Below are positions 1 through 64,000 of a stretch of 64,000 nt of DNA, in pieces. The position numbers and the translations under genes were made by a program. Source of the DNA: Chloroflexota bacterium (GTDB taxonomy: Bacteria; Chloroflexota; UBA11872; VXOZ01); the NCBI GenBank assembly GCA_958295775.1, contig CATQHC010000009.1, positions 496,001 to 560,000 on the forward strand, in the 5' to 3' direction. Under the pieces are notes generated by a model. The model was not told the origin of the DNA. It ran no database searches and saw nothing but the letters and a program-made list of their open reading frames with translations. Position 1 is the first letter of the stretch, and each line of letters begins with the position of its first letter.

Positions 1-132
1 GGCAAGCTGGAGAAACAGATAGTCCAGCCGCCGTTGCAGGCTGTCTCCAAATTCCCTTACGTCGGTTTTCCGGGCAGGAGATTCCAACTTACTAGGCGTT
101 GCCGGAGCCCTTTGCCCACCTAAAAAACGCAC
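1..132 (-). CDS. N-terminal fragment of an unidentified gene, cut by the window edge
   Basis: A leftward frame of 44 codons is open from a GTG codon at 132 to the window edge. The GTG is preceded by a strong ribosome-binding site (AAAGGAGA, about 8 bases upstream). The visible residues begin MRFLGGQRAPATPSK and continue basic and polar, with no recognisable domain and no signal peptide. It lies 52 bases downstream of the ilvD stop codon in the same direction, so it may be co-transcribed with ilvD. Only the Shine-Dalgarno site and the open frame support it; the function cannot be told from this fragment. Confidence 0.45.
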   Translation of the reverse strand, partial: MRFLGGQRAPATPSKLESPARKTDVREFGDSLQRRLDYLFLQLA

Positions 133-184
133 AGTGTTATCTCCTTTCACGGCAATGTGGGGAGATGCGCTTGACCAAACCCTC

Positions 185-1873
185 CTACTCGCAAACCGCC
201 CCGCGGGCCGCAGAGGTGACCAGCTTGGCGTATTTTGCGAGGACGCCTCTTGTGTAGCGGGGTTCCAGCGGTTGCCAGTGCTTGCGGCGTTCTGCTAGTT
301 CAACCTCGTCCACGTGCAGCGTGAGTTCCTGGTTGTCGCCGTCGATGGTGATTTGATCGCCTTCTTTAATCAGACCGATGGGGCCGCCCATGGCCGCTTC
401 CGGCGCCACGTGGCCTACCATCATGCCGTGGGTCGCGCCGGAAAAACGTCCATCGGTGATGAGTCCCACCGAATCGCCTAGGCCGCGGCCAAAGACCGCG
501 CCCGTCACGGCCAGCATCTCGCGCATGCCTGGCCCGCCCTTCGGTCCCTCGTTGCGGATGACGATCACGTCGCCTGCGTTGATGCGGCCTTTCACCACCG
601 CGGTAAAGGCGTCGTCCTCGATCTCAAAGACCCGCGCCGGACCGGAGTGCACACGGTTTGCGACACCCGCCACTTTCACCACCGCGCCATCCGGAGCTAG
701 GTTGCCGCGCAGAATGACCATCGTGCCGCCGGCAAATATCGGATCGTCCGCCGAGCGCACGATGTCCTGTCCGTTTTCCGACACCTGTGCGCCTGCCACG
801 TCTTCCGCCAGCGTATTGCCCGTCACCGTGAGGCAGTCACCGTGGAGCAGACCGGCTCGCAACATCTCCTGCATGATGAGCGGCACACCGCCCACCTTGT
901 CGAGGTCGGCCATCACGTACCGACCGCCGGGTCGCATGTCGGCAATATGGGGCACACGCTTGCTCACGCGGTCAATGTCGTCGAGATCGAACGGCACGCC
1001 CGCTTCCCACGCAATGGCGGGCAGATGGAGCGCCGCGTTCGTTGAACCGCCGGCTGCCAGCGCGACAGCTACCGAATTCTCCATCGACTCCTTTGTAATG
1101 ATGTCGGACGGCCTCCGGTTGTTGCGCACGCAGTCCATCACCAGATGGCCCGCGTCCACGCACACCTGATCGCGGCGTTCGTCCATGGCCGGCGGCGAGG
1201 CGCTGCCGGGTACCGAGAGACCCATCGCCTCCAGCGCGCTCGACATGGTGTTGGCCGTGTACATGCCGCCGCACGAGCCCGGCCCCGGACAGGCGTGCAA
1301 CTCAAGGTCGGTCAGTTCATCATCGCTCAGATTTCCGGCGGCGTGGGCGCCGACCGCCTCGAACACGTCCTGAATGGTCACGTCCTTGCCCTGCCAGCGC
1401 CCCGGCATAATGCTGCCGCCGTAAACGAAAACGCTGGGGATATCGAGGCGCGCCATGGCCATGGCGCAGCCCGGCAGGCTCTTATCGCACCCGGCAATGG
1501 TGACCACGCCGTCTAAGCGCTCGCCGATGGCAACCGCCTCAATCGAGTCCGCAATGATCTCCCGCGTCACCAGGCTGGTGCGCATACCTTCCGTGCCCAT
1601 GGCAATGCCGTCGCTGACCGTGATTGCAACGAACTCAATCGGCGTGCCGCCGGCTTCGCGAATACCTTTCTTGACCTTCTGCGCCAGCCGGTCCAGGTGG
1701 TAGTTGCAGGGCGTGACCTCGTTCCACGTGCTGGCGACGCCGATGAGAGGCTTCGCCAGGTCTTCGCTGCTAAAGCCCATGGCGTGGAACATCGAACGTG
1801 CGGGCGCGCTCTTTGGACCCACGGTGATGTCTTTGCTAAACGGTTTAATGTCGACGTTAGCGTCTTCGCTCAT
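185..1873 (-). CDS. ilvD: Dihydroxy-acid dehydratase
   Basis: IlvD dehydrates 2,3-dihydroxy-3-methylbutanoate (or -pentanoate) to the 2-oxo acid, the common step before the final transamination of valine and isoleucine synthesis, in the cytoplasm. The 562-residue product has the family's full length. Candidate iron-sulfur cluster cysteines are Cys56, Cys129 (in CDKSLPGC) and Cys201 (in CPGPGSCGG). The C-terminal signature GRFSGATHG is also present. The frame extends to a TTG at 1894, but AAGGAGA lies inside that extension about 10 bases before the ATG at 1873, so the ATG is the likely start. No other branched-chain amino acid genes are next to it. Confidence 0.96.
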
Positions 1874-2243
1874 AGGACCTACTCTCCTTGTCAAATGCCT
1901 CGCAGCTTACCCAACTTTGATAACTGGTGTTTTCGTGCGGAGTACAGCCATGCGCCTTGCACGGTTCTCTCCCAGCACTCTTCGCACGCGTGCGCTGTCC
2001 AAGTTGCTAACCCGGAGCACCCTGGCGTCAACTTTGGCGCACGTCGCGCGATCATATAGTAGAAGGATACCACCCCGCCGTGATGCATGCCGCCGGAAAC
2101 GGGCATCCCGTGCACGACGCGCCACAAACCCAATCATCCCTAATGGAAACTGCAGTATTCGCCTCTTCGCGGATCTGCGCTCACTGGACTATTCGGCGCG
2201 TTTCACAGCTCTTGCCAAGTGTCCTCGCATTCTGCTTCGGCTG
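1874..2243. other. Intergenic stretch without a recognisable gene
   Basis: Only short, mutually overlapping frames are present here, none with a convincing ribosome-binding site or domain. The ilvD ribosome-binding site lies at its left end. I see no tRNA, repeat or terminator. Confidence 0.5.
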
Positions 2244-2546
2244 CTAGCTGCCTCCGGCGATCTCCGCCCATTCGCGCTCCGGCAAGGCGCGCAGCGATTG
2301 CGTGACACAACCGGAGCTACGCAGGGCAAACTTGCCCCGGGCGCAAGCGACATCATCGGGAAACCCGACCATCAGCGCGCCGTCGAATTGACCTTTTGTA
2401 AAGTAGGTCTCCTTGAGCCAGCCGCCGTGTCATTCGCTTGTGCGGCGCGTTGCAGGCGCGCCGTGGGCAAAGGCCTCCTCAATCGGCCCTTCAAGATTGG
2501 CCAATTCCACGCTCGTCATCATGAGCAGCACAATTCGTGTCTGCAT
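2244..2546 (-). pseudogene. GYD-domain protein, interrupted by an in-frame TGA
   Basis: Reading leftward from the ATG at 2546 gives MQTRIVLLMMTSVELANLEG, then 38 codons in all before a TGA at 2430-2432. The same frame continues for about 61 more codons to a TAG. The continuation reads GGWLKETYFTKGQFDGALMV, then GFPDD and an ending like TQSLRALPEREW. This is the layout of small GYD-domain proteins: a beta strand at the start, then G-(K/R)-x-x-x-x-Y-x-x-x-G-x-(Y/F)-D, then a PDD turn and a ...TLRAF.. end. The two halves together give the expected length of about 100 residues. TGA is a normal stop here (it ends the sulfatase gene and znuA), so this looks like a nonsense-mutated gene. A sequencing error or a recent inactivation are both possible. 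The molecular role of GYD proteins is not well defined. Confidence 0.72.
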
Positions 2547-2724
2547 TGAGCCCGTCCTTGGAATACTCCTTGGTCTATCGGACCGTTCTGCCGAAGTTGT
2601 GCGTGGAGTGAGAAAGCCATTTATCGCAAGTTTTTTGAAGCCGCAAGCGACTGTCAGAGCAACCTCGTCGCAGATTGCTGCTGTGCCCGGCGCCACCCTT
2701 CATCGAGCGCAGGTTACATACGTG

Positions 2725-2748
2725 TCCTGAGCCTGTCGAAGTGCCTGC
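2725..2748. repeat. Dispersed repeat relic (CCTGAGCCTGTCGAAG type)
   Basis: The sequence TCCTGAGCCTGTCGAAGTG matches a short element common in bacterial intergenic DNA (TTCGACAGGCTCAGG and its complement). Related copies occur here at about 4785-4813, 32948-32976 and 33060-33084. Confidence 0.5.
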
Positions 2749-2787
2749 GCTACTGGAGAAACCGGCCTCGCCCTGTACTCGCCATCT

Positions 2788-2796
2788 TGCTACAAT
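2788..2796 (+). promoter_or_regulatory. Possible extended -10 promoter of the DUF3604 gene
   Basis: TGCTACAAT fits an extended -10 element (TGn then TAnAAT) 33 bases before the ATG at 2830. No good -35 hexamer is seen, which is acceptable for extended -10 promoters. Confidence 0.35.
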
Positions 2797-2829
2797 CTCA
2801 GTGTTCACTCTTGGAGTAAGGTCACTACA

Positions 2830-4752
2830 ATGACACCGCGCATACATGCTTCGGTCACACCAACGGTAGGAACCGCCGGCGAATACGGCACGTGGATCGT
2901 GCGCTGCATTGTTGAAGAAGGGGAGTTAGGTTCCGGTGACACGCTTGCCGTGGCACTGCCGAACTCCTGGCACGCATGGCTGCGCAACTCGGCCAAAGGG
3001 GTGCACAGCCTCGATCCCACCAGGCCCAACTACGTCTCTGCGTGCGCTTCCCGCGACGACGTTGAAATTCGCTGCACCGTGCCCGACGGCTCCACCGACG
3101 AGTACGAGAAGCGCACCCGTGACGCCCTTGCCGGGCCGCCCAATCGCTGCGCGTATCACACTGAGGTCACGGTCACGCAGGGAACACTGCGACCCGGCGA
3201 CTGGATCGACATCACCTATGGGGACACCAGCGGCGGCAGCCCGGGCTTCACTGCCGCGCTCCATCCCAACGGGCCTGAGCCCGTGCGCATTGCCGTGCTG
3301 ACGGAAGGAAACGGCGGAAAGAGGGACCTTCTCCCCGTGGATGCAAGTCCCCTCCTCATGACCAAAGCAGCAGAGCCCGTAGAGATTGCCGCCTACGCGC
3401 CCTCCCACGCTCGTGTCGGCACAGAAGCGGCCTGCCACGTCGTTGCGCTGGACGCTTGGCAGAATCCCGCTACGTCTGCACAACTCACGTTCAGGGTGAC
3501 GATCGCCGAAGGCCACGCGACACATCCCGCTATCATTGCCCTCAATCCGGAAACCGGTCAGTGCGTGGTGCCGTTTACACCTACCGCACCGGGGATACTG
3601 CGACTAAATGTCACCGCGCAATCGGATAATTTCTCGGCACAGTCGAACCCAATTCTCAGCGTTGCGGAGCTACCAGACGAGCGTGTATTTTGGGGCGATC
3701 TCCACTCCCACGCGCGGCGCAGCTTTGACGCCACCGGCGATCTCCCCTTCCATTACGCCCGCGACGTCGCGTACCTAAACTTCTACGCTCTCACCGACCA
3801 CGTCGAGGGACTGTCGGACGAGATGTGGCGGGACATTCGACTTGCGTCGCAAGACTGGTACAATCCCGGTCACTTCGCCACGATCCTCGGCTACGAGGCT
3901 ACTTTTCAAGCGCCCTGGGCGCACCACAATGTCTACTTCCGCGATGACGGCGACGTGCGTATCGGCAGACACAACGGCACGGTAAGAGACCTCTGGCAGC
4001 AGCTCTGCGCCGGTGAGGCCATGACCATCCCCCACCATACGGGGGTACGATTCTCCCCGAAGGCGAGCAATCTGCCTGGGGGCACCGACCCAAACATCGA
4101 TTGGCAGTACGCAGACGATGCCTTCCGCCGCGTCGTCGAGGTGTATTCGGGTCACGGTCTCTGCGAATACTACGACCCGGAGCATCCGCTGGCATACCAG
4201 CACTGCGATTTTTCGCTCAATGACTCGGCCCGAGGCCCCCATTATGCGCAGGACGGCTGGCTGACGGGACAGCGCATGGGAACGATCTGTTCGTCGGACA
4301 ACCATCAGGCGCAGCCGGGCAAGCGCCAGACCGGCCTGGCTGCGGTGTGGGCGCCCGCGCTCACGCGCACCGGCATCTTTGATAGCATCCACAACCGCCA
4401 GACCTACGGCACCACCGGCTCCCGAATTCTGCTGAAAGCCTGGGTAAACGATACGTTTATGGGACAAGAAACCGCCAGCGGCAATGGGTTGAGCGTGCGC
4501 GTCTGGGCGGTTGGCACAGATGACATCGCCTGGGTGGAGATCCTGAGAGGCGATCTGGACGCGCAGCGCTTCGACGTGGTCTACCGGGGGGAGCCCCAGG
4601 CAGCGGATTGCGCGTTCACGTGGGACGATCCCCGGCCGGTCGCTAATGCGCTCTACTACGTGCGGCTGCGGCAGCAAGCCCCCGTGGCCGGCCGCGTGGT
4701 GCAAGCGTGGTCAAGCCCGGTGTGGGTCGTGCAGGGCCATGAAAATGAATAA
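2830..4752 (+). CDS. DUF3604 family protein (PHP-like), paralogue 1
   Basis: The 640-residue protein has an N-terminal beta-rich half (about residues 1-285) and a C-terminal half from about residue 288. The C-terminal half opens with WGDLHSH, followed by ALTDHVEG and later TIPHHTG and SSDNHQAQ. These spaced His/Asp clusters resemble the metal-binding motifs of PHP-type phosphoesterases and match the DUF3604 family, whose reaction is unknown. There is no signal peptide. The ATG is preceded by AAGG at 8 bases. The gene stands alone between ilvD and the leftward enolase group. A second copy of similar length (15967-17883) shares the architecture, so this genome has at least two. Substrate not identifiable. 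Confidence 0.85.
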   Translation: MTPRIHASVTPTVGTAGEYGTWIVRCIVEEGELGSGDTLAVALPNSWHAWLRNSAKGVHSLDPTRPNYVSACASRDDVEIRCTVPDGSTDEYEKRTRDALAGPPNRCAYHTEVTVTQGTLRPGDWIDITYGDTSGGSPGFTAALHPNGPEPVRIAVLTEGNGGKRDLLPVDASPLLMTKAAEPVEIAAYAPSHARVGTEAACHVVALDAWQNPATSAQLTFRVTIAEGHATHPAIIALNPETGQCVVPFTPTAPGILRLNVTAQSDNFSAQSNPILSVAELPDERVFWGDLHSHARRSFDATGDLPFHYARDVAYLNFYALTDHVEGLSDEMWRDIRLASQDWYNPGHFATILGYEATFQAPWAHHNVYFRDDGDVRIGRHNGTVRDLWQQLCAGEAMTIPHHTGVRFSPKASNLPGGTDPNIDWQYADDAFRRVVEVYSGHGLCEYYDPEHPLAYQHCDFSLNDSARGPHYAQDGWLTGQRMGTICSSDNHQAQPGKRQTGLAAVWAPALTRTGIFDSIHNRQTYGTTGSRILLKAWVNDTFMGQETASGNGLSVRVWAVGTDDIAWVEILRGDLDAQRFDVVYRGEPQAADCAFTWDDPRPVANALYYVRLRQQAPVAGRVVQAWSSPVWVVQGHENE

Positions 4753-4784
4753 GAGACTTTGGATGCTATCGCGGTTTTCCGCTC

Positions 4785-4813
4785 ACCTTGCGACAGGCTC
4801 AAGGCGAACGGAA
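4785..4813. repeat. Dispersed repeat relic (GCGACAGGCTCAAGGCGAACGG type)
   Basis: CACCTTGCGACAGGCTCAAG is a diverged copy of the TTCGACAGGCTCAGG intergenic element. It lies just after the DUF3604 stop codon, between two convergent genes. Confidence 0.45.
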
Positions 4814-4918
4814 AGCTCACTTCCTCGCACACATACCATACTGCCGCCTCAGTGCGCTTGGCATTGCAGATTCCTGCCGTAGTGTTTCAAGTATTCTCAG
4901 GCTCCCGCGCACATTGAT

Positions 4919-6274
4919 TCAAAGTGTGTCGAGAAAATGCGTAAAGACCTTACGTCCCCGATATACGCCGTACGCCCCCAACTCTTCCTCGATGCGCAGG
5001 AGTTGGTTGTACTTTGCCAGCCTTTCGGAGCGCGTAATCGAACCGATTTTGATCTGCCCTGCGTTGGCGCCAACCGCCAAATCGGCAATAGTCGCGTCCT
5101 CGGTCTCACCGGAGCGCGCGGAGACCACGGGCAAGTAGCCATGGGCGCGGGCCAGACGGAGCGTCGCGATGGCAGCCGTGAGAGTGCCGACTTGATTCAC
5201 TTTGACGAGCACCGCATTCGCTGCCCCACGCGCAATGCCCATTTGCAACCGCCGCACATTCGTAACAAAGAGATCGTCACCGATGAGCTGCACGCGATTG
5301 CCCACCTGCGCCGTGAGCGCCTGCCAGCCGTCCCAATCGTCTTCCGCCAAGCCGTCCTCAATTGAGATTATGGGATAGTCGTCAACCCAGCGCGTGAGCA
5401 GCGCCACCATCTCTTCGCTGGAAAGCGTGCGACTCTCTGCGCTCAAGCGATACCGGCCGTCTTGATAGAAGTGCGTTGCCGCCACGTCGAGTCCAAGCGC
5501 CGCATCCTCTCCGGGGTGATAGCCGGCCTGCTCAATGGCTTCGATGAGTAGCCGCACCGCAGACTCATTCGCGTAGAACTCAGTCCTATTGACACCGGTT
5601 CTCGACTCGCTCCCACCACTTGCCGGAGCCAATCCCCCCTCATCCGCGACTAGGGTGCTCGCGCCCCGCGCCGTCAGAATTTTACCCATTGCGTGGTAGA
5701 CATTGCGCACCATCACCAGGGCGTCGCTGAAGCTTTGAGCGCCTACAGGTATGAGAAGAAAGTCCTGAAAGTCGACAATGCCCCGCGCGTGCAGGCCGCC
5801 GCTGAGGATGTTCACCATCGGCACCGGCAACTCTCGGCCCAGGCTGCCACCAAGATAGCGGTAGAGCGGGAGCCCAACGCACGCAGCCGCTGCATGCGCC
5901 GCCGCCAGGGAAACGCCAAGCACGGCATTGCCCCCAAGCCGGGTCAGGTTTGCCGTGCCGTCAGTATCAACCAGAATGGCGTCAACTTCGTGCTGACATC
6001 CCGCGTCAACTCCAAGCACCGCGGGACCCAGCACTTCATTCACGTGGCGCACCGCATGGCGCACGCCTTTGCCTTGGTAGCGGTCGGGGTCGCCGTCGCG
6101 AAATTCCAGGGCCTCGTGGCGTCCGGTGGAAGCCCCCGACGGCACGATGGCGCGGCCGCGCGCGCCGCTCGCTACGGTAACGTCCACTTCGACCGTGGGC
6201 ACACCCCGCGAGTCGAGCACCTCTCGCGCGTGCACACGCCTAATCGTCGTCGAGGGTTCAGCATTGTCATTCAC
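4919..6274 (-). CDS. Divergent enolase-family protein
   Basis: The protein is enolase-like over its whole length (451 residues from the GTG at 6274): [10 protein letters not shown] near the start, [42 protein letters not shown], and the end [13 protein letters not shown]. Canonical enolases interconvert 2-phosphoglycerate and phosphoenolpyruvate. Two conserved active-site positions are changed. The Glu of FQEF is Asp (FQDF), and the His of SHRSGETED is Ala (SARSGETED). The two catalytic lysines and the DEGG glutamate are kept. So it may be a slow or altered enolase, or an enolase paralogue acting on another phospho-acid. The frame stays open upstream to 6391 through a 21-bp tandem repeat; the GTG just before NDNAEPSTT is the better start, but its ribosome-binding site is weak. 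It follows a kinase-like gene by 116 bases and may share its transcript. Confidence 0.8.
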
Positions 6275-6365
6275 GCGTTGAGTTCCGTCACTCCCGCGTT
6301 TGGTTCCGTCACTTACGCGTTGAGTTCCGTCTTTCCCGCGTTTGGTTCCGTCATTCCCGCGAAAG
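6261..6365. repeat. 21-bp tandem repeat, five units, upstream of the enolase-like gene
   Basis: Units begin at 6261 (diverged), 6282, 6303, 6324 and 6345. Each is 21 bp, starts GTTCCGTC and ends alternately in CCCGCGTTTG or ACGCGTTGA, so there is a 42-bp higher-order period. The last unit runs directly into a dispersed palindrome. Twenty-one bases is seven codons, so the repeat stays in frame with the enolase-like gene and would encode a (GTKR/GTQR)-containing heptad if translated. Confidence 0.88.
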
Positions 6366-6379
6366 CGGGAATCCATCCG
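6349..6379. repeat. Dispersed palindrome, family A (ATTCCCGCGAAAGCGGGAAT)
   Basis: A perfect inverted repeat, ATTCCCGC around a GAAA centre and GCGGGAAT, flanked by GTC and CCATC. It sits between the kinase-like gene and the enolase-like gene. The core resembles the dRS3-type repeat known from Neisseria (ATTCCC, 8 bases, GGGAAT). Other copies are at 6821-6857 and 53280-53316. Confidence 0.8.
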
Positions 6380-6390
6380 TTCTGATTGCA

Positions 6391-7551
6391 TTAATCCACC
6401 GTCTCCATGGCAATGCGCGTATAAATGTCTTCCATCGCGGAAGGCTGCTCCTGCAAGACAAAGCGACTCACACGCCGCACGGTCTCTTTGGTCGGTCCGT
6501 CCTTAATGTACTCGACCGGAGACTTACCATCGATGCGCGCCAGCATGAGACAACCAAGCTGCAGGCGGGTTTCGGCCTGCAACTCTCCCCAGTCCACTCC
6601 CGGCTGTTCGTCACGATAGCCATCCATGAGCGCCGTAACCGCCCGAAAATACTCCTGCTGAACATGAGAATTGACGATCGACTTGATGAGCAGGTGATTG
6701 ATACAGAACGCAATATCAAACGCCGGATCGCCCCAGTGCACGACCTCAAAATCGAGCAAGAGCAGGGGATTTGTGGGGGTTGCCTCGCTTCCTCCCTCAA
6801 GACCGGACGGCGCTCCCACTCCGTCATTCCCGCTTTCGCGGGAATCCATCTTCTCTTTGCCGCTGTCGTATCCAGGCGAATCGCGCTCTGAATTGGAGGC
6901 GGCGCGGGAATCCACTTTCTCGCGCACAACAAACATGTTCTTCGGGCTATAGTCCCCGTGCACGAGCGCCAGCTTCCGGGACTTCATTTGTGCAATTGCC
7001 TGTTCATACACCGGCTTCAGAGCCGGGTGCTTTTCTGCGGTGGTGTTGTAGTAGGGATCGACCCGCAACTGCCAGAACACCTCATCATCGCTGAACCGCT
7101 GCGTTACGGCCGGATCCTGAATGGCGTGCGTCTGCGCCAGCAGACGACCCGCTGCCTCAGCCACCGGCGCCTCTACCACTCCGGCGAGCAGGTCTTCCTT
7201 CCACAGCTTCGCCGACGGGGGCGCGCAGGACATGCCGTAGATGAAGTTCTCCTCGTCGATGAAGTAGATCTCCGGCACGGCGCCACCTGGCAAGTGATCC
7301 GCTACAATACGCAGCGCCTCGGCCTCCCGCAGCGCGCGGTCGATGCGTGACGGCCAGTACGCCTCTACCCGCAATTCGGGCAGCGCCTGCTTAAGCACCA
7401 GGCACTGTGAGGGAGTCCTGACCATGAGCACGATGTTCGAGACGCCGCCGCCCAGGGGTGCTACCGTCAGTTGAGCGTCAATAGGCAGCACACCCTGCGC
7501 CGCCAGATAACGCCCAATCTCCGCACTATCCATCTTATCGAGAGCAAGCAT
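6391..7551 (-). CDS. Aminoglycoside phosphotransferase / choline kinase family protein
   Basis: A small-molecule kinase fold of 386 residues. The N lobe is near residue 30 ([21 protein letters not shown]). The catalytic loop HGDYSPKN lies at about residue 196 and the metal-binding LLDFE motif at about 258, followed by [11 protein letters not shown]. Families with this pattern phosphorylate aminoglycosides, choline, homoserine or sugars such as methylthioribose; the substrate here is unknown. Between the catalytic loop and DFE are about 50 extra residues (209-257), rich in Ser, Gly and Asp. They are encoded by dispersed palindrome sequence (6821-6857 and a partial copy near 6903-6926) and keep the frame. 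The TTG-started frame reaches 7599; the ATG at 7551 (MLALDKMDS) is more likely. It is followed by the enolase-like gene. Confidence 0.82.
6821..6857. repeat. Dispersed palindrome, family A, inside the kinase-like gene
   Basis: Thirty-seven bases here are identical to 53280-53316, including flanks (CCGTC on the left, CCATCTTCTCTT on the right) and the palindrome ATTCCCGC-TTTC-GCGGGAAT. Read leftward both encode [12 protein letters not shown] in frame. A partial second copy (GCGGGAATCCACTTTCTC) lies at 6903-6920. Confidence 0.88.
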
Positions 7552-7606
7552 CGTAACTGCGCCGATCCATTGCGACGACCAGCAGTAAGAGACTGGCAAA
7601 TTGCAT

Positions 7607-7849
7607 CTATAGTGGTTCCGCCCCTATCGCCCCAGCGACAGTGGCGCGTTCCATGTCCTCTAAGGACACCGCCGGGCTGTCATGCCGCAGCACGCCGTAC
7701 AAGCGGCCGATAGATCGCACCTTGACGATGCGCACTTCACCGTCCTCAATGACATAGCGAATGCGGTCTCCGGCCTGCACGCCGAGACTATCGCGCACAG
7801 CCTTAGGCAGCGTCGTTCGACCGCCGGTAGAGATTTTGGATTCAAGCAA
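7607..7849 (-). CDS. AbrB/MazE/PrlF-type DNA-binding protein (orphan antitoxin-like)
   Basis: The 80-residue product from a TTG at 7849 carries a swapped-hairpin AbrB domain: SKISTGGRTTLPKAVRDSLG, then GDRIRYVIEDGEVRIVK. This is the pattern of SpoVT/AbrB regulators and PrlF-type antitoxins, which bind DNA as dimers. The longer frame to 7933 has no plausible ribosome-binding site, while AAAGAG lies about 10 bases before the TTG. No toxin gene is adjacent. It sits 55 bases upstream of the kinase-like gene in the same direction and could regulate that small operon. Confidence 0.75.
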   Translation of the reverse strand: MLESKISTGGRTTLPKAVRDSLGVQAGDRIRYVIEDGEVRIVKVRSIGRLYGVLRHDSPAVSLEDMERATVAGAIGAEPL

Positions 7850-8023
7850 AATTGAGTCACTCTTTGTCCTGCGAAAGCAACATACTCTTGCATTTATAGC
7901 ATGCAAAGTGAACAGCCGTTGTGCAACTCTCACGAGTTATGCGAAGGGGAGGCTGTGTTTCCAGTCGGTTGAGTTCCAAGAAGAGACGAGGAGACAGCCC
8001 CCTTGCCTCCTTAAGACAGCAAG

Positions 8024-8719
8024 CTACCTGAAGGTATCCGGCCCAAGCGGCCGATAAACTCTATCGTGCCTCCCAGGACCCCACTCATCCGGGCCAAGCC
8101 CTTCTTCGTCGAACAGCGGATAGATGTCCGAGAGCCCGAACGTATAGGCTGACAGCCTCAGTTGGAGCCGCTGCGTATATACCATGAAATTGAAGAGACC
8201 CGCGGGATACCGCCCAATCAGGAGCACGGGAATCCAGGTAAGCCAGTACACAAGCATTACCAGAAGTCCAATTACAAACAAGAAGATGAAGAAAGGGACG
8301 AGTACGGCAAACCGGAATAATCCACCGGCGAGCGGCAGCGCCAATAAGCGGTTCGGCTGGGCCGGTATTGCAAATTCAAGCCGTACGCCATCGCTAGACT
8401 TGAGCGAAAACCCGGGGTACGTATCGCTGAGGCCGAGTGCAAAGCAGTTGGCTTTGGCTGTCAGCCGCATCGAACCAACGGCGAGGGCGTAGGCAGGCTC
8501 CCAATACTTGCCCGTCAAGAGCACGACAAACGCGTTAATGATGCTAAGGAAGATCGCGCCGAAGTCTACGAACAAGAGCCAGATACTTACCGGAATCACA
8601 ATCACGAGCTTGACTGCGCCGCCAATCACCGGCAACGCCCACAGACGATTTGGATTTTGTGGGTATTCTATGGTCAGCGATGAGTGGTCTCTTGCTTGTG
8701 TGGGAGTGCCGCTGTTCAT
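8024..8719 (-). CDS. DUF4389 membrane protein
   Basis: The 231-residue protein has two similar halves. Each begins with a YPQNPNRLWALP or PAQPNRLLALP motif and is followed by long hydrophobic segments (about residues 28-75 and 125-175), then a Tyr/Leu-rich stretch ending GLSDTYPGF or GLSDIYPLF. This duplicated layout matches DUF4389 proteins, integral membrane proteins of unknown function. The ATG at 8719 has AGGAG about 9 bases upstream and is preferred to the longer frame reaching 8767. It stands alone, facing the divergent M14 peptidase gene. Confidence 0.82.
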   Translation of the reverse strand: MNSGTPTQARDHSSLTIEYPQNPNRLWALPVIGGAVKLVIVIPVSIWLLFVDFGAIFLSIINAFVVLLTGKYWEPAYALAVGSMRLTAKANCFALGLSDTYPGFSLKSSDGVRLEFAIPAQPNRLLALPLAGGLFRFAVLVPFFIFLFVIGLLVMLVYWLTWIPVLLIGRYPAGLFNFMVYTQRLQLRLSAYTFGLSDIYPLFDEEGLGPDEWGPGRHDRVYRPLGPDTFR

Positions 8720-9012
8720 GGGCAAATCTCCTGTTCTCTTCACCACCCGCGTCCAAGCGAATACCAATGCACAGAGTCTTGTGAATATTGAGCATGAATT
8801 ACGCGGGACAAGACTACTCTACCGGCTCAATGCAACCATGACAAACCAGGTTGCAATCGCATTGGACAACTGTCTTGGCGCGCTTCTCGATCCGTTGGGT
8901 CACTCTTCACCGTGGCACGTGGTTTGCCGCCCACAATTTGACGTACACTGATTGGAGCCATGTTTCGCTACTGACCACGCACCAGGCAGTAACCTGCGCA
9001 AAGGAACATCAC

Positions 9013-10164
9013 ATGATCCGAATCACGAGCGATATCGAGTGCGGCAACGGCAAGGAAATCGAGCAAGTGGCGGCGGACCACTTCCGCCTCCAGGTCGACG
9101 GCGACAAGCAGAGCGGCTACTGCGCCTATTTCTGCTTCGATGTGATCAACGAGGGGCCGGCGGCAGACGTGACCATCGAATTGTGGGAGGATGCGAAGTT
9201 CGAGAAGCCCACCGGTTTTCGCACGCTCTTCCCCACGACAATCTGGTTCAAGCCGGTTGACTTTCATCGCTACCGGCCCTTGCCCGGCACGCCGCCCACC
9301 AGCAGCGAGGGTCGCATAACCTTCACGGTGCCTATAGAGCAAGACCAGAGCGTGCGCGTCGCCATGACGTACGTGGCGCCGTACAGCGAGGTCGCCGCGC
9401 TGCTGCGCGAATATGCAGAAAGACGCGCCGACCGCTGTAAACTCTTCTCGGTGGGGACGACCGTGCAGGGACGGGAAATCCTGGGGCTGCGCGCGGGCAC
9501 GCCGGGCAAGCCGAAACTCTTCTGCGTGGCCGGCCAGCATCCCCACGAACACGCCGGTGTGTGGGGCGTATTCGGCATTGCCGACTTCATCTCTTCAGCG
9601 TTGCCGGAGGCAGAGGCGCTGCGCAATGAGCTTGAAGTGTTTGTCGTGCCCACGGTGAATCCGGACGGCAATGTGCTGGGCAGGAACGCCTTCAATGCGG
9701 AGGGCTACGATATGTACCAAGCCTTTGGCGATACCCCCGATGCCCCCCTGCCGGAAGCGCACGAAAGCCGCCTGCTCTGGAACTGGGTAGCCACGGAACA
9801 GCCTGCGCTCTGGCTGAACTTTCACTGCTTTACCGGCTGGCGGCTCAACAGCGAATTTCCCTACGACGGCTGGTATGAGGTAGAAGACTACGGCCTGTTC
9901 AGCGATCCCGTGCAGCGCCGGCTCTATAGCGCCATCTGCGACACGATGCGCTTGGAAACTGACGGTCCCTCAACCCACGAGCGCGCCAGCATCCACCAGC
10001 CCAACACGCTTTGCTACCAATTCGCTAAACGCCTTGGCCTTCCCCATGCCTTTTATGAAATAAACAACGGCACGGCGGGCAAGCACCTGGGCGCGCAGCG
10101 GGCGATTCATGTCTTCAAGCGGGTGACGAGTACATTGCTACACTACGTCCAAGACAGCGAATAG
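9013..10164 (+). CDS. M14 family zinc carboxypeptidase
   Basis: The 383-residue protein has a beta-sandwich-like N-terminal region (about 1-125) and an M14 catalytic domain. Zinc ligands His176 and Glu179 (QHPHEH), a third ligand His271 (LNFHCF) and the catalytic Glu349 (FYEINN) are all present, as is the substrate-pocket motif VPTVNPDG. The N-terminal domain plus catalytic layout resembles cytosolic carboxypeptidases, which trim C-terminal residues from peptides. There is no signal peptide. The ATG at 9013 follows AAAGGA by about 7 bases; the longer frame from 8851 is not supported. Its 3' end overlaps the convergent NYN gene by 22 bases. A diverged relative at 36423-37631 has lost these residues. 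Confidence 0.88.
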   Translation: MIRITSDIECGNGKEIEQVAADHFRLQVDGDKQSGYCAYFCFDVINEGPAADVTIELWEDAKFEKPTGFRTLFPTTIWFKPVDFHRYRPLPGTPPTSSEGRITFTVPIEQDQSVRVAMTYVAPYSEVAALLREYAERRADRCKLFSVGTTVQGREILGLRAGTPGKPKLFCVAGQHPHEHAGVWGVFGIADFISSALPEAEALRNELEVFVVPTVNPDGNVLGRNAFNAEGYDMYQAFGDTPDAPLPEAHESRLLWNWVATEQPALWLNFHCFTGWRLNSEFPYDGWYEVEDYGLFSDPVQRRLYSAICDTMRLETDGPSTHERASIHQPNTLCYQFAKRLGLPHAFYEINNGTAGKHLGAQRAIHVFKRVTSTLLHYVQDSE

Positions 10165-10760
10165 TTAGAGGGAGAATCTTTCTTTACTTCCTCTGCAAAT
10201 TCATCCACCCAAAGGATTTCATCTGCTCTGCACTGAATTTCAGTTGACACCCCATTCCGAAACACTAAGAGCACGATTCTCTTTCCCTGTTCAGAAAGAA
10301 ACTCAATGGCATCAAGAAGATCACTGTCGCCTGAAGACAGCAGCAGAGCGTCATATTTTTCTAGATGGGTAAGTGCGAGAGTAGCAAGTCCAACGTCAAC
10401 GCCCTTTTGCTGTTGCCTGACGATTTGACGATGGCTACACTGCGAGCATTCCACATCCACCATTCTCTGACAGCCTTCACAAAACGCTCTACTTGCTTCG
10501 CTCGTCTTCAGTTCATAGAGCTTTGTGATGATCTTGGGCCCATCCGGCGGCCCAGACCTCAGCCAATTGTGAAAGTTGTCTAGTCCTTCGGACCGCTCGC
10601 TAGGTGTAGAGTTCAAATAGTACGCGCGCCAGATCGCGTTGGTCTCTTCAATCTTGTTTCTGAGCTTTAGGTAATCTAGGTTATAGTTTTGCCTTATTGA
10701 CCGCTGCGAATTATAGATGTATCCACCATCAATCAACCAAAGACATTTCTTACTCTTCAT
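10143..10760 (-). CDS. NYN domain protein with a zinc-ribbon-like insert
   Basis: The 205-residue product begins LWLIDGGYIY (Asp11) and later has GVDVGLATLAL and SSGDSDLLDAIEFL. This is the acidic set of the NYN/LabA (PIN-like) nuclease fold, proposed to act on RNA. Between the strands is a CEGC...CSQC pair of cysteine motifs (about residues 124-140), so the protein probably binds zinc. The ATG at 10760 is preceded by AAAGGAG at 6 bases, which fixes the start against the longer frame. The gene is visibly AT-richer than its neighbours, hinting at recent acquisition. It overlaps the end of the M14 gene, tail to tail. Target unknown. Confidence 0.82.
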   Translation of the reverse strand: MKSKKCLWLIDGGYIYNSQRSIRQNYNLDYLKLRNKIEETNAIWRAYYLNSTPSERSEGLDNFHNWLRSGPPDGPKIITKLYELKTSEASRAFCEGCQRMVDVECSQCSHRQIVRQQQKGVDVGLATLALTHLEKYDALLLSSGDSDLLDAIEFLSEQGKRIVLLVFRNGVSTEIQCRADEILWVDEFAEEVKKDSPSNYSLSWT

Positions 10761-11009
10761 ATCAGACTCCTTTGGTATTTCCCATATAATCAGTTTTAAA
10801 AAAAGACTCCTGTTGCGACAATCGAAGAAAGACAAAGGCACATTTAGCAACTGTAATCGTCCAAAACATGAAGTCTTCACGGCGATGCAAACAACCATTG
10901 AATACGAATAGGAAAAACGGTTCGGGTCTTGTGGAAGTTGCTACAAATCCAACGAAAAAACCACTTTGGGTAGACGGGACTACTTGACGTACAGCGAGAA
11001 TTCCCTGAG

Positions 11010-13499
11010 CTACGCCGTGGCCTTGACCCGCTTCTTCTGGGGATGGAGGGCAAGCGCCAGGACTTCGCTCACATTCTCAACCGGGTGGAACGTTATGTCC
11101 TCCCGCACGTGCTCCGGAATGTCAACCAAGTCTTTCGTATTCTCCTTCGGCAAGATGATTGTGCGGATACCGGCGCGGTGCGCGGCGAGTACTTTTTCCT
11201 TGAGTCCGCCGATAGGCAACACGCGGCCGCGCAGAGTCATTTCCCCCGTCATTGCCACGTCACGCCGCACTGCCCGCTCGGTAAGGGCCGATATAAGCGC
11301 CGTCGTGAGCGTAATGCCCGCGCTCGGGCCTTCTTTCGGCACGCCGCCCGCGGGTACGTGAATGTGCACGTCCAGCTTTTCCCAATTGAAGTCCTGCAAG
11401 CGCAGCCGCTTTGCGTGCACGCGCGCGTAACTCAGCGCCGCGCGCCCGGATTCCTTCATCACCTCGCCGAGCTTGCCGGTGAGGATGAGTTTGCCTTTCC
11501 CCGGCACCAAGGTTACTTCCACAGCGATGATGTCACCACCGAATACCGTCCATACGAGACCTGTGGCTGTGCCGACCTGGTCCACGTCTTCCGCCATGCC
11601 GTAGAAGAACTGGGGCGCGCCCAGAAACGTATTCAGATTGCGCGTGCTTACTGAGACCGTTGCGTTCTCGCCTTCCGCATGCTTGCGCGCGACCTTGCGG
11701 CAGACCGTCGCCACCTGTCGTTCCAGATTGCGCACGCCCGCCTCCCGCGTGTACTGACGCACCATGCGGCGCAACGCGCCTTCGGTAAAACGCACGTTGC
11801 TCTTCTTCAAGCCGTGCTCGGCCCGCTGCTTCGGCACAATGTAGCGGGTAGCGATGGGCAGCTTGTCTTCCTCGGTATAACCGGGAAGCTCGATCACTTC
11901 CATCCGGTCCCGCAGCGCCACTGCCAGCGTATCCACCGTGTTGCCGGTAGTAATGAAGATCACATGTGAGAGATCGTAAGGCACCTCGAGGTAATGGTCC
12001 GAGAAGGCGTAGTTTTGCTCCGGGTCCAGCACCTCCAGCAAGGCCGCTGACGGGTCCCCGCGAAAGTCGGCGCCCATCTTCTCGATCTCGTCCAGCATGA
12101 AGACGGGATTCACAGTGCCCACTTGGCGCATGGCCTGCAGGATTCGCCCCGGCAGTGCCCCCACGTAGGTGCGCCGATGGCCGCGTATCTCGGCCTCGTC
12201 ACGAATTCCGCCCAGAGACATACGCACGAATTTTCTGCCCAATGCTTGCGCAATCGAGAGGCCGAGGGACGTCTTACCCACTCCCGGCGGCCCCACGAAG
12301 CAGAGTATCGGCGTGCGCACGCCGGGCGCGAGCTTGCGCACCGCGATGTATTCGAGGATACGCTCCTTGACCTTGGGCAGGCCGAAGTGATTCTTGTCTA
12401 AGACCTTAGCCGCGTGCTCGATGTCGAGATCGTCTTGGCTCGGCTCTCCCCACGGCAGCGCCAGCAGCCAATCGAGATACGTCTGGATAACGCTCACTTC
12501 CGGGCTGGCCGTGGGCATCGCTTCCAACCGGTCGAGCTCTTTGTACGCTTTTTCTTTAACATCCTCAGGGAGCGGTGTTTCCTCCACGCGCTCCCGCAGC
12601 GCGGCAATGTCGCTGCTGACCTGATCGGTCTCTCCCAGCTCTTTATGGATGAGCTTAAGCTGCTCGCGCAAGAAGCGCTCGTGCTCTTCAGCGTCCGTGG
12701 CGGTGGGCGCGGCATCCTCGTCGATCTTCTGTTGCAACGCCAGAATCTCTAACTCGCGCCGCAAGTGGGAGATCACCTTTTCCACACGAGCGGTCACGTC
12801 GAGCTCTTCCAGCAACTCTTGCTGCACCGGCGTGGTCAGATCGATAGTGTACGCAATGAGGTCTGCCAGGGCGCCTGCGTCATTTGTGTTGATGGCTTGC
12901 ACGTACGCCTCTTCGGGCAGGTCCTTGCTGAGTTCTACCGCTTCCTTGAAGAGCGCAAGCATGGCCTGCATCTGAGCCGCGAATTCATCGCCTTCCCCGG
13001 CCGGTGGCTCAACGACAATCGCCTGCACGCGTATATGCGGGTCTAGCTGAAGAAAATGCGTTATGGCAAGTCGGCGTTTTCCATCAACCAGGATGCTCAC
13101 GCTGCCGTCCGGCATCTTGAGCGTCCGGCGTATCGAGACCTCAACACCCACAAGGTAGAAGTCTTCTGGATTAATGTCATCGATTGTTGCGTCGCGCTGT
13201 GTGACCACAAAGAGGCGCCGGTCGCTGTCGAGCGCATTGCTCACGGCCTCCAAGGACCGTTCGCGCGCCACGATCAGCGGCACCGTCATGCCTGGGAACA
13301 CCACCTGGTCGCGAATGGCCAGCACCGGCAATTCAACCGGATGCAGCATGGCCTCCATCAAGTCCACCTGCTGGTCGCGGCGGCCCCCGGATCGCGACTT
13401 CCGCCGCTTGGTTCCGTCTCCGTTCGCGGTCGCCGCCTCAGAGCGCTCTTTCGTAGATTTCTTTTTTTTCTCTGCCACTGCCTCGTTCTCTCTTGCCAT
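11010..13499 (-). CDS. lon: ATP-dependent protease Lon
   Basis: Lon is the soluble hexameric AAA+ protease that degrades misfolded and regulatory proteins. The 829-residue product has the LAN substrate-binding domain from about residue 55 (LPVLAIRDQVVFPGM), then a coiled region. Walker A GPPGVGKTS is near residue 403, with Walker B FMLDEIEKM after it. The C-terminal serine-lysine protease domain has Ser near 725 in PKEGPSAG and Lys near 768 in GGLKEKVLAA. The ATG at 13499 (MARENEA) avoids overlap with the upstream PHP gene, which ends 14 bases before; the longer frame to 13535 is less likely. A Lys/Arg-rich tail (about residues 9-40) precedes the LAN domain. Confidence 0.96.
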   Translation of the reverse strand: MARENEAVAEKKKKSTKERSEAATANGDGTKRRKSRSGGRRDQQVDLMEAMLHPVELPVLAIRDQVVFPGMTVPLIVARERSLEAVSNALDSDRRLFVVTQRDATIDDINPEDFYLVGVEVSIRRTLKMPDGSVSILVDGKRRLAITHFLQLDPHIRVQAIVVEPPAGEGDEFAAQMQAMLALFKEAVELSKDLPEEAYVQAINTNDAGALADLIAYTIDLTTPVQQELLEELDVTARVEKVISHLRRELEILALQQKIDEDAAPTATDAEEHERFLREQLKLIHKELGETDQVSSDIAALRERVEETPLPEDVKEKAYKELDRLEAMPTASPEVSVIQTYLDWLLALPWGEPSQDDLDIEHAAKVLDKNHFGLPKVKERILEYIAVRKLAPGVRTPILCFVGPPGVGKTSLGLSIAQALGRKFVRMSLGGIRDEAEIRGHRRTYVGALPGRILQAMRQVGTVNPVFMLDEIEKMGADFRGDPSAALLEVLDPEQNYAFSDHYLEVPYDLSHVIFITTGNTVDTLAVALRDRMEVIELPGYTEEDKLPIATRYIVPKQRAEHGLKKSNVRFTEGALRRMVRQYTREAGVRNLERQVATVCRKVARKHAEGENATVSVSTRNLNTFLGAPQFFYGMAEDVDQVGTATGLVWTVFGGDIIAVEVTLVPGKGKLILTGKLGEVMKESGRAALSYARVHAKRLRLQDFNWEKLDVHIHVPAGGVPKEGPSAGITLTTALISALTERAVRRDVAMTGEMTLRGRVLPIGGLKEKVLAAHRAGIRTIILPKENTKDLVDIPEHVREDITFHPVENVSEVLALALHPQKKRVKATA

Positions 13500-13513
13500 A
13501 CACTTTAATTCAT

Positions 13514-14182
13514 CTACGTGGTCGCAAGACCACACCGTTTCAACAAAGCCGCGGGGTTCTCCCGGCTAATTGCCTCGATCTGCGCTCGCTCCAGTCCCGC
13601 GCCAAGTATGATATTGGCCACCACAGAATCCGTGAGCAAGTCTCCCGGCGCGTGCGTATCGCTGTTCACGATCATGGTGGCGCCGGCTTGCTGACAGACC
13701 CGCGCCACGCAACCGTTAGCCGCGCTGTGTCCCTTGCGTGCGCTGAGCTCAAATGCCAGGCCGCGCTCACAGCCAACGCGGGCATCAGCCGCCGTCAGCA
13801 GACCGGGATGCGCCAGGACATCCACCGCCGCGCACTCCGCCGCCGCGGCGTTTGTGCCCGGCGGTACGGGTTCCGAAATCGTCTCGCCGTGGACCGCTAC
13901 CACTTGGGCCCCCGCCACTTTGCAGCGCTCTGCGAGCGCGCCGAGCGCCCGCGGCGCCACGTGCGTAATCTCTACGCCGGCAAGCGCGGTGATAGGCAAC
14001 TCCCGGTTTATGACTTCACATTCACGCAGCAAGGCTTCGCAGACGTACTGATAGTTAGCGTACCCCACGTGATCGGTGATAGCTATTGCCCGGTAGCCGG
14101 CGGCAACGGCGCGCTGCACAAGCTCCGCGGGAGAGAGCACGCCATCGCTAAGGAACGTGTGGGAGTGAAAATCAATAATCAT
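13514..14182 (-). CDS. PHP domain phosphoesterase
   Basis: A 222-residue polymerase-and-histidinol-phosphatase (PHP) protein with the full metal set: His6 and His8 (DFHSHT), His38 (ITDHVG), a GVEITH strand, DVLAHPG and NSDTHAPGD. PHP proteins hydrolyse phosphomonoesters or phosphodiesters using two or three metal ions; this short stand-alone type is often annotated histidinol-phosphatase-like, but the substrate is open. It lies immediately upstream of lon in the same direction and is probably co-transcribed with it. No histidine biosynthesis genes are near. Confidence 0.85.
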   Translation of the reverse strand: MIIDFHSHTFLSDGVLSPAELVQRAVAAGYRAIAITDHVGYANYQYVCEALLRECEVINRELPITALAGVEITHVAPRALGALAERCKVAGAQVVAVHGETISEPVPPGTNAAAAECAAVDVLAHPGLLTAADARVGCERGLAFELSARKGHSAANGCVARVCQQAGATMIVNSDTHAPGDLLTDSVVANIILGAGLERAQIEAISRENPAALLKRCGLATT

Positions 14183-14280
14183 TCGTGCAACGCATCAGTG
14201 ACTGCCTAGCCTCAAGAGAAGTCCTACACTCAGTGTACCTAAGGGGAAGGAAAGGCTACAAACCGCCGCGAGCGCACGGT

Positions 14281-15879
14281 CTATTTGACAAATGCCCCCA
14301 ACTCTTTCGCAATCTCCCCGCTGTTCACCACGGTTACTTCCCCCGCGTTGGCAAAGTCAGTATCGACCCGCCACCACTGGAAGGCAGCCCGCTGCGCGCG
14401 CACAACGATGACGTTGCCATAGTCCTGCACGCCCATGGGCAGTCCATAGCGCTCCAACCAATTGGGCGTTCCCAATACAAAACTGGAAATCGCGGGTGCG
14501 CTGTCCATCAGGGCAACGTGCCGGGCAACTATCTCTTCCCAATCAAGCCCGTCATCGCCGGACGTATCTGCCGGCCGCGGGATGAGATATTTGGTAGCCA
14601 GCACTGAATCGAAGCCCTTGGCGCTAAGGATGTCAAAAACATTCAGGTAGGCGAACGTCTGGGATTCCGGTTGCCATTGCAGCACACCCTTTTGGAAGAA
14701 CTGGGTCGGCTTGCCCTCGAAGGTAATGGCGCGAGTGAGGGGATACCCCAGCGCTCCGATTCCTCCCACCCGCCGAAACTCCGCGAGAAACGGCACCGCG
14801 TAATACCAGTCCGAATCATCCACAACGTCGTAACACGGTATCGTCACTCTGTTGCCGGCTAGCGTGGGCGTCTGCCCCGTTGTCTGACTGTAGCATGCAA
14901 ACTCTTCAGCAACGTATTCGGTGAGCAAGCGCGGCGTCCCCTTTACAAAGCGCAACTGGATTGTGCGCGGCACGTACGCAGACTGCGTTGAAAACGACCA
15001 CGAGCGCGCAAACGAGCCAACTCTGCTCCCGGCGGCGTTTCCCGAAACGCTTACGGTAAATGTCTGCCCCGCGCCGAGAGGAAGCTGGGTCATAAAGTAA
15101 GCCCAACCATCATCATCAACCCGGAGGTAGGGCAAAGACACTCCCGCTTGGTCAACGATCTCAATGTCCGTAATCTCGATCGGCTCCTTCTCCCAGGGCG
15201 ACGTGCCGATGCTGATGGGACTGCCGACGAAGCCGTCGCGGCCCGGCAATGGGTTCGGCCGTTCCGTCCGCGGCAGGAATTCAGGCGGCACCGCCGTTTG
15301 CCCATTCCCCGGATAGGTGTAGAGGCGGTCCACGTCCGGCGTGCCGACAAGACATCCACCTAGATTGAAAACACTGCCGTTATCGCTCTGCCCAAACCCC
15401 ACGAGCGTGAGGGCCGGGTGCAACATGACTGTGCGGTGATAGACGCTGTTTATCAGGGCCTCCACCGCCGCTATCGGATCCTTACCAATAGTGGAGGCAG
15501 ACTCGCCCGAGCATCTTCCGGTAAACCCCGCAGCCTTCATGCGGTCTGCGGGCGTCACGCCGGTAAAACCGAAACTCAGTGGATCTTGCGCATGCCCGGT
15601 GAAGCCGTTGACGGCATAATACGCCGCGTGTCCCGCTGCCGCTCGCTGCAACGCGGAGTCGACTTGCACAAGCGGCACCTGCGCATGCGCCCGCAGTTCG
15701 TTCAGCCGCGCGACGGCTTGCGCTTGGGGCGTGGTTCCCGCCGCCTGGATAGGCGCCAGCGGTGCGAATAGCACGCATAAGACGACAAGCGTGAATGCCG
15801 CCAAGGACTGCCTGAAGCTCCAGCCAGGACAAGCTGTCGCCGTGGATGGGGAATAGTTCCCTGAGGATTGCCGATCCAT
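14281..15879 (-). CDS. Secreted CAP-domain (SCP/PR-1) protein
   Basis: The 532-residue protein starts with a long N-region and a hydrophobic segment (about 25-47) ending in PIQAAG, a likely Sec signal or anchor. Residues about 50-185 form a CAP domain (LNELRAHAQVPLVQVDSALQ, AAGHAAYY, HRTVMLHPALTLVGFG). A central region (about 200-300) looks like an Ig-type or SCP-associated extension. The last third holds GYPLTRAI...QFFQKGVLQW, a Trp/Tyr/Phe-rich repeat often seen in exported proteins of Chloroflexi. CAP proteins are extracellular and may bind lipids or cell-wall material; the role here is unknown. It is separated by 98 bases from the PHP gene and may be expressed alone. Confidence 0.82.
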   Translation of the reverse strand: MDRQSSGNYSPSTATACPGWSFRQSLAAFTLVVLCVLFAPLAPIQAAGTTPQAQAVARLNELRAHAQVPLVQVDSALQRAAAGHAAYYAVNGFTGHAQDPLSFGFTGVTPADRMKAAGFTGRCSGESASTIGKDPIAAVEALINSVYHRTVMLHPALTLVGFGQSDNGSVFNLGGCLVGTPDVDRLYTYPGNGQTAVPPEFLPRTERPNPLPGRDGFVGSPISIGTSPWEKEPIEITDIEIVDQAGVSLPYLRVDDDGWAYFMTQLPLGAGQTFTVSVSGNAAGSRVGSFARSWSFSTQSAYVPRTIQLRFVKGTPRLLTEYVAEEFACYSQTTGQTPTLAGNRVTIPCYDVVDDSDWYYAVPFLAEFRRVGGIGALGYPLTRAITFEGKPTQFFQKGVLQWQPESQTFAYLNVFDILSAKGFDSVLATKYLIPRPADTSGDDGLDWEEIVARHVALMDSAPAISSFVLGTPNWLERYGLPMGVQDYGNVIVVRAQRAAFQWWRVDTDFANAGEVTVVNSGEIAKELGAFVK

Positions 15880-15966
15880 GAAAACTTGACGATTCTACAA
15901 GCTCAACACAGCAAAGCGGGCACACTGCCTACTTCTAGGATAAACCCACACCGCACATTTCGTCAG

Positions 15967-17883
15967 CTATTGCTGCTGGGTAAGCCAGATCGGACTTGCC
16001 CACGCGGTCTGGCGATTGCCCTGCGTGACGCGGAGGTAATAGAAAACGAACGGCCGGTCGTCAGGATACGAAGGTGCGAGCGCCAACGCTGCCAGGGGTT
16101 CAGCGTCCGTCCACTCACCTTCCCAGACATCACAGCCGGGTTGCTCAGTGAGAACAACTTGGTTGTTGCGGAGTAACTCTATCCGGTCGATGCGGTACGT
16201 GCCTGCCACCCGCATGGCGAAATGGCGGGGTGGGTATCGATCCATGTCCACGGCTAGGTCGGTGCCCATAGGCGCGTTATTCATTGTAAAGTCTAAGAGA
16301 ATGCGGTCGCCGGTGGTAGCATAGCAGCGTCGTTCGTTGAGCGCTTGCCAGATGGCATCGCGCGTCAGCTCATGGGCCATAACGCAGGCGAGACCGTTGC
16401 CGTCGTCCACGAAAAAGCTGCCCTGGTTCGCCAAGCCGTGATGGGAATCCGTGCCGCCAATGAAGCCGAGACGGTGTCCCATAGCCAGCGCCCGTTGCAC
16501 GCTGTAGGGGCCACCCGTTTCCGAGATACCCCAGCTTGAGCAAATCTCCACCAGCCGTTGGTGCGTATCGTTGCGATATTCCCAGTTGGTGACGTTACCG
16601 AACTTGGTGTGATGCGGGATCGTCAGGGCTTCCCGGCCCTTGAGAATCTCCCAAAGCTCGTCCGGCGTCATGCCGCCGGGGCCGAACGAACAGATGAATT
16701 CGGCGCTATCGCCGCGGTGGTAGATGTTCTTGTGGCCGTTGGGATTGCCCGTGCCCCACTCGTGGCTGACCAACGTAACGAAGCGATGGGAATCGTTGAA
16801 GGAGTTTGAAGTGTCCACCACCTCTTGCCAGACGTCGTCGACGATTTCAAAGCGCATCTTGTAGTGGTTCGCCGGCGCACAGAAATCGAGACCGGCCACG
16901 TCGCGCCCCCACTCGAAGAATTCCGTCGTAGTACCCGTACCCTGGCTGTGCCACATCTGGCTGTGCATCTCGCCAAAGTAGATTCCTCGATCTGGCAAGA
17001 AACCCGCGCCGATGGGATTGCTCTTGCCCGCGATGCCGGTAGCCGGGTCAACTACTGCGACACGTTGAATGCCTTCTTGTGTGGCTCTTGCAGTGAGAGT
17101 TGCTCCGGTGAGCGAATTCGCCTGATCGACCGCCACACTATCCGGTAGGTCCAAACCATCAGTGGCGATGGTCTGTACATGCCCCCGATAGCCGGTCGCG
17201 GCATTGTAGCTGTAGCCGTCGACCGGCAGCACGCGGATGGAAAACTCCTCACCCGGTCGCACGACAGCAGGTGCAAACACCTTGAAGCGTTCGGCATGTG
17301 CGCCCACCACGCGCACGGTTGGATGGGTCGCGGCCCGGCGATACGTGCCGTCGCCTGCGCAATCCACGCCCACCGTGAAGATCGCCACCTGCGCGTAGCG
17401 CTGGGCTTGTACCAGATTGCCGTCGGGCGGCCCCAGGATAATTCGCACTGAGTCTCCAGGACCCAACTCGCCTTTCTGCACCACCACGTCTACCAGGTCC
17501 ATGTGCCGCCCCCATGAGGCCGCATGGGCCAGCTTTACATCCGAGCGGGAGCACTCAGCATCAGTGAACGCACCGTATCCTACCTTGCGAATCTGATCCT
17601 TGTCGCGGCTGCCGACGGTCTTGAGCCCACGCGGATAGGGATTGCCCAAATGACACTCCCAGGTGCTGGGCACTTCCATAGTAATGTGCGCACCGGTGGG
17701 AAGCGTGAGGTCCGGACCCAGTGTGAGAGTCGCCACAAAGGTATGCCCGCTGGCGGCCTCCACTTCATTGGGCGTCATCTCCCCATGGAGGTCAGCCGGC
17801 GGCTCGAATTGCCAGGAGCGGTTGATCGGGAACCAGTCGGAGGTGTTATCAAAGTGACGCGGCGTTGGCGGTTTGTTCGGCAT
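15967..17883 (-). CDS. DUF3604 family protein (PHP-like), paralogue 2
   Basis: A 638-residue relative of the protein at 2830-4752, with the same two-part layout and length. The C-terminal half begins IYFGEMHSQMWHSQGTG near residue 303 and continues ALTIPHHTKFG and GGTDSHHGLAN. At the first metal motif the HSH of the paralogue is HSQ, so one putative metal ligand is replaced; the later His clusters remain. The N-terminal half has TLGPDLTLPTGAHI-type beta strands. The ATG at 17883 follows AAAGG by 7 bases. It lies upstream of the CAP-protein gene, same direction, with an 87-base gap. Reaction unknown. Confidence 0.84.
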   Translation of the reverse strand: MPNKPPTPRHFDNTSDWFPINRSWQFEPPADLHGEMTPNEVEAASGHTFVATLTLGPDLTLPTGAHITMEVPSTWECHLGNPYPRGLKTVGSRDKDQIRKVGYGAFTDAECSRSDVKLAHAASWGRHMDLVDVVVQKGELGPGDSVRIILGPPDGNLVQAQRYAQVAIFTVGVDCAGDGTYRRAATHPTVRVVGAHAERFKVFAPAVVRPGEEFSIRVLPVDGYSYNAATGYRGHVQTIATDGLDLPDSVAVDQANSLTGATLTARATQEGIQRVAVVDPATGIAGKSNPIGAGFLPDRGIYFGEMHSQMWHSQGTGTTTEFFEWGRDVAGLDFCAPANHYKMRFEIVDDVWQEVVDTSNSFNDSHRFVTLVSHEWGTGNPNGHKNIYHRGDSAEFICSFGPGGMTPDELWEILKGREALTIPHHTKFGNVTNWEYRNDTHQRLVEICSSWGISETGGPYSVQRALAMGHRLGFIGGTDSHHGLANQGSFFVDDGNGLACVMAHELTRDAIWQALNERRCYATTGDRILLDFTMNNAPMGTDLAVDMDRYPPRHFAMRVAGTYRIDRIELLRNNQVVLTEQPGCDVWEGEWTDAEPLAALALAPSYPDDRPFVFYYLRVTQGNRQTAWASPIWLTQQQ

Positions 17884-18010
17884 TTGAAGACCTTTGTGTC
17901 ACGGCGCCTTGCAGGCTGCGCAAGGATGAGGTTTTGAGGCTCTCGCCCTTACCTCCGTATCAGGGTTCGGGGCAGGCTATAGCTTTCTCCCAGGAGAGGA
18001 AATCAATTGT

Positions 18011-18033
18011 TGCGCGGGGGCTTGTCCCCCGCC
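18011..18033. repeat. Dispersed palindrome, family B (GCGGGGGCTTGTCCCCCGC)
   Basis: CGCGGGGGCTTGTCCCCCGC forms a GC hairpin between the second DUF3604 gene and the defence island. Near-identical copies occur at 25978-26003 and 37859-37885, with a decayed copy at 61807-61830. Confidence 0.8.
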
Positions 18034-18154
18034 TCTGGAATGAATTGCGGCGCGCGGGCGTATACTTACCTCGACCCTGCGCCGTGCGTGGGATAGAGTA
18101 GTACATATTCATGGTCGCCACAAGTGGTTGTTCCCTTCCAAGGCTGAGAATTCT

Positions 18155-21100
18155 ATGGATGTAGAAACAGACACCGCGCAATTCAGCGACCTCGCCGCCG
18201 GCATCTTGCGGCGGCACGATAACCGCGAGCAAGAGGCAAACATCACCAGCGCCGTGCACCGCTTCTTGACTGACACCGGGCTAGTCCGCCATGAAGACAT
18301 TCAGGAAGAGAACCCGCCCGCGCAAGGCTCCCGTCAGGCGGTTGATCTGCGCGCGCTCGATACCTTCATCGAATTCAAACGCCGCGTAGGTTCGAGCGGC
18401 ATCACGCCCAATCCGGACTACGTGCAGCAACTCGACGACTACCTGGCCCAGTCTGCGACCGAGGGCAGGGGCGTGCGCATGGGCATCCTGACGGACGGCA
18501 AGCACTGGCTGCTGCGTTGGCCCGGCGCGGGGGCAGTCAGGACTACGCGCCCTTACGCCTTCATTCTCGAATCAGGTGACAGCGGCGCCGATCTCTACAA
18601 GTGGCTGCGTGATGAGGCCCTCGCCGCGACGCAACAGACACAACCCGACCGCCAGAGCATCAAGGCGCGTTTCGGCCCTGACAGCCTTTTGTATCAACGT
18701 GACATCGACACGCTGCGACAACTCTACCAGTCTACCGCCAACAGCGAGACCATCGCCGTCAAGCGCCGGCTCTGGCACAACCTACTCATGGCGGCCCTGG
18801 GCGAAATCGCCCGCGGTCGGCAGCAGATGGACGATTTGTTCGTTCGTCACACCTATTTGAGCATGACCATCGGCATGGTCGTGCAGGCGTCGTTTGGCAT
18901 CGACATTGCCGAGGTTGCGGAAAGCGAACCGTCCGCCCTGCTCAACGGTCACCGCTTTCACAATGCTACGGGCTTGCACGGCATTGTAGAATCTGACTTC
19001 TTTGCCTGGCCCGCCGAGGTGGAAGGCGGGTTGTCGCTGGTCAAGACCCTGGCGCGCCGCGTGGCGCGGTTTGAGTGGAGCAATGCTCCGGCCGACGTGG
19101 GCGCGATTCTCTACGAGACCGTGATTCCGCCGGATGAGCGCCGCCAGCTTGGCGAGTACTACACGCCGGACTGGCTCGCGCGCGCAATGGTGAGTGAACT
19201 CGTGGATGATCCCCTGAACCAGCGCGTGCTCGATCCGGCCTGCGGCTCCGGCACCTTCCTTGTGGAAGCCGTCGCGCATTACCTGGAAGCGGCTCACCAC
19301 GCAAAGCTGACTCCCATAGCAGTTATAGAGAGTCTGCGGGTGGCGGTGACCGGCATCGACGTGCATCCGGTGGCCGTGCACCTGGCCCGCGCCGCCTGGA
19401 CGCTGGCGGCGCGACCGGCAATCGTAGCCGCGGCTAACGCCGGGTTTAGCGACCCAATCTCCGTGCCGGTCTACCTCGGCGACGCGCTGCAACTGCGCTT
19501 CCACACTGGCGATCTCTTTGCCCAGCACACGGTGACCATCGAGGTGGAGGATGAGGAGAACACGACCTTGATCTTCCCCACGTCTCTGGTCGCCCGCGCC
19601 GATACGTTCGATCCGCTGCTGAGCGACATAGCCGACGCCATCGAACGCGGCGCCGATCCCCACGTGGCCCTGGACGATCATGCCGTCACCGACGCCTACG
19701 AGCGCGAAACCCTAGAAAAAACTATCGCCGTCATGCAGCGTCTCCACGCCGCCGGCCGCGACCACATCTGGGCCTACTACACCCGCAACCTCGTGCGCCC
19801 GGTCGTCCTCAGTCGCGAAAAGGTGGACGTAATCATCGGCAACCCGCCGTGGCTGAACTACAACCAGACCGTGAGCACGCTGCGCACGGCCTTGGAGGAC
19901 CTCAGCAAGGACCGCTACGGCATCTGGGCCGGCGGCCGCTACGCCACGCACCAGGACGTGGCCGGCCTCTTCTTCACCCGCTGCGTTGACCTCTACCTGA
20001 AGGACGGCGGCGTCATCGGAATGGTGCTGCCCCATAGCGCGTTGCAAACGGGACAATACACCAAGTGGCGCACGGGTCTTTGGCGCTCCAAACAACGGGG
20101 CCGGGGGCGCAACCGCTCGCCCGACTTCACCTTGTCGGTGGAATTCGATTACAAGCGTGCCTGGGACTTGGAACGGCTGGAACCCAATACCTTCTTTCCC
20201 ATCCCTGCCTGCGTCGTCTTTGCGCAAAGCAGTGGCGACAGCGGCGTGGCAAACCCCCTGCGGGGAAAAGTGGAGCGGTGGCGCGGTAAAGCTGGAGCGT
20301 CCGACAACCAGCGGGAGCTTGTGCCAATAACTGACACTTCGGCGGGGAGCGTTTCTCCGTACGCCGCACATACGCGGGAAGGCGCTACGGTGGTTCCACG
20401 CTGCCTATTCTTCGTGCACGAGACCGAAAATCCCGCCATTATCCAAACTAGCCAGACCGTTACCGTGAACCCGCGACGGGGAACCTATGACAAAGAGCCG
20501 TGGAGCGACCTTGATCTCGCACCAATCACAGGCCAGACCATTGAGGAACGACACTGCTTCAAAGTCCACTTAGGTGAGACGTTGGCCCCCTATGTCACTC
20601 TCGACCCTCTGAGTGCAATTCTGCCTCTAAATCGCCGTGTGCCCCAGATACCTACCGAATCCGATGTCACGAGGGGTATCAATCTTGGCAGCTTGGAGCG
20701 ACGAATGCGTGAACGCTGGCAGACCGTTACCGGCTTGTGGGAGAAGAACAAGGCGTCCGCCAATAGGCTAAGCCTACTGGGAAGGCTAGACTATCACCGT
20801 GAACTGTCTACGCAACTGGACTGGCAGCAGAACCCGGGTAATAGACCGGTGCGTGTGGTGTACAACCAATCAGGCGCACCGACAGCGGCGTTGCTTCAAG
20901 ACAATGACGCCTTAGTTGATTACACATTGTTTTGGATCGCCTGCGTCAATGTACAGGAGGCCAATTACCTGCTGGCCATCATCAACAGCGAAACGCTGGC
21001 AACCGCAGTCAACAAGTTCACCACCGCAAACTGGGCCGGCAAGACCCGCCATTTACACAAGCACCTCTGGAAACTCCCCATCCCCGAGTTCGACCCCGCC

Positions 21101-21328
21101 GTCCCGCTGCACGCCGCCATCGCCGACGCGGGTCAAGCCGCCGCCACCGGCGCGGCCCAACAACTCGCCGCCCTCCGCGCCCAACGCTCAACATCCAGCG
21201 GCACAGCCAAACGCGGCAGCCCCCGCCCCCTCACCGTCACCATCGCCCGCCGCGAACTCCGCAAGTGGCTCCGCACCTCCCCCGAAGGCAAGACGGTAGA
21301 GGGCTTGGTGGGACGGTTACTGGGTTAG
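18155..21328 (+). CDS. Type IIG-like restriction enzyme: nuclease-adenine methylase fusion
   Basis: A 1057-residue single-chain protein. The N-terminal domain has a PD-(D/E)XK-like core (VDLRALDTFIEFKRR, Asp64, Glu73, Lys75). A helical linker leads to an N6-adenine methylase core with VLDPACGSGTF near residue 357 and catalytic NPPW near 563. The C-terminal 350 residues look like a target-recognition region. This order fits Type IIG or Eco57I-like enzymes that cut and methylate in one polypeptide and need no separate specificity subunit. The ATG at 18155 is favoured over a TTG at 18128. It is followed 108 bases later by vsr in the same direction. A methylase of a BREX- or other multi-gene system is an alternative, but no partners of those systems are present. 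Confidence 0.83.
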   Translation: MDVETDTAQFSDLAAGILRRHDNREQEANITSAVHRFLTDTGLVRHEDIQEENPPAQGSRQAVDLRALDTFIEFKRRVGSSGITPNPDYVQQLDDYLAQSATEGRGVRMGILTDGKHWLLRWPGAGAVRTTRPYAFILESGDSGADLYKWLRDEALAATQQTQPDRQSIKARFGPDSLLYQRDIDTLRQLYQSTANSETIAVKRRLWHNLLMAALGEIARGRQQMDDLFVRHTYLSMTIGMVVQASFGIDIAEVAESEPSALLNGHRFHNATGLHGIVESDFFAWPAEVEGGLSLVKTLARRVARFEWSNAPADVGAILYETVIPPDERRQLGEYYTPDWLARAMVSELVDDPLNQRVLDPACGSGTFLVEAVAHYLEAAHHAKLTPIAVIESLRVAVTGIDVHPVAVHLARAAWTLAARPAIVAAANAGFSDPISVPVYLGDALQLRFHTGDLFAQHTVTIEVEDEENTTLIFPTSLVARADTFDPLLSDIADAIERGADPHVALDDHAVTDAYERETLEKTIAVMQRLHAAGRDHIWAYYTRNLVRPVVLSREKVDVIIGNPPWLNYNQTVSTLRTALEDLSKDRYGIWAGGRYATHQDVAGLFFTRCVDLYLKDGGVIGMVLPHSALQTGQYTKWRTGLWRSKQRGRGRNRSPDFTLSVEFDYKRAWDLERLEPNTFFPIPACVVFAQSSGDSGVANPLRGKVERWRGKAGASDNQRELVPITDTSAGSVSPYAAHTREGATVVPRCLFFVHETENPAIIQTSQTVTVNPRRGTYDKEPWSDLDLAPITGQTIEERHCFKVHLGETLAPYVTLDPLSAILPLNRRVPQIPTESDVTRGINLGSLERRMRERWQTVTGLWEKNKASANRLSLLGRLDYHRELSTQLDWQQNPGNRPVRVVYNQSGAPTAALLQDNDALVDYTLFWIACVNVQEANYLLAIINSETLATAVNKFTTANWAGKTRHLHKHLWKLPIPEFDPAVPLHAAIADAGQAAATGAAQQLAALRAQRSTSSGTAKRGSPRPLTVTIARRELRKWLRTSPEGKTVEGLVGRLLG

Positions 21329-21436
21329 TGCTATCTGTAACGCTCAATGTGAGAGTGAAAGCGGAACAACTGGCAAAACTATCGCAGTCGCAGTACATTT
21401 CTTGGTGGGCAATCAGTCAATCGCAGTGGGCGGCGA

Positions 21437-21877
21437 ATGATGAATCTTCCCTATCCAGAACCTACGAGTGCTACCGCGACGAAGAAGATGCGTTCCAATC
21501 GTCGGGTAGACACGAAGCCGGAAGTCGCGCTCAGGTCGTTGCTGCACCGCAGAGGGCTGCGCTTCAGGAAAGACTACGCCATTCGCTTGCCGAACGGCAA
21601 GACGGTACATCCGGACATCGCATTCACACGGAAGAAGATCGCTATATTCGTCGACGGCTGCTTCTGGCACTCATGCCCAGAGCACGGCACGACGCCAAAG
21701 ACCAACCAAAACTACTGGATTCCAAAGCTGCAACAGAACGTCGAAAGGGACAGGAACACCGACGAGGGCTTGAGAGCCAACGGCTGGCAGGTCATACGTA
21801 TCTGGGAGCACGTTAGTCTGGATGAAGCGGAGAGACGCATCCTGAACTGTCTTGAGTCCGAGTCCACTCTTGACTAG
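21437..21877 (+). CDS. vsr: Very short patch repair endonuclease (Vsr-like)
   Basis: The 146-residue protein has the Vsr layout: RVDTKPEVALRSLLHRRGLR, HPDIAF with the catalytic Asp, VDGCFWHSCPEHG with zinc-type Cys/His residues, NYWIPKLQQNVERD and VIRIWEHV. Vsr nicks 5' of the T in T:G mismatches that arise when 5-methylcytosine deaminates, so it usually accompanies a cytosine-5 methylase. One lies on the opposite strand at 23879-24955. Its last codons overlap the stop of the GHKL gene by 4 bases, tail to tail. The ribosome-binding site is weak, so it may rely on read-through from the upstream nuclease-methylase gene. Confidence 0.93.
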   Translation: MMNLPYPEPTSATATKKMRSNRRVDTKPEVALRSLLHRRGLRFRKDYAIRLPNGKTVHPDIAFTRKKIAIFVDGCFWHSCPEHGTTPKTNQNYWIPKLQQNVERDRNTDEGLRANGWQVIRIWEHVSLDEAERRILNCLESESTLD

Positions 21878-23886
21878 CCGGGTTGTGGGCTCATTGCGTG
21901 GAAGTCTTCAGCCTCTATGCTAGTGATGAGGCGGTACACTCTTCCGGCATCCTGCTCCCGGTCCACATATTCCTGATATGCTTCTAGCGCGTTCTCAATG
22001 AGTTCATCGTACATGACGACTCGAGCGTACGATCCAGCGAGGGTGTCTCTGGACACCTTTCTTCCATCGGGGGCGCTCCAGTCCTGCAGCGGCTTACCAA
22101 CCACACAGATTATCTCTAAAGATTCATCTGTTTTTCCAAGCGATTCTAGAACCTTGGAAACTGCAGTACGATACCCATTTATTTGATCGACGAGTTCGCC
22201 AGTTCGGAGCAATCGTGATGCTCTTTTGAGTTCGATTATGACATGCTTCTTACCGGTAGTTGTATAGCGAATGTCAATTCGCGAAAGCTTCTCCTTATCT
22301 GTGAGGCTCCCGTCCGGCCCGCGCAAAACTGTATTGATTCTGGTTTCCATATGCGGGGTATGGCTTGCCCGCTCCCATGATGGGTCCAACAACCACAGGT
22401 GCTTATAAAGATGCTCTGTCAATGCTCTTTCTTTAGCATCGTCATCAACAAGACTGGTTAGCTTACGTATAACTCCGAGGCGGTCTTTCGCAATCTGATA
22501 ATACGCACTCGCCTCAAGGTCGTCCAACTGCAAAAAGACCTCATTGAGCGCCCCAAGATTCTCCGCTGACACTTCATCAAGCCGATGCAATAGGTTGCGA
22601 AGCTTTAGACTCTCGAATGCCAATATACCGCTGACGAGCAGTTGTCGCTTTTGGCTAGCGTCATCAATCAGCAGTTGGTTAATCTTTCCAAAGAGCCTCT
22701 CTGCGGCCCTCTTGTGATCAGGACTGAGACTTCTATACCACTCTTCAATCTGTGGAATAGAAACTGCAACGTCCCGTCCCCGCTTGTTTCTCAGATCAGT
22801 CCACTTGTTCGCTATGACTCTCAGTTCGGCTTGGAGTTTCACCTTTAAAGCTTGGTACCTTGGATCTTCCTCTATGATTCGCTGTCTGCTAGTGGTAGCA
22901 ATATCATCTGCATGGTCTTGGTCTAGGAAGTCCGCGTGGATTTCTCCGAACACGTACTTAGTATAGAGTCCACCGTCGCTAAACTCCTCCAGCACATCTT
23001 CCTGGGCCAACTTGCCTCGAACCATCAAGACAATCTTGTTTATGCTCTCGCCTGTATCCGAGTCTTTCAGTTGCCCAGCCTTTTCAACTGTTCCAATCCA
23101 TCCTCCAATTTCCCAAGCTTTGGCGTCCCCTTCGACTTCTACAGGGCGTGCCTCACACTCAACTACGTTTCGGGCAACAGAACGACAGTCTTCACCACGT
23201 TCGCCAAATTTCAACATATACTGAATCTTGCTGTAGTAATCACGATCTTCGATTCCTATGAAAGAGCCATCAAGTTTGATCTGAAAGCTGTGCGTTTCGC
23301 CAATGATGCTAAACCTGCGAGCAAGCCGTCGTCTTAAGGCGGCGCTAGACAGATTGAGGCGCCGCTTCATGTTGGTGAGGGTTATCTTAGTGCCCCTGCT
23401 GTGCAGAACTTCCTTTGGGTCGATTGGCTCCGGGCTGTAGTCACCCTCTCCGCCATCCTCTATGGCCCCTTCTATCTTTTCAAGGTTCATTCTGAAGCCG
23501 TGGCGCTCATCTCCTTTCACGCTGTGGACTTCGACGGTCTTGGCAATTGAAAAGAGAGACAGCTTGCCAATGCCCTTTCGACCCATCGCCGGTCTATCGA
23601 ATCTAGGGGTTCTGGCTCCATTAGGTTGATTTCGGCGCTCGTATCCAACACTGAGATATCTTTCGTTTGTGTCGTTCACGCTCATGCCATGACCGTCATC
23701 TTGAATGGTAATCATGTCGCCCTGCGCGTCTATCTCTATGGTTACATGCTCGGCGTCAGCGTCCCAAGCGTTGGCGACCACTTCTGAAAGGACTGCGGGT
23801 ACGTTGCTGTAAAGCCCTAGTCCCAAGTGCTTTAGGACGTTCAGGCTCAACGTCATCCTATACTTGTGCTCGCTGTCGTCAGTCAT
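21874..23886 (-). CDS. GHKL (MutL/MORC-like) ATPase with a C-terminal PD-(D/E)XK-like nuclease domain
   Basis: The 670-residue protein opens with a GHKL ATPase domain. The N box has Glu35, Asn39 and Asp42 (SEVVANAWDAD), the G1 motif is Asp64-Gly-His-Gly (DDGHGMS), and G2 is GRKGIGKLSLF at about 102-112. Residues about 190-360 resemble the transducer part. A helical region follows (about 375-515). Near the end is SRIDIRY, then HVIIELKRASR: Asp538, Glu552 and Lys554 make a D-x13-E-x-K pattern of PD-(D/E)XK nucleases. MutL/MORC-type ATPases beside DNA methylases in restriction systems are described in the literature. The gene overlaps the methylase gene upstream by 8 bases, so the two are translated together. 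It is AT-richer than its surroundings. A likely restriction effector; the nuclease call is by motif only. Confidence 0.8.
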   Translation of the reverse strand: MTDDSEHKYRMTLSLNVLKHLGLGLYSNVPAVLSEVVANAWDADAEHVTIEIDAQGDMITIQDDGHGMSVNDTNERYLSVGYERRNQPNGARTPRFDRPAMGRKGIGKLSLFSIAKTVEVHSVKGDERHGFRMNLEKIEGAIEDGGEGDYSPEPIDPKEVLHSRGTKITLTNMKRRLNLSSAALRRRLARRFSIIGETHSFQIKLDGSFIGIEDRDYYSKIQYMLKFGERGEDCRSVARNVVECEARPVEVEGDAKAWEIGGWIGTVEKAGQLKDSDTGESINKIVLMVRGKLAQEDVLEEFSDGGLYTKYVFGEIHADFLDQDHADDIATTSRQRIIEEDPRYQALKVKLQAELRVIANKWTDLRNKRGRDVAVSIPQIEEWYRSLSPDHKRAAERLFGKINQLLIDDASQKRQLLVSGILAFESLKLRNLLHRLDEVSAENLGALNEVFLQLDDLEASAYYQIAKDRLGVIRKLTSLVDDDAKERALTEHLYKHLWLLDPSWERASHTPHMETRINTVLRGPDGSLTDKEKLSRIDIRYTTTGKKHVIIELKRASRLLRTGELVDQINGYRTAVSKVLESLGKTDESLEIICVVGKPLQDWSAPDGRKVSRDTLAGSYARVVMYDELIENALEAYQEYVDREQDAGRVYRLITSIEAEDFHAMSPQPG

Positions 23887-24955
23887 GAAATCTCTCTATG
23901 TGAGTGACTATGGATTTGCCGATTGCTTCGCCGAGCTTCACGGGTACTGCATTGCCGATCAACCGAGCGGCTGAGGAGATATGAATGGTTCCTCTGTCTG
24001 GGGCGAATGAGTAGCCCTTGGGAAATGTTTGCAGCAGGGCGCCTTCCCGCAATGAGATGGCTCTATCCTGTACTGGGTGGCCGAACCGGCCGTTGCCGTA
24101 GCCATGAAACTGGGTGGTGATGGTTGGGCCAAGCTGGTCCCATTCCATGCGGCCGTAGACGCTGGGATACGTCTTGCCGGACTGCTTGACGTGGCAGTCG
24201 GCGCGGAGATCTTCATCCCAATCACGCCAGGTTCCACCGGGCTTGGATTGCTGGATGCGCGCCAGGTTCTGCGCAGACAGAGCGCTTGATCTATGCAACG
24301 GGTCTGACGGGGAGGCTCGTCCTGCTTCGATAGGCGGCAGGTGCTGGATCGAGTTTCTGACGGTCGCAAAGTCGCTTTCAGTGTGGGTAGGCAGGATCAT
24401 CTGGATAGGGCCGAGTCTAGAGGCCAGCAGCACCAAGCGCCTCCTGGATTGTGGAACGCCATATTCGGCACAGCGAACTATAGCGTAGTCATAGTAATAG
24501 CCTGCTTGGCGCAGGGCACCTTGGAATTCATCGAAGACGGCATATCCTCGCAAGCGTGGGACATTCTCCATCGTGACGATCTCGGGCCGCAGCGCGGTAA
24601 CCATTTCGCCAAACTTGGGCAGCAATTGCCACTGAGCATTGTGTCGAGGACTCTCATTGGAGTAGGAAGAAAACGGCTGGCAGGGAGCGCAGCCTGCGAG
24701 AATCCTGACACTATTCGCCGGAAATAGCGACTCCAAGAACTGCGGCGATAATTCAGCGACATCCTTCTCACAGAATTCAGCTTCGACATTCGCTTGGAAG
24801 GGGTGTCTACAAGCAGGATCGATGTCGATCCCGGCGCTGATCGCGATGCCAGCGCGCTTCATGCCGTAGGAAAGTCCACCGGCGCCACAGAAGAGATCGA
24901 CGGCAATCGGCTGAGAAGTGGGTCTAGAATTGTCTATGGAATCGTCGAGCCGCAT
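23879..24955 (-). CDS. DNA cytosine-5 methyltransferase
   Basis: A 358-residue C5-cytosine methylase: SAM motif I DLFCGAGGLSYG (from residue 20), catalytic Cys92 in PCQPFSSYS, ENV at 130-132, QSRRRLVLLASR (motif VIII), a target-recognition region around 240-290, and the end motif IGNAVPVKLGEAIGK. It methylates a specific DNA sequence; the target cannot be read off. It is the first gene of a two-gene leftward operon, overlapping the GHKL ATPase start by 8 bases. Together with Vsr it makes a methylase, repair and probable restriction cassette. The ATG at 24955 has only a weak ribosome-binding site. Confidence 0.95.
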   Translation of the reverse strand: MRLDDSIDNSRPTSQPIAVDLFCGAGGLSYGMKRAGIAISAGIDIDPACRHPFQANVEAEFCEKDVAELSPQFLESLFPANSVRILAGCAPCQPFSSYSNESPRHNAQWQLLPKFGEMVTALRPEIVTMENVPRLRGYAVFDEFQGALRQAGYYYDYAIVRCAEYGVPQSRRRLVLLASRLGPIQMILPTHTESDFATVRNSIQHLPPIEAGRASPSDPLHRSSALSAQNLARIQQSKPGGTWRDWDEDLRADCHVKQSGKTYPSVYGRMEWDQLGPTITTQFHGYGNGRFGHPVQDRAISLREGALLQTFPKGYSFAPDRGTIHISSAARLIGNAVPVKLGEAIGKSIVTHIERFHD

Positions 24956-25027
24956 GTCTCTGCCGCCAGCTACTAATTGCGGTTCTGAAACTGCTTCACC
25001 CCTATCAACTCTATTCTAGTCTCGCCT

Positions 25028-25807
25028 CTAGAGTTGCGGGATGCAGACCTTACCGTCGCGGGCTACCGGCAGGCCGGCGTAGGCGCAACGGTTGCCCCAT
25101 TGGTCGATGGCTGCTTTGGACTTGTACTCGTTGATGACCTTGTGGCGGGACGTGTTGCTGTAATTGTTGCCGGCGGTGTGCAGCACCATCACGTGGATGA
25201 AAAGCACGTCGCCGGGCTTGGCAAGCATCGGCACCGGATCGTATTCTGCCACGTTCTCGTCGGCTACGGTGCGGCCGTCCTGGGTCTCCCACTCGCCCAT
25301 CAAGTGGCTACCGGGCAGCACGGTGGTGGAACCCTGATCGACGTCGTTGGCGTCCAGATAGATAATCGCCGCCGCCAAGTCGGACGTGCTGTGGCGCTCG
25401 TAGGGCCAGTCCTGGTGCCAGCCCTGGGTGTTCGTGAAGCCCGGCGGATTGTTGCGCACCTTGCCGTTGTGAAAGTCGATGTCCGGGCCGAAGAGGTCGA
25501 TGAAGACGTTCACGATGCGGGGATCGGTGACGTTGTTGAACCAGTAATCGCTCGCCAGCGGCTGGTCCATGATGCCCTGTACGTTCTTGGGGTTATAGGG
25601 GTCGATGGGATACCCCTCCACCTGCGCCATGAAGTTGTATTTCAAGGCTTCGGGGCGTCCGTCGGTATTCGAAATGAGGTCGTGGAACTCCGCCCGCATG
25701 ACCTCCATCTCAGCGGCGTCGTACATGCCCTCCATCACCAGATAGCCGTTGTCAGCAAAGAATTGCTTCTGCTCCGGCGCCAAAGTCACCAACTGCGCGG
25801 TCGCCAT
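25028..25807 (-). CDS. Phytanoyl-CoA dioxygenase (PhyH) family protein
   Basis: A 259-residue non-haem iron, 2-oxoglutarate-dependent oxygenase. The iron-binding facial triad is visible: His and Asp of GWHQDWPYERH and the distal His of MVLHTAGNN, followed by the co-substrate Arg of SRHKVINEY. PhyH family members hydroxylate diverse small molecules, not only phytanoyl-CoA, and the substrate here is unknown. The gene heads a leftward stretch of sugar-type enzymes (two Gfo/Idh/MocA genes upstream), which suggests catabolism of an unusual carbon source. The start ATG is preceded by AAGGAG about 8 bases upstream. Confidence 0.9.
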   Translation of the reverse strand: MATAQLVTLAPEQKQFFADNGYLVMEGMYDAAEMEVMRAEFHDLISNTDGRPEALKYNFMAQVEGYPIDPYNPKNVQGIMDQPLASDYWFNNVTDPRIVNVFIDLFGPDIDFHNGKVRNNPPGFTNTQGWHQDWPYERHSTSDLAAAIIYLDANDVDQGSTTVLPGSHLMGEWETQDGRTVADENVAEYDPVPMLAKPGDVLFIHVMVLHTAGNNYSNTSRHKVINEYKSKAAIDQWGNRCAYAGLPVARDGKVCIPQL

Positions 25808-25888
25808 TGAATTCGCTCCTTCTCAAGCCTCGCACTATTCCACTAAAGGACAACCTTATCTCCGGTGATTATACAATCTTTCCGGTCA

Positions 25889-25920
25889 AACAGGCGCAGG
25901 TTGCAAACCTGCGCTACCAG
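25889..25920. repeat. Dispersed palindrome, family C (GCGCAGGTTGCAAACCTGCGC)
   Basis: The inverted repeat CGCAGGTTGCAAACCTGCG followed by CTACC occurs here and at 56131-56160. It lies upstream of the PhyH gene, next to a TATAAT-like element at 25868-25873 (minus strand), so it may have inserted into that promoter. Confidence 0.78.
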
Positions 25921-25977
25921 AGCCATTGCCTTGCAGCATCTCCCAAGCCTAATACCCTAGGACGAAATAGCGAAGCC

Positions 25978-26003
25978 GTAGCGCGGGGGGCTTGTCCCCC
26001 GCT
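25978..26003. repeat. Dispersed palindrome, family B
   Basis: GTAGCGCGGGGGGCTTGTCC and its complement arm form a hairpin between PhyH and the first Gfo/Idh gene; same family as 18011-18033 and 37859-37885. Confidence 0.78.
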
Positions 26004-26105
26004 CTTTGATCGACACCAAACCGGCGCGGCCAGAGCCTGCGGAAGCCTCTCAGGATAAGACATGCTTACATTCACCGGAAAGACTAATTCAATGTCTCGT
26101 AGCGC

Positions 26106-27146
26106 TTACTGCTCCACCAAGACACGGCCGCCGCCGTGGGAGCTTTCATACACCGCCTCGCCGAACGTGAGCGACTTGTAGCTATCCCAGAGGTCGGGGC
26201 CGCTGGTTTCCAGGCCTAGGCAGCGCCGCGCGAAGTGGCGCACCTCGCCGGTGTAGCCGTAGTTCATCTGGCTGCGCCCTAGACCGGTCCAGGAGGGGTC
26301 GAGCGTGTAGTTATAGCGGCCGAAGCCCGGCGCTTCTTGCGTCCACTCCTCGCGGGGCTGGTACGTGACCTTCATCATGTCTTCGCACACTACGTGATTT
26401 TCAAACCCAATCAGCTCCAGCGTCTCGATGATGTCGCGGAAAGCTACCTTAGAATCGAGCGTATTAATGTCCATCTGGCCGACCGTGCCGTTCACAAACT
26501 CCAGATTGATGAGATACGAAAAATTCTGCGGTCCCACCTCGTAGTAGAGGGCGTTCACGGCGCGCACGTCCCCGCCAAAGAAGCGCACCAAGTCGAAGAT
26601 GTGCACGCACTGGCCGATGAGGAACGCCCGCTTGGCAGAGTCGATGCCCCATATCTGCGGGTACTTGCCCTGCCCGAACTTGACCTTGAGCACGTGCAGC
26701 CCGCCAAACTCCGGCCGCGCCACAATCTCCTTGGCGATGGTGTACACGTCGGCGAAACGCTTCATGAAGCCCACCTGGCCCCACGTGTTATTTGCCTCTG
26801 CGAGTTCGGCCAGTTCCTTGGCCTCCGCCGAGGTATTGGCCGACGGCTTTTCGGTGTATACCGGCAGACCGCGGTTAAGCACCACCGGCGCCAGCTTGTA
26901 TTGCTGAGGCGCCGGGCCGATGGTAAAGACACCGTCCAGCTCTTCGGTATCGAGCATCTTCTCCATGTCGGTGTAGACGCGCCGCGCGCCAAAATTGCGG
27001 GCATTGCGCTGCGCTTTCTCCTCGTCGAGGTCGCACACAGCGACAAGATCGATCTCAGGAATGAGTTGAATCTGCGGAAAGATCGAGGCGGTGGCAAACG
27101 AACCACAACCGATAAAGGCTAGTCTGGCCCGACGCTCAGTACTCAT
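26106..27146 (-). CDS. Gfo/Idh/MocA family oxidoreductase, tandem copy 1
   Basis: A 346-residue NAD(P)-dependent dehydrogenase. Rossmann motif FIGCGSFATASIFPQ is near the start, VAVCDLDE is at the end of strand two, the EKPSANT motif carries the family's lysine, and GQCVHIFDLVRFFGG is the conserved His region of the C-terminal domain. Such enzymes oxidise sugars, inositols or their derivatives; the substrate is unknown. It is about 88% identical by eye to the next gene (27475-28515), so the pair is a recent tandem duplication. The ATG at 27146 has AAGGAG 11 bases upstream; a GTG four codons earlier overlaps that site and is rejected. A promoter sits about 100 bases upstream. Confidence 0.93.
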   Translation of the reverse strand: MSTERRARLAFIGCGSFATASIFPQIQLIPEIDLVAVCDLDEEKAQRNARNFGARRVYTDMEKMLDTEELDGVFTIGPAPQQYKLAPVVLNRGLPVYTEKPSANTSAEAKELAELAEANNTWGQVGFMKRFADVYTIAKEIVARPEFGGLHVLKVKFGQGKYPQIWGIDSAKRAFLIGQCVHIFDLVRFFGGDVRAVNALYYEVGPQNFSYLINLEFVNGTVGQMDINTLDSKVAFRDIIETLELIGFENHVVCEDMMKVTYQPREEWTQEAPGFGRYNYTLDPSWTGLGRSQMNYGYTGEVRHFARRCLGLETSGPDLWDSYKSLTFGEAVYESSHGGGRVLVEQ

Positions 27147-27243
27147 GGGACAATTCACTCCTTGCGATGGGGGACACGGTGCAAGCGCACTAGTGGGAAG
27201 TTTTCGAGGGCTGCCTCATTGCACCGTCAAGAGTATTACGGCA

Positions 27244-27272
27244 ATTATATTCTCAGGACGCGAGCGCATCAA
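27244..27272 (-). promoter_or_regulatory. Promoter of Gfo/Idh copy 1 (TTGATG-17-TATAAT)
   Basis: On the minus strand, TTGATG (27272-27267), 17 bases, then a perfect TATAAT (27249-27244). The same elements and spacing are kept upstream of copy 2, so the promoter was duplicated with the gene and has been held while the spacer diverged. Confidence 0.78.
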
Positions 27273-27474
27273 TGCCGAGCTGACCCTCGCATATGCCCAG
27301 TCATGGCAGCATTAAGGATCAGTCGCCCTCGTCTTGCAGTGTCTCTCCCCTAGGAGACCTTTGCATAACCCCACCTTCAGGCAGGGGCACTCCCTCTCCC
27401 TGAGGAGTGTACAGACCGGGTTCATAGGTAACAGGTGTTCGGATAGATAGGTTACACAAGGTTCTCGACGGCGC

Positions 27475-28515
27475 CTACTGTTCCACCAGCACCCGGCCGC
27501 CGCCGTGAGAGCTTTTATACACCGCTTCTCCGAACGTGAGCGCTTTGTAGCTGTCCCAGAGGTCGGGGCCGCTGGATTCCAGTCCCAAGCAGCGGCGGGC
27601 GAAATGCTCCACCTCGCCGGTATAGCCGAAGTTGCGCTTGCTGATCGACAGGCCGGTCCACGAGGGCTCCAGAGTGAAGTTGTACCGGCCGAGGCGCGGC
27701 GCTTCTGCCGACCACGCCTCTTGGGGCTGGTACTTGACCTTCATCATGTCTTCGCAAACCACGTGGGTCTCCATGCCGATGAGTTCCAGCGTCTCGATGA
27801 TGTCGCGGGTCCCCACCTTGGAATCGAGCGTATTGATGTCCATGTGGCCGACCGTGCCGTTCACAAACTCCAAGTTGATGAGATAGGAGAAATTCTGCGG
27901 GCCGACCTCGTAGTAGAGTGCGTTCACGGCGCGCACGTCGCCGCCAAAGAAGCGCACCAGGTCGAAGATGTGCACGCACTGGCCGATGAGAAACGCCCGC
28001 TTGGCGGAATCGATGCCCCAGATCTGTGGATACTTGCCCTGCCCGAACTTGACCTTGAGCACGTGCAGGCCGCCGAATTCGGGACGGGCAATGACCTCCT
28101 TGGCAATGCGATAGACGTCGGCGAAGCGCTTCATGAAGCCCACCTGGCCCCATGTGCCGTTCGCCTCGGCCAATTCGGCCAACTCCTTGGCTTCCGCCGA
28201 GGTATTGGCCGACGGCTTCTCCACGTACACCGGCAGACCACGCCTGAGCACCACCGGCGCAAGCCGGTACTGCTGCGGGGCCGGGCCGATGGTGAATACG
28301 CCGTCCAACTCTTCGGTATCGAGCATCTTTTCCATGTCGGTGTAAACGCGCCGCGCGCCGAAGTTGCGGGCGTTGCGCTGCGCTTTGTCTTCGTCGAGGT
28401 CGCACACGGCGACAAGGTCGATCTCGGGGATGAGCTGAATTTGCGGAAAAATCGAAGCCGTGGCAAAAGAGCCACAACCGAGAAAGGCGAGTCTGGCACG
28501 ACGCTCAGAACTCAT
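27475..28515 (-). CDS. Gfo/Idh/MocA family oxidoreductase, tandem copy 2
   Basis: A 346-residue paralogue of the preceding gene with the same motifs (FLGCGSFATAS, VEKPSANT, GQCVHIFDLVRFFGG). The differences cluster in the region about residues 225-295, the C-terminal domain that helps form the substrate pocket in this family, so the two copies may differ in substrate. The ATG at 28515 has AAGGAG 11 bases upstream, as in copy 1. It lies downstream of its own promoter and is read away from the divergent sulfatase gene. Confidence 0.93.
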   Translation of the reverse strand: MSSERRARLAFLGCGSFATASIFPQIQLIPEIDLVAVCDLDEDKAQRNARNFGARRVYTDMEKMLDTEELDGVFTIGPAPQQYRLAPVVLRRGLPVYVEKPSANTSAEAKELAELAEANGTWGQVGFMKRFADVYRIAKEVIARPEFGGLHVLKVKFGQGKYPQIWGIDSAKRAFLIGQCVHIFDLVRFFGGDVRAVNALYYEVGPQNFSYLINLEFVNGTVGHMDINTLDSKVGTRDIIETLELIGMETHVVCEDMMKVKYQPQEAWSAEAPRLGRYNFTLEPSWTGLSISKRNFGYTGEVEHFARRCLGLESSGPDLWDSYKALTFGEAVYKSSHGGGRVLVEQ

Positions 28516-28610
28516 GGAAGATTTCACTCCTTGCATGCTTTCGTGGTGCAGACATTTGCCGATCGGGCTGTCTCTGGCTGCTGGTCCACGCCTAGAAGGG
28601 TATTACGGCA

Positions 28611-28639
28611 ATTATATTCCCACGCTGCGGAAGCATCAA
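28611..28639 (-). promoter_or_regulatory. Promoter of Gfo/Idh copy 2 (TTGATG-17-TATAAT)
   Basis: TTGATG (28639-28634), a 17-base spacer and TATAAT (28616-28611) on the minus strand. The downstream GCCGTAATAC is shared with the copy 1 promoter while most of the spacer differs. Confidence 0.78.
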
Positions 28640-28691
28640 TGCTGCGTGGATTTGGCAAAGTCCCATCAGGAAATAAGAGGATAGCTCGATC

Positions 28692-28718
28692 GGTCATTCC
28701 GGCGAATGCCGTAATCCA
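28692..28718. repeat. Possible repeat related to family A (TCATTCCGGCGAATGCCG)
   Basis: GGTCATTCCGGCGAATGCCG then TAATCCAC resembles the flanks of family A (GTCATTCC...AATCCA) with a different core. It lies upstream of the sulfatase gene. Confidence 0.4.
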
Positions 28719-28919
28719 CTGCCCTGGCTTCCGGCGGAAGAGCAGAGACGAACTTCTTTTTCAAGGCGTGAGACATTCGGAGCGATTTCCGCAGCAGGTA
28801 TACTCTGTAACAGGCGGTCAGTTGTATTCAAGGCCTGACACTAACGTGAAAGATGTTGCCAGCCACACCACGTCAAGCAAGCACGTGAGAACGCGAAGAT
28901 TTCAAAAAGGAGCACCCCC

Positions 28920-30512
28920 ATGGGCGAGCGACCGAATTTCCTAATCATCCTCACCGACCAGATGCGCGGCGACAACATGCGCTGCGCCTGGCGCGACTGG
29001 CGCGACGACACGCCGCTGCAGACGCCCAACCTCGATCGGCTGGCGGCCGGCGGGGCGCTGTTCAAGCGGGCGTATGTGAACAACCCGCTCTGCATGCCCT
29101 CGCGTTCCACACTGCTCACCGGGCTGACCCCGCGCGGGCACAACGTGCGCACCAACGGCATCGATCTGGACCCCGCCTTTCCCACGGTGACCGGCACGCT
29201 CGCAGACGTGGGCTACCGCACCCACAGCATCGGTAAGATTCACGTGCGCGTGGCCGGCGAGCCCATCGGCGTGGACCCCGAAACGCTCGATCCGCTCGAC
29301 TTTCCCGAGACCCGCTGGATGTGGCGGAATCGCAAAGTCTCCGCGTTGCCCACGCCCTACTATGGCTTCGCAAGCACGGAGTTGACCATCGGCCACGGGC
29401 CCGGCAATTTTGACAATCACTACCTGTGGCTGGAACGCGAGCATCCGGAAGTGCTTCCCCATTGGAACCGCCAAGCCTCCACGCCCGCTGCGAGCGGCGC
29501 CGAGCAGTCCTACCGCATCAACGTGCCGCCGGAGTACCACTACAACACTTGGATCGCCGACCGCAGCATCGCGTACATGCAGGATGCGGCCGCGCGGGAG
29601 CAGCCGTTCATGCTCTGGGCCTCGTTTCCCGATCCGCATCATCCCTATGCCGCGCCAGACCCCTGGTTTTCCATGTACGACCGCGATTCGATTCCCGCGC
29701 CGACCCGGCGTGAAAACGAGTTCGACGACCTCCCTCCGCACATGCGCCTGATGTACGAGACCGATCAATGGACGTCCGGCCGGCGCATTGCCACCAAGAT
29801 GCCGGATGAGCAGATGCGCGAAATCACGGCAATCACGTTTGGCATGGTCTCGTTCATTGATGACCAGGTGGGGCGCATACTGGACTCCCTCGACGAGCTT
29901 GGCCTGGCGGACAACACCGTCGTCGTCTTTACCGCCGACCACGGCGATTTGCTCGGCGATCACTGGCTGCTCAATAAGGGACCGTTCCACTTCGACGGCA
30001 TGCTCAATATTCCTTCAATCTGGCGCTGGCCCGCGCAGTTCCCGGCGGGCCAAGTTTCACGGAGTCTCGTTTCGCACTTAGACATCCCGCCTACGCTGCT
30101 CAACCTGGCGGGCGTGGAAGCGCCTGAATACGGCCCGCCGTTCATGAAGGGCGTGCCGCAGCCGGAAGCGGAACGGCAAATGGCAGCGTGGCCGGGACGC
30201 TCGCTCACGCCGTTGCTCACGGGCGCGGCGGATTCCGTGCAGGACGCCATCATCATCGAGAACGACGAGGACTACATCGGATTGCGCCTGCGCACCCTCG
30301 TCACCGATACCCACCAACTCACGGTCTACGTCGGCGACGACGGCGAGCAGGAGTACGGCGAGCTATTCGATACCCAGAGCGACCCCGGCCAACTTCACAA
30401 TCTCTGGCACGTTGCCAGTGTGCAAGGCCTGAAACGCGAACTGAAGGTACGGTTGACGGAGGAACTCATTCGCACAGACAACCGGATGCCGAGACGGCAA
30501 AGCCATGCGTGA
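28920..30512 (+). CDS. Type I sulfatase
   Basis: A 530-residue arylsulfatase-family hydrolase. The N-terminal strand LIILTDQMRGDN gives metal-binding Asp13. Cys58 lies in CMPSRSTLLTG, the C-x-P-S-R signature whose cysteine is converted to formylglycine by an activating enzyme. TADHGDLLGDHWL carries further metal-binding residues. There is no signal peptide, so it probably acts in the cytoplasm on imported sulfated molecules. The ATG follows AAGGAG by 7 bases. Its neighbours (Gfo/Idh, DegT aminotransferase, PhyH, solute-binding proteins) suggest breakdown of sulfated sugars, though the substrate is an inference. No anaerobic or FGE-type maturase is in the window. Confidence 0.94.
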   Translation: MGERPNFLIILTDQMRGDNMRCAWRDWRDDTPLQTPNLDRLAAGGALFKRAYVNNPLCMPSRSTLLTGLTPRGHNVRTNGIDLDPAFPTVTGTLADVGYRTHSIGKIHVRVAGEPIGVDPETLDPLDFPETRWMWRNRKVSALPTPYYGFASTELTIGHGPGNFDNHYLWLEREHPEVLPHWNRQASTPAASGAEQSYRINVPPEYHYNTWIADRSIAYMQDAAAREQPFMLWASFPDPHHPYAAPDPWFSMYDRDSIPAPTRRENEFDDLPPHMRLMYETDQWTSGRRIATKMPDEQMREITAITFGMVSFIDDQVGRILDSLDELGLADNTVVVFTADHGDLLGDHWLLNKGPFHFDGMLNIPSIWRWPAQFPAGQVSRSLVSHLDIPPTLLNLAGVEAPEYGPPFMKGVPQPEAERQMAAWPGRSLTPLLTGAADSVQDAIIIENDEDYIGLRLRTLVTDTHQLTVYVGDDGEQEYGELFDTQSDPGQLHNLWHVASVQGLKRELKVRLTEELIRTDNRMPRRQSHA

Positions 30513-30647
30513 TTCTTAGAGTCTTTACTGGCTTTATGTGCAACCTGCTACACTAGCAAAAATGGCATTGGTCGCTGCATCAACGACTGAAAGTGTCCCG
30601 ATATGATGCCTCCCGGCCACTGGATACTTTAGGGGCCAGTCAAACAC

Positions 30648-30914
30648 ATGCAAACCCCTCGTGAATCTCTGCCGTCACTCATGAGAGCATTCTTAACCGA
30701 GCTATTCCGAGAGCGCCTTCCCAATGCTGTCAATAGGGTGATGATTGCGCTGCGTTGTACGTACCCCGAAGAGAAAGAGACAGCGTATTCACTGGACTTG
30801 AGAATGAGCGGCAGGGTGCGCTACGCCGTGCGCCGCGAACTGATCCTCGCCAATGGGTCAAAAGCGGTGCTGTACCAACTGGAAAGTGATGTCCGAACCC
30901 CTGAGATTCATTGA
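30648..30914 (+). CDS. Small uncharacterised open frame
   Basis: An 88-codon frame whose product is amphipathic (LPNAVNRVMIALRCTYPEEK, then a Leu/Arg-rich strand-like tail). No domain is recognised and there is no clear ribosome-binding site before the ATG. It is kept because the stretch between the sulfatase and the aminotransferase holds nothing else that looks coding; it may be spurious. Confidence 0.25.
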   Translation: MQTPRESLPSLMRAFLTELFRERLPNAVNRVMIALRCTYPEEKETAYSLDLRMSGRVRYAVRRELILANGSKAVLYQLESDVRTPEIH

Positions 30915-31521
30915 GGCCGGCGCTAGCCCGCGACGGCGAGACTTGCCGTTTGGCTGGCACGCTGCATGCGTCCAGAATCTGGCATCTGAAACCAGGCCTA
31001 ATCCAGTACAATTGGCACGAGGCAAGGCTCGTTGAACCGAAGCGCATCCCCATCGGCGCGTAGAAATGTCGTAAGAAAACCTCCCCGCAGTCACCGGCTT
31101 ACACTGATCAAACCGCCACGACGTGATTGCGGGGAATAGTTGGGAATAGCCGGCATAGGGTTGCGCTCACCGGATTCGACGATAAGCGTGGACAAACGTC
31201 GCGGACTATCGTGCCAGAGCGCAGCAAGCCACCTCCCCGGACTTTATGTCACCTTGCATTGAGTGTTATGCATACCGGCATTGGGCGGAGGGGATTGAAT
31301 AGTCTCGCGAATGGTTTTGCAGCGTCTCATTGAGAAGCACCGACAGTCGTAAGAGAGCACTGCGAAGGGCGTGCACGCGTACAGCGCGTGGCCACGCAGT
31401 AAAAGGAGCGCAGGCCTCAGGCCTGCGCTCCTTTTGACTATGGCGCTTCTTCGCCGGCACCGGGCCGAATTCAGTTCCTCTATGGAGGCTCGGCCAGAGC
31501 TTCCAATATCAGTTCTGCGAC
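30915..31521. other. Intergenic stretch with one strong hairpin
   Basis: Apart from the hairpin at 31401-31435 I see no gene, RNA or promoter that I can support here. Confidence 0.45.
31401..31435. terminator. GC-rich hairpin flanked by A and T runs, possible bidirectional terminator
   Basis: AAAAGGAGCGCAGGCC, a TCA loop, then GGCCTGCGCTCCTTTT: a 16-base stem with A4 on the left and T4 on the right. It lies 87 bases past the stop codon of the leftward aminotransferase gene (31522) and could end transcription from either side. A repeat origin is also possible. Confidence 0.6.
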
Positions 31522-32805
31522 CTATACCCGATAGTACTCCGCCACCTTCGCGAACATCGTGGCCATGTCCTCGATGTCTGCGGCAGAGTGCTTGTCGGTC
31601 CACGTCCAGCGGATGGTGGTATCCACGTGCTCCTTGGCCTGGGGGCACATAGCCGCGCTGTACTCGATGTCTTTGGCAAACTCGTTCATGGGGTGGTCCC
31701 ACGGCCAGCCGGACCTGCCCGCCACGTGCGCCTTGTCTTGCATGAATTTATGGCTGTCGGGCACGAGGTAGTACGGCGCCGGACCGGCGCCCGGCGTGAG
31801 GCCTTCAGCCAAGAGCGCTTCCGAAAACTCCCAAATGGAGCACCGGAACTGGTCAAGATCGAGACGTACGTGGTGGAGCCAGTGGATGTGGTCGCTGCCC
31901 GGAGGTGTGTAGGGCGGCGTGAGACCGTCAATTTCATCAATCAGAGAGTTAAGATGCGCGGCTCCCTGCCGCCGCCGCTCGTTCTGCTCCTCGAGCACTT
32001 CAAGCTCGGCCAACGCCAGCCCCGCTTGGAATTGACCGAAGCGGTAGTTCAGGCCGAACGTTTCGTGCTTGCGGCCGTAATTCGGGTGCGAAACGGCGCC
32101 GCGCGTGAGCGCAAAGCTCCGCACCTTCGCTGCGACTTCCTCGCTGTCCGTGGTTACCGCGCCGCCGTGGTCCGCCGTCAGGTGCTTCTCCGCGTCGAAG
32201 GAAAAGCCGCCGACATCGCCCAGCGATCCCGCTTTTCCTTTTACATTCTGCCCTGAATAGTTCGCGAGCGGCGCTTGGCAGACATCCTCCACGACGGTGA
32301 TGTTCTTGCTCTTCCCCAGCGCCACGATCTCTTCCATGGGACAGAGCAGACCGTAGAAGTGGACGGCAACGATTGCTGCCGTACGCGGCGACAGCACTTT
32401 TGCGATGGTCTCGGCAGTGACGTTCCCCGTGCGCACGTCCACGTCTGGGAAAATTGGGATCGCGCCCTGCGCGATGATGCCTGCGATTGTGCCAAAGTCG
32501 GTGATGGGACTCACGGCGACTTCGTCTCCAGGCCCGATTCCCAGTCCGGCATAGAGTGAGTGCAGCGCAGCCGTACAATTCGCAATGGATACGCAATACT
32601 TCGTGCCCGTGGCCTCGGCAAATGCATCCTCGAACCGGCTGAGCAAGTTGCTTGCAACACCGCCGTCCAACACCTCTCGCACGTTGTCATAGGCGCTGTC
32701 CGGCACGTAACGGGGAAATACCTGAGGTAACGGATTATCGGCGCTCCGCACCGGCGTGCCCCCTTCGACCGCTAAGCTGACATCCGCAGGACTCTTGATT
32801 GCCAT
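31522..32805 (-). CDS. DegT/DnrJ/EryC1/StrS family aminotransferase
   Basis: A 427-residue PLP enzyme of the sugar aminotransferase family. Cofactor-binding Asp174 lies in VVEDVCQAPL, and the Schiff-base Lys207 in FSFDAEKHLTADHGG. Early motif SIANCTAALHSLYAGLGI and GDEVAVSPITDFGTIAGII match the family. These enzymes transfer an amino group to keto-sugars, often for surface polysaccharides or aminocyclitols. It lies between a sulfatase and a Gfo/Idh gene; paired DegT and Gfo/Idh genes are common in amino-sugar or aminocyclitol pathways. The ATG has AAAGGAG at about 9 bases, and a TATAAT element stands 32 bases upstream. Confidence 0.93.
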   Translation of the reverse strand: MAIKSPADVSLAVEGGTPVRSADNPLPQVFPRYVPDSAYDNVREVLDGGVASNLLSRFEDAFAEATGTKYCVSIANCTAALHSLYAGLGIGPGDEVAVSPITDFGTIAGIIAQGAIPIFPDVDVRTGNVTAETIAKVLSPRTAAIVAVHFYGLLCPMEEIVALGKSKNITVVEDVCQAPLANYSGQNVKGKAGSLGDVGGFSFDAEKHLTADHGGAVTTDSEEVAAKVRSFALTRGAVSHPNYGRKHETFGLNYRFGQFQAGLALAELEVLEEQNERRRQGAAHLNSLIDEIDGLTPPYTPPGSDHIHWLHHVRLDLDQFRCSIWEFSEALLAEGLTPGAGPAPYYLVPDSHKFMQDKAHVAGRSGWPWDHPMNEFAKDIEYSAAMCPQAKEHVDTTIRWTWTDKHSAADIEDMATMFAKVAEYYRV

Positions 32806-32836
32806 GCCGCACTCCTTTCCAAAGTTAATTTATTGA

Positions 32837-32842
32837 ATTATA
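32837..32842 (-). promoter_or_regulatory. TATAAT -10 element of the aminotransferase gene
   Basis: A perfect TATAAT on the minus strand, 31 bases before the ATG at 32805. The -35 region is weak (TGTCTT at a 16-base spacing). Confidence 0.45.
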
Positions 32843-33181
32843 CACAGTTGTACGGTACAAGACACACTCCCCGCTGTCTTTGGCAGCACACTTCTAAAGT
32901 TCTTGATGAGTAACTTCCGCGCACTCTTCCTTTTCGTCCATGGTTCGAATCTTCGACGAGCTCAGGACAAGCAACCTCACCACGAACGGAAAGTGCTAAC
33001 TCTCGGTTGCACCCACGCCGCTCCCGTCCAGGAGGAATGCAATGGCTCCTTCCCACTAGGCCTGAGGTTGTCGAAGGCCATCCTGTGCTTGTGGCGAGGT
33101 CAGCGTCCTGAAGCCCAGGCACGATCGCTAGACTTGCATCACAAGGACGGAACCACTATTCCACACAGGCCGATCGTTTAA
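32843..33181. other. Intergenic stretch with repeat relics
   Basis: Holds two copies of the TTCGAC-A/G-AGCTCAGGA element (about 32948-32976 and, as CCTGAGGTTGTCGAAGG, 33060-33078). They are on opposite strands relative to each other. No gene is supported. Confidence 0.5.
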
Positions 33182-34171
33182 TCACACCTGCGGGATCGCC
33201 ACCAGCGTATCCGAATCCCCTGCCTCTTTGGCCGTGAGCGCTACCTGCATGGACTGCAAGGCACTGGCCGTATCCACCAGCGGCTCTTGCCCTGCGCACG
33301 CCTTCAGGGCGAAATTGGCAAACACGTTTTGGGCCGCTGAGAGATCTGTCACTTGACCCGCGTGGTCGCTATTGTAAAGAATCACCTCGCCCTTCGCGGT
33401 GATCTCCACCTGTCCGTCGGTGCCCAAGACCCTCATGCGGCAGTCCATACCGGCAAAGGCCGGGCTCACCAGACGGTGGTGCTCCATGATTGCGGTCGCG
33501 TTCTGTTCCTGCAGGAAGTAAAGCTGGCCGGCATTGCGGTAGTAGGGATCGTCGGGCCGGGCAAAGTTTGATTCCCGCGCCAGTACGTGCGTGTACTCCA
33601 GTCCCGTAATCCAACGGAGCGCATCGATGTCGTGGATGAGCAGGTCGGGAATGGGACCCCCGGAAAGCCGCTCGTCGAAGAACCACGGCGCGCGGGTCTC
33701 GCGCTTTTCCATGGCCGAGCGCATGCCGTAGCTCTGCACGACGTCGCCGATAGCGCCGCTGCGCACGATCTCATGCAGTTTGGCGTAGCCCGGCGTGCCG
33801 CGCAAGGTAAAAAGCTGCCCGACTTTGCGGCCAGGATTTTGGCGCACAAGCGCCACCGTGGCGTCGAGCTCCTCCTGCGTGATCATCAATGGTTTGTCGG
33901 CCGTTACGTGCAGTCCCGCCTGCAATGCATCAATGACAACCCGTCCTTGATGGGCAGGAATCAGGCAGACCGCCGCCACGTCGACTTGCTCTTGCGCGAA
34001 CAGCGTCGCATGGTCGTCATAGAGCCTCGCGCCGTACTTGTCTTGTATCTCGTCGGCGCGTGCGCCCGCTTGGGCCACCGCAACCAGTTCAATTTCATCC
34101 GATTCGTCTATGCCGGCAAACACGTGCGGTGCATGCTGTTCCACCCCCACCATGCCTACTCTAATTGCCAT
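33182..34171 (-). CDS. Gfo/Idh/MocA family oxidoreductase, third member
   Basis: A 329-residue NAD(P)-dependent dehydrogenase, only distantly similar to the tandem pair at 26106-28515. Rossmann start RVGMVGVEQHAPHVFAGI, ADKPLMITQEEL with the conserved lysine, and LLIHDIDALRWITGLE with the catalytic-region histidine. The first glycine motif (GMVGVEQHAPH) is atypical. It precedes the DegT aminotransferase gene by 376 bases, same direction. Substrate unknown; context favours a sugar or cyclitol. The ATG at 34171 has AAAGGA about 12 bases upstream. Confidence 0.9.
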   Translation of the reverse strand: MAIRVGMVGVEQHAPHVFAGIDESDEIELVAVAQAGARADEIQDKYGARLYDDHATLFAQEQVDVAAVCLIPAHQGRVVIDALQAGLHVTADKPLMITQEELDATVALVRQNPGRKVGQLFTLRGTPGYAKLHEIVRSGAIGDVVQSYGMRSAMEKRETRAPWFFDERLSGGPIPDLLIHDIDALRWITGLEYTHVLARESNFARPDDPYYRNAGQLYFLQEQNATAIMEHHRLVSPAFAGMDCRMRVLGTDGQVEITAKGEVILYNSDHAGQVTDLSAAQNVFANFALKACAGQEPLVDTASALQSMQVALTAKEAGDSDTLVAIPQV

Positions 34172-34550
34172 CAGTTACCGTATTCCTTTCTCAAGAAGCG
34201 TGTGTTTCCGCCGCGATTCCGCTCTTTTGACCCCGCTTACCCCTATCGAGGCGATGTTCCTTGAGAGATAGTACCGCAGGCGTGAGTTTGACGCACGGAC
34301 GGACGCAGCCGAGGGACGCAGATCAGTTGCTACAAATTCTGTCGCTGGCATCGTGTGACCGGTATTAGGGCAATCATTACCTATCTCCTTGCCGCAAGGA
34401 CACGATGTCTCGCCCGCAACAGTGCTCTCTGCGCCTTCTCCCAATTGTCTCGGCGCAGCCGAGCGAGGCAAGACTCGCAGCCGCAAAGTCTAACTAGCGG
34501 GTAGCACAAGGTTGCAACGTGCGCCCATCCGTGGGCAACCCTTAAAGAGA
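34172..34550. other. Intergenic stretch, no gene supported
   Basis: A leftward frame of 103 codons is present but has no domain and no ribosome-binding site. I see no promoter that I can place with confidence. Confidence 0.4.
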
Positions 34551-34578
34551 GGAGGGATACGGCATCCCGTATCCCTCC
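34551..34578 (-). terminator. Hairpin downstream of solute-binding protein gene 1
   Basis: GGAGGGATACGG, a short loop, then CCGTATCCCTCC, 37 bases past the stop codon at 34615. The following minus-strand bases (TCTCTTTAAGG) are only moderately T-rich. Confidence 0.6.
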
Positions 34579-34614
34579 TGATCATTCGCTAACAATCGCG
34601 GCGTCAACCGCAAC

Positions 34615-36006
34615 TTAGCAGATGCAACCGCCCTCTTCCAGGGCAATCGTAGCCACTTGCTGCAGTTCGTCCTGCACTTCCTGGACGGTGCGCGCGCCGT
34701 CCTCGATGTCCTTCCAGCCCTGGCTCCAAGCGCCATTGACCTCAGATTGCTTCACAATCTGCTTGGCGCCCTCGCTGAGCTCCGCCATCTGGGCGTAGAC
34801 ATTGGCATCCTCATAGGGCCACAGAGTCACCGGGCTCTGCTTGCGGCTGGCCGTGTAGCGGCGGCCGCCGAGCTGAGCAATCTGCTGGTCGGACTCCGGA
34901 CCAATGAGAATCTTATAGAGTTCCCAGGCCAGATCCGCTTGTGGCGCCGATGAACTCAGATAGTTCGCGTTCAACGCCTGAATGGTGGTGCGTCCGCCGG
35001 GACCCTCGGGCAGCAGCGTGTGCCCAATGTTGAAGGGAGTATCCTTGGACATGATGTTCGCTTGGAAGCTGCGCGTATTGGCGCCGCTTGCCAGGCGCGC
35101 AGAGAGGGTCTCCTCTTCAAAGGACGCCGAAGCGTCATTCTCACGCGGCGTGCTGATACGGGGTGAGACCTCGTGCTTCGTGACCAGGTCCTGCGCGGCC
35201 TGCACGGCAGCCGCGAATTCCGGCGTAGTCATCGTCGCTGCGGTGATGTCGGCGTTCCACCAGTCCGCGCCCCAGGCCTTGAGATGATGCCCAAACCAGC
35301 CGGTGGAGTGGTAGGCATAGAAGAAGCCCCAGCGCGTGGTGTTCGCGCCTTCCTTCTTGGTAAGTTTCTGCGCAAACTCAAGCGCAGCGTCCCACGTCCA
35401 TTTGCCGTCCGCCGCCAGCTCGGCAGGCGACGTCAGACCGGCCTCGGTGACCTGGTCCGCGTTGTACCAGAACTCCTTGCCCTGGTTGAACCAGGCAATG
35501 CCGTAGATCTGGCCCTGGATCTTCTCCAGCGCGTGATCGTAAAAGTCATCGCGGGACACGTCGCCGTCTTTGGCGATGAACGGGTCCAGCGGCTGGATCA
35601 TCTCGTTCTGCGCGAATTGGCTGATATAGGAGAAGTGGCCGTAGTACATGTCAATCGGCACGTTACCCGCAAACGAACTCACGGCCTTCTCGATGAGTAC
35701 CGCAAAACCGCCGGTTACCGGGTCTACCTCAAGTTCCACTTCGGGGAACTGTGCCCGATAGTTATCGAAGATCTGGCCGAAGTTATCCTCCCACACCTCC
35801 TGTGTGGTGGTGTAGTGGAGGTAACGGACCGTCTTCGGCTCCATAGCCTTGGTTTCCTCAGCCGGTTTGGCCTCTGCCTCTGCCGCCGGGGCCTCGCCCT
35901 CCGCCGGCATAGTAGTTACGGCCTGCCCGCACGCGGCCGCCAGCAAGCCTGCGCCAGCCACCAAGCTGCCGCCAAGCAATGTTCGTCGCGTCACTGTCGC
36001 TCTCAC
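34615..36006 (-). CDS. Tat-exported extracellular solute-binding lipoprotein 1
   Basis: A 463-residue ABC-type solute-binding protein. From a GTG at 36006, preceded by GGAGGA at 7 bases, it starts MRATVTRRTLLGG (twin arginine) and has the lipobox LLAAAC with Cys26 to be lipidated. A Glu/Ala-rich linker (about 30-50) precedes the family-1 binding fold (FDNYRAQFPEVELEVDPVTG, QGKEFWYNADQVTEAG, GKWTWDAALEFAQKL). Upstream ATGs in the same frame lack ribosome-binding sites. Its last residues are EEGGCIC, matched by GGCLC in the paralogue at 42839-44233. Substrate probably a sugar by family and context, not shown. No permease or ATPase gene is beside it. Confidence 0.88.
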   Translation of the reverse strand: MRATVTRRTLLGGSLVAGAGLLAAACGQAVTTMPAEGEAPAAEAEAKPAEETKAMEPKTVRYLHYTTTQEVWEDNFGQIFDNYRAQFPEVELEVDPVTGGFAVLIEKAVSSFAGNVPIDMYYGHFSYISQFAQNEMIQPLDPFIAKDGDVSRDDFYDHALEKIQGQIYGIAWFNQGKEFWYNADQVTEAGLTSPAELAADGKWTWDAALEFAQKLTKKEGANTTRWGFFYAYHSTGWFGHHLKAWGADWWNADITAATMTTPEFAAAVQAAQDLVTKHEVSPRISTPRENDASASFEEETLSARLASGANTRSFQANIMSKDTPFNIGHTLLPEGPGGRTTIQALNANYLSSSAPQADLAWELYKILIGPESDQQIAQLGGRRYTASRKQSPVTLWPYEDANVYAQMAELSEGAKQIVKQSEVNGAWSQGWKDIEDGARTVQEVQDELQQVATIALEEGGCIC

Positions 36007-36422
36007 GTTCTCTTCCTCCGGGTACATAAAGCTAAAATCTTCACCGTTCATAGTACGCACACCATGTAGATGGTGCGCTCTCGGGCACGTGCGCTGCCGT
36101 CTCGCCCTTTAAAGAAACCGCCAATTCTCCTTTCTCAATTCATCCAATACGCGCCGTAGCGCGAAACGCCGTCATTGCACAACCAATTGCCCGTACAGGT
36201 TGAAATGTCGCTGAAAGTAGTATACCAGCGTGACAACCATTAGCAAGCCGACTGTCACTTTGACCTCGTGCAATCGCTCGCAATAGAGACTATTCGGTGA
36301 CTGCCTCCTACATCTCCCTATGCTCCTGCGCAGCAGCGGCACGGTTCATCTTTGCCGCCACATCCCTTGCCCACAATTGCTCCAATCTTGATTACTTTGC
36401 TGGGAGAGCCGGAATTTCGGTT
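36007..36422. other. Intergenic stretch with the promoter of solute-binding protein 1
   Basis: Contains the promoter at 36219-36246 and otherwise nothing recognisable. The implied leader before the GTG is about 200 bases; I could not assign it to a known riboswitch. Confidence 0.45.
36219..36246 (-). promoter_or_regulatory. Promoter of solute-binding protein 1 (TTGCTA-16-TATACT, extended -10)
   Basis: Minus strand: TTGCTA (36246-36241), a 16-base spacer ending TGG, then TATACT (36224-36219). The TG before the -10 hexamer strengthens the call. Confidence 0.55.
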
Positions 36423-37631
36423 TCATTCACGCCAGGTTGGTTCGCCGCTGGCGATGGCGATGCCCTCGGCTGCCGCATAGAGGTAGCGCTCGGCCCAGGC
36501 TGTGGTGGCTTGCAGATCGTAGTTCCACGACTGCACGGCGTAGAACATGCAGTGGGAGTGGAGCCTGGCGAGGTTGGGCGTGAAGAACGCCGCCGGTTTC
36601 CACCACAGGCCGATGGGGCGGTGGTCGTTGTGGTCGCCCAGCCGCTGGCGCATGACCGCATTGAAGCGGTCGACATATTCGGGATCAGTATCCGGCGGAT
36701 AGATATCCGCCATGCCGGGATTGAGCAAGTGCAGCTTGCGCACGCCCAGGTGATCTTCCTCTCCCGGGGGAATCGTGCGGTAGTGGGCATGAAACTCCAG
36801 ATAGGCCTGAGTTGGGGCCAACCCAACGTAGTCGGCCAAGGCCTTGCTCTCCACCGGGCACGGCTCGCCGGACACCGCCGCCTTGTAGCCCCCGGCCACC
36901 ACCTCGCCGCTGCCGTTGAGCAAACTGTGTCCCTCCGCCGCGCCGTCGGGATTGATCATCGGCACCAGGCAGACCTGGTAGTTGCCCAGCAGCCAGCGCG
37001 AATCCGTGAGATCGACCGTGAGCCGCCGCGCCAACTCCACCAGACGCTCCGCCACCGGCTCCGCGCCCTGGGACGTGCCCGCCACCACGATGCGCTTGTC
37101 CCGGGGCGCAGTCTCCAGCGCCCAAATCTTCCGCCCCCTGCCCGTCTCGCCCAGCACGCGCGTCGACCAGACGTGACTTTCCGTGCGCATGAGCGCGTCA
37201 AGCTGCGTCTCCAACTCTGAAGGAGCGATGAACGGCATACTGCCCAGGACGACGGATTCTCCCGCCTGCAGCGAGAGGGTGATGAGCACGTCGCTGGTGT
37301 CCGGCACGTTCGTGGCGTGCTCCAGCGGAATCGGCTCCCAGCCCGCGGCGCGCTTGACAAAGCCGCCAAATTGGATATACCAGCCGCCCAATTCCCTATC
37401 TGTGTGGACGTGGATGCGCAGGGCAGGCGTCTCCCGCTGCGCCGTGACGCGCACGCTGTAGCGATACTGTGTCGGCACGCCTTTGAAGTGTTCGTCGAAG
37501 CCCGTGGGCTTGGGGTCTACCCGCGTAGCGAGATGAACGGTGCCGTCATCGTCCAACGACACGTCTTCCGCCGCGGCCGCCTCGAATTCCGTGTCGAAAG
37601 TCACGCCAATCTCGTCAATCGTCTTTCTCAC
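36423..37631 (-). CDS. M14 peptidase-like protein lacking catalytic residues
   Basis: A 402-residue relative of M14 carboxypeptidases: VVAGTSQGAEPVAERLVELA, VCLVPMINPDGAAEGHSLLN and YLEFHAHYRTIPPG follow the family order. The first zinc motif, HxxE in active members, reads QGAE, so the zinc-binding His is Gln. The position of the catalytic Glu (FYEIN in the paralogue at 9013-10164) reads FYAVQ. It is therefore probably not a zinc peptidase as such, though another metal or chemistry is possible. The N-terminal part (about 1-150) is beta-rich. The GTG at 37631 has GAGGAG 8 bases upstream. It lies between a solute-binding protein and a polysaccharide deacetylase. Confidence 0.78.
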   Translation of the reverse strand: MRKTIDEIGVTFDTEFEAAAAEDVSLDDDGTVHLATRVDPKPTGFDEHFKGVPTQYRYSVRVTAQRETPALRIHVHTDRELGGWYIQFGGFVKRAAGWEPIPLEHATNVPDTSDVLITLSLQAGESVVLGSMPFIAPSELETQLDALMRTESHVWSTRVLGETGRGRKIWALETAPRDKRIVVAGTSQGAEPVAERLVELARRLTVDLTDSRWLLGNYQVCLVPMINPDGAAEGHSLLNGSGEVVAGGYKAAVSGEPCPVESKALADYVGLAPTQAYLEFHAHYRTIPPGEEDHLGVRKLHLLNPGMADIYPPDTDPEYVDRFNAVMRQRLGDHNDHRPIGLWWKPAAFFTPNLARLHSHCMFYAVQSWNYDLQATTAWAERYLYAAAEGIAIASGEPTWRE

Positions 37632-37733
37632 AGGGCAATCTCCTCAGAATTACGTGCGAATAGTCCTATGGTTCTGTCTCTGCCGTGGGCCGTACACTCA
37701 CTGTGGAATGAGCCATTTGGTAAGAGTATGGCA

Positions 37734-37761
37734 CGTAGGGGCACGACATGTCGTGCCCCTT
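37734..37761. repeat. Dispersed palindrome, family D (GGGGCACGACATGTCGTGCCCC)
   Basis: AGGGGCACGACATGTCGTGC plus CCCT is a perfect 24-base inverted repeat. An identical core occurs at 42758-42782. This copy sits in the gap between the M14-like gene and the deacetylase gene. Confidence 0.85.
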
Positions 37762-37858
37762 CACCTTTGCGCACCTGGCAGAAGCAGGCACTCCTCACTC
37801 AATTTCCATCTCCGAAAGGTGTAACCTCACGCCGCCCGATTAGGATGCGCTTGACACC

Positions 37859-37885
37859 GGCGCGGGGGACAAGCCCCCGCGCTAC
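37859..37885. repeat. Dispersed palindrome, family B, inverted copy
   Basis: GCGCGGGGGACAAGCCCCCG then CGCTAC: the reverse complement of the copies at 18011 and 25978. Confidence 0.8.
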
Positions 37886-37934
37886 AATGGTCTTTCGAAT
37901 GGAGTATGCTGCACTTCCGGCCAGAATTCGGCAT

Positions 37935-38852
37935 CTATGCGACATTTGGCACGACATGTTCGCAAACCTCATCGTTCGTGGCGACCCAGCAACCGCCGGG
38001 CTTTGCCAGGGCATAGGGCAAGACCGTTTCTAGCACGTCGCAATGGGGGTCTCTGGCGGCCAAAACCGGCGGATGAAAGGTCATGGTCAACACCTGCCCC
38101 CTGTCATGGGCGTGGTCGATGCCGTGTTTGAGCACATCGATAAACTCCCAGCGGTCAAGGTCCAAGTAACGGAAGCCCCAGATATCGGTGATGCCCGTGG
38201 GCGGGAGCTCGGGCAGACCATTGGGATAGCGGTAAGGTTGCAATGAATCGAGACTCTCCCGCATGGCCGATTCCAAGCGCCCTTGCGGCGGCCGCTTCTG
38301 CGTGGGATCTACCGGAAAGCGGTAGTGTGATGACGCGTAGCCAAACCCTTCATCTTTCAACAGCTCTTGAACGGCGGGCACGGCGTGCAGACCGTCCACA
38401 AACCCACCCGGCGTGCGGAAGCCAACGGGATCTACGCCGAGCGTCTCGCGCATGGCGCTGCTGGTCTGGCGCAACTCATCGCGGATGCACGTGAGCGCAG
38501 AACGGCCGTGCGCCCGCCAGGGGGCCGCCGCGTAGGTCACTTGAAGCTGCGGGATCTCTTGCGCCCGCACGTTGACGTGGCTGTAGGTGTGGTTGCCGAG
38601 CGCGTGTCCCGCGTCCACGGCTTCTCTCAAGTAATCGAGGTCGGGGTCCTCAAGCGCACTTCCTACCAGGAAGTAATGCAGCTTGACCCCGTACTTCGCG
38701 GCCACCGCGTTCAGCTTTTGAATGTACTGCTTGCTGTCCGCATCGATGGCGCCTTTGCGCTGGTCCCATACCGACGTCCAGTACGGAAAGTTGGTGCACA
38801 TCTCTACGTCGAACGTCAGGCTCAGACAGAACTGTGCGCCGTTCGGATACAT
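37935..38852 (-). CDS. Polysaccharide deacetylase (NodB homology) family protein
   Basis: A 305-residue NodB-fold hydrolase that removes acetyl or formyl groups from sugars or related amides. Catalytic Asp15 is in LTFDVEM, metal-binding His88 and His92 in GNHTYSH, FRTPGGF gives motif 3, and TFHPP near the end supplies the later histidine. There is no signal peptide, so it is probably cytoplasmic; some members of this subgroup act on allantoin-like or peptidoglycan substrates. The ATG at 38852 has AAGGAG 9 bases upstream and is preferred to the start seven codons earlier. Substrate unknown. Confidence 0.88.
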   Translation of the reverse strand: MYPNGAQFCLSLTFDVEMCTNFPYWTSVWDQRKGAIDADSKQYIQKLNAVAAKYGVKLHYFLVGSALEDPDLDYLREAVDAGHALGNHTYSHVNVRAQEIPQLQVTYAAAPWRAHGRSALTCIRDELRQTSSAMRETLGVDPVGFRTPGGFVDGLHAVPAVQELLKDEGFGYASSHYRFPVDPTQKRPPQGRLESAMRESLDSLQPYRYPNGLPELPPTGITDIWGFRYLDLDRWEFIDVLKHGIDHAHDRGQVLTMTFHPPVLAARDPHCDVLETVLPYALAKPGGCWVATNDEVCEHVVPNVA

Positions 38853-39024
38853 GTTTGCTTTCTCCTTACGCACGTAGAACTAGCGACTCCCAGCGGCGAC
38901 GAAATCTACACCAACCCAGCGGCTGCGCTCAACTTTACTCTCAGCTACAACAATTGCACAAACCAAGTGCCCATACCGCGTTATCCCTCACAAAAGCCGC
39001 TGCAATGCCGATCTTGCGCAGGGG

Positions 39025-39846
39025 TCAGCGGGCCTTCTTCACTGCTACCACAACCGCGAAGATCACTGTAGCCACCAGCGCCATCGAAGGCCCGGACGGC
39101 AAGTTGTAATGGTAGGAAAGGTAAAGCCCGGACACAGCCGAGATCAATCCCAAGAGCGACCCGGTAAACATCGCTTTGGGAAAGTTGCGCACCAGCAGGA
39201 ACGACGTGGCCGCCGGCGTGATGAGCATTGCCAGCACGAGCACAATCCCCACTGCTTGAATGGCAAGCACAATCACTATTGCCAATAGGGCTAGAAGAAG
39301 ATAGTCCAACGCTTGCGTGGGCAAGCCGATGACGGTAGCGCCCGCCGGGTCGAAGCTGGCGAAGACCAGTTCTTTATGGAGCAGGTAGAGGACCGCCAAT
39401 ACCAGGGCGGCCAGTACCAGCGTCAAGAGCACGTCCTGGGTGGTTACGCCGAGCACCTGGCCGAGCAGAATGTCTTCCAGGCTCACGCGCAGTCCCCGGG
39501 TGAAAGACAACATGACCACGCCCAGGGCAAAGAGCCCCGCGAAGAGTATGCCTACGGAGGTATCGGCGCTGATACCGGCGCGCCGAATGAGGTAGCCGCT
39601 GAGCAGCGCCACCACGATACCCATGGGCATTGCGCCCAAGAACGGATTGACGCCAATCACGAACGCCGCCACCATACCGGGCAACACGGCGTGGGAGAGC
39701 GCGTCGCCCATGAAGCCCAAGCCTTTGGTGACCACATAGGCGCCCAGCATGGGGCACATCACCCCCACCAGCACCGAAACGATCAGCGCCCGCAGCATGA
39801 AGCCGTACTGAAAAGGAGCAATGAAGATGTCGGCAAGGACATCCAT
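39025..39846 (-). CDS. znuB: Zinc/manganese ABC transporter, permease
   Basis: A 273-residue membrane protein of the ABC-3 (ZnuB/TroC/MntB) family with about eight hydrophobic segments. It carries GLGFMGDALSHAVLPGM and GISADTSVGILFAGLFALG, typical of metal permeases. Together with the ATPase and binding protein upstream it forms a complete importer; the metal is inferred as zinc from the His-rich binding protein. The start directly follows the ATPase stop codon, so the genes are translationally coupled. It is the last gene of a three-gene leftward operon. Confidence 0.93.
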   Translation of the reverse strand: MDVLADIFIAPFQYGFMLRALIVSVLVGVMCPMLGAYVVTKGLGFMGDALSHAVLPGMVAAFVIGVNPFLGAMPMGIVVALLSGYLIRRAGISADTSVGILFAGLFALGVVMLSFTRGLRVSLEDILLGQVLGVTTQDVLLTLVLAALVLAVLYLLHKELVFASFDPAGATVIGLPTQALDYLLLALLAIVIVLAIQAVGIVLVLAMLITPAATSFLLVRNFPKAMFTGSLLGLISAVSGLYLSYHYNLPSGPSMALVATVIFAVVVAVKKAR

Positions 39847-40635
39847 CTAGCGCTGCTCGCTCTCGTAGGCCCGGTAGATGTCCACCGAGCGGTACAGCTC
39901 GTCCATGACTTCCGGTACCAGCACCTCCGACGTGAGCCCACAGGCGATGACGCTGCGGTTGAGGCAGAGGCAATCATCGGTCAACCGCCGGATGTAGCTG
40001 ATGTTGTGCGAAGCGAGGAGGATGGTCTTCCCCCCGTCGCGCATCTCCTGCAGCACCAGGGTCATGACCTCTTGGGAGGTGAAGTCTACTCCCCGAAAGG
40101 CTTCATCCAGAATCAACACCTGCACATCCTGCGCCAGGGCGCGGGCCACGAAGACCCGTTGCTGCTGCCCGCCGGAGAGTTCCGCAATCAGCGCGTCGCG
40201 CCTGTCCCACATCCAAACTTGGTTGAGGGCGTCCTCCACGGCTTGCTTGTCGGCGCTCCCCGGCCGGCGAATCCACCCGATCTGCCGCGTTCGGCCCAGC
40301 ATCACCATGTCCCACACCGTCATGGGCAGGTCCCAGTTGATATTCTGGCGCTGCGGCACGAACGCAACCTGCCCCCGCGACTCACCAATCGACTTACCAT
40401 TTATGCGCACGCGGCCGTCTCTGGCCGGGATGAGCCCGGTGAGCGTATTGAAGAGCGTGCTCTTGCCGGCGCCATTGGGTCCAATGACGCCCATGATGCG
40501 AGAACTGTTCGCGGAGAAGGTGACACCGTTGAGCACCTGGACCTCGCCGCGATCCACGAAGAGGTCTTCCACGGCGAGTGACGGCGAGGCCGCGTCGCTA
40601 GACTGCTCCTGCGCGCCGTCAGCGGCCACGTTCAT
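39847..40635 (-). CDS. znuC: Zinc/manganese ABC transporter, ATP-binding protein
   Basis: A 262-residue ABC ATPase: Walker A GPNGAGKSTLF, Q-loop FVPQRQNINWDLP, signature LSGGQQQRVFVARAL, and Walker B VLILDEAFRGVD. The D-loop carries Phe-Arg-Gly-Val-Asp. It energises metal uptake with the permease at 39025-39846. Its ATG overlaps the stop of the binding-protein gene (ATGA), and it ends flush against the permease start. Confidence 0.94.
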   Translation of the reverse strand: MNVAADGAQEQSSDAASPSLAVEDLFVDRGEVQVLNGVTFSANSSRIMGVIGPNGAGKSTLFNTLTGLIPARDGRVRINGKSIGESRGQVAFVPQRQNINWDLPMTVWDMVMLGRTRQIGWIRRPGSADKQAVEDALNQVWMWDRRDALIAELSGGQQQRVFVARALAQDVQVLILDEAFRGVDFTSQEVMTLVLQEMRDGGKTILLASHNISYIRRLTDDCLCLNRSVIACGLTSEVLVPEVMDELYRSVDIYRAYESEQR

Positions 40636-41777
40636 CGCAACGCCTCGACGACGAGCCGGACGTTGGACTGCACCATCGTGATGTAGGTATCCGCTCCGCT
40701 GCCCTCGGGTCCGAGCGAATCCGAGTAGAGCCGCACGAGCGTTGCGCCGGCCTCATTCGCCAGGGCGCTTGCGAGGCGCTCCCGCGCAATCTTCTCGCCG
40801 AACACTGCCTGCACGTCACGCTCTCTCATCAGATCGACGAGATGCGCCAGGTGCTCGGCTGACGGTTCGGCGTCTTCGGCAATCGACAGAATTATCCCCA
40901 CAACCTCGAAGTCATAGCGCACCGCGAAGTAGCGGTAATAGTCGTGGGAGCCGAGGATCAATCGCTTTTCGATCGGCACCGCGCTGACCTGCTCCACCGT
41001 CCACGCGTGGAGCGCCAGGACTTCCGCGTTGTAGGCGGCGGCATTGGCCCGGTATTCGTCCGCATTATCCGGATCGAGTTCCGCGAAGCGGGCGGCAATC
41101 GCGTCGATCGCGACCACAACGCGCAGCGGGTCGAACCAGAAGTGGGGGTTATGCGCCCCGTGGTCGTGCCCGTGTTCGGCTTCTTCGTCGTCCTCATGGC
41201 CGTTCTCATCTTCGTCGTGGCCTTCATCCTCGTCGTCCTCATGGCCGTTCTCGTCTTCGTCGTGGCCTTCATCCTCGTCGTCCTCATGGCCATTCTCGTC
41301 TTCGTCGTGGCCATCTTCTTCGTCTTCAGCGTGGCCGCCCTCATCCTCCGTATCGTCCAGGATGGGATCGACGAGTTCACCCAACGTCAGCACAATCGAC
41401 GAATCCCGCGCCACATTGCGCAAGAGCTCTTCAAGCCAGAAGCCCTCCATGCCCAATCCGATGGCAATGATCAAGTCGGCTTCTGCGATTTTGGCCGCGT
41501 CGCGGGGTCCGGGTTGGAATCCGTGCGGGTCCACGTCGGTTGGAATGAGGCTAGACACTTCCACGCGGTCGCCGCCGACTGCCGTGGCCCAGTCCGCAAG
41601 GACATTCGTGACGGCAATGACACGAATCGCCGGCGCCTCAGAGGGCGCGGGCTCAGCGCTTGGCTCGTCGCCTCCGCACGCGGCAACAGTTACGAGCACA
41701 AGTGTCACGAACGCCGTCCACAGACTTTGCCGCAGACGGCGGAACTGGGCCATGCTCCTGCCGAAAACTCGTCTCAT
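40632..41777 (-). CDS. znuA: Zinc ABC transporter, metal-binding lipoprotein with His/Asp/Glu repeat
   Basis: A 381-residue cluster A-I binding protein (ZnuA/TroA type). A hydrophobic signal and lipobox LVTVAAC are followed by DVDPHGFQPGPRD with the first metal-binding His. The second is in GAHNPHFWFDP, the third in LILGSHDYYRYF and the acidic ligand near the C-terminus. Between the first two lies an acidic, His-rich loop of about 75 residues made of three copies of a 15-residue unit (GHDEDENGHEDDEDE), longer than in most ZnuA proteins. Such loops are thought to collect or sense zinc. It is the first gene of the operon. The ATG at 41777 has GAGG 10 bases upstream. I saw no confident Zur box. 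Confidence 0.93.
   Translation of the reverse strand: MRRVFGRSMAQFRRLRQSLWTAFVTLVLVTVAACGGDEPSAEPAPSEAPAIRVIAVTNVLADWATAVGGDRVEVSSLIPTDVDPHGFQPGPRDAAKIAEADLIIAIGLGMEGFWLEELLRNVARDSSIVLTLGELVDPILDDTEDEGGHAEDEEDGHDEDENGHEDDEDEGHDEDENGHEDDEDEGHDEDENGHEDDEEAEHGHDHGAHNPHFWFDPLRVVVAIDAIAARFAELDPDNADEYRANAAAYNAEVLALHAWTVEQVSAVPIEKRLILGSHDYYRYFAVRYDFEVVGIILSIAEDAEPSAEHLAHLVDLMRERDVQAVFGEKIARERLASALANEAGATLVRLYSDSLGPEGSGADTYITMVQSNVRLVVEALR
41185..41319. repeat. 45-bp tandem repeat (three units) in znuA
   Basis: Units start at 41185, 41230 and 41275, each beginning TCGTCGTCCTCATGGCC and ending in TTCATCC or CATCTTC. The first two differ by a single base as read; the third has decayed at its end. The repeat encodes the 15-residue His/Asp/Glu unit of ZnuA. 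Confidence 0.92.
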
Positions 41778-41861
41778 TTTCCTGAAACCTCTTTGTTTCT
41801 ATGCAACACACCTGCCGTTTGGGATAAAAGCCTCATGCCAGCGCGCCTAACTCAACCGAAG

Positions 41862-42680
41862 CTAGCGTTGCGTCGCCGCGACCTCCTGGCAGGCCTCGAT
41901 GAACTGATCGTACCCGATCGTGTCCCCCACTGCCTGTTGAAAGTACTTTAGCGCCGAACGAGTCATGAGCCGTTCAGGGAACGTATCCGGGTACTCCACC
42001 GCCAGCGTGGCTTCGCGGATGAGAAAGACTTTGTACCCGTAACCGAGCATGGGTTGGGTAGCGCCGGCGGAGCCCAAGATGCACATATTCGTCGCGAATC
42101 CCGAATAGATGAGGTTCTTGATGCCCTTGCTCCGGCAAATGCGGTCGAACTGGGCGCTGGTGAGAATTACCTGGTCGCCGGGCTCGGCATCACACGACTG
42201 AATGATGCGCAACTGTTGCCAGCCCTCCCAGTCCTGGTAGCCGGCGCCGTGGGAGCGTTCCGCGCGCTCCAGGTTCCAACCCGGATTGGCTTCCGGGGGA
42301 CGCGCCGGGCCGGGCGGCGGGGTCGTATCTTCTTCTTCCAGCATGTAGTGGACCGAGTCGTACTTCATGGCAATATTCCCCGGCTCCACGTGGAAGATCT
42401 GCATGCCGGCATCGCGAGCGGCTGCGATTGCCGGGCGAATATAATTGTCGGCAATCCGCACCGACTCCAGTTGGCCCTCGGTCGTACCCATGTCCACAAA
42501 GTAGTCTGCCGGTACCGCGGGCCCGTTCACGTCGCCCACATTCCACAGATGGAGAGCCACGAATCCGGTCTCCGCCGGATCGAGGTCGAATGCTTCTTCG
42601 ACCCAGCCTGCATCCCGTGCGTTCGGCGTAGACCAGTGCGTGCCCAGAATACGCAAAGCTACCTTAGTCTCAGTTGCCAC
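41862..42680 (-). CDS. Isochorismatase-like cysteine hydrolase fold protein, catalytic residues altered
   Basis: A 272-residue protein with the isochorismatase fold: FVALHLWNVGD near the start, then AAARDAGMQIFHVEP, and SGFATNMCILGSAGATQPML carrying the nucleophile-type Cys. Active members use Asp, Lys and Cys. Here the region normally ending in the catalytic Asp (the DMQND strand) reads LHLWN, and the strand that usually carries the Lys reads VILTSAQF, so Asp and Lys appear absent. It may be inactive or use other residues. An insert with a Pro-rich stretch (about 105-120) is also unusual. It stands alone upstream of the zinc operon. Function not assigned. Confidence 0.7.
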   Translation of the reverse strand: MATETKVALRILGTHWSTPNARDAGWVEEAFDLDPAETGFVALHLWNVGDVNGPAVPADYFVDMGTTEGQLESVRIADNYIRPAIAAARDAGMQIFHVEPGNIAMKYDSVHYMLEEEDTTPPPGPARPPEANPGWNLERAERSHGAGYQDWEGWQQLRIIQSCDAEPGDQVILTSAQFDRICRSKGIKNLIYSGFATNMCILGSAGATQPMLGYGYKVFLIREATLAVEYPDTFPERLMTRSALKYFQQAVGDTIGYDQFIEACQEVAATQR

Positions 42681-42754
42681 AGTACTCTTCCCTCCGCGTT
42701 ACTAACGGCGCAGCAATAGAAAGCCTCAACTCACATGCCGTGTCCATAGTACAA

Positions 42755-42784
42755 CGTAGGGGCACGACATGTCGTGCCCCTACG
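42755..42784. repeat. Dispersed palindrome, family D
   Basis: ACGTAGGGGCACGACATGTC and the matching right arm; longer inverted repeat than the copy at 37734-37761. It lies between the isochorismatase-like gene and solute-binding protein gene 2. Confidence 0.85.
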
Positions 42785-42838
42785 TCCGTCAATCCTCAAT
42801 TGCCATAGCCGCCGATTAGGAATCAGCAACCAAGAAAG

Positions 42839-44233
42839 CTAGCAGAGGCAGCCGCCCTCGCGGAGCGCGTTCTCGGCAACCCTTTGCATCTCTTCCTGGA
42901 CCTCTTGGACCGTCTTGGTTTCCAGCTCCAAGGCTTCCCAGTTTTCGGTCCACGCAGCGTTGACGTCAGACTGCTTCACCACCTGGCGCTGTTCCACGCT
43001 GATCTCGGCAGAGCGCGCGTAGACTTCCGGATCCTCATAGTCGTAGACCGTGAAGCCCTGGAAGTTCTTGTTCGACACGTAGCGTCCGCCGCCCAGCGGC
43101 ACGATGAAGCTCTGACCTTCCTGGCTCAGCCAGAATTTGTAGAAGTCCCACGCGCCATCGGGATTCTCAGAAGAGCTGGAGATCCAGTTCGCGTTGATGG
43201 ACTGCACGATCTGGCGTCCCGCCGGACCATTCGGCAGCATTTCCATCTCTACCGTGAACGGTTCCTCCTGGGACATGATCTGCTCTTCGATTGTACGCGT
43301 GCCGTACGATCCCCAGGTGCGGCCCGCCAGCAATTGCGTGTTGAAGTCCGCTGCCACGTCGTTTTCACTTGGGGCGGCCCGACTCGGCATGACGCGGTGC
43401 TTCGTCACCAAGTCAGCGGCAAACTGTGTACCTTCGGCAAACTCTTGCGAGAGCATAGACGGCGCCGAAAAGTCTTCATTCCACCACGTTGCGCCATACG
43501 CCATCAGGTGGATCCAGTGCCAACCAAATGAGTAGGAGGGCGTCCAGAAGCCCCACTGCGTCACATTATTGCCCTCTACCGTGGTCAGTTTCTTCGCGCC
43601 TTCCAGCAACGCATCCCAGGTCCACGTGCCCTCGGCTTCATGCTCCTTGGGAGTCTTGAGACCGGCCTCGGCGTAGAGATCGGCGTTGTACCAATACTCT
43701 TTGCCGTTCGTGAACCAAGCAATGCTGTACACCTGGCCTTCGATACGCTCAGTCGCCCAGACGTGGTAGTCGTCCTTGCTGACCTCAGCGTCTGCCGACA
43801 AGAACGGCTCCAGCGACTGGATCATTTCTGCAGTGGCAAACTGGCTGATGTAAGAAAAGTGGCCGTAGTACACGTCGTAGGAGATGCCTCCGGCAAACGA
43901 CGCTAAGGCCTTATCAATCGTCTCCGCGAAACAGCAGACTGTTGGATCGACCTCCAGGTTGTACTCCGGATATCGCTCGCCAAAGGCTTCAAAGAACGCG
44001 CCGAATGACTCGTCCCACACTGCTTGATTTGTAGTTACGTGCATGTACTTGACCAGCTTCTGCTCGGCAGGCGCGGGCACATCGGTAGTTTTCTCTTCTT
44101 GAGGCGCATCAGCCGATGCAGGCGCATCGCCAGCGGGCGCAGTTGCCACCTGGCCGCAAGCGGCGAGCAACAGCCCGGTACCGGCTACCGCACTGCCGCC
44201 AAGGAACGTACGTCGTGTCAAATCTTTACGCAT
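42839..44233 (-). CDS. Tat-exported extracellular solute-binding lipoprotein 2
   Basis: A 464-residue paralogue of the protein at 34615-36006. From the ATG at 44233 (AGGAG at 8 bases) it begins MRKDLTRRTFLGG with a twin arginine and lipobox LLLAAC (Cys26). The binding-protein fold follows: GERYPEYNLEVDPTVCCF, YYGHFSYISQFATAEMIQ, NGKEYWYNADLYAEAG, EGTWTWDALLEGAKKL. The shared YYGHFSYISQFA and TWTWD segments with copy 1 show common descent. It ends REGGCLC, like copy 1. No permease gene is adjacent, so it must use a transporter encoded elsewhere. Sugar binding is inferred from family. Confidence 0.9.
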   Translation of the reverse strand: MRKDLTRRTFLGGSAVAGTGLLLAACGQVATAPAGDAPASADAPQEEKTTDVPAPAEQKLVKYMHVTTNQAVWDESFGAFFEAFGERYPEYNLEVDPTVCCFAETIDKALASFAGGISYDVYYGHFSYISQFATAEMIQSLEPFLSADAEVSKDDYHVWATERIEGQVYSIAWFTNGKEYWYNADLYAEAGLKTPKEHEAEGTWTWDALLEGAKKLTTVEGNNVTQWGFWTPSYSFGWHWIHLMAYGATWWNEDFSAPSMLSQEFAEGTQFAADLVTKHRVMPSRAAPSENDVAADFNTQLLAGRTWGSYGTRTIEEQIMSQEEPFTVEMEMLPNGPAGRQIVQSINANWISSSSENPDGAWDFYKFWLSQEGQSFIVPLGGGRYVSNKNFQGFTVYDYEDPEVYARSAEISVEQRQVVKQSDVNAAWTENWEALELETKTVQEVQEEMQRVAENALREGGCLC

Positions 44234-44483
44234 GACCTGTCTCCTGGAATAATGGTTTCTCTCACTGAAGTTTATCCGCGGGCGGAACACCCTTAGGCTA
44301 AAACTCCAAATCAAATCGCGAACCGATCAACCCTCTCTCGCGATCTTGTCTTCACCGCACAACTGCTGCCCCCACATGCGAGAGTGCTCTCTCCTGCTGA
44401 GCGTCCTTCTTGAAACCCCTCCTTATAGTGACCCCTCAGCGTACGCAACATCCGCTCGCCGAACCGGCGAAGACTGCAAGGCA

Positions 44484-44512
44484 GTTATAGCACGATTAAA
44501 AGCGGTTGTCAT
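44484..44512 (-). promoter_or_regulatory. Promoter of solute-binding protein 2 (ATGACA-17-TATAAC, extended -10)
   Basis: Minus strand: ATGACA (44512-44507), 17 bases ending in TGC, then TATAAC (44489-44484). It faces the promoter of solute-binding protein 3 on the other strand, leaving about 100 bases between them for shared control. Confidence 0.62.
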
Positions 44513-44610
44513 CCATTTGCACAGGATTGGCGGTCAGGTTATCTGCGCAAGGAGCCAGGCAAAGAGCGCCGCTTTGTTTTAACACCGGCGATGTTTTCCC
44601 TTGAACATAG

Positions 44611-44639
44611 TTGACAGACGACAACTGCCGCATTAGAAT
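44611..44639 (+). promoter_or_regulatory. Promoter of solute-binding protein 3 (TTGACA-17-TAGAAT)
   Basis: A perfect -35 TTGACA, a 17-base spacer and TAGAAT 84 bases before the ATG at 44724. One of the best promoter matches in the window. Confidence 0.75.
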
Positions 44640-44723
44640 GCCCCCAGCTACAAGGGGTGGCTTGGCAGGATCGTGGCGAATCCTGCCAGAATCTGAATTG
44701 ACAGCAGAGAAGGAGGCAACGCC

Positions 44724-46163
44724 ATGCTCGAGAGTACGTCTCTATCCCGACGTCGCCTACTAGCGGGATCGGCCATGCTGGGGGCAACGTCTATAGTGTT
44801 CGCCGCCTGCGGCAGCGGAGCTGCGCCTGCCGATACCGGCACGATGGAGGACGCTCCGGATGAACCGGAAGCAAAGGAAGCGGCGCCTGCAATGGAAGGC
44901 GAGAGCGTCAATATCGTCGCATACCTTAAGGTGCCGACAGAGCTCGAACTGGACTTTATGCAGAACATGGCCGATCCGTACATCGCCGAGAACCCGGGCA
45001 CGACGGTCGAGCTCGTTTCTCAAGTGGGCGGCACGGCCGACCGCGTGGCCAAGATCAAGACCATGCAAGCCGGTGGCATCCCGCCTGACCTCTCCGAGTT
45101 TCCGCGCCGCGCCTTTGCGCAGGTGATGCAGGACCTCGCAGAGAACATGGACGATCTCGTCAGGGCGGCGCAACTCGACCTGAGCGTCTACAACCCCAAC
45201 CTCCTGGAGCGCGACGCCATGTTCCAAGGGCAAATCTATTTGCTGCCCATGGGTCATGGTGGTAACGCCCACGTGGTCATGATCAACCCCACGTACTTCG
45301 AAGCGGCCGGCCTTGAGTATCCATCGGCTGACGTCAATGACTCGTGGACATGGGACGAGTGGCTTGAGGTCATGGTCCAACTGCGAGAATTCAGTGGTGA
45401 AGAGGTTAGTCAGTGGGCAATTGGCAACCACGCTCACGACTGGGGTTCTTGGAACCTGCTGTGGAAAACGGACTGGATATCCGATGACCTCACCACGGCT
45501 ACCTGTGATGCACCGGAGATGATCGACTGCTTCACACGGTTCTTTGATTTGGTGCACAAGCATCAAGTGCTGCCGCCTCAGGCAGACCGCAATGCAGCGT
45601 ACTTCGGCGGACAGAATCCGTTCCTGACCGGCCAAGTACCACTCATGATCTCCGCGCCGCGCAGCTTGCCGCTCACGTATGCAGACCAGGCACTCGAGGC
45701 AGGGGTAGACTTTGTCATGGCCCCCATGCCGAGAGTGGAAATTTCTACGGCAGACGCCAATCAGCACAAGCTTGGTATCGTCTATGGCAGCCAACAGCGT
45801 GAAGCCACGTTTAACTACATGACCTGGCTCCTTCACGAAGGCCGTTTAGGCAAGTTCGTCCGCCGTATTCCGGCTTGGATTCCTGAGATTGAGCCATTCA
45901 TAGAAGATGCGTTCCAAGGATATAGCAACCCGCGCCTTTCTGTGGCATCAGACGCGCTCGCGACGGCCGTGCCGCAGTACAACGTAGGCACTCTGCCGAC
46001 GGGCGATCAGATTCTTACACTGCTCAATGACATCGGCGACCAGCAGCTCTGGACCGGCAACCAGGACGCCGCGACGTTCCTCAAGGAAATCCAGCCGACC
46101 GTTCAGGCAATTGTCGACGACGGTCTGGCTATTATCCGCGAGAAGGTCGGTTCCTGGCCGTAA
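44724..46163 (+). CDS. Tat-exported extracellular solute-binding lipoprotein 3
   Basis: A 479-residue family-1 solute-binding protein. The ATG has AAGGAGG 7 bases upstream. The start MLESTSLSRRRLLAGSAM has a twin arginine and lipobox VFAAC (Cys29). A Glu/Asp-rich linker leads to FMQNMADPYIAENPGTTVEL, IKTMQAGGIPPDLSEFPRR and DSWTWDEWLEVMVQL. It ends KVGSWP, without the Cys-rich tail of copies 1 and 2, and is only distantly related to them. A strong terminator follows, so it is probably transcribed alone. No permease genes adjoin. Confidence 0.9.
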   Translation: MLESTSLSRRRLLAGSAMLGATSIVFAACGSGAAPADTGTMEDAPDEPEAKEAAPAMEGESVNIVAYLKVPTELELDFMQNMADPYIAENPGTTVELVSQVGGTADRVAKIKTMQAGGIPPDLSEFPRRAFAQVMQDLAENMDDLVRAAQLDLSVYNPNLLERDAMFQGQIYLLPMGHGGNAHVVMINPTYFEAAGLEYPSADVNDSWTWDEWLEVMVQLREFSGEEVSQWAIGNHAHDWGSWNLLWKTDWISDDLTTATCDAPEMIDCFTRFFDLVHKHQVLPPQADRNAAYFGGQNPFLTGQVPLMISAPRSLPLTYADQALEAGVDFVMAPMPRVEISTADANQHKLGIVYGSQQREATFNYMTWLLHEGRLGKFVRRIPAWIPEIEPFIEDAFQGYSNPRLSVASDALATAVPQYNVGTLPTGDQILTLLNDIGDQQLWTGNQDAATFLKEIQPTVQAIVDDGLAIIREKVGSWP

Positions 46164-46230
46164 ATCGATTGCAGCGCTGAGTCACTGCGCGTGACACATA
46201 AGTCGCTTGCGAATCGCAGAAGGCTGGAAC

Positions 46231-46266
46231 GAAACGGCCGCGAACCCGTGGGTTCGCGGCCGTTTC
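46231..46266 (+). terminator. Strong terminator of solute-binding protein gene 3
   Basis: GAAACGGCCGCGAACCC, a short loop and GGGTTCGCGGCCGTTTC (17-base stem), then CGCTTTTCTT, 68 bases past the stop codon. Confidence 0.9.
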
Positions 46267-46410
46267 CGCTTTTCTTGGCCGAGAGGCGACTCTTGGCCGA
46301 GAGGCCATGTCTTCCTCTGGCGCGCCTTCCGCCGTTACCCGACAACCGGTTGAAGACCGGCTGCGGCTCATTGCCGGCTGTGCCCATTTCTGCTCCTCCG
46401 CGAAAGCGGG

Positions 46411-46689
46411 TCAGGGCAGCATCAGCCGTTGCGGACTGCTCTTCGGTACACGCACAACCTCGCCACGCGCCTCTAGGTCGAGCTTTACTGTAGTTACATA
46501 CCAGGAGATGGACCCCGAAAACGTGCCTGCCAGCATGTTGCGCACGTCCGCCGTCAAGTCATTAAACGTCAGCGTGCCGCCCACGCGCAGCGCTTGGAGA
46601 ATCGCCTCGCGCACTGTATCGTACTTGTGTTTATCGATGTTCACGCCGGTTTTGCCTGCGGGATGCAGTGTCATAATTCTGTCTGTCAT
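46411..46689 (-). CDS. DUF6958 family winged-helix-like protein
   Basis: A 92-residue protein with GVNIDKHKYDTVREAILQAL, a glycine-rich turn, TFNDLTADVRNML, then SISWYVTTVKLDLEARGEV and VPKSSPQRLML. The last part is a recognition-helix-plus-wing pattern, and the whole matches small proteins annotated DUF6958. It probably binds DNA or a protein partner; no function is known to me. It lies between two solute-binding protein genes on the opposite strand. The ribosome-binding site is weak. Confidence 0.78.
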   Translation of the reverse strand: MTDRIMTLHPAGKTGVNIDKHKYDTVREAILQALRVGGTLTFNDLTADVRNMLAGTFSGSISWYVTTVKLDLEARGEVVRVPKSSPQRLMLP

Positions 46690-46893
46690 ACGCTGCGCTC
46701 GCTTTCTGCCGAGATTCAGTTCGGGCGTCCTTCTTCAATAAGAAGGCGCCTCGGGAAGAACCAGGTTGTTCCTTGGTCTCTTGCTACTCGCATACCTACA
46801 GACCGGCTCGCCGAGCGCGGCCCTTACTGCCGTTGACGAGAGCGCCCTGCCAGTGGTACCGTTCCAAAGTAATCCCAAGGTGTGGAGTCAATA

Positions 46894-48279
46894 GTGAGCA
46901 GACCACAGGCGCCTAGAGGCTTCAACAACTCCCTTTCGCGTCGCCACCTCCTCCTTTGCAGTGCCCTGCTGGCTGCTGCCTGCAACCGTACCGAGACCTT
47001 CGGCAACGAGCAAGACCCGCTAAGCCTGCGCCTCGTCTACTGGGGCTATGAACCGCAATTGCTCGCCTGGAATTTGGACCGGTTTTCCACGCAATACCCC
47101 GGTTTGCGGGTCACGCCGGAGGCATTCAGTTCAGACTACTTTCAGACCGTTAGTCTCCTGTTGAATGAGGGTCAACCCCTAGACACCGTCTACGTGCGGG
47201 AGACCGATCTTGCGGCGTGGGCGGAGGCCGGCTGGCTCGAACCGCTCGATGAATTCAACGGCATCGATCGGTATCGCGACTCCATGATTTCCCAGGCGGC
47301 AGAGGGCATTCAATACAAGGGCGAAACGTACGGCTTGCCCTATTATACGGAGTGCGCGCACTGGGTCTACGATGAAAGCATCCTCCAAAGCGCCGGGATC
47401 ACACTGCCCCCGGCGACCTGGGATGAAGTAGTGCAGCAGGCGCGCGAAATCAAGCGGCGCGGCTTGGTAGAGTACCCCATTCGTCTAACCTACCGCACTC
47501 ACACCAGCACCAACATTGACTGGTGGTCGATGGTGTATTCACGCGGTGGGACGTTCTTCGACGAAGTGCTCAATCCCATATTCCATCTCGCCGGCTCCGC
47601 TGCAGAGCAAACACTTACTTGGCTCCTAGACGGCATCTACAGCACCGAAATCATCCATGCCGACGTCCTTGGTAGTAGCTACGAAGCGGCTCTACGCAAC
47701 CCAACCGCATTCACTATCCAGCCCGGCTATAACTTCCTCTTCAACGTACAGGAGGGCGCCAACGTTCCCGGAACCCGCCGGGTCGCGCTCTTTCCAGGCA
47801 ATGATCCTACGCAAAGCGGGTCGGTAATGTGGACTCGGCTCTACGCGATCCCAAGAGGGAGTCGAAATAAGGACGCGGCTTGGGAACTCCTGCAGTACCT
47901 CGGCGGCCTCGATCGTGAGAACCGCTACTTCACGCCGCTCTTTTGGTTTGTAAACCGCTCCTTGGGCAGCGCATACGAATCTCTTTACTCGGAACCGCAG
48001 GTAAAGTCCCTGGCGGAAGAGCGTGGTTTGGGGGATTTGAGCGCCTATCTGCAGCAACGACAGCTTGCTCGCCCGCATGAAGGGCGTGAGGTGCCGTGGT
48101 TCCAAGAGTGGGAACACTTTTCACAGCTCGAGATCCAACGAGTGTTGCTCCGCCAAGTGTCGCCGCGAGAGGCGCTGCAACTAATGGCTGATAAATTCTA
48201 TGAACTGCGCATTGAGTGGAGCGCGGTGACTTCGCGCCTCGCGGCGACTGCGCGCGGCGCGGCGACTGCGCGCAGTTAG
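46894..48279 (+). CDS. Tat-exported extracellular solute-binding lipoprotein 4
   Basis: A 461-residue solute-binding protein. Start chosen at the GTG at 46894 (GGAG at 6 bases); another GTG four codons upstream is possible. MSRPQAPRGFNNSLSRRHLL carries the twin arginine, and LLAAAC with Cys30 is the lipobox. The binding fold follows: SLRLVYWGYEPQLLAWNLDRF, TVYVRETDLAAWAEAGWLEP, YGLPYYTECAHWVYDESIL. It is distinct from the other three. It ends in an Ala/Thr/Arg-rich tail (TARGAATAR). It is convergent with rpsO. No transporter subunits lie nearby. Confidence 0.88.
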   Translation: MSRPQAPRGFNNSLSRRHLLLCSALLAAACNRTETFGNEQDPLSLRLVYWGYEPQLLAWNLDRFSTQYPGLRVTPEAFSSDYFQTVSLLLNEGQPLDTVYVRETDLAAWAEAGWLEPLDEFNGIDRYRDSMISQAAEGIQYKGETYGLPYYTECAHWVYDESILQSAGITLPPATWDEVVQQAREIKRRGLVEYPIRLTYRTHTSTNIDWWSMVYSRGGTFFDEVLNPIFHLAGSAAEQTLTWLLDGIYSTEIIHADVLGSSYEAALRNPTAFTIQPGYNFLFNVQEGANVPGTRRVALFPGNDPTQSGSVMWTRLYAIPRGSRNKDAAWELLQYLGGLDRENRYFTPLFWFVNRSLGSAYESLYSEPQVKSLAEERGLGDLSAYLQQRQLARPHEGREVPWFQEWEHFSQLEIQRVLLRQVSPREALQLMADKFYELRIEWSAVTSRLAATARGAATARS

Positions 48280-48347
48280 CTGCGGCGAGGCGACGCAGGC
48301 CGCGCATTCTGACACGTGCTTTGCAGCTTCTGCAAAATAAATCAAGA

Positions 48348-48373
48348 GCGCTGCGACCAAATGGTCGCAGCGC
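48348..48373. terminator. Bidirectional terminator between solute-binding protein gene 4 and rpsO
   Basis: GCGCTGCGACCA, then AATGGTCGCAGCGC, followed on the plus strand by CTAATTTTTTA and on the minus strand by TTGATTTATTTTG. It can end both convergent transcripts. Confidence 0.9.
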
Positions 48374-48398
48374 CTAATTTTTTATGCTATTAGGTAGC

Positions 48399-48665
48399 TT
48401 AGCCGCGCAGGCCAAGATCCTCGATGAGCGAACGATACCGCTCAGGATCGCGGCGGTGGAGATACCGCAAGAGACGCCGTCGACGCCCGACCAGCCTGAG
48501 CAAACCCATCTCCGAATGCTTGTCGTGCTTGTTTTCACCCATATGGGCCGAAAGTTGCTGAATGCGATTGGTCAGCAACGCAATTTGCACCGCGGACGAA
48601 CCTGTGTCGTTCGCGCTCTCGCCATGCTTCGCCACAATACTCTTCTTCTGCTCTGTCGTCAGCAC
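48399..48665 (-). CDS. rpsO: 30S ribosomal protein S15
   Basis: Full-length S15 of 88 residues: [57 protein letters not shown] and [13 protein letters not shown]15 binds 16S rRNA at the three-way junction of the central domain and helps assembly of the platform. The start is a GTG at 48665 with GAGG about 9 bases upstream. No pnp gene follows, unlike the common rpsO-pnp arrangement. The terminator at 48348-48373 ends the transcript. Confidence 0.97.
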
Positions 48666-49229
48666 ACCGCTCTTACCTCATCATGAATAGTAAACTCTAT
48701 GGAATCGATCGTGTCCACTATAGTCGCACGTTCACTCCATCAGTGCAACCAAATGGACGGACAGTTTCGCTGGAATACCCTAGCAAAGAGCATAATGTCA
48801 TGCAGTTTAGCATTAGAAACGTTCGACCGCAGGTTCGCCAGACATGACTTAATGAGGACGATAGAGTAAATTGAAGATTGCAAAGAGCTAGGGCAATCAA
48901 GAGGGGAGTGGTGCAAGGACGCTGCATGATCAAGGACGAACCTGCAGCCAAACGCGATTAGTATAACACGTTTGTTTTTGTAGGTAAAGTGCTTACGGCG
49001 TCCTTAGGCTCATTCCCCTCTGATTGTTGAGTACAAAGGTCGGCGGCGGCCAATCCAGGCCGCACCGAGCGCGGTTCCCTCAACACCGTCTCATGGCGCT
49101 GCAGGACGGACAAGAGCGCACGGCGTCTCCTCATTCGTTGACTTCACGCAAATTCGCCACGTAGACTGAAGGCAGGTGAAGAGTCTGATTCGTTGCTACT
49201 ACTGTCTTCACGTAGCCCAAAGCTAGGCC
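48666..49229. other. Intergenic stretch between divergent rpsO and secA
   Basis: No coding frame, tRNA or repeat is supported. It must hold the promoters of rpsO and secA. The only element I can point to is TATAAC at 48962-48967 on the plus strand, without a good -35. Confidence 0.45.
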
Positions 49230-51869
49230 ATGTTTGGCGCACTCCAACGTTTCTTCGACCATTCAGAGCGCGAAATCTCCCGTCAGAAGCCGGTTGTCGA
49301 GCAAATCGCGGCGCTGGAAGCCGAATTTGAAGCACTTTCTACTGCAGAGCTTGCCGGCAAGACCGCTGCCTTCCGCAGCCGCTTGCAAGCTGGCGAATCG
49401 TTAGATTCTCTATTACCGGAAGCATTTGCGACCGTGCGTGAAGGAATCAAGCGCATGGTCGGTCACCGCCTCTTCGACGTGCAGATGCATGGCGGCATTG
49501 TCCTTCACTCCAGCCAGATTGCCGAAATGAAGACCGGCGAAGGCAAGACCTATGTCGCCGCGCTCAGCGCGTACCTCAACGCGCTCACCGGGAAAGGCGT
49601 GCACGTGGTTACCGTGAACGACTACCTTTCTCGCCGTGACACCGAATGGCTGGGGCCGGTCTACCACGGGCTCGGCCTCACCGTCGCTTGTCTGAACCAC
49701 GATACCGCCTATCTCTTCAATCCCAAGGAGGAAGGGCGCGAAACACACCACGGCAGCGGCGAGGAACTGCAATCGGTATCCCGCAATGAAGCGTACGGCG
49801 CAGACATTACGTACGGTACGAACAACGAGTTCGGCTTTGACTATCTGCGCGACAACATGGTCGTCGATCTCAATGAAATGGTGCAGGGCGCCCACCACTA
49901 CGCCATCATCGACGAGGTGGACAACATCCTCATCGATGAAGCGCGCACGCCACTCATCATTTCGGGCCAAGCCGATGCCCCCGGTGAGACTTTCGGCACG
50001 TTTACGCGCCTCGTGCCACGGCTGCGGGAAGAACAGGACTATACGATCGATCACAAGCTGCGCGCGGTGAGCATCTCCGAAGAAGGCATCGGGAAGATGG
50101 AGAAGTGGCTGGGCGTCGGCAACCTGTACGAGGAAGGCGCTTTCGAGCTTGTGCACCATATGGAACAAGCGCTGCGGGCACAGGCGCTGTACCAACGCGG
50201 ACGCGACTACGTGCTTATGAAAGAAGGCCGCGTCATCGAGCACCACGATCCCAACGCTGAGGTGGTAATCGTCGATGAATTTACGGGCCGCCTCATGGCC
50301 GGACGGCGCTACAGTGAAGGCTTGCACCAAGCCATCGAAGCCAAAGAGGGTGTGAAAATTCAGCGGGAGAGCAAGACGCTGGCAACAATCACCTTCCAAA
50401 ACTATTTCCGTATGTACGACAAGCTGGCCGGCATGACCGGTACGGCGGCCACGGAAGCCGATGAATTTCGCAAGATCTACGGACTGGACGTAGTGGTTGT
50501 TCCCACCAATATGCCGATGGTGCGCCAAGACGAGCCTGACCTCGTCTATCGTACGGAGGGAGGGAAATTCAATGCAGTCGCGGACACTATAGAAGGGTGG
50601 CACCGGGAAGGCGCGCCGGTGCTGGCGGGCACCACCTCTATCGAGACTTCGGAAGCGCTGAGCACGCTGCTCAAGCGACGCGGTGTCCCGCATCAGGTGC
50701 TCAACGCAAAATACCATGAACAAGAGGCGCAGATCGTCGCGCAAGCCGGCAGCAAGGGCGGTGTAACTATTGCCACGAATATGGCCGGACGCGGCACCGA
50801 CATCGTGCTCGGTGGCAATCCGCCCGCTGCGGCGGCGGCGGAAGCAGTGCGGGCTGCAGGCGGCCTCCACGTTATCGGCACGGAGCGCCACGAGTCCCGG
50901 CGCATCGACAACCAGTTGCGCGGGCGGTCCGGTCGCCAGGGCGATCGGGGCTTTTCGCGCTTCTACGTCTCGCTCGAGGACGAACTCCTCAAACGCGCCG
51001 GCAGCGACCGTATCTCCGGCATCATGGACCGCTTGGGCATGGACGACAATGCGCCCATAGAGCACAACCTCATCAGCAAGGCGCTGGAACAGGCCCAGAC
51101 CAAGCTCGAGGCTTACAACTTCGACCTGCGCAAGCACACGGTCGAATACGACGATGTGCTCAACACGCAGCGCAACACCATCTACAGCGAGCGGCGCAAG
51201 GTGTTGGAGTTGGACCAGATCACCGATCAAATTCAGGGCATGGTGCACGACGAGATCGCGCAAATGGTGACCGCCCATACGGCGGCGCCACAAGAAGAAT
51301 GGGATGTCGCTGCTCTCGTAGAATCCTGTCGCCAACTAGTCAATCAGCCCACCTCACCACCGGCGGATGAACTGGCAACGCTCACTCCGGAAGGTATCAC
51401 CGACAGCTTCATCGCGTGGGCAGATGAAGTCTACGCCGAGCGCATGGAAGCCATGACCCCGGAAATTATGCACAAAATTGAGCGTTGGGTGTTGCTACGC
51501 ACCATCGACGCACTCTGGACGGAGCACTTGACCGCGATGGAGGACCTGCGGACCGGAATCGGTTTGCGCGCCGTCGGCCAGCGCAATCCCCTCTCCGAAT
51601 ACAAAGCGGAAGCCTACCGCATGTTCCAAACGCTTACGGAAAGCATCCAGCGCCAAACCGCCCAAATCATCTACCGCGTCCAAGCGGCACCGGAAGCGCA
51701 GCCGCAGCAACCGCAGCAACCGCAAGCCATGGTCACCAACCGCGATGGAGAACGCGCCAGCCGCCCCCAGGCGCGCTCCCGCCAGAAGCAGGGCGGCCGC
51801 AAGCTGGGACGCAATGCGCCCTGTTGGTGCGGCAGCGGCAAGAAGTATAAGCGCTGCCACGGACGCTAG
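49230..51869 (+). CDS. secA: Preprotein translocase motor subunit SecA
   Basis: SecA is the ATPase that drives unfolded proteins through SecYEG. The 879-residue product has the usual length. Walker A MKTGEGKT is near residue 100, the DEVDNILIDEARTPL segment follows, the preprotein cross-linking region (about 225-370) contains YTIDHKLRAVSISEEGI, and NMAGRGTDIVLGGNP and RIDNQLRGRSGRQGD belong to the second motor half. The C-terminus is a zinc-binding tail, APCWCGSGKKYKRCHGR, preceded by a Gln/Pro-rich linker. The ATG at 49230 has AGG nearby. It stands alone; a helix-rich amidohydrolase-like gene follows downstream. Confidence 0.98.
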   Translation: MFGALQRFFDHSEREISRQKPVVEQIAALEAEFEALSTAELAGKTAAFRSRLQAGESLDSLLPEAFATVREGIKRMVGHRLFDVQMHGGIVLHSSQIAEMKTGEGKTYVAALSAYLNALTGKGVHVVTVNDYLSRRDTEWLGPVYHGLGLTVACLNHDTAYLFNPKEEGRETHHGSGEELQSVSRNEAYGADITYGTNNEFGFDYLRDNMVVDLNEMVQGAHHYAIIDEVDNILIDEARTPLIISGQADAPGETFGTFTRLVPRLREEQDYTIDHKLRAVSISEEGIGKMEKWLGVGNLYEEGAFELVHHMEQALRAQALYQRGRDYVLMKEGRVIEHHDPNAEVVIVDEFTGRLMAGRRYSEGLHQAIEAKEGVKIQRESKTLATITFQNYFRMYDKLAGMTGTAATEADEFRKIYGLDVVVVPTNMPMVRQDEPDLVYRTEGGKFNAVADTIEGWHREGAPVLAGTTSIETSEALSTLLKRRGVPHQVLNAKYHEQEAQIVAQAGSKGGVTIATNMAGRGTDIVLGGNPPAAAAAEAVRAAGGLHVIGTERHESRRIDNQLRGRSGRQGDRGFSRFYVSLEDELLKRAGSDRISGIMDRLGMDDNAPIEHNLISKALEQAQTKLEAYNFDLRKHTVEYDDVLNTQRNTIYSERRKVLELDQITDQIQGMVHDEIAQMVTAHTAAPQEEWDVAALVESCRQLVNQPTSPPADELATLTPEGITDSFIAWADEVYAERMEAMTPEIMHKIERWVLLRTIDALWTEHLTAMEDLRTGIGLRAVGQRNPLSEYKAEAYRMFQTLTESIQRQTAQIIYRVQAAPEAQPQQPQQPQAMVTNRDGERASRPQARSRQKQGGRKLGRNAPCWCGSGKKYKRCHGR

Positions 51870-52035
51870 CGCACCGAAGCACCCGGAATTGGGTGGATCT
51901 CGCGAATCAGTGAACGCTTGAGCCCAATTGGCAATTAGCGCGGAGCTTATGCCCTGCCTCTTGACGCAAGCAGGAAACACAGTCTCGGGCCAAGCGCCTA
52001 GGCTCCAGTTCCCAGACGATTGCGGAGGTACGTCT

Positions 52036-52827
52036 GTGATAATCGATGCCCACTGCTACCTCGGCCATAACCCCATCTGGGAAGCCCAGGGCATGCCTGC
52101 CACCATGCACGGCAAGGACATGGTTGCGTACATGGACCGGGGCGGCGTGGAGCGGGCGCTGTGCGCGCCGCCCGGCGTGGGCGCCGCCGACGATTTTGCC
52201 GCCGACCACGAGCGCATCGCGCAGGCAATCGCCGACTATCCCGACCGCATCTACGGCTTTGTACGCGTCAAGCCGCCGCGCGGCCGGCAAGCCATCGACG
52301 AGATGCACTATTGGCTGCAGGAGCGCGGCTTCCACGCCGTGAAATTCAACACAATCGATGCTTCCACCTACGGCGCAGGCACCTACACGCTCGCCGACCG
52401 CGCGCTGATGGGGCCGGTCTTGGAAGCAATCGCGGCGCTTGAGGTTCCGGTCATGATCCACACGGGCGAGGAGCATGGCCACACGTGCACGCCGGCGCTG
52501 GTGGCCGATCTCGCCCTCGACTTTCCCGACATTACCTTCATTATCGCCCACGCGGGCGTGCCGGGATTTCTCCCGGAAGTTATCCCCTTCATGCGCAGAG
52601 CTGAGAATACGCTCGTCGACCTCGCCGGCGTACTCCGTCCCATCTTTGTGCAGAACCTCGTGGACGCCATTGGCGCCGAGCGCGTGCTCAACGCCACCAA
52701 CGCCCCGCATATGCCCATCGAATTCGGCCCCCAACTCATCCAGCGCCACTGCCGCAAGCTCACTGCCGCGCAACAAGAGGCCATTCTATGGGGGAATGCC
52801 ACGAGTCTGCTCAGCATAGCTACGTAG
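52036..52827 (+). CDS. Amidohydrolase-2-like protein with altered metal motifs
   Basis: A 263-residue TIM-barrel protein similar to amidohydrolase-2 / decarboxylase-type enzymes. The start is a GTG at 52036 with GGAGG 7 bases upstream, not the ATG 36 codons earlier. Motif 1, normally DxHxH, reads DAHCY, so the second His is replaced. VMIHTGEEHGH and FIIAHAGVPG keep later histidines. The final Asp (usually in a GSDxP motif) reads ATNAPHMP. With these changes activity as a metal-dependent hydrolase is doubtful. Its end overlaps the convergent SNF2 gene by 8 bases. Substrate not assigned. Confidence 0.78.
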   Translation: MIIDAHCYLGHNPIWEAQGMPATMHGKDMVAYMDRGGVERALCAPPGVGAADDFAADHERIAQAIADYPDRIYGFVRVKPPRGRQAIDEMHYWLQERGFHAVKFNTIDASTYGAGTYTLADRALMGPVLEAIAALEVPVMIHTGEEHGHTCTPALVADLALDFPDITFIIAHAGVPGFLPEVIPFMRRAENTLVDLAGVLRPIFVQNLVDAIGAERVLNATNAPHMPIEFGPQLIQRHCRKLTAAQQEAILWGNATSLLSIAT

Positions 52828-55375
52828 GCGGATACCGCTCCAGAAGGTAAAGAAGGCGTTTATCGTCTACAAGTTCTACGCGGCTGTCCCGGAACTCTTG
52901 CCAAGCACTCTTTGAAAACGTCCCGTTCGTCACGACAACTGCGTTCGTGGCGTCCGGTTTACTGCCAAGCACACCCGCAAGCTGACGTACAACTGGTACA
53001 CCAACGACACTTTCACTCTCGGTATGCTTGCACTGGATAAGACGCTTCTCCCGAGCCCCGATTGCCTGTCGCTCTGCGACAACGTCTACGCCTCCGTCAC
53101 GACTATCGCGTGTCTTGTCTGCCCGATAGCCCATTGCCTGATAGAGCCGCGCAACAAGCTCTTCAAACTCAGACGGACTAAGCTCCCGCAGTCGTTGCTT
53201 GTCCCAAGGACCCGACCATCGGGGTGCGCGCGACGCACCCAGTCCCTCGTCAGCTCTATGAGAGTGACCCAAACGCGATCCGTCATTCCCGCTTTCGCGG
53301 GAATCCATCTTCTCTTGGCGAGCGCGCTGTTCCGGCAACGGCAGGCCCATTACCTCAAGCAAGTCTTCTAGTGTGAGCTTTTCTTCAACCTCGCTCTGGG
53401 CTTCACTAGGGTCCTCTACATACGCCTTGAAAAGCGCTTCCTTACCTTGAAGATTCTCGTAGATGCCCTCCTCGACCGTGTCTATAGTGAAGAGAGACGT
53501 ATTGAAGACTGTTTTCCCCTGGCCAATGCGCAACACTCGTCCCAACGCCTGCTTGTGCGTCGCTGGGTTCCACCAGTGATCAAACAGAATGACATGGTTC
53601 GCTTTCTGCAGATTCAAGCCCACGCCTCCCGCTTTCAGACCCATCAACAGCACTCGGAAGCTAGAATCGTCCTCAAAGGTCTTCAGTAATTCTTCGCGCC
53701 GCCCGGTGCCCAGCTTGCCATCATAGATATCCAACATCTGGAAGTCACGCTCCAGTCCTTCTTTGAGAGAAGGCAAAGAGACCCCTGGGTACTGCGAAAA
53801 GATCAGGATTTTATCTTCGGGCGCAATTTCACGGAGGTGCTCTGTCAGGTAATCGGCCTTTGCGCTGCTGCCTGTCTCCGGGTCGAAATTGCAGAGTTGT
53901 TTGAGCTTTTGAAACCGCGCAAAGACATGCACCTTCGTCACGTTCTCTCCCAAGTCGCGTATCTCCTCCTGCGCTTCATTGAGCGCAGCATTATAGGCAA
54001 CGCGCTGCTCCGGCGTAAGCCTCAACCATCGCTCTTCTTCAACCACTGGCGGGAGATCAAGCACATCTTCCTGTCGCCGCCGCAGCATGAGAGGCCGCAT
54101 GAGTTCCTCCCTTTCTTCAGGTGAGCGCCATTCCCATAGCGCAAGTGCATCAATGCATCTCTTTACGTGTGCTGCCACTGTGGCGTCTACGGCAACAAGT
54201 TTCAGTATGCTCGCAAGGTCATCCGGTTTGTTTTCCAAGGGTGTTGCCGTCAGCGCCCAACAGCGTCTACGCGGTAGGCCTCGCACCGCCCGCGTTACCC
54301 TTGCGTTGGGATTCTTGACCTTGGCGGCTTCATCCAGAATCACGAGCTCGAATTCCGCCAGTTGCTGCACTTTCGGCAAGTCTTCTCGTAGCGTCTCGTA
54401 CGACACAACCCAGACGTGCGCTGGCACTTCCCACTGTTGCGCCCGCTGTTCCTTGGTGCCGTCAACCACCTGAACCCGCACTTCGCGCTGCGCCCATAGA
54501 TCCCATTCTCGCTGCCAGTTTATGAGCACAGACTTCGGCGCTACCGTCAAGATGCGGATCACACTTGCCTTCCTAAGCAAGACACGGGCCGCCACAATCG
54601 CCTGCGCCGTCTTGCCTAGACCCATTTCGTCCGCCAGCAACGCGCCGCGCCGTTCTACAAGGAATTCAATGCCTTGAACTTGATAAGGCACAAGCTTCTT
54701 ACCGTCGGGAAACGGGAATACGCTCGTAAAGGTCTTTGGGTCAAGTGGCGGCTGCAAATAGAGCCACAAGAGTTCAAGCACATCCGCGATCGAGACGCCC
54801 TTTTCCTTTGTCGGCGGCTTCTTCTGCTTTGCGGTGCGCTCGCGGCGGCAGGTTTCGCAAGAACCGCGCGGCAAGCCATGCTTGCATGCAGTGGCAGCAG
54901 CACTCCCCAGCGACGGCAGTAAGGAGGGTTGCTCGGAAGCAGCGTCGTCAGCAGCGGTTCGCCCTACGATTCTCACGTTCTTGCCGAGCAAGTCAATCAT
55001 ATCGTGTACAGCAGGAAAGGGCATTGTCGTGACAGACTGAAGCAATGCCAGCGCGTCGAAGACCTCCACGTCCGCCTCTATGCCGACCTCCATAGACAGT
55101 ACACTCGGCGCGTCAATATGCGCAGGCACCACGTAGGTGCTCACTGCCGCCAAAGCGAGATCATCGCTGCAGTGAGGCTCCGCCAGCATTGGAACATCTA
55201 CTGCCTCCGACGAAAGCGGCACAAACTTCTGCAACGTGTGATGAGGGAAAACCTTGTGGATTTCGTTCAAAGCACGAGGCGTAAGTCCGGTGTCAAGCCG
55301 GTCAACCTCAAGCAACTGCGGCAGTGAAAACGGCGCTGCCCGTTTTGCGGCATTGAGGCGAAGTTCTCCCAACAT
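52820..55375 (-). CDS. SNF2-family helicase fused to an Mrr-like nuclease domain
   Basis: An 851-residue protein. The N-terminal region (1-230) carries CKHGLPRGSCETC (about 162-175), a probable zinc motif. A SWI2/SNF2 motor follows: Walker A DEMGLGKTAQ near 252, DEAAKVKN near 347, LTATPLENK, and the second lobe ending in DHWWNPATHKQALGRVLRIGQ. The C-terminal 120 residues start SPSEFEELVARLYQAMGY and carry GGVDVVA and IQCKH (about 760 and 780), the PD-(D/E)XK pattern of Mrr-type restriction nucleases. [12 protein letters not shown] near residue 690 comes from a family A palindrome inserted in frame between the two parts. It is the second gene of a two-gene operon, 14 bases after the 182-residue gene. 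Probably acts on DNA, possibly in defence. Confidence 0.87.
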   Translation of the reverse strand: MLGELRLNAAKRAAPFSLPQLLEVDRLDTGLTPRALNEIHKVFPHHTLQKFVPLSSEAVDVPMLAEPHCSDDLALAAVSTYVVPAHIDAPSVLSMEVGIEADVEVFDALALLQSVTTMPFPAVHDMIDLLGKNVRIVGRTAADDAASEQPSLLPSLGSAAATACKHGLPRGSCETCRRERTAKQKKPPTKEKGVSIADVLELLWLYLQPPLDPKTFTSVFPFPDGKKLVPYQVQGIEFLVERRGALLADEMGLGKTAQAIVAARVLLRKASVIRILTVAPKSVLINWQREWDLWAQREVRVQVVDGTKEQRAQQWEVPAHVWVVSYETLREDLPKVQQLAEFELVILDEAAKVKNPNARVTRAVRGLPRRRCWALTATPLENKPDDLASILKLVAVDATVAAHVKRCIDALALWEWRSPEEREELMRPLMLRRRQEDVLDLPPVVEEERWLRLTPEQRVAYNAALNEAQEEIRDLGENVTKVHVFARFQKLKQLCNFDPETGSSAKADYLTEHLREIAPEDKILIFSQYPGVSLPSLKEGLERDFQMLDIYDGKLGTGRREELLKTFEDDSSFRVLLMGLKAGGVGLNLQKANHVILFDHWWNPATHKQALGRVLRIGQGKTVFNTSLFTIDTVEEGIYENLQGKEALFKAYVEDPSEAQSEVEEKLTLEDLLEVMGLPLPEQRARQEKMDSRESGNDGSRLGHSHRADEGLGASRAPRWSGPWDKQRLRELSPSEFEELVARLYQAMGYRADKTRDSRDGGVDVVAERQAIGAREKRLIQCKHTESESVVGVPVVRQLAGVLGSKPDATNAVVVTNGTFSKSAWQEFRDSRVELVDDKRLLYLLERYPPT
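53280..53316. repeat. Dispersed palindrome, family A, inside the SNF2-Mrr gene
   Basis: Identical over 37 bases to the copy at 6821-6857, including flanks. It sits at the boundary between the helicase and nuclease parts of the gene and keeps the frame. Confidence 0.88.
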
Positions 55376-55389
55376 GGCAAATCTCCCAG

Positions 55390-55938
55390 TTAGCGAAAGC
55401 GTTCGTCCTCTATTTGGAGCACGCTCACCGCCTTCTCAATCCGCTCAAACGGCTCAAAGAGGTCAATGCTATCGGCTATATGACGAAAAAGCTCTTCTGC
55501 TTCACGAATGTCATCCTTGTATTGAGGATCGGCCTCTAGTGAAACGGGTTGGGTTCGTTTCGACTCTACGGTAACGCCGGACGAGTCGCTACCGACCGAT
55601 AGAGTTTCACCGACTCGACGCAGAAAGATGACAGGCCAGTTTGCCGCATCCCGCAGCCCTACGAGAAAGGGTTTGTCGACTAAGAGAATCTCCGGTTTCA
55701 CTTCAACCTTATCTAGAAGCGGTCTCCCGATTATGTCAATCCCCACGTGGGGCTCAAGTGAAGCTCCGTAGATCACTCTCTGCACTTGCGAGATTCTCAC
55801 CGGTGCCGTTACGCGAAATTCCTGCGGCACGCCCCGTTCATCCGTAATGAGTACCGCCCCCAAACGCCCTCCTTCTTGGTTGATAGCAAGCAGTGTGAGG
55901 AATCCTATTGCCAGCGCTTGCCCATTCCCGTCAGCCAT
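55390..55938 (-). CDS. Uncharacterised partner of the SNF2-Mrr protein
   Basis: A 182-residue protein with no domain I recognise. The first 110 residues are predicted beta-rich (ALAIGFLTLLAINQEGGRLG, APVRISQVQRVIYGASL, GRPLLDKVEVKPEILLVDK). The last 50 are acidic and helical (YKDDIREAEELFRHIADSID). AAGGAG lies 7 bases before the ATG. It is 14 bases upstream of the SNF2-Mrr start, which has its own ribosome-binding site, so both are made from one transcript. A helper or regulator of the helicase-nuclease is inferred from this coupling only. Confidence 0.72.
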   Translation of the reverse strand: MADGNGQALAIGFLTLLAINQEGGRLGAVLITDERGVPQEFRVTAPVRISQVQRVIYGASLEPHVGIDIIGRPLLDKVEVKPEILLVDKPFLVGLRDAANWPVIFLRRVGETLSVGSDSSGVTVESKRTQPVSLEADPQYKDDIREAEELFRHIADSIDLFEPFERIEKAVSVLQIEDERFR

Positions 55939-55966
55939 CAGTATTCTCCTTGTAGACGCAAACTGC

Positions 55967-55979
55967 TACCGTAACGGTA
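55967..55979. promoter_or_regulatory. Palindromic site TACCGTAACGGTA upstream of the SNF2-Mrr operon
   Basis: A 13-base palindrome (TACCGT, central A, ACGGTA) 29 bases before the ATG at 55938. It lies between a possible TACATT -10 element (55984-55979) and the ribosome-binding site, where a repressor would block transcription. No regulator has been identified. Confidence 0.4.
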
Positions 55980-56130
55980 ATGTATTCAGTGACTGGCAAG
56001 CAAGAACGCACATATGCTCGCTAGCGAGTCTTGCCAACCGTTGAGTCCGCAGCGTAGCGTAAAGATTGATTTCGGCTTTCGCCGGCATGACGGCCTAGCT
56101 GCTGTCTATCTTCATAGCAACAACGTGGTG

Positions 56131-56160
56131 GGCGCAGGTTGCAAACCTGCGCTACCGGAG
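56131..56160. repeat. Dispersed palindrome, family C
   Basis: GGCGCAGGTTGCAAACCTGC then GCTACC; core identical to 25891-25920. It lies upstream of the FAD oxidoreductase gene. Confidence 0.78.
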
Positions 56161-56227
56161 CAAACCACCTAAAACCCACTTTCATGGTAATGACGGATTT
56201 GTCAGGACGTTTGTAGGAGAGCCAGCC

Positions 56228-57814
56228 ATGACTTCTTCGTATGACGCCATCATCATCGGCGCGGGCCACAACGGACTCGTCACGGCCGGCTACCTGGCGC
56301 GCGCCGGTTGGAAGGTGCTGGTGTTGGAACGCCGACCCGTCGTCGGCGGGGCCTGTGTGACCGAGGCGGTATTCCCCGGCTATCGCGTCTCCACCGCTTC
56401 CTACCTGGTAAGCCTGCTCCAGGAAAAAGTGGTGCGCGAACTGGAGCTACCTCGTTATGGTTATAAGGTGTTCCCTAAGGATCCCGCGTACTTTGCGCCT
56501 TATCCCGACGGCCGCCACATGTTCATGTACCAAGACATGGCGCGCACCTGCCGGGAGATTGCCAAATTCTCAGCCCAAGATGCCGAGCGCTATCCCAACT
56601 ACGAGACGTACATCGAGCGCATCGCGAAACTCATCGAACCGCTCTTGCTGCAGCCGCCGCCCCAGTTCCCGCCCCAACGGCTCAACGACTGGCTCGACCC
56701 GCTGCGCGCGGGACGTACGCTGTTAGGTCTCTCTCCGAAACAGTTGGCGGATGCCGTCAAACTCATGACGCGCAGCGTACAGGCTATTCTGGACGAGTGG
56801 TTCGAATCCGACGCTCTCAAAGTCGCCCTTGCCACCGACGGCGTGATCGGCACGAACGGCGGGCCCCGCACACCGGGCACCGCCTATGTACTTCTGCATC
56901 ACGTCATGGGCGGCGTCGGCGGGGTGCGCGGCCTTTGGGGTTTTGTCGAGGGCGGCATGGGCGCGATCACCCAGGCGCTCGCGGCCTCGGCGCAAGCCCA
57001 CGGTGCGCAGATCCTCACAGACGCGCCGGTGGCCAAAGTGCGCACGCGCAACGACAGCGCCACAGGCGTGGTGCTCGCCGACGGGTCCGAATACGCGGGT
57101 AAAGTTGTCATTTCGAACGCCGACCCCAAGCGCACCTTCCTGAATCTCGTCGAGCGGAGCGCCCTGCCGGAGGAGTTCGTTGCGCAGATCGAGTCCTACC
57201 AGTGTGAAGGGTCGTCATTCAAGCTCAACCTCGCCCTGGGCGAGTTGCCGGACTATTCAGCCTTTCCCGGCACAACCCTCGGACCGCAACATAAAGGCAC
57301 GACCCATATCTGCCCCACCATGGAGTATCTGGAGCGGGCGTGGGACGATGCCAAATTTGGCAAGCCATCTGAACGACCACTGCTGGAGATCACCATTCCA
57401 ACCGCGTATGATTCCTCGCTCGCGCCCGCCGGCAAACACACAATGGGTGTTTTCGTGCAGTACGCGCCGTACACGCTGAGGGACAGCACGTGGCCGGAGG
57501 AGAAAGAGAGCTTTATTCGACGCATCATCGATACCCTTGCAGAATATGCGCCCAATCTGCCTGGCGTCATCGAGCACGTGCACGCCCTCTCTCCGCTGGA
57601 CCTGGAGCAGGAATACGGGCTCACCGGCGGCAACATATTCCACGGCGAGCTCAGTCTCGACCAACTCTTCTTCATGCGGCCCGTGCTGGGTTGGGCGCGT
57701 TACGCCACACCGGTCCGCAACCTCTATCTCTGCGGCTCCGGCACCCATCCCGGCGGCGGCGTTACCGGCGCTCCCGGTCACAACGCGGCCATGGAGCTAC
57801 TGCGAAAGCAGTAA
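56228..57814 (+). CDS. FAD-dependent oxidoreductase, phytoene desaturase-like (PYROXD2 type)
   Basis: A 528-residue flavoprotein. The dinucleotide-binding start is IIIGAGHNGLVTAGYLARAG with VLVLERR, then GGACVTEAVFPGYRVSTASY. The second FAD motif region near the C-terminus reads NLYLCGSGTHPGGGVTGAPGHNAAMEL, as in carotenoid-desaturase-like and PYROXD2 proteins. A substrate cannot be named; carotenoid genes are not nearby. There is no signal peptide. The ATG at 56228 has GGAGAG about 6 bases upstream. Confidence 0.88.
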   Translation: MTSSYDAIIIGAGHNGLVTAGYLARAGWKVLVLERRPVVGGACVTEAVFPGYRVSTASYLVSLLQEKVVRELELPRYGYKVFPKDPAYFAPYPDGRHMFMYQDMARTCREIAKFSAQDAERYPNYETYIERIAKLIEPLLLQPPPQFPPQRLNDWLDPLRAGRTLLGLSPKQLADAVKLMTRSVQAILDEWFESDALKVALATDGVIGTNGGPRTPGTAYVLLHHVMGGVGGVRGLWGFVEGGMGAITQALAASAQAHGAQILTDAPVAKVRTRNDSATGVVLADGSEYAGKVVISNADPKRTFLNLVERSALPEEFVAQIESYQCEGSSFKLNLALGELPDYSAFPGTTLGPQHKGTTHICPTMEYLERAWDDAKFGKPSERPLLEITIPTAYDSSLAPAGKHTMGVFVQYAPYTLRDSTWPEEKESFIRRIIDTLAEYAPNLPGVIEHVHALSPLDLEQEYGLTGGNIFHGELSLDQLFFMRPVLGWARYATPVRNLYLCGSGTHPGGGVTGAPGHNAAMELLRKQ

Positions 57815-58283
57815 TTGCAGAAATTATCATTATCACTCCAGTCCTGACGTGATGGCAGGCGGGAATCCTGTTCCTGCTGTCATTTCACACGGAGCGCAGC
57901 GTGTGAGGCATCATTAGTGTCGGGTTTTCATTAATAACGACTAGGCGCAATTGGCCCTGAACATATTTTTGGTTCAAGAAGACAATCATTCAACCTGACT
58001 TGGTTGCCGTCTCGGATCGGATGTGAGCCTAAGTAACCGGTGAATCAAATGAGGAACTAGCCCAGCCAAGGGCGTGGGCGGGAAGAGAGACTTCAAAAAT
58101 GAATTCCCGCTTGCGCGGGCGTGTCGGACAGGATCAAGGCTTCATCTCGAGCAACATGGGCACAGTCGAAGAGGCTACCAGCAAAGTTGTACCCAATAGC
58201 CCAAACTGTTACCATAGAAATAGTGTACCTTGGCGTAATTTGCGCTACGGACAGATATCTAATGTTGAGAGAGGAAAGACACT
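57815..58283. other. Intergenic stretch before rpoB
   Basis: Holds a decayed palindrome GAATTCCCGCTTGCGCGGGC at about 58100-58119 (related to family A) and a weak promoter candidate at 58187-58215. rplJ and rplL, often upstream of rpoB, are not here. Confidence 0.5.
58187..58215 (+). promoter_or_regulatory. Weak promoter candidate for rpoB (TTGTAC-17-TACCAT)
   Basis: TTGTAC (58187-58192), 17 bases, then TACCAT (58210-58215), 69 bases before the rpoB start. Matches are partial, so this is tentative. Confidence 0.3.
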
Positions 58284-61200
58284 ATGGCCATAAGCGGTAA
58301 AGCATTGCAGCAGCGCAACTATGGTAAGTTGCCGGAGATATTACCGCTACCTGACCTGATAGAACTACAAATGCGGTCATTCCGTTGGTTTCAGACCGAA
58401 GGGCTGCGCGAAGTCTTCGCGGAGATTTCTCCTATCGAAGACTTTACCGGCAAGAACTTCGAGTTGAGCTTCGAAGTGCCGGAGAACCCTTTTGATAGGC
58501 CGCCTTACGATGAGAACGAGTGCCGAAAACGCGACCTCACATACCAGTCGCCGCTGCGTGTGCGGGCAAAGCTGCTCATAAAGCAGACAGGCGAGATCAA
58601 AGAGATGACCGTCTTCATGGGCGACTTTCCGCTCATGAGCACGTCCGGCACGTTCATCTATAACGGCACGGAGCGTGTGGTGGTGAGCCAGTTGGTGCGC
58701 TCGCCGGGTGTCTACTACACCCGCCGGGAAGACCCGTCCGGCAGCCGTTATCTCTACAGCGCCAAGCTCATTCCCAATCGTGGCGCATGGCTGGAATTCG
58801 AGACCAGCGCCAAGGACATTTTGACCGTGAAGGTAGACAAGCGTCGCACCATTCCGGTAACAGCGCTCTTGCGCGCGGTCGGTTACGGGTCTGATTCAGA
58901 ATTGTTCGGCCTCTTCCACGAAGTCGATACGAATGACAGTCATCCCTATGTTGCCACCACCATCGGCGGGCAGGACGGTGCCCAGCGGCGCGATCCTTCG
59001 GACTCCCACGAGACCGGCTTGCGCGAAGTTTACAAGCGCATTCGGCCCGGCGATCCGGTCACGCTCGATAACGCCAAGAACCTCATCGAGTCAACATTCT
59101 TCAATAGTCGCCGCTACGACTTGGGCCGTGTGGGACGGTACAAGCTTAACAAGCGCTTGCAGATGCCCACGCCGCCTGAAGTACGCACGCTCACGCCGGA
59201 AGACCTCGTATACATCGTGCGGCGGCTCATCGAGCTCAACAATTCGCAGAATCCCCCGGACGACATCGATCACCTGGGGAACCGGCGCGTGCGCGCGGTG
59301 GGTGAGCTCTTGCAGAACCAGTTTCGCATCGGCCTGCTGCGCATGGAGCGTGTTATCAAGGAACGCATGACGCTCCAGGACCCGGCAACGGTAACGCCGG
59401 CAGCCCTGATCAACACCCGTCCGGTGGTTGCCGCAGTCCGCGAGTTCTTTGGCGGCAGCCAGCTTTCGCAGTTTATGGACCAGACCAACCCGCTTTCTGA
59501 GCTGGGGCACAAGCGCCGCCTCTCGGCCATGGGGCCGGGCGGTCTCTCGCGTGACCGCGCGGGCTTTGACGTGCGCGACGTGCATCACTCGCACTATGGC
59601 AGAATCTGCCCCATCGAGACTCCCGAAGGCCCGAACATCGGCCTGATCGGCAGTCTGGCCAGCTATGGGCGCGTCAACGATTACGGTTTTATAGAGACTC
59701 CCTATCGGCAAGTCTTCAAGTCTCTTACGTTCGCAGGCGATGGCGCCAATCTTATCGGCCACACGGTCGCTGAGGACGTTTCCAAAGGAAAGTCGGCGAT
59801 CATTTCTGCCGGCACCGTGATATCCGACAAAGAGATTGCGGCATTGAAGAAAGCCAGACTGCAAGGGACCGACATTGCCTTGCGGCCCTTTGCCAGCATG
59901 GACGCCGACGGGGTCTCCTATCTCTCCGCGGACGAGGAAGACCTGTACATCGTCTCCCAGGCAAATGCCCGCGTGAACGACGTGGGTGAGTTTGTGGAGG
60001 ACCGTGTCGCTTGCCGCGCCGGCGGGCAATTCCTGCAAGAGGTCCCGGAACGCATCGACTTCATGGACGTGTCGCCCAAGCAGATCGTGAGCGTGCCGAC
60101 GTCGCTCATACCCTTCTTGGAGCATGACGACGCAAACCGGGCGCTGATGGGCGCGAACATGCAACGCCAAGCGGTGCCGCTCCTCACACCGGAAGCGCCG
60201 TTGGTAGCCACCGGTATGGAGTGGAAAGCGGCGGAAGACTCCGGTCAGGTGCTCTGCGCTGACGTTGACGGCATTGTCAGCAGCGCTACCGCCCGCGAAA
60301 TCCGGCTGCTGGGCGATGACGGCGAGGAACACGTCTATCCTCTCAAGAAATTCGAGCGCACGAACGCTGCCACCTGTTTCAACCAGCGCGCAATTGTGCG
60401 CAAGGGTGAACGCGTGGTTGCGGGCCAACCGCTTGCGGATAGCTCTTCCACGGACAACGGCCAGCTTGCCCTCGGACAAAACGTGCTCTGCGCCTTCATG
60501 TTCTGGGAAGGCGGCAACTACGAGGACGCCATCATCATCAGCGACCGCGTGGTGCAGGACGACCTCTTCACTTCCGTTCACGTTGAGAAGTACGAATGCG
60601 AAGCGCGCGACACCAAGTTGGGACCCGAAGAGATTACGCGCGACATTCCCAACGTTGCTGAAGAAGCCCTGCACAATTTGGATGAGAACGGCGTCATCTA
60701 CGTGGGCGCGGAAGTCCACCCCGATGACATTTTGGTGGGCAAGGTCACGCCCAAGGGCGAAACGGACCTGACCGGTGAAGACCGGCTCCTGCGCGCCATC
60801 TTTGGCAAAGACGCCCGTGACGTCAAGGATACGTCGAAGCGCATGCCGGCCGGCGAGCACGGCAAAGTGGTAGACGTGCACATTTTCAACAAGGAAATGG
60901 GCGACGAACTTTCCAGCGGCGTCAATGAGATGGTCCGAGTATCGGTGGCCTCGAAGCGCAAGCTCATGGCCGGCGACAAAATGGCAGGCCGGCACGGCAA
61001 CAAGGGCGTGGTGGCACGCATCATGGCGGTAGAAGACATGCCGCACCTTGCCGATGGCACGCCGGTTGACATTGTGCTCAGTCCGCTGGGCGCGCCCTCA
61101 CGCATGAATCTCGGTCAAATACTTGAGGCGCATTTGGGCTGGGCGGCCCACGAACTGGGTTTCCAGGCCGTGGTGCCGGTCTTTGACAGCGCGGGCGAAG

Positions 61201-61745
61201 GTGAGATCGAGAGTGCATTGAATTCAGCGGGTCTGCCCAGCAACGGCAAAGACACGCTTTACGACGGCCGCTCCGGCGAAGCCTTCGACCAAGTAGTAAC
61301 GGTGGGCTGGGTGTACATGCTCAAGCTTGCCCACTTGGTAGAGAATAAAGTGCACGCGCGGTCCACCGGCCCCTACTCTCTGATTACGCAGCAGCCCTTG
61401 GGCGGCAAAGCCCAGTTTGGCGGCCAGCGTTTCGGTGAAATGGAGGTTTGGGCGTTGGAAGCCTATGGCGCCGCCTACACGTTGCAAGAGATGCTCACGG
61501 TAAAGTCCGATGACGTGCATGGCCGTGTGAAAACGTATGAGGCGATTGTCAAAGGGGAAGAAGTCCTCCAGCCGGGAATTCCGGAGTCTTTCAAAGTTCT
61601 CGTGAAGGAACTGCAGAGTCTCGCGCTGGCTGTTGAGGTGCTCAATGAGAATGAAGAAGAGATCCGCTTCCCCGAAGAAGGCGACTCAGACGGCCTGCCC
61701 GATCTTGGCGGCATCAACCTGCAAGGTCGCGAGCATCACGAATAG
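58284..61745 (+). CDS. rpoB: DNA-directed RNA polymerase subunit beta
   Basis: A 1153-residue beta subunit of normal length for a small RpoB without large lineage inserts. It keeps the rifampicin-pocket region ([40 protein letters not shown]), [20 protein letters not shown], and [15 protein letters not shown] near the active centre. The end [19 protein letters not shown] is typical. The ATG at 58284 has AGGAAAG upstream. rpoC follows 182 bases later, separated by repeats rather than the usual short spacer. Confidence 0.99.
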
Positions 61746-61778
61746 CTCAGGCTTGAAGCCTATACCCGCCCGCAAGCA

Positions 61779-61830
61779 GATGGATTCCCGCTTGCCCGGG
61801 CGCCACGTAGCGCGGGGGCTAGTGCCTCGT
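61779..61830. repeat. Decayed palindromes (families A and B) between rpoB and rpoC
   Basis: GATTCCCGCTTGCCCGGGCG (61784-61803) resembles family A and GTAGCGCGGGGGCTAGTGCC (61807-61826) is a damaged family B copy. Both lie in the rpoB-rpoC gap. Confidence 0.5.
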
Positions 61831-61897
61831 TCGCGCGAAGTGACAACAAGAAACACTACCGACGAGACTTCCCCTCAGCACAGTAGTGCAGGATTGA

Positions 61898-64000
<2,103 letters not shown>

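Follow-up and report, generated by a model that had tools for sequence, protein, structure and literature searches.

A conserved C-terminal cysteine tail, possibly disulfide-forming, on solute-binding proteins of one Chloroflexota genus

We identified a family of family-1 solute-binding proteins (SBPs) in a genus of Chloroflexota whose members all end in a cysteine-bearing tail and fall into two clades with different cysteines. On the sequences, the conserved feature that the members share is GGC[ILV]x, and the terminal Cys-x-Cys (CxC) is one of two solutions. Building on four observations, namely family membership, tail conservation, cysteine co-distribution and fold, we tentatively interpret the tail as a selected, disulfide-forming C-terminal appendage on lipoprotein-like SBPs, with a hairpin-tail bond in one clade and a CxC bond in the other; we give this reading a little less than an even chance. 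The novelty is modest, a fresh variant inside a well-known protein family.

The tail family in the window and in the genus

The window (the whole analysed stretch of 64,000 nucleotides, positions 496001-560000 of contig 9 in a genome of 3.42 Mb and 9 contigs) encodes two of these proteins on the minus strand. Solute-binding protein A (P0001; 34615-36006, 463 aa, TAA stop) ends in EEGGCIC and solute-binding protein B (P0002; 42839-44233, 464 aa, TAG stop) ends in REGGCLC. Translation and a DNA pattern place the tail codons with their stops at 34615-34632 (GGCIC, TAA) and 42839-42856 (GGCLC, TAG), both on the minus strand. The two proteins are 51% identical, and the earlier note had described them correctly as paralogues with these two endings. 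Both match SBP_bac_1 (PF01547) above the curated cut-off of 26 bits, with 65.4 bits for A (1.1e-17) and 60.8 bits for B (2.9e-16). The N-termini, read by eye and with a simple pattern, are TRRT...LAAACG in A and TRRT...LLAACG in B, which we take to be a twin-arginine stretch followed by a hydrophobic stretch and a lipobox-like Cys. Both proteins are presumably exported and Tat-type lipoprotein-like.

With P0001 as query, we found 69 matches in its own genome at E<=0.001, eight of which (P0001 included) are near full-length, reaching residue 462 or 463. The seven other full-length paralogues are 35-51% identical to P0001, and all eight members end in [GR]GC[IL]x. Five other genomes of the genus have 6 to 9 family matches each at E<=1e-60; the six genus genomes compared are also the whole sample of the taxonomic family. 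In a 400-genome sample of the phylum, matches at E<=1e-50 occurred in 7 genomes, namely the six of the genus and one outside it (G295), whose protein ends in LLKSS without the tail. Since this search scored the four best candidates per genome, and a wider contig scan rested on a single peptide pattern, distant relatives may be missed by either. The contigs hit in that scan are labelled as Chloroflexi/Chloroflexota MAGs, and their isolate names hint at sponges or similar hosts as a conceivable origin. The relatives search also showed that the C-terminal Cys is absent from three relatives in other genera (G010, G012, G014). Three of these four outside relatives are free of cysteine beyond the lipobox; the fourth carries just one, at a distance of 235 residues from its end and in a different context.

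The family is represented here by 37 distinct rows, with one row kept for each distinct stretch of the last 150 residues and with truncation at a contig end or a fragment length below 370 aa as grounds for leaving a chain out; four left-out fragments that retain a C-terminus (in L047, L098, L100 and L132) also have the tail Cys. The third residue from the end (Cys -3) is Cys in 37/37 rows, is preceded by Gly in every one and is always followed by L, I or V, and all 37 tails read [GR]GC. Nineteen rows finish with Cys, whereas the final residue of the other 18 is R, Q, W or G. The tail codons vary synonymously, with TGC in 30 rows and TGT in 7 at Cys -3, and GGC in 29, GGT in 7 and GGA in one at Gly -4. 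The earlier note had proposed that the tail is kept by selection, and this is supported by Cys -3 in all 37 rows and, within its clade, by the final Cys (Cys -1) in 19 of 19. Its wish to see the C-termini of homologues was answered by a Cys -3 that is universal in the 37 rows, a conservation not due to chance. A late frameshift as the origin of the last cysteines is refuted, because the reading frame runs unbroken into the tail and all 6 genomes preserve it. Its description of a terminal Cys-x-Cys as the shared feature survives in part: Cys -3 is shared, and the final Cys is confined to one clade.

That the tail is a functionless passive relic of common ancestry is scarcely credible. Its occurrence in a single genus fits such a relic, but paralogues down to 34% identity with P0001 retain the G-C and a partner Cys even though the tail positions around them differ and the codons show synonymous changes.

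A DNA pattern for GGCxC followed by a stop gave 33 matches in the 6 genomes, compared with 17 for the reversed control pattern. Thirty of the 33 were inspected; 22 are ends of the tail family and 8 are not, and the longest open frame ending at any of these eight is 98 aa and ends in GGC, not GGCxC. One of the three other matches is the gene for P0002. We rejected the idea that GGCxC is a general C-terminal tag of the genus, as the 30 inspected matches include the end of no long gene outside the tail family. A tail-family copy with an in-frame TAG was also observed (L047 / L050, on contig 59 of G004), which could mean either a pseudogene or a mistake in the assembly.

Two sister clades, the predicted fold and candidate cysteine pairs

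A tree built without the tail separated the CxC rows from the single-Cys rows as two sister clades (SH-aLRT 99 and 97). Cys -1 is present in 19/19 rows of the CxC clade, to which both window proteins belong, and in 0/18 of the single-Cys clade, which ends in GC[ILV][QRWG]. The reverse distribution was found for a second position: a Cys that precedes the C-terminus by 198-199 residues, in the context W-[ND]-x-x-[C] of a predicted hairpin, occurs in all 18 single-Cys rows and in none of the 19 CxC rows. Inside the tail family this co-distribution amounts to a single split of the tree and therefore counts once statistically. CxC as the conserved unit was rejected, because only Cys -3 is common to all rows.

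The two clades also differ in their remaining cysteines. In the CxC clade the tail pair and the lipobox Cys are the sole cysteines in 16/19 rows, one of which (L097) is N-terminally incomplete, and an internal Cys-Cys is present in 3/19. One such Cys-Cys lies at residues 100-101 of P0002; it is found in 3/5 orthologues of this protein. In the single-Cys clade the hairpin Cys and the tail Cys are the only two in 5/18 rows; one extra Cys occurs at three columns near the hairpin, in 5, 8 and 1 of the 18 rows. In either subfamily described here, rows that hold three cysteines permit another pairing, between the hairpin Cys and a Cys 14 to 17 residues away.

AlphaFold models of mature P0001 and of a sister protein (L040) were confident across the protein body, with mean pLDDT values of 84.1 and 86.3, and both are predicted to adopt the maltose-binding-protein fold, most closely resembling oligosaccharide-binding proteins. 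Among the 50 fold matches listed for L040, Z ranged from 37.5 to 31.7 over 354-379 residues at 11-21% identity, and the Foldseek matches of P0001 reached E values down to 8.6e-26. The nearest solved structures are family-1 SBPs (PF01547), namely Lmo0181 (5f7v), AbnE (6rjy), GacH (3jzj/3k01), 7bvt and TMBP (1eu8), and in the models the tail proteins share this fold across nearly the whole chain. E. coli MalE stops in its last helix, whereas the tail proteins add GGCxC or GGCxX. The hairpin Cys aligns directly after the YENGKYD turn of E. coli MalE, and from this alignment the hairpin is predicted to lie in the C-terminal lobe; the available portions of two papers (PMC5256280, PMC4771870) state nothing on how near this turn is to the C-terminus of MalE. 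The tail itself was modelled at low confidence, with last-block pLDDT values of 57 and 69 in the two models. The secondary-structure strings of the models assign it an isolated bridge residue, at -2 in L040 and at -3 in P0001.

These patterns suggest how the tail might work. In the single-Cys clade, Cys -3 would pair with the hairpin Cys and thereby staple the chain end to the body of the protein. In the clade of the window proteins, the hairpin Cys is gone and the last residue would take over as partner, so that the tail could close on itself as a Cys-x-Cys disulfide. A closed CxC is suggested because in most chains of this clade the last residue is the only internal partner. In both clades the tail thiols would become oxidised after export. 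Oxidation has slender support, in that the own genome encodes a DsbB-type protein (PF02600, 3.1e-12; L228:1441-2064, minus strand) in which CTLC is accompanied by another pair of cysteines, but models for VKOR, DsbA and Thioredoxin_4 had no match anywhere in this genome. A CxC disulfide is strained, which speaks against the closed tail.

The same CxC rows could be read differently, with a reactive extracellular CxC that forms an intermolecular disulfide (in a dimer, with a surface protein or with a host thiol) and an internal staple in the sister clade only. We consider this unlikely, though worth weighing: 16 of the 19 CxC rows have no internal Cys other than the lipobox one, the Gly-Gly ahead of it hints that the end is flexible, confidence in the model is low over the final residues, and all eight members in the own genome are remote from any PF00528 permease gene, which makes a non-importer role possible. 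Set against this, there is no candidate partner, and two cysteines exceed the need of one cross-link. A related proposal, to which we assign a small chance, is that the CxC tail serves as a surface handle for thiol-disulfide exchange (in covalent arrays, or with host or matrix thiols) on proteins that have lost the importer role, with the sister-clade tail as a structural staple.

We regard a C-terminal Cys that is lipidated or prenylated as a second anchor as very improbable. CxC endings are prenylated in eukaryotic Rab proteins, which is in its favour. But lipobox-like signals are already present at the N-terminus, the sister proteins end in one Cys plus two residues, unlike CaaX, and we know of no bacterial enzyme for lipidation or prenylation of a C-terminal Cys. 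CaaX prenylation in particular was rejected: the CaaX rule places the Cys fourth from the C-terminus, and in 37/37 rows only two residues follow the conserved Cys.

Among known CxC pairs, Erv2 has a C-terminal CGC shuttle. The tail resembles this CGC, and the CPC of Mia40, in being a CxC pair able to form a disulfide; Mia40 and Erv2 are oxidoreductases, and the likeness drawn here concerns the CxC pair. The sections available of a study on Mia40 indicate that a CxC such as its CPC is able to be redox-active (PMC4019985). Among titles and abstract openings of the open-licence literature on a C-terminal cysteine or a disulfide at the C-terminal helix in binding proteins, we found none that deals with this tail.

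A second cysteine-paired subfamily

We surveyed the C-termini of the 72 PF01547 matches in the own genome and found six more proteins with a Cys in the last 10 residues, all from one other subfamily (L162, L164, L166, L167, L172 and L173). In a class search of 41 genomes, this second subfamily had matches at E<=1e-90 in the same genus only. Weak matches (5e-37 to 3e-35) were found outside it in three genomes of other families, and these three relatives have neither the hairpin nor the C-terminal Cys.

The subfamily is represented by 44 rows with at least 250 bits and at least 300 aa, collapsed where identical over the last 200 residues. Across 6 genomes, 43/44 rows combine a hairpin-region Cys (in C-x-L) with a Cys that lies 4 to 31 residues before the chain end; the exception is a 395-residue remnant (L163). 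Exactly those two cysteines are present in 26/44 rows. In a profile alignment, the hairpin Cys of the second subfamily falls 4 residues after that of the tail family. By our reading of the alignment, its C-terminal Cys probably sits within the last helix and that of the tail family beyond it. Two partial matches in the own genome resemble broken remnants of this subfamily (C2:649232-650460 and C9:596507-596797); the latter lies between two full-length copies and contains an in-frame TAA.

The nearest relatives of both families outside the genus lack the C-terminal Cys and the hairpin Cys at 7/7 loci, and six of these loci have no Cys whatever after the signal region. The absence of both cysteines from all seven indicates that the hairpin Cys and the C-terminal Cys appear together. 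A conserved C-terminal Cys comes with a partner in two distantly related subfamilies, which favours a disulfide.

The wider set of SBPs was scored in the same genome (70 proteins, the 72 minus two without the RR-lipobox pattern). In fifteen, at least one of the last 35 residues is Cys; 11 of the fifteen also have a hairpin-region Cys, here defined by position as 160-235 residues from the end and not by structure, and the remaining four are the CxC proteins. A lone C-terminal Cys was found in 0/70. Of the 55 SBPs without a C-terminal Cys, 10 have a hairpin-region Cys. Exactly one Cys after the lipobox was present in 21/70, suggesting that free thiols are tolerated.

A tree of 66 of the 72 own-genome SBPs shows two origins of the C-terminal Cys and 9 changes in total at the hairpin-region Cys. 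In random pairings on this tree, the hairpin-region Cys changed alike in a mean of 1.8 of 2 pairs and never in the opposite direction; with only two origins of the C-terminal Cys, significance is out of reach. The tree and the alignments suggest two separate origins of the staple. If the pairing is true, the binding proteins of one lineage have twice gained a staple that joins the same two regions, and one clade has since swapped it for a terminal CxC, which makes this a natural experiment, on a small scale, in stabilising exported Chloroflexota proteins.

Gene neighbourhood and comparison with known systems

Between SBP A and SBP B, the minus strand of the window encodes an M14-type zinc carboxypeptidase-like protein (36423-37631; PF00246, 5.6e-07), a polysaccharide deacetylase-like protein (37935-38873; PF01522, 5.7e-14), the ZnuB, ZnuC and ZnuA zinc uptake proteins (39025-41777; PF00950, PF00005 and PF01297) and an isochorismatase-type hydrolase (41862-42680; PF00857, 3.2e-07). 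A divergent SBP without the tail, ending in KVGSWP, follows on the plus strand (44724-46163; PF01547, 4.2e-18). All of these genes are syntenic: the order divergent SBP, SBP B, isochorismatase type, ZnuABC, deacetylase, M14 and SBP A is kept in 4/4 other genomes compared (G001 to G004), with the order in G004 pieced from two stretches of one contig and G005 outside the comparison. Additional DNA separates the M14 gene from SBP A in G003 and G004, and a Gfo/Idh gene comes next after SBP A in all four.

This neighbourhood bears on the proposal that the two tail thiolates bind a metal ion (Zn or Cu), which we judge rather improbable. In its favour, ZnuABC and genes for zinc-enzyme-like proteins lie between the two window genes in an order kept in four other genomes, and CxC is a common thiolate pair. 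Nevertheless, a gene order shared by close relatives says little, the six other own-genome paralogues are far from this ZnuABC, 18/37 rows have a single tail Cys, and the last 12 columns hold no conserved His or Asp. Of the three guesses in the earlier note, a disulfide is the one now favoured, by paired cysteines in two subfamilies, whereas metal binding has found little support and lipid anchoring is unlikely. As a separate observation, ZnuA (40632-41777, minus strand) contains a tandem repeat rich in His, Asp and Glu (GHDEDENGHEDDEDE-like). The aligned piece of ZnuA that passed the filter in four other genomes covers 172/381 residues only.

Unlike the nearest known family-1 SBPs, the tail proteins have no permease gene nearby. 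No PF00528 match comes closer than about 27 kb to any of the eight members in the own genome (27,594 from the midpoint of the SBP domain to the start of the permease, in the nearest case). Genome-wide, the 72 PF01547 matches (71 above the curated cut-off) compare with 16 PF00528 permease-domain matches, and only 5/72 SBPs have such a match at a distance of 6 kb or less. The genome holds an orphan binding-protein expansion, and a distant permease could serve the tail-family members.

Orphan binding-protein expansions are described for the tripartite tricarboxylate transporter in Bordetella and in Rhodoplanes (434 genes), in the parts of that report available (PMC5994714). As far as those parts go, these expansions and the genome studied here are alike in having many binding proteins and few membrane components (PMC5994714). 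The tripartite tricarboxylate system is another transporter class, whereas the proteins described here are of the ABC family-1 type. The main text, as one part of PMC5994714, uses 'cysteine' 0 times and 'disulfide' 0 times and describes no cysteine tail, and open-licence titles and abstract openings on orphan or expanded binding proteins of Chloroflexi hold nothing on the tail. With dozens of family-1 SBPs lacking adjacent permeases, the tails could help to test the role of orphan binding proteins.

Elsewhere in the window, two neighbouring and very similar oxidoreductase genes were observed on the minus strand (26106-27158 and 27475-28536), which we take to be Gfo/Idh-like.

Follow-up and report, generated by a model that had tools for sequence, protein, structure and literature searches.

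What is the role of a helicase-nuclease fusion whose gene follows, at a short distance, that of a small protein of no recognised family? The question is raised by a locus in a stretch of 64,000 nucleotides of Chloroflexota DNA, which as a whole we call the window. A preliminary description had seen there a SNF2 motor fused to an Mrr-like nuclease, a Cys-rich motif near its N-terminus, an uncharacterised 182-residue partner 14 bases away and a palindrome as a possible repressor site. The features concerned are as follows.

52820..55375, minus strand: SNF2-Mrr fusion protein P0001, 851 aa
53522..54685, minus strand: helicase lobes SNF2 N and C, residues 231-618, motor motifs present
52841..53191, minus strand: Mrr_cat PD-(D/E)xK nuclease domain, residues 729-845, with D764 and Q781-C-K783
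54848..54886, minus strand: C-x-H-G-L-x4-C-x2-C motif, residues 164-176, possible zinc knuckle
53282..53306, minus strand: REP-type palindromic repeat within the motor-nuclease linker, translated
55376..55389, minus strand: 14-nt junction from the small-gene stop to the SNF2 start
55390..55938, minus strand: small partner protein P0002, 182 aa, of an uncatalogued family
55967..55979, no strand assigned: palindrome TACCGTAACGGTA, not conserved in the relative G004

Pfam matches and catalytic motifs bear out the fusion. The motor is covered by PF00176 (SNF2, residues 231-496, E 2.9e-42) and PF00271 (Helicase_C, residues 506-618), with DEMGLGKT at residues 249-256, and an intact PF04471 domain (Mrr_cat, residues 729-845, E 1.9e-29) lies at the C-terminus and retains the D-QxK signature of the nuclease (GGVD 761-764, QCK 781-783). 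Motif II reads DEAA where relatives usually have DEAQ. The Cys-rich motif is likewise present (CKHGLPRGSCETC) and recurs in G004 and in the distant two-gene SNF2-Mrr protein of G453 (CIHGLKKNSCSIC), though it is missing from the remaining loci checked. Part of the linker is a translated repeat, since the REP-type palindrome sits inside the coding sequence; the genome holds 27 exact copies of it and 80 within two mismatches, compared to 0 for a reversed control.

The small gene lies upstream of the SNF2 gene, and the junction of exactly 14 nt carries a good Shine-Dalgarno sequence. Its product has no match in Pfam, NCBIfam, PADLOC, PHROG or the PDB, so that both the uncharacterised state of the partner and the absence of the pair from the named systems hold across the four family libraries. 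A PDB profile search with the small-protein family gave chance-level matches only, relatives were not found in the plasmids, phages and viral contigs searched, and when exact peptide patterns of P0002 were scanned across genome contigs the copy in G004 was the sole match. AlphaFold2 models built from two-sequence alignments had pLDDT values of 29 and 34 for the small protein and the SNF2 N-terminus, and were unusable. As for the palindrome ahead of the small gene, it exists as described, but its proposed use as an operator is not supported: neither arm survives unchanged in G004, where the neighbouring bases and the ribosome-binding site are retained. An Rfam search over 49-60 kb of the window gave no match.

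Profile searches of more than 700 Chloroflexota genomes found the small gene at 28 loci in 27 genomes. The preliminary description had named a small gene lacking homologues, or a fusion occurring mostly alone, as grounds for abandoning the pairing; instead, all ten SNF2-Mrr loci found have the small gene. It is patchily distributed, occurring in 11 of 400 and in 18 of 393 genomes, a weak match in G246 that lies inside a histidine-kinase frame having been discarded. The SNF2 gene could be checked at 27 of the 28 loci. At 23 of these it follows immediately, and at three it shares the reading frame, so that the small gene directly precedes SNF2, or is fused to it, at 26 of 27 informative loci, the window included; in G723 the small gene occurs without SNF2. 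When 201 genomes were searched for the SNF2 protein, nine loci scored at about 480 bits or above, each in a small-gene genome, and the score then fell to 382 bits for general SNF2s, a gap that is partly by construction as the profiles were built from the families' own first members. In the three fused cases (G438, G586 and G645) the small protein forms the N-terminal end of the motor, and as G438 stands next to the unfused G470 in the SNF2 tree, apart from G586 and G645, the fusion arose at least twice.

What lies at the other end of the motor varies: ten loci have Mrr, two a putative PLD-like domain (150 aa, a weak match) and 14 none. The proposal that the small protein is the partner of a helicase-nuclease thus stands for the motor and fails for the nuclease, since the small gene is retained where the nuclease is missing. 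This bears on whether the pair resembles a toxin-antitoxin system, in which a small upstream antitoxin would restrain the Mrr nuclease and its loss would cause abortive infection. A small gene placed first and coupled at 14 nt is typical of such pairs, and the mobile insertion seen at this locus would suit one, but the existence of 14 loci where the small gene adjoins SNF2 or is fused to it, with no nuclease to restrain, makes the idea in our view distinctly unlikely. The three N-terminal fusions to the motor also argue against it, as do three five-gene operons that have SNF2 and lack the small gene. These operons (in G557, G685 and G609) and a tandem copy in G645 are the four nuclease-less SNF2s of the group with no recognisable small gene, which is therefore not strictly essential there.

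In the SNF2 tree the two-gene and five-gene forms are separate clades (support 96/93 and 100/99, respectively), with six other SNF2s falling apart from both, and the core of the window protein is placed in the two-gene clade. Two-gene loci end in Mrr, the putative PLD-like domain or nothing. The five-gene operon includes two BrxD-like proteins, an AAA+ protein and a Walker-less paralogue, scoring 38-71 bits against BrxD models with a cut-off of 350 and weakly matching SngB of Shango. The small proteins of the two classes align with each other (hhalign E 5e-8, probability 95%), and no homology was found among the SNF2 N-terminal region, gene A of the five-gene operon and the small protein.

The window pair is surrounded by secA, amidohydrolase, FAD oxidoreductase and rpoB genes, and its limits are seen by comparison with genus-mates.

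52828..56227, no strand assigned: inserted segment, absent in G001, G002 and G003
51928..52827, plus strand: left flank, amidohydrolase-like gene, convergent with the SNF2 gene
56228..57814, plus strand: right flank, phytoene-desaturase-like FAD oxidoreductase

In those three genus-mates the amidohydrolase and FAD-oxidoreductase genes abut, leaving an empty site, and in a fourth, the closest relative G004, the copy is decayed. The pair is a real, mobile unit in many Chloroflexota bacteria. Both genes are under purifying selection (dN/dS of the small gene 0.24 between G000 and G004), at a dN/dS that exceeds the values of the adjacent housekeeping genes severalfold. For G001, a Type II restriction-modification (R-M) pair lies less than 1 kb away in the same secA-rpoB interval; elsewhere the neighbours of the pair include R-M genes (G050, G707), a DNA methyltransferase (G453) and Azaca ZacA/ZacB (G327). 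The association with defence islands is partial, as most five-gene loci sit amid ordinary metabolic genes (judged by eye). That setting would suit a housekeeping SNF2 translocase of repair or transcription recycling, similar to RapA or Rad54, whose nuclease would serve repair and which the small protein would assist as a cofactor, and the closest solved relative of the motor is indeed a Sulfolobus SNF2/Rad54-family helicase (PDB ID: 1z63). We nevertheless consider a housekeeping role unlikely, given the patchy distribution, the clean empty sites and decayed copy in close genus-mates, the varying C-terminal domain and the raised dN/dS.

Several known defence systems contain proteins of similar design. 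For instance, in ZorD of Type I Zorya an Mrr-like nuclease domain is likewise joined to a SNF2-type motor (PADLOC description; PMC11890865), and ZorD is the best PADLOC match of P0001 (E 1.6e-68), followed by DpdE and DrmD. However, the match covers mainly the generic SNF2 core, the N-terminus differs, neither ZorA nor ZorB is in the neighbourhood, and the Zorya models hold no counterpart of the small partner. A similar picture emerges for HmaA and the Type-1 BREX-related (BR) systems, in which a SNF2-family helicase bears an active C-terminal PD-(D/E)xK nuclease and has reported antiphage activity (PMC12839542). P0001 shares this layout, but the HmaA profile matches it weakly (E 2.5e-19), and neither the DUF499 ATPase nor the N6-methyltransferase of BR systems is among the flanking genes read. 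The five-gene relatives recall the BrxD-BrxHI dyad of Type-2 BREX in joining BrxD-like proteins with an SF2 helicase (PMC12839542), though BrxHI is Ski2-like and theirs is SNF2, and the window's two-gene form lacks BrxD. Hachiman (HamAB) is an analogy of working only, as a two-component system in which a helicase sensor or motor controls a nuclease (PMC12278908); there the helicase is Ski2-like and the small protein is the nuclease, while in the present pair it is the helicase that carries the nuclease, and the small protein matches none. No Sng model of Shango was among the best 25 of 50 matches for P0001, and there was none for P0002.

The ZorD match and the BrxD-like proteins of the five-gene relatives might suggest a degenerate fragment of BREX, Zorya, DISARM or Hma/BR, which we judge very unlikely. 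Every NCBIfam system-level cut-off is missed widely (ZorD, NF041790, 146 bits against 1500; DrmD, NF038317/NF038318, 72-73 bits against 610 and 950), the best matches being mostly over the generic core. The window's genome has no match anywhere to BrxC/BrxD (PF10923) or PglZ (PF08665), the latter also being missing from 7 of the 10 five-gene genomes and 11 of all 14 genomes tested, and the two-gene clade has a history of its own.

We therefore favour, as the likely explanation from comparative sequence evidence, a two-gene and probably defensive helicase-effector module in which the small protein would be a near-obligate subunit of the motor, most likely gating or targeting it, and neither an antitoxin nor a mere passenger in the operon. 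The fixed gene order, the near-invariant co-occurrence, the fusions in three genomes, the small protein's retention without the nuclease and the C-terminal variation are all observed. Defence fits because of the patchy presence, the empty sites, the decayed copy in the relative, the variable C-terminal domains and the R-M neighbours at some loci. The SNF2 protein would be a dsDNA translocase bearing an Mrr-type nuclease; the small protein may bind the motor and govern how it is loaded or how it responds to foreign DNA, and the motor would then travel along the DNA and deliver the nuclease, which cuts. In five-gene relatives the BrxD-like AAA+ protein and its Walker-less paralogue could act as loader and adaptor, and the two-gene form would work without them, as no BrxC/BrxD homologue was detected in the window's genome. 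The DEAA motif II and the decay of the closest relative's copy would weigh against assuming that the window copy is active.

The family of a small protein with a SNF2 motor is probably previously undescribed and probably acts against foreign DNA. Its wider form can be put forward tentatively, at somewhat less than even chances: an anti-invader family in which the small protein would license the motor on foreign DNA, occurring both as two genes with variable effectors (Mrr, PLD-like or none) and as five genes that include a pair of BrxD-type AAA+ proteins, one active and one inactive. Phage defence makes repeated use of helicase-nuclease proteins, often with little clarity as to what directs their motors to a target and activates them. 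Here small partner, motor and effector are split into three independently varying parts, and the minimal two-gene and loader-equipped five-gene versions make the small partner's role on a SNF2 motor tractable, and suit asking whether BrxD-type AAA+ proteins serve to load helicases. The small protein itself is an uncatalogued family that marks such loci in the genomes examined.

The preliminary description had seen a SNF2 motor fused to an Mrr-like nuclease, with a Cys-rich N-terminal motif, coupled at 14 bases to an uncharacterised 182-residue protein, and each of these points is borne out by the features of the window.

52820-55375, minus strand: SNF2 motor with C-terminal Mrr_cat domain, 851 aa (domain profile matches)
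53282-53306: REP-type palindrome GGATTCCCGC-N4-GCGGGAATGAC, translated, inside the motor-nuclease linker
55390-55938, minus strand: small partner gene, 182 aa, stopping 14 nt ahead of the SNF2 start

The signatures of the larger protein are intact, both the motor motifs and the D...QxK of the nuclease being found. Its N-terminal motif reads C-x-H-G-L-x4-C-x2-C, is common to the SNF2 proteins of the window's genome (G000), its genus-mate G004 and a further genome, G453, and may be a zinc-binding contact to DNA or partner. The linker palindrome has 27 exact copies genome-wide and 80 within two mismatches, with none in a reversed control. A separate second Mrr-domain protein is found elsewhere in the genome (L002, G000 C3:133699-133977; E 2e-6; 312-aa frame). 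Nothing matching the small protein turned up in Pfam, NCBIfam, PADLOC, PHROGs or the PDB sequences; its counterpart in the nearest named relative record, JAPPLM010000016.1, is 90% identical.

The pairing is conserved. Against the two outcomes that the preliminary description named as refuting it, the small gene has homologues and the fusion does not occur mostly without it in the Chloroflexota genomes that the profile searches covered. With a profile built from six members, a first search of 400 genomes matched the small gene in 12, giving 12 loci in 11 genomes (six of these new to the profile) after G246, a chance match within a histidine-kinase frame, was dropped. A second draw of 393 genomes, overlapping the first in part, gave 18 matches, 16 of them new, for a combined 28 loci in 27 genomes. 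One locus (G073) was set aside as it lies at a contig end with the downstream gene unreadable, its SNF2 gene being at the end of another contig. SNF2 lies directly downstream in 23 of the 27 readable loci, shares one reading frame with the small gene in three (G438, G586 and G645, the fused proteins branching at two distinct points of the SNF2 tree) and is missing in one (G723). Conversely, a SNF2-profile search of 201 genomes found nine loci at ~480 bits or more, all in small-gene genomes, before scores fell to 382 bits. In the 393-genome set, 4 of 21 loci at E <= 1e-125 are without the small gene. Three of them (G557, G685 and G609) retain all the remaining genes of a five-gene operon; the fourth is one of two tandem SNF2 copies in G645. 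The tandem copies there are nearly identical (L071 6193-7725 and 8067-10175), one fused to the small domain and the other without it. The small gene is present at all ten SNF2-Mrr loci (G000, G004, G050, G142, G327, G337, G413, G421, G453 and G465), counting G004 and G465, where a contig break or frame change splits off the Mrr part. Searches by tblastn or peptide pattern, with few members as queries, found no relatives in plasmids, phages or viral contigs.

The effector is variable. Among 26 loci with small gene and SNF2, the C-terminal end is Mrr in 10, has no nuclease domain in 14 and is another 150-aa domain in two (G464 and G707; L081 4271-4732 and L082 4746-5207). These two domains are 59% identical with a conserved HDR motif, and one of them matches MIT_C (phospholipase-D-like) below threshold (12.7 bits vs a cut-off of 25, E 0.12); this is possibly a new nuclease-type domain. 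Since the 14 loci without a nuclease domain and the two with the other domain keep the small gene, the small protein partners the motor and not the nuclease; this is the chief reason not to take it for an Mrr antitoxin.

The commonest arrangement among relatives is longer than that of the window.

L031, L032, L047-L052, L070-L078, L085-L088 (many Chloroflexota): five-gene operon, gene A (about 270 aa) - BrxD-like 1 - BrxD-like 2 - small - SNF2

As a set, its proteins matched no PADLOC system. A Walker A motif is present in five of six aligned BrxD-like 2 members and in none of seven BrxD-like 1. The small gene and SNF2 stand alone in the window, G004, G050, G009 (one of two copies), G453, G464, G707, G536 and G546, and no BrxC/BrxD match was found anywhere in the genome that carries the window. 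The SNF2 tree separates a two-gene clade (96/93) from a five-gene clade (100/99), each apart from six other SNF2s, and the small proteins of the two forms, aligned as separate profiles, are homologous (E 5e-8).

The pair is also mobile. In the genus-mates G001, G002 and G003 the flanking amidohydrolase and FAD-oxidoreductase genes abut with no pair between them. In G004 the pair occupies this site too, but there is a frame break close to residue 300, and the contig breaks within the linker repeat (L010 end / L035 start), where the two contig ends carry inverted GTGTTGCACTT/AAGTGCAACAC; because unrelated sequence with inverted ends begins there, an inserted element is suggested. Between G000 and G004 dN/dS is 0.13-0.36 for the pair vs 0.05-0.08 for secA, rpoB and the FAD oxidoreductase. 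As dS is 0.22 for the small gene and about 0.5 for parts of the SNF2 gene, below the 0.8-1.1 of the flanks, the sequences are consistent with more recent exchange of this segment. An inverted repeat, CGCAGGTT-N3-AACCTGCG (window 56133-56151), lies between the pair and the FAD-oxidoreductase gene and resembles a dispersed repeat.

G001, L061 7302-9904: Type II R-M pair (restriction enzyme and methyltransferase), lying between the secA and amidohydrolase genes

These genes lie <1 kb from the empty site; in this genus the neighbourhood may be an interval into which defence genes insert. At other loci the pair is bordered by Type I R-M genes in G050 and G707 and by a DNA methyltransferase and an SMC-like ATPase in G453, and in G327 it is followed by Azaca ZacA/ZacB; no obvious defence neighbours were seen by eye at the remaining loci.

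The helicase-nuclease combination is already established in defence, since a SNF2-fused nuclease from Halomonas reportedly conferred antiphage defence in a study cited by PMC11890865. No description of the small partner or of these gene arrangements was found in the literature searched. Closest in domain content are ZorD of Zorya (SNF2 and Mrr-like nuclease; PMC11890865) and the HmaA/Type-1 BR helicase-nuclease (PMC12839542), but the window's protein falls far below the system-level cut-offs and the companion genes are absent beside the pair, in agreement with the earlier failure to recognise a named system.

We propose that the small protein binds the SNF2 motor and licenses it, whereupon the motor would translocate along foreign DNA and let the nuclease cut. 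By analogy with BrxD, which has been proposed to load the BrxHI helicase (PMC12839542), the AAA+ pair of the five-gene form may serve as a loader for the motor. It is quite likely that the small protein and the SNF2 protein act as one complex, and, with somewhat less confidence, we favour a role for the pair in defence.
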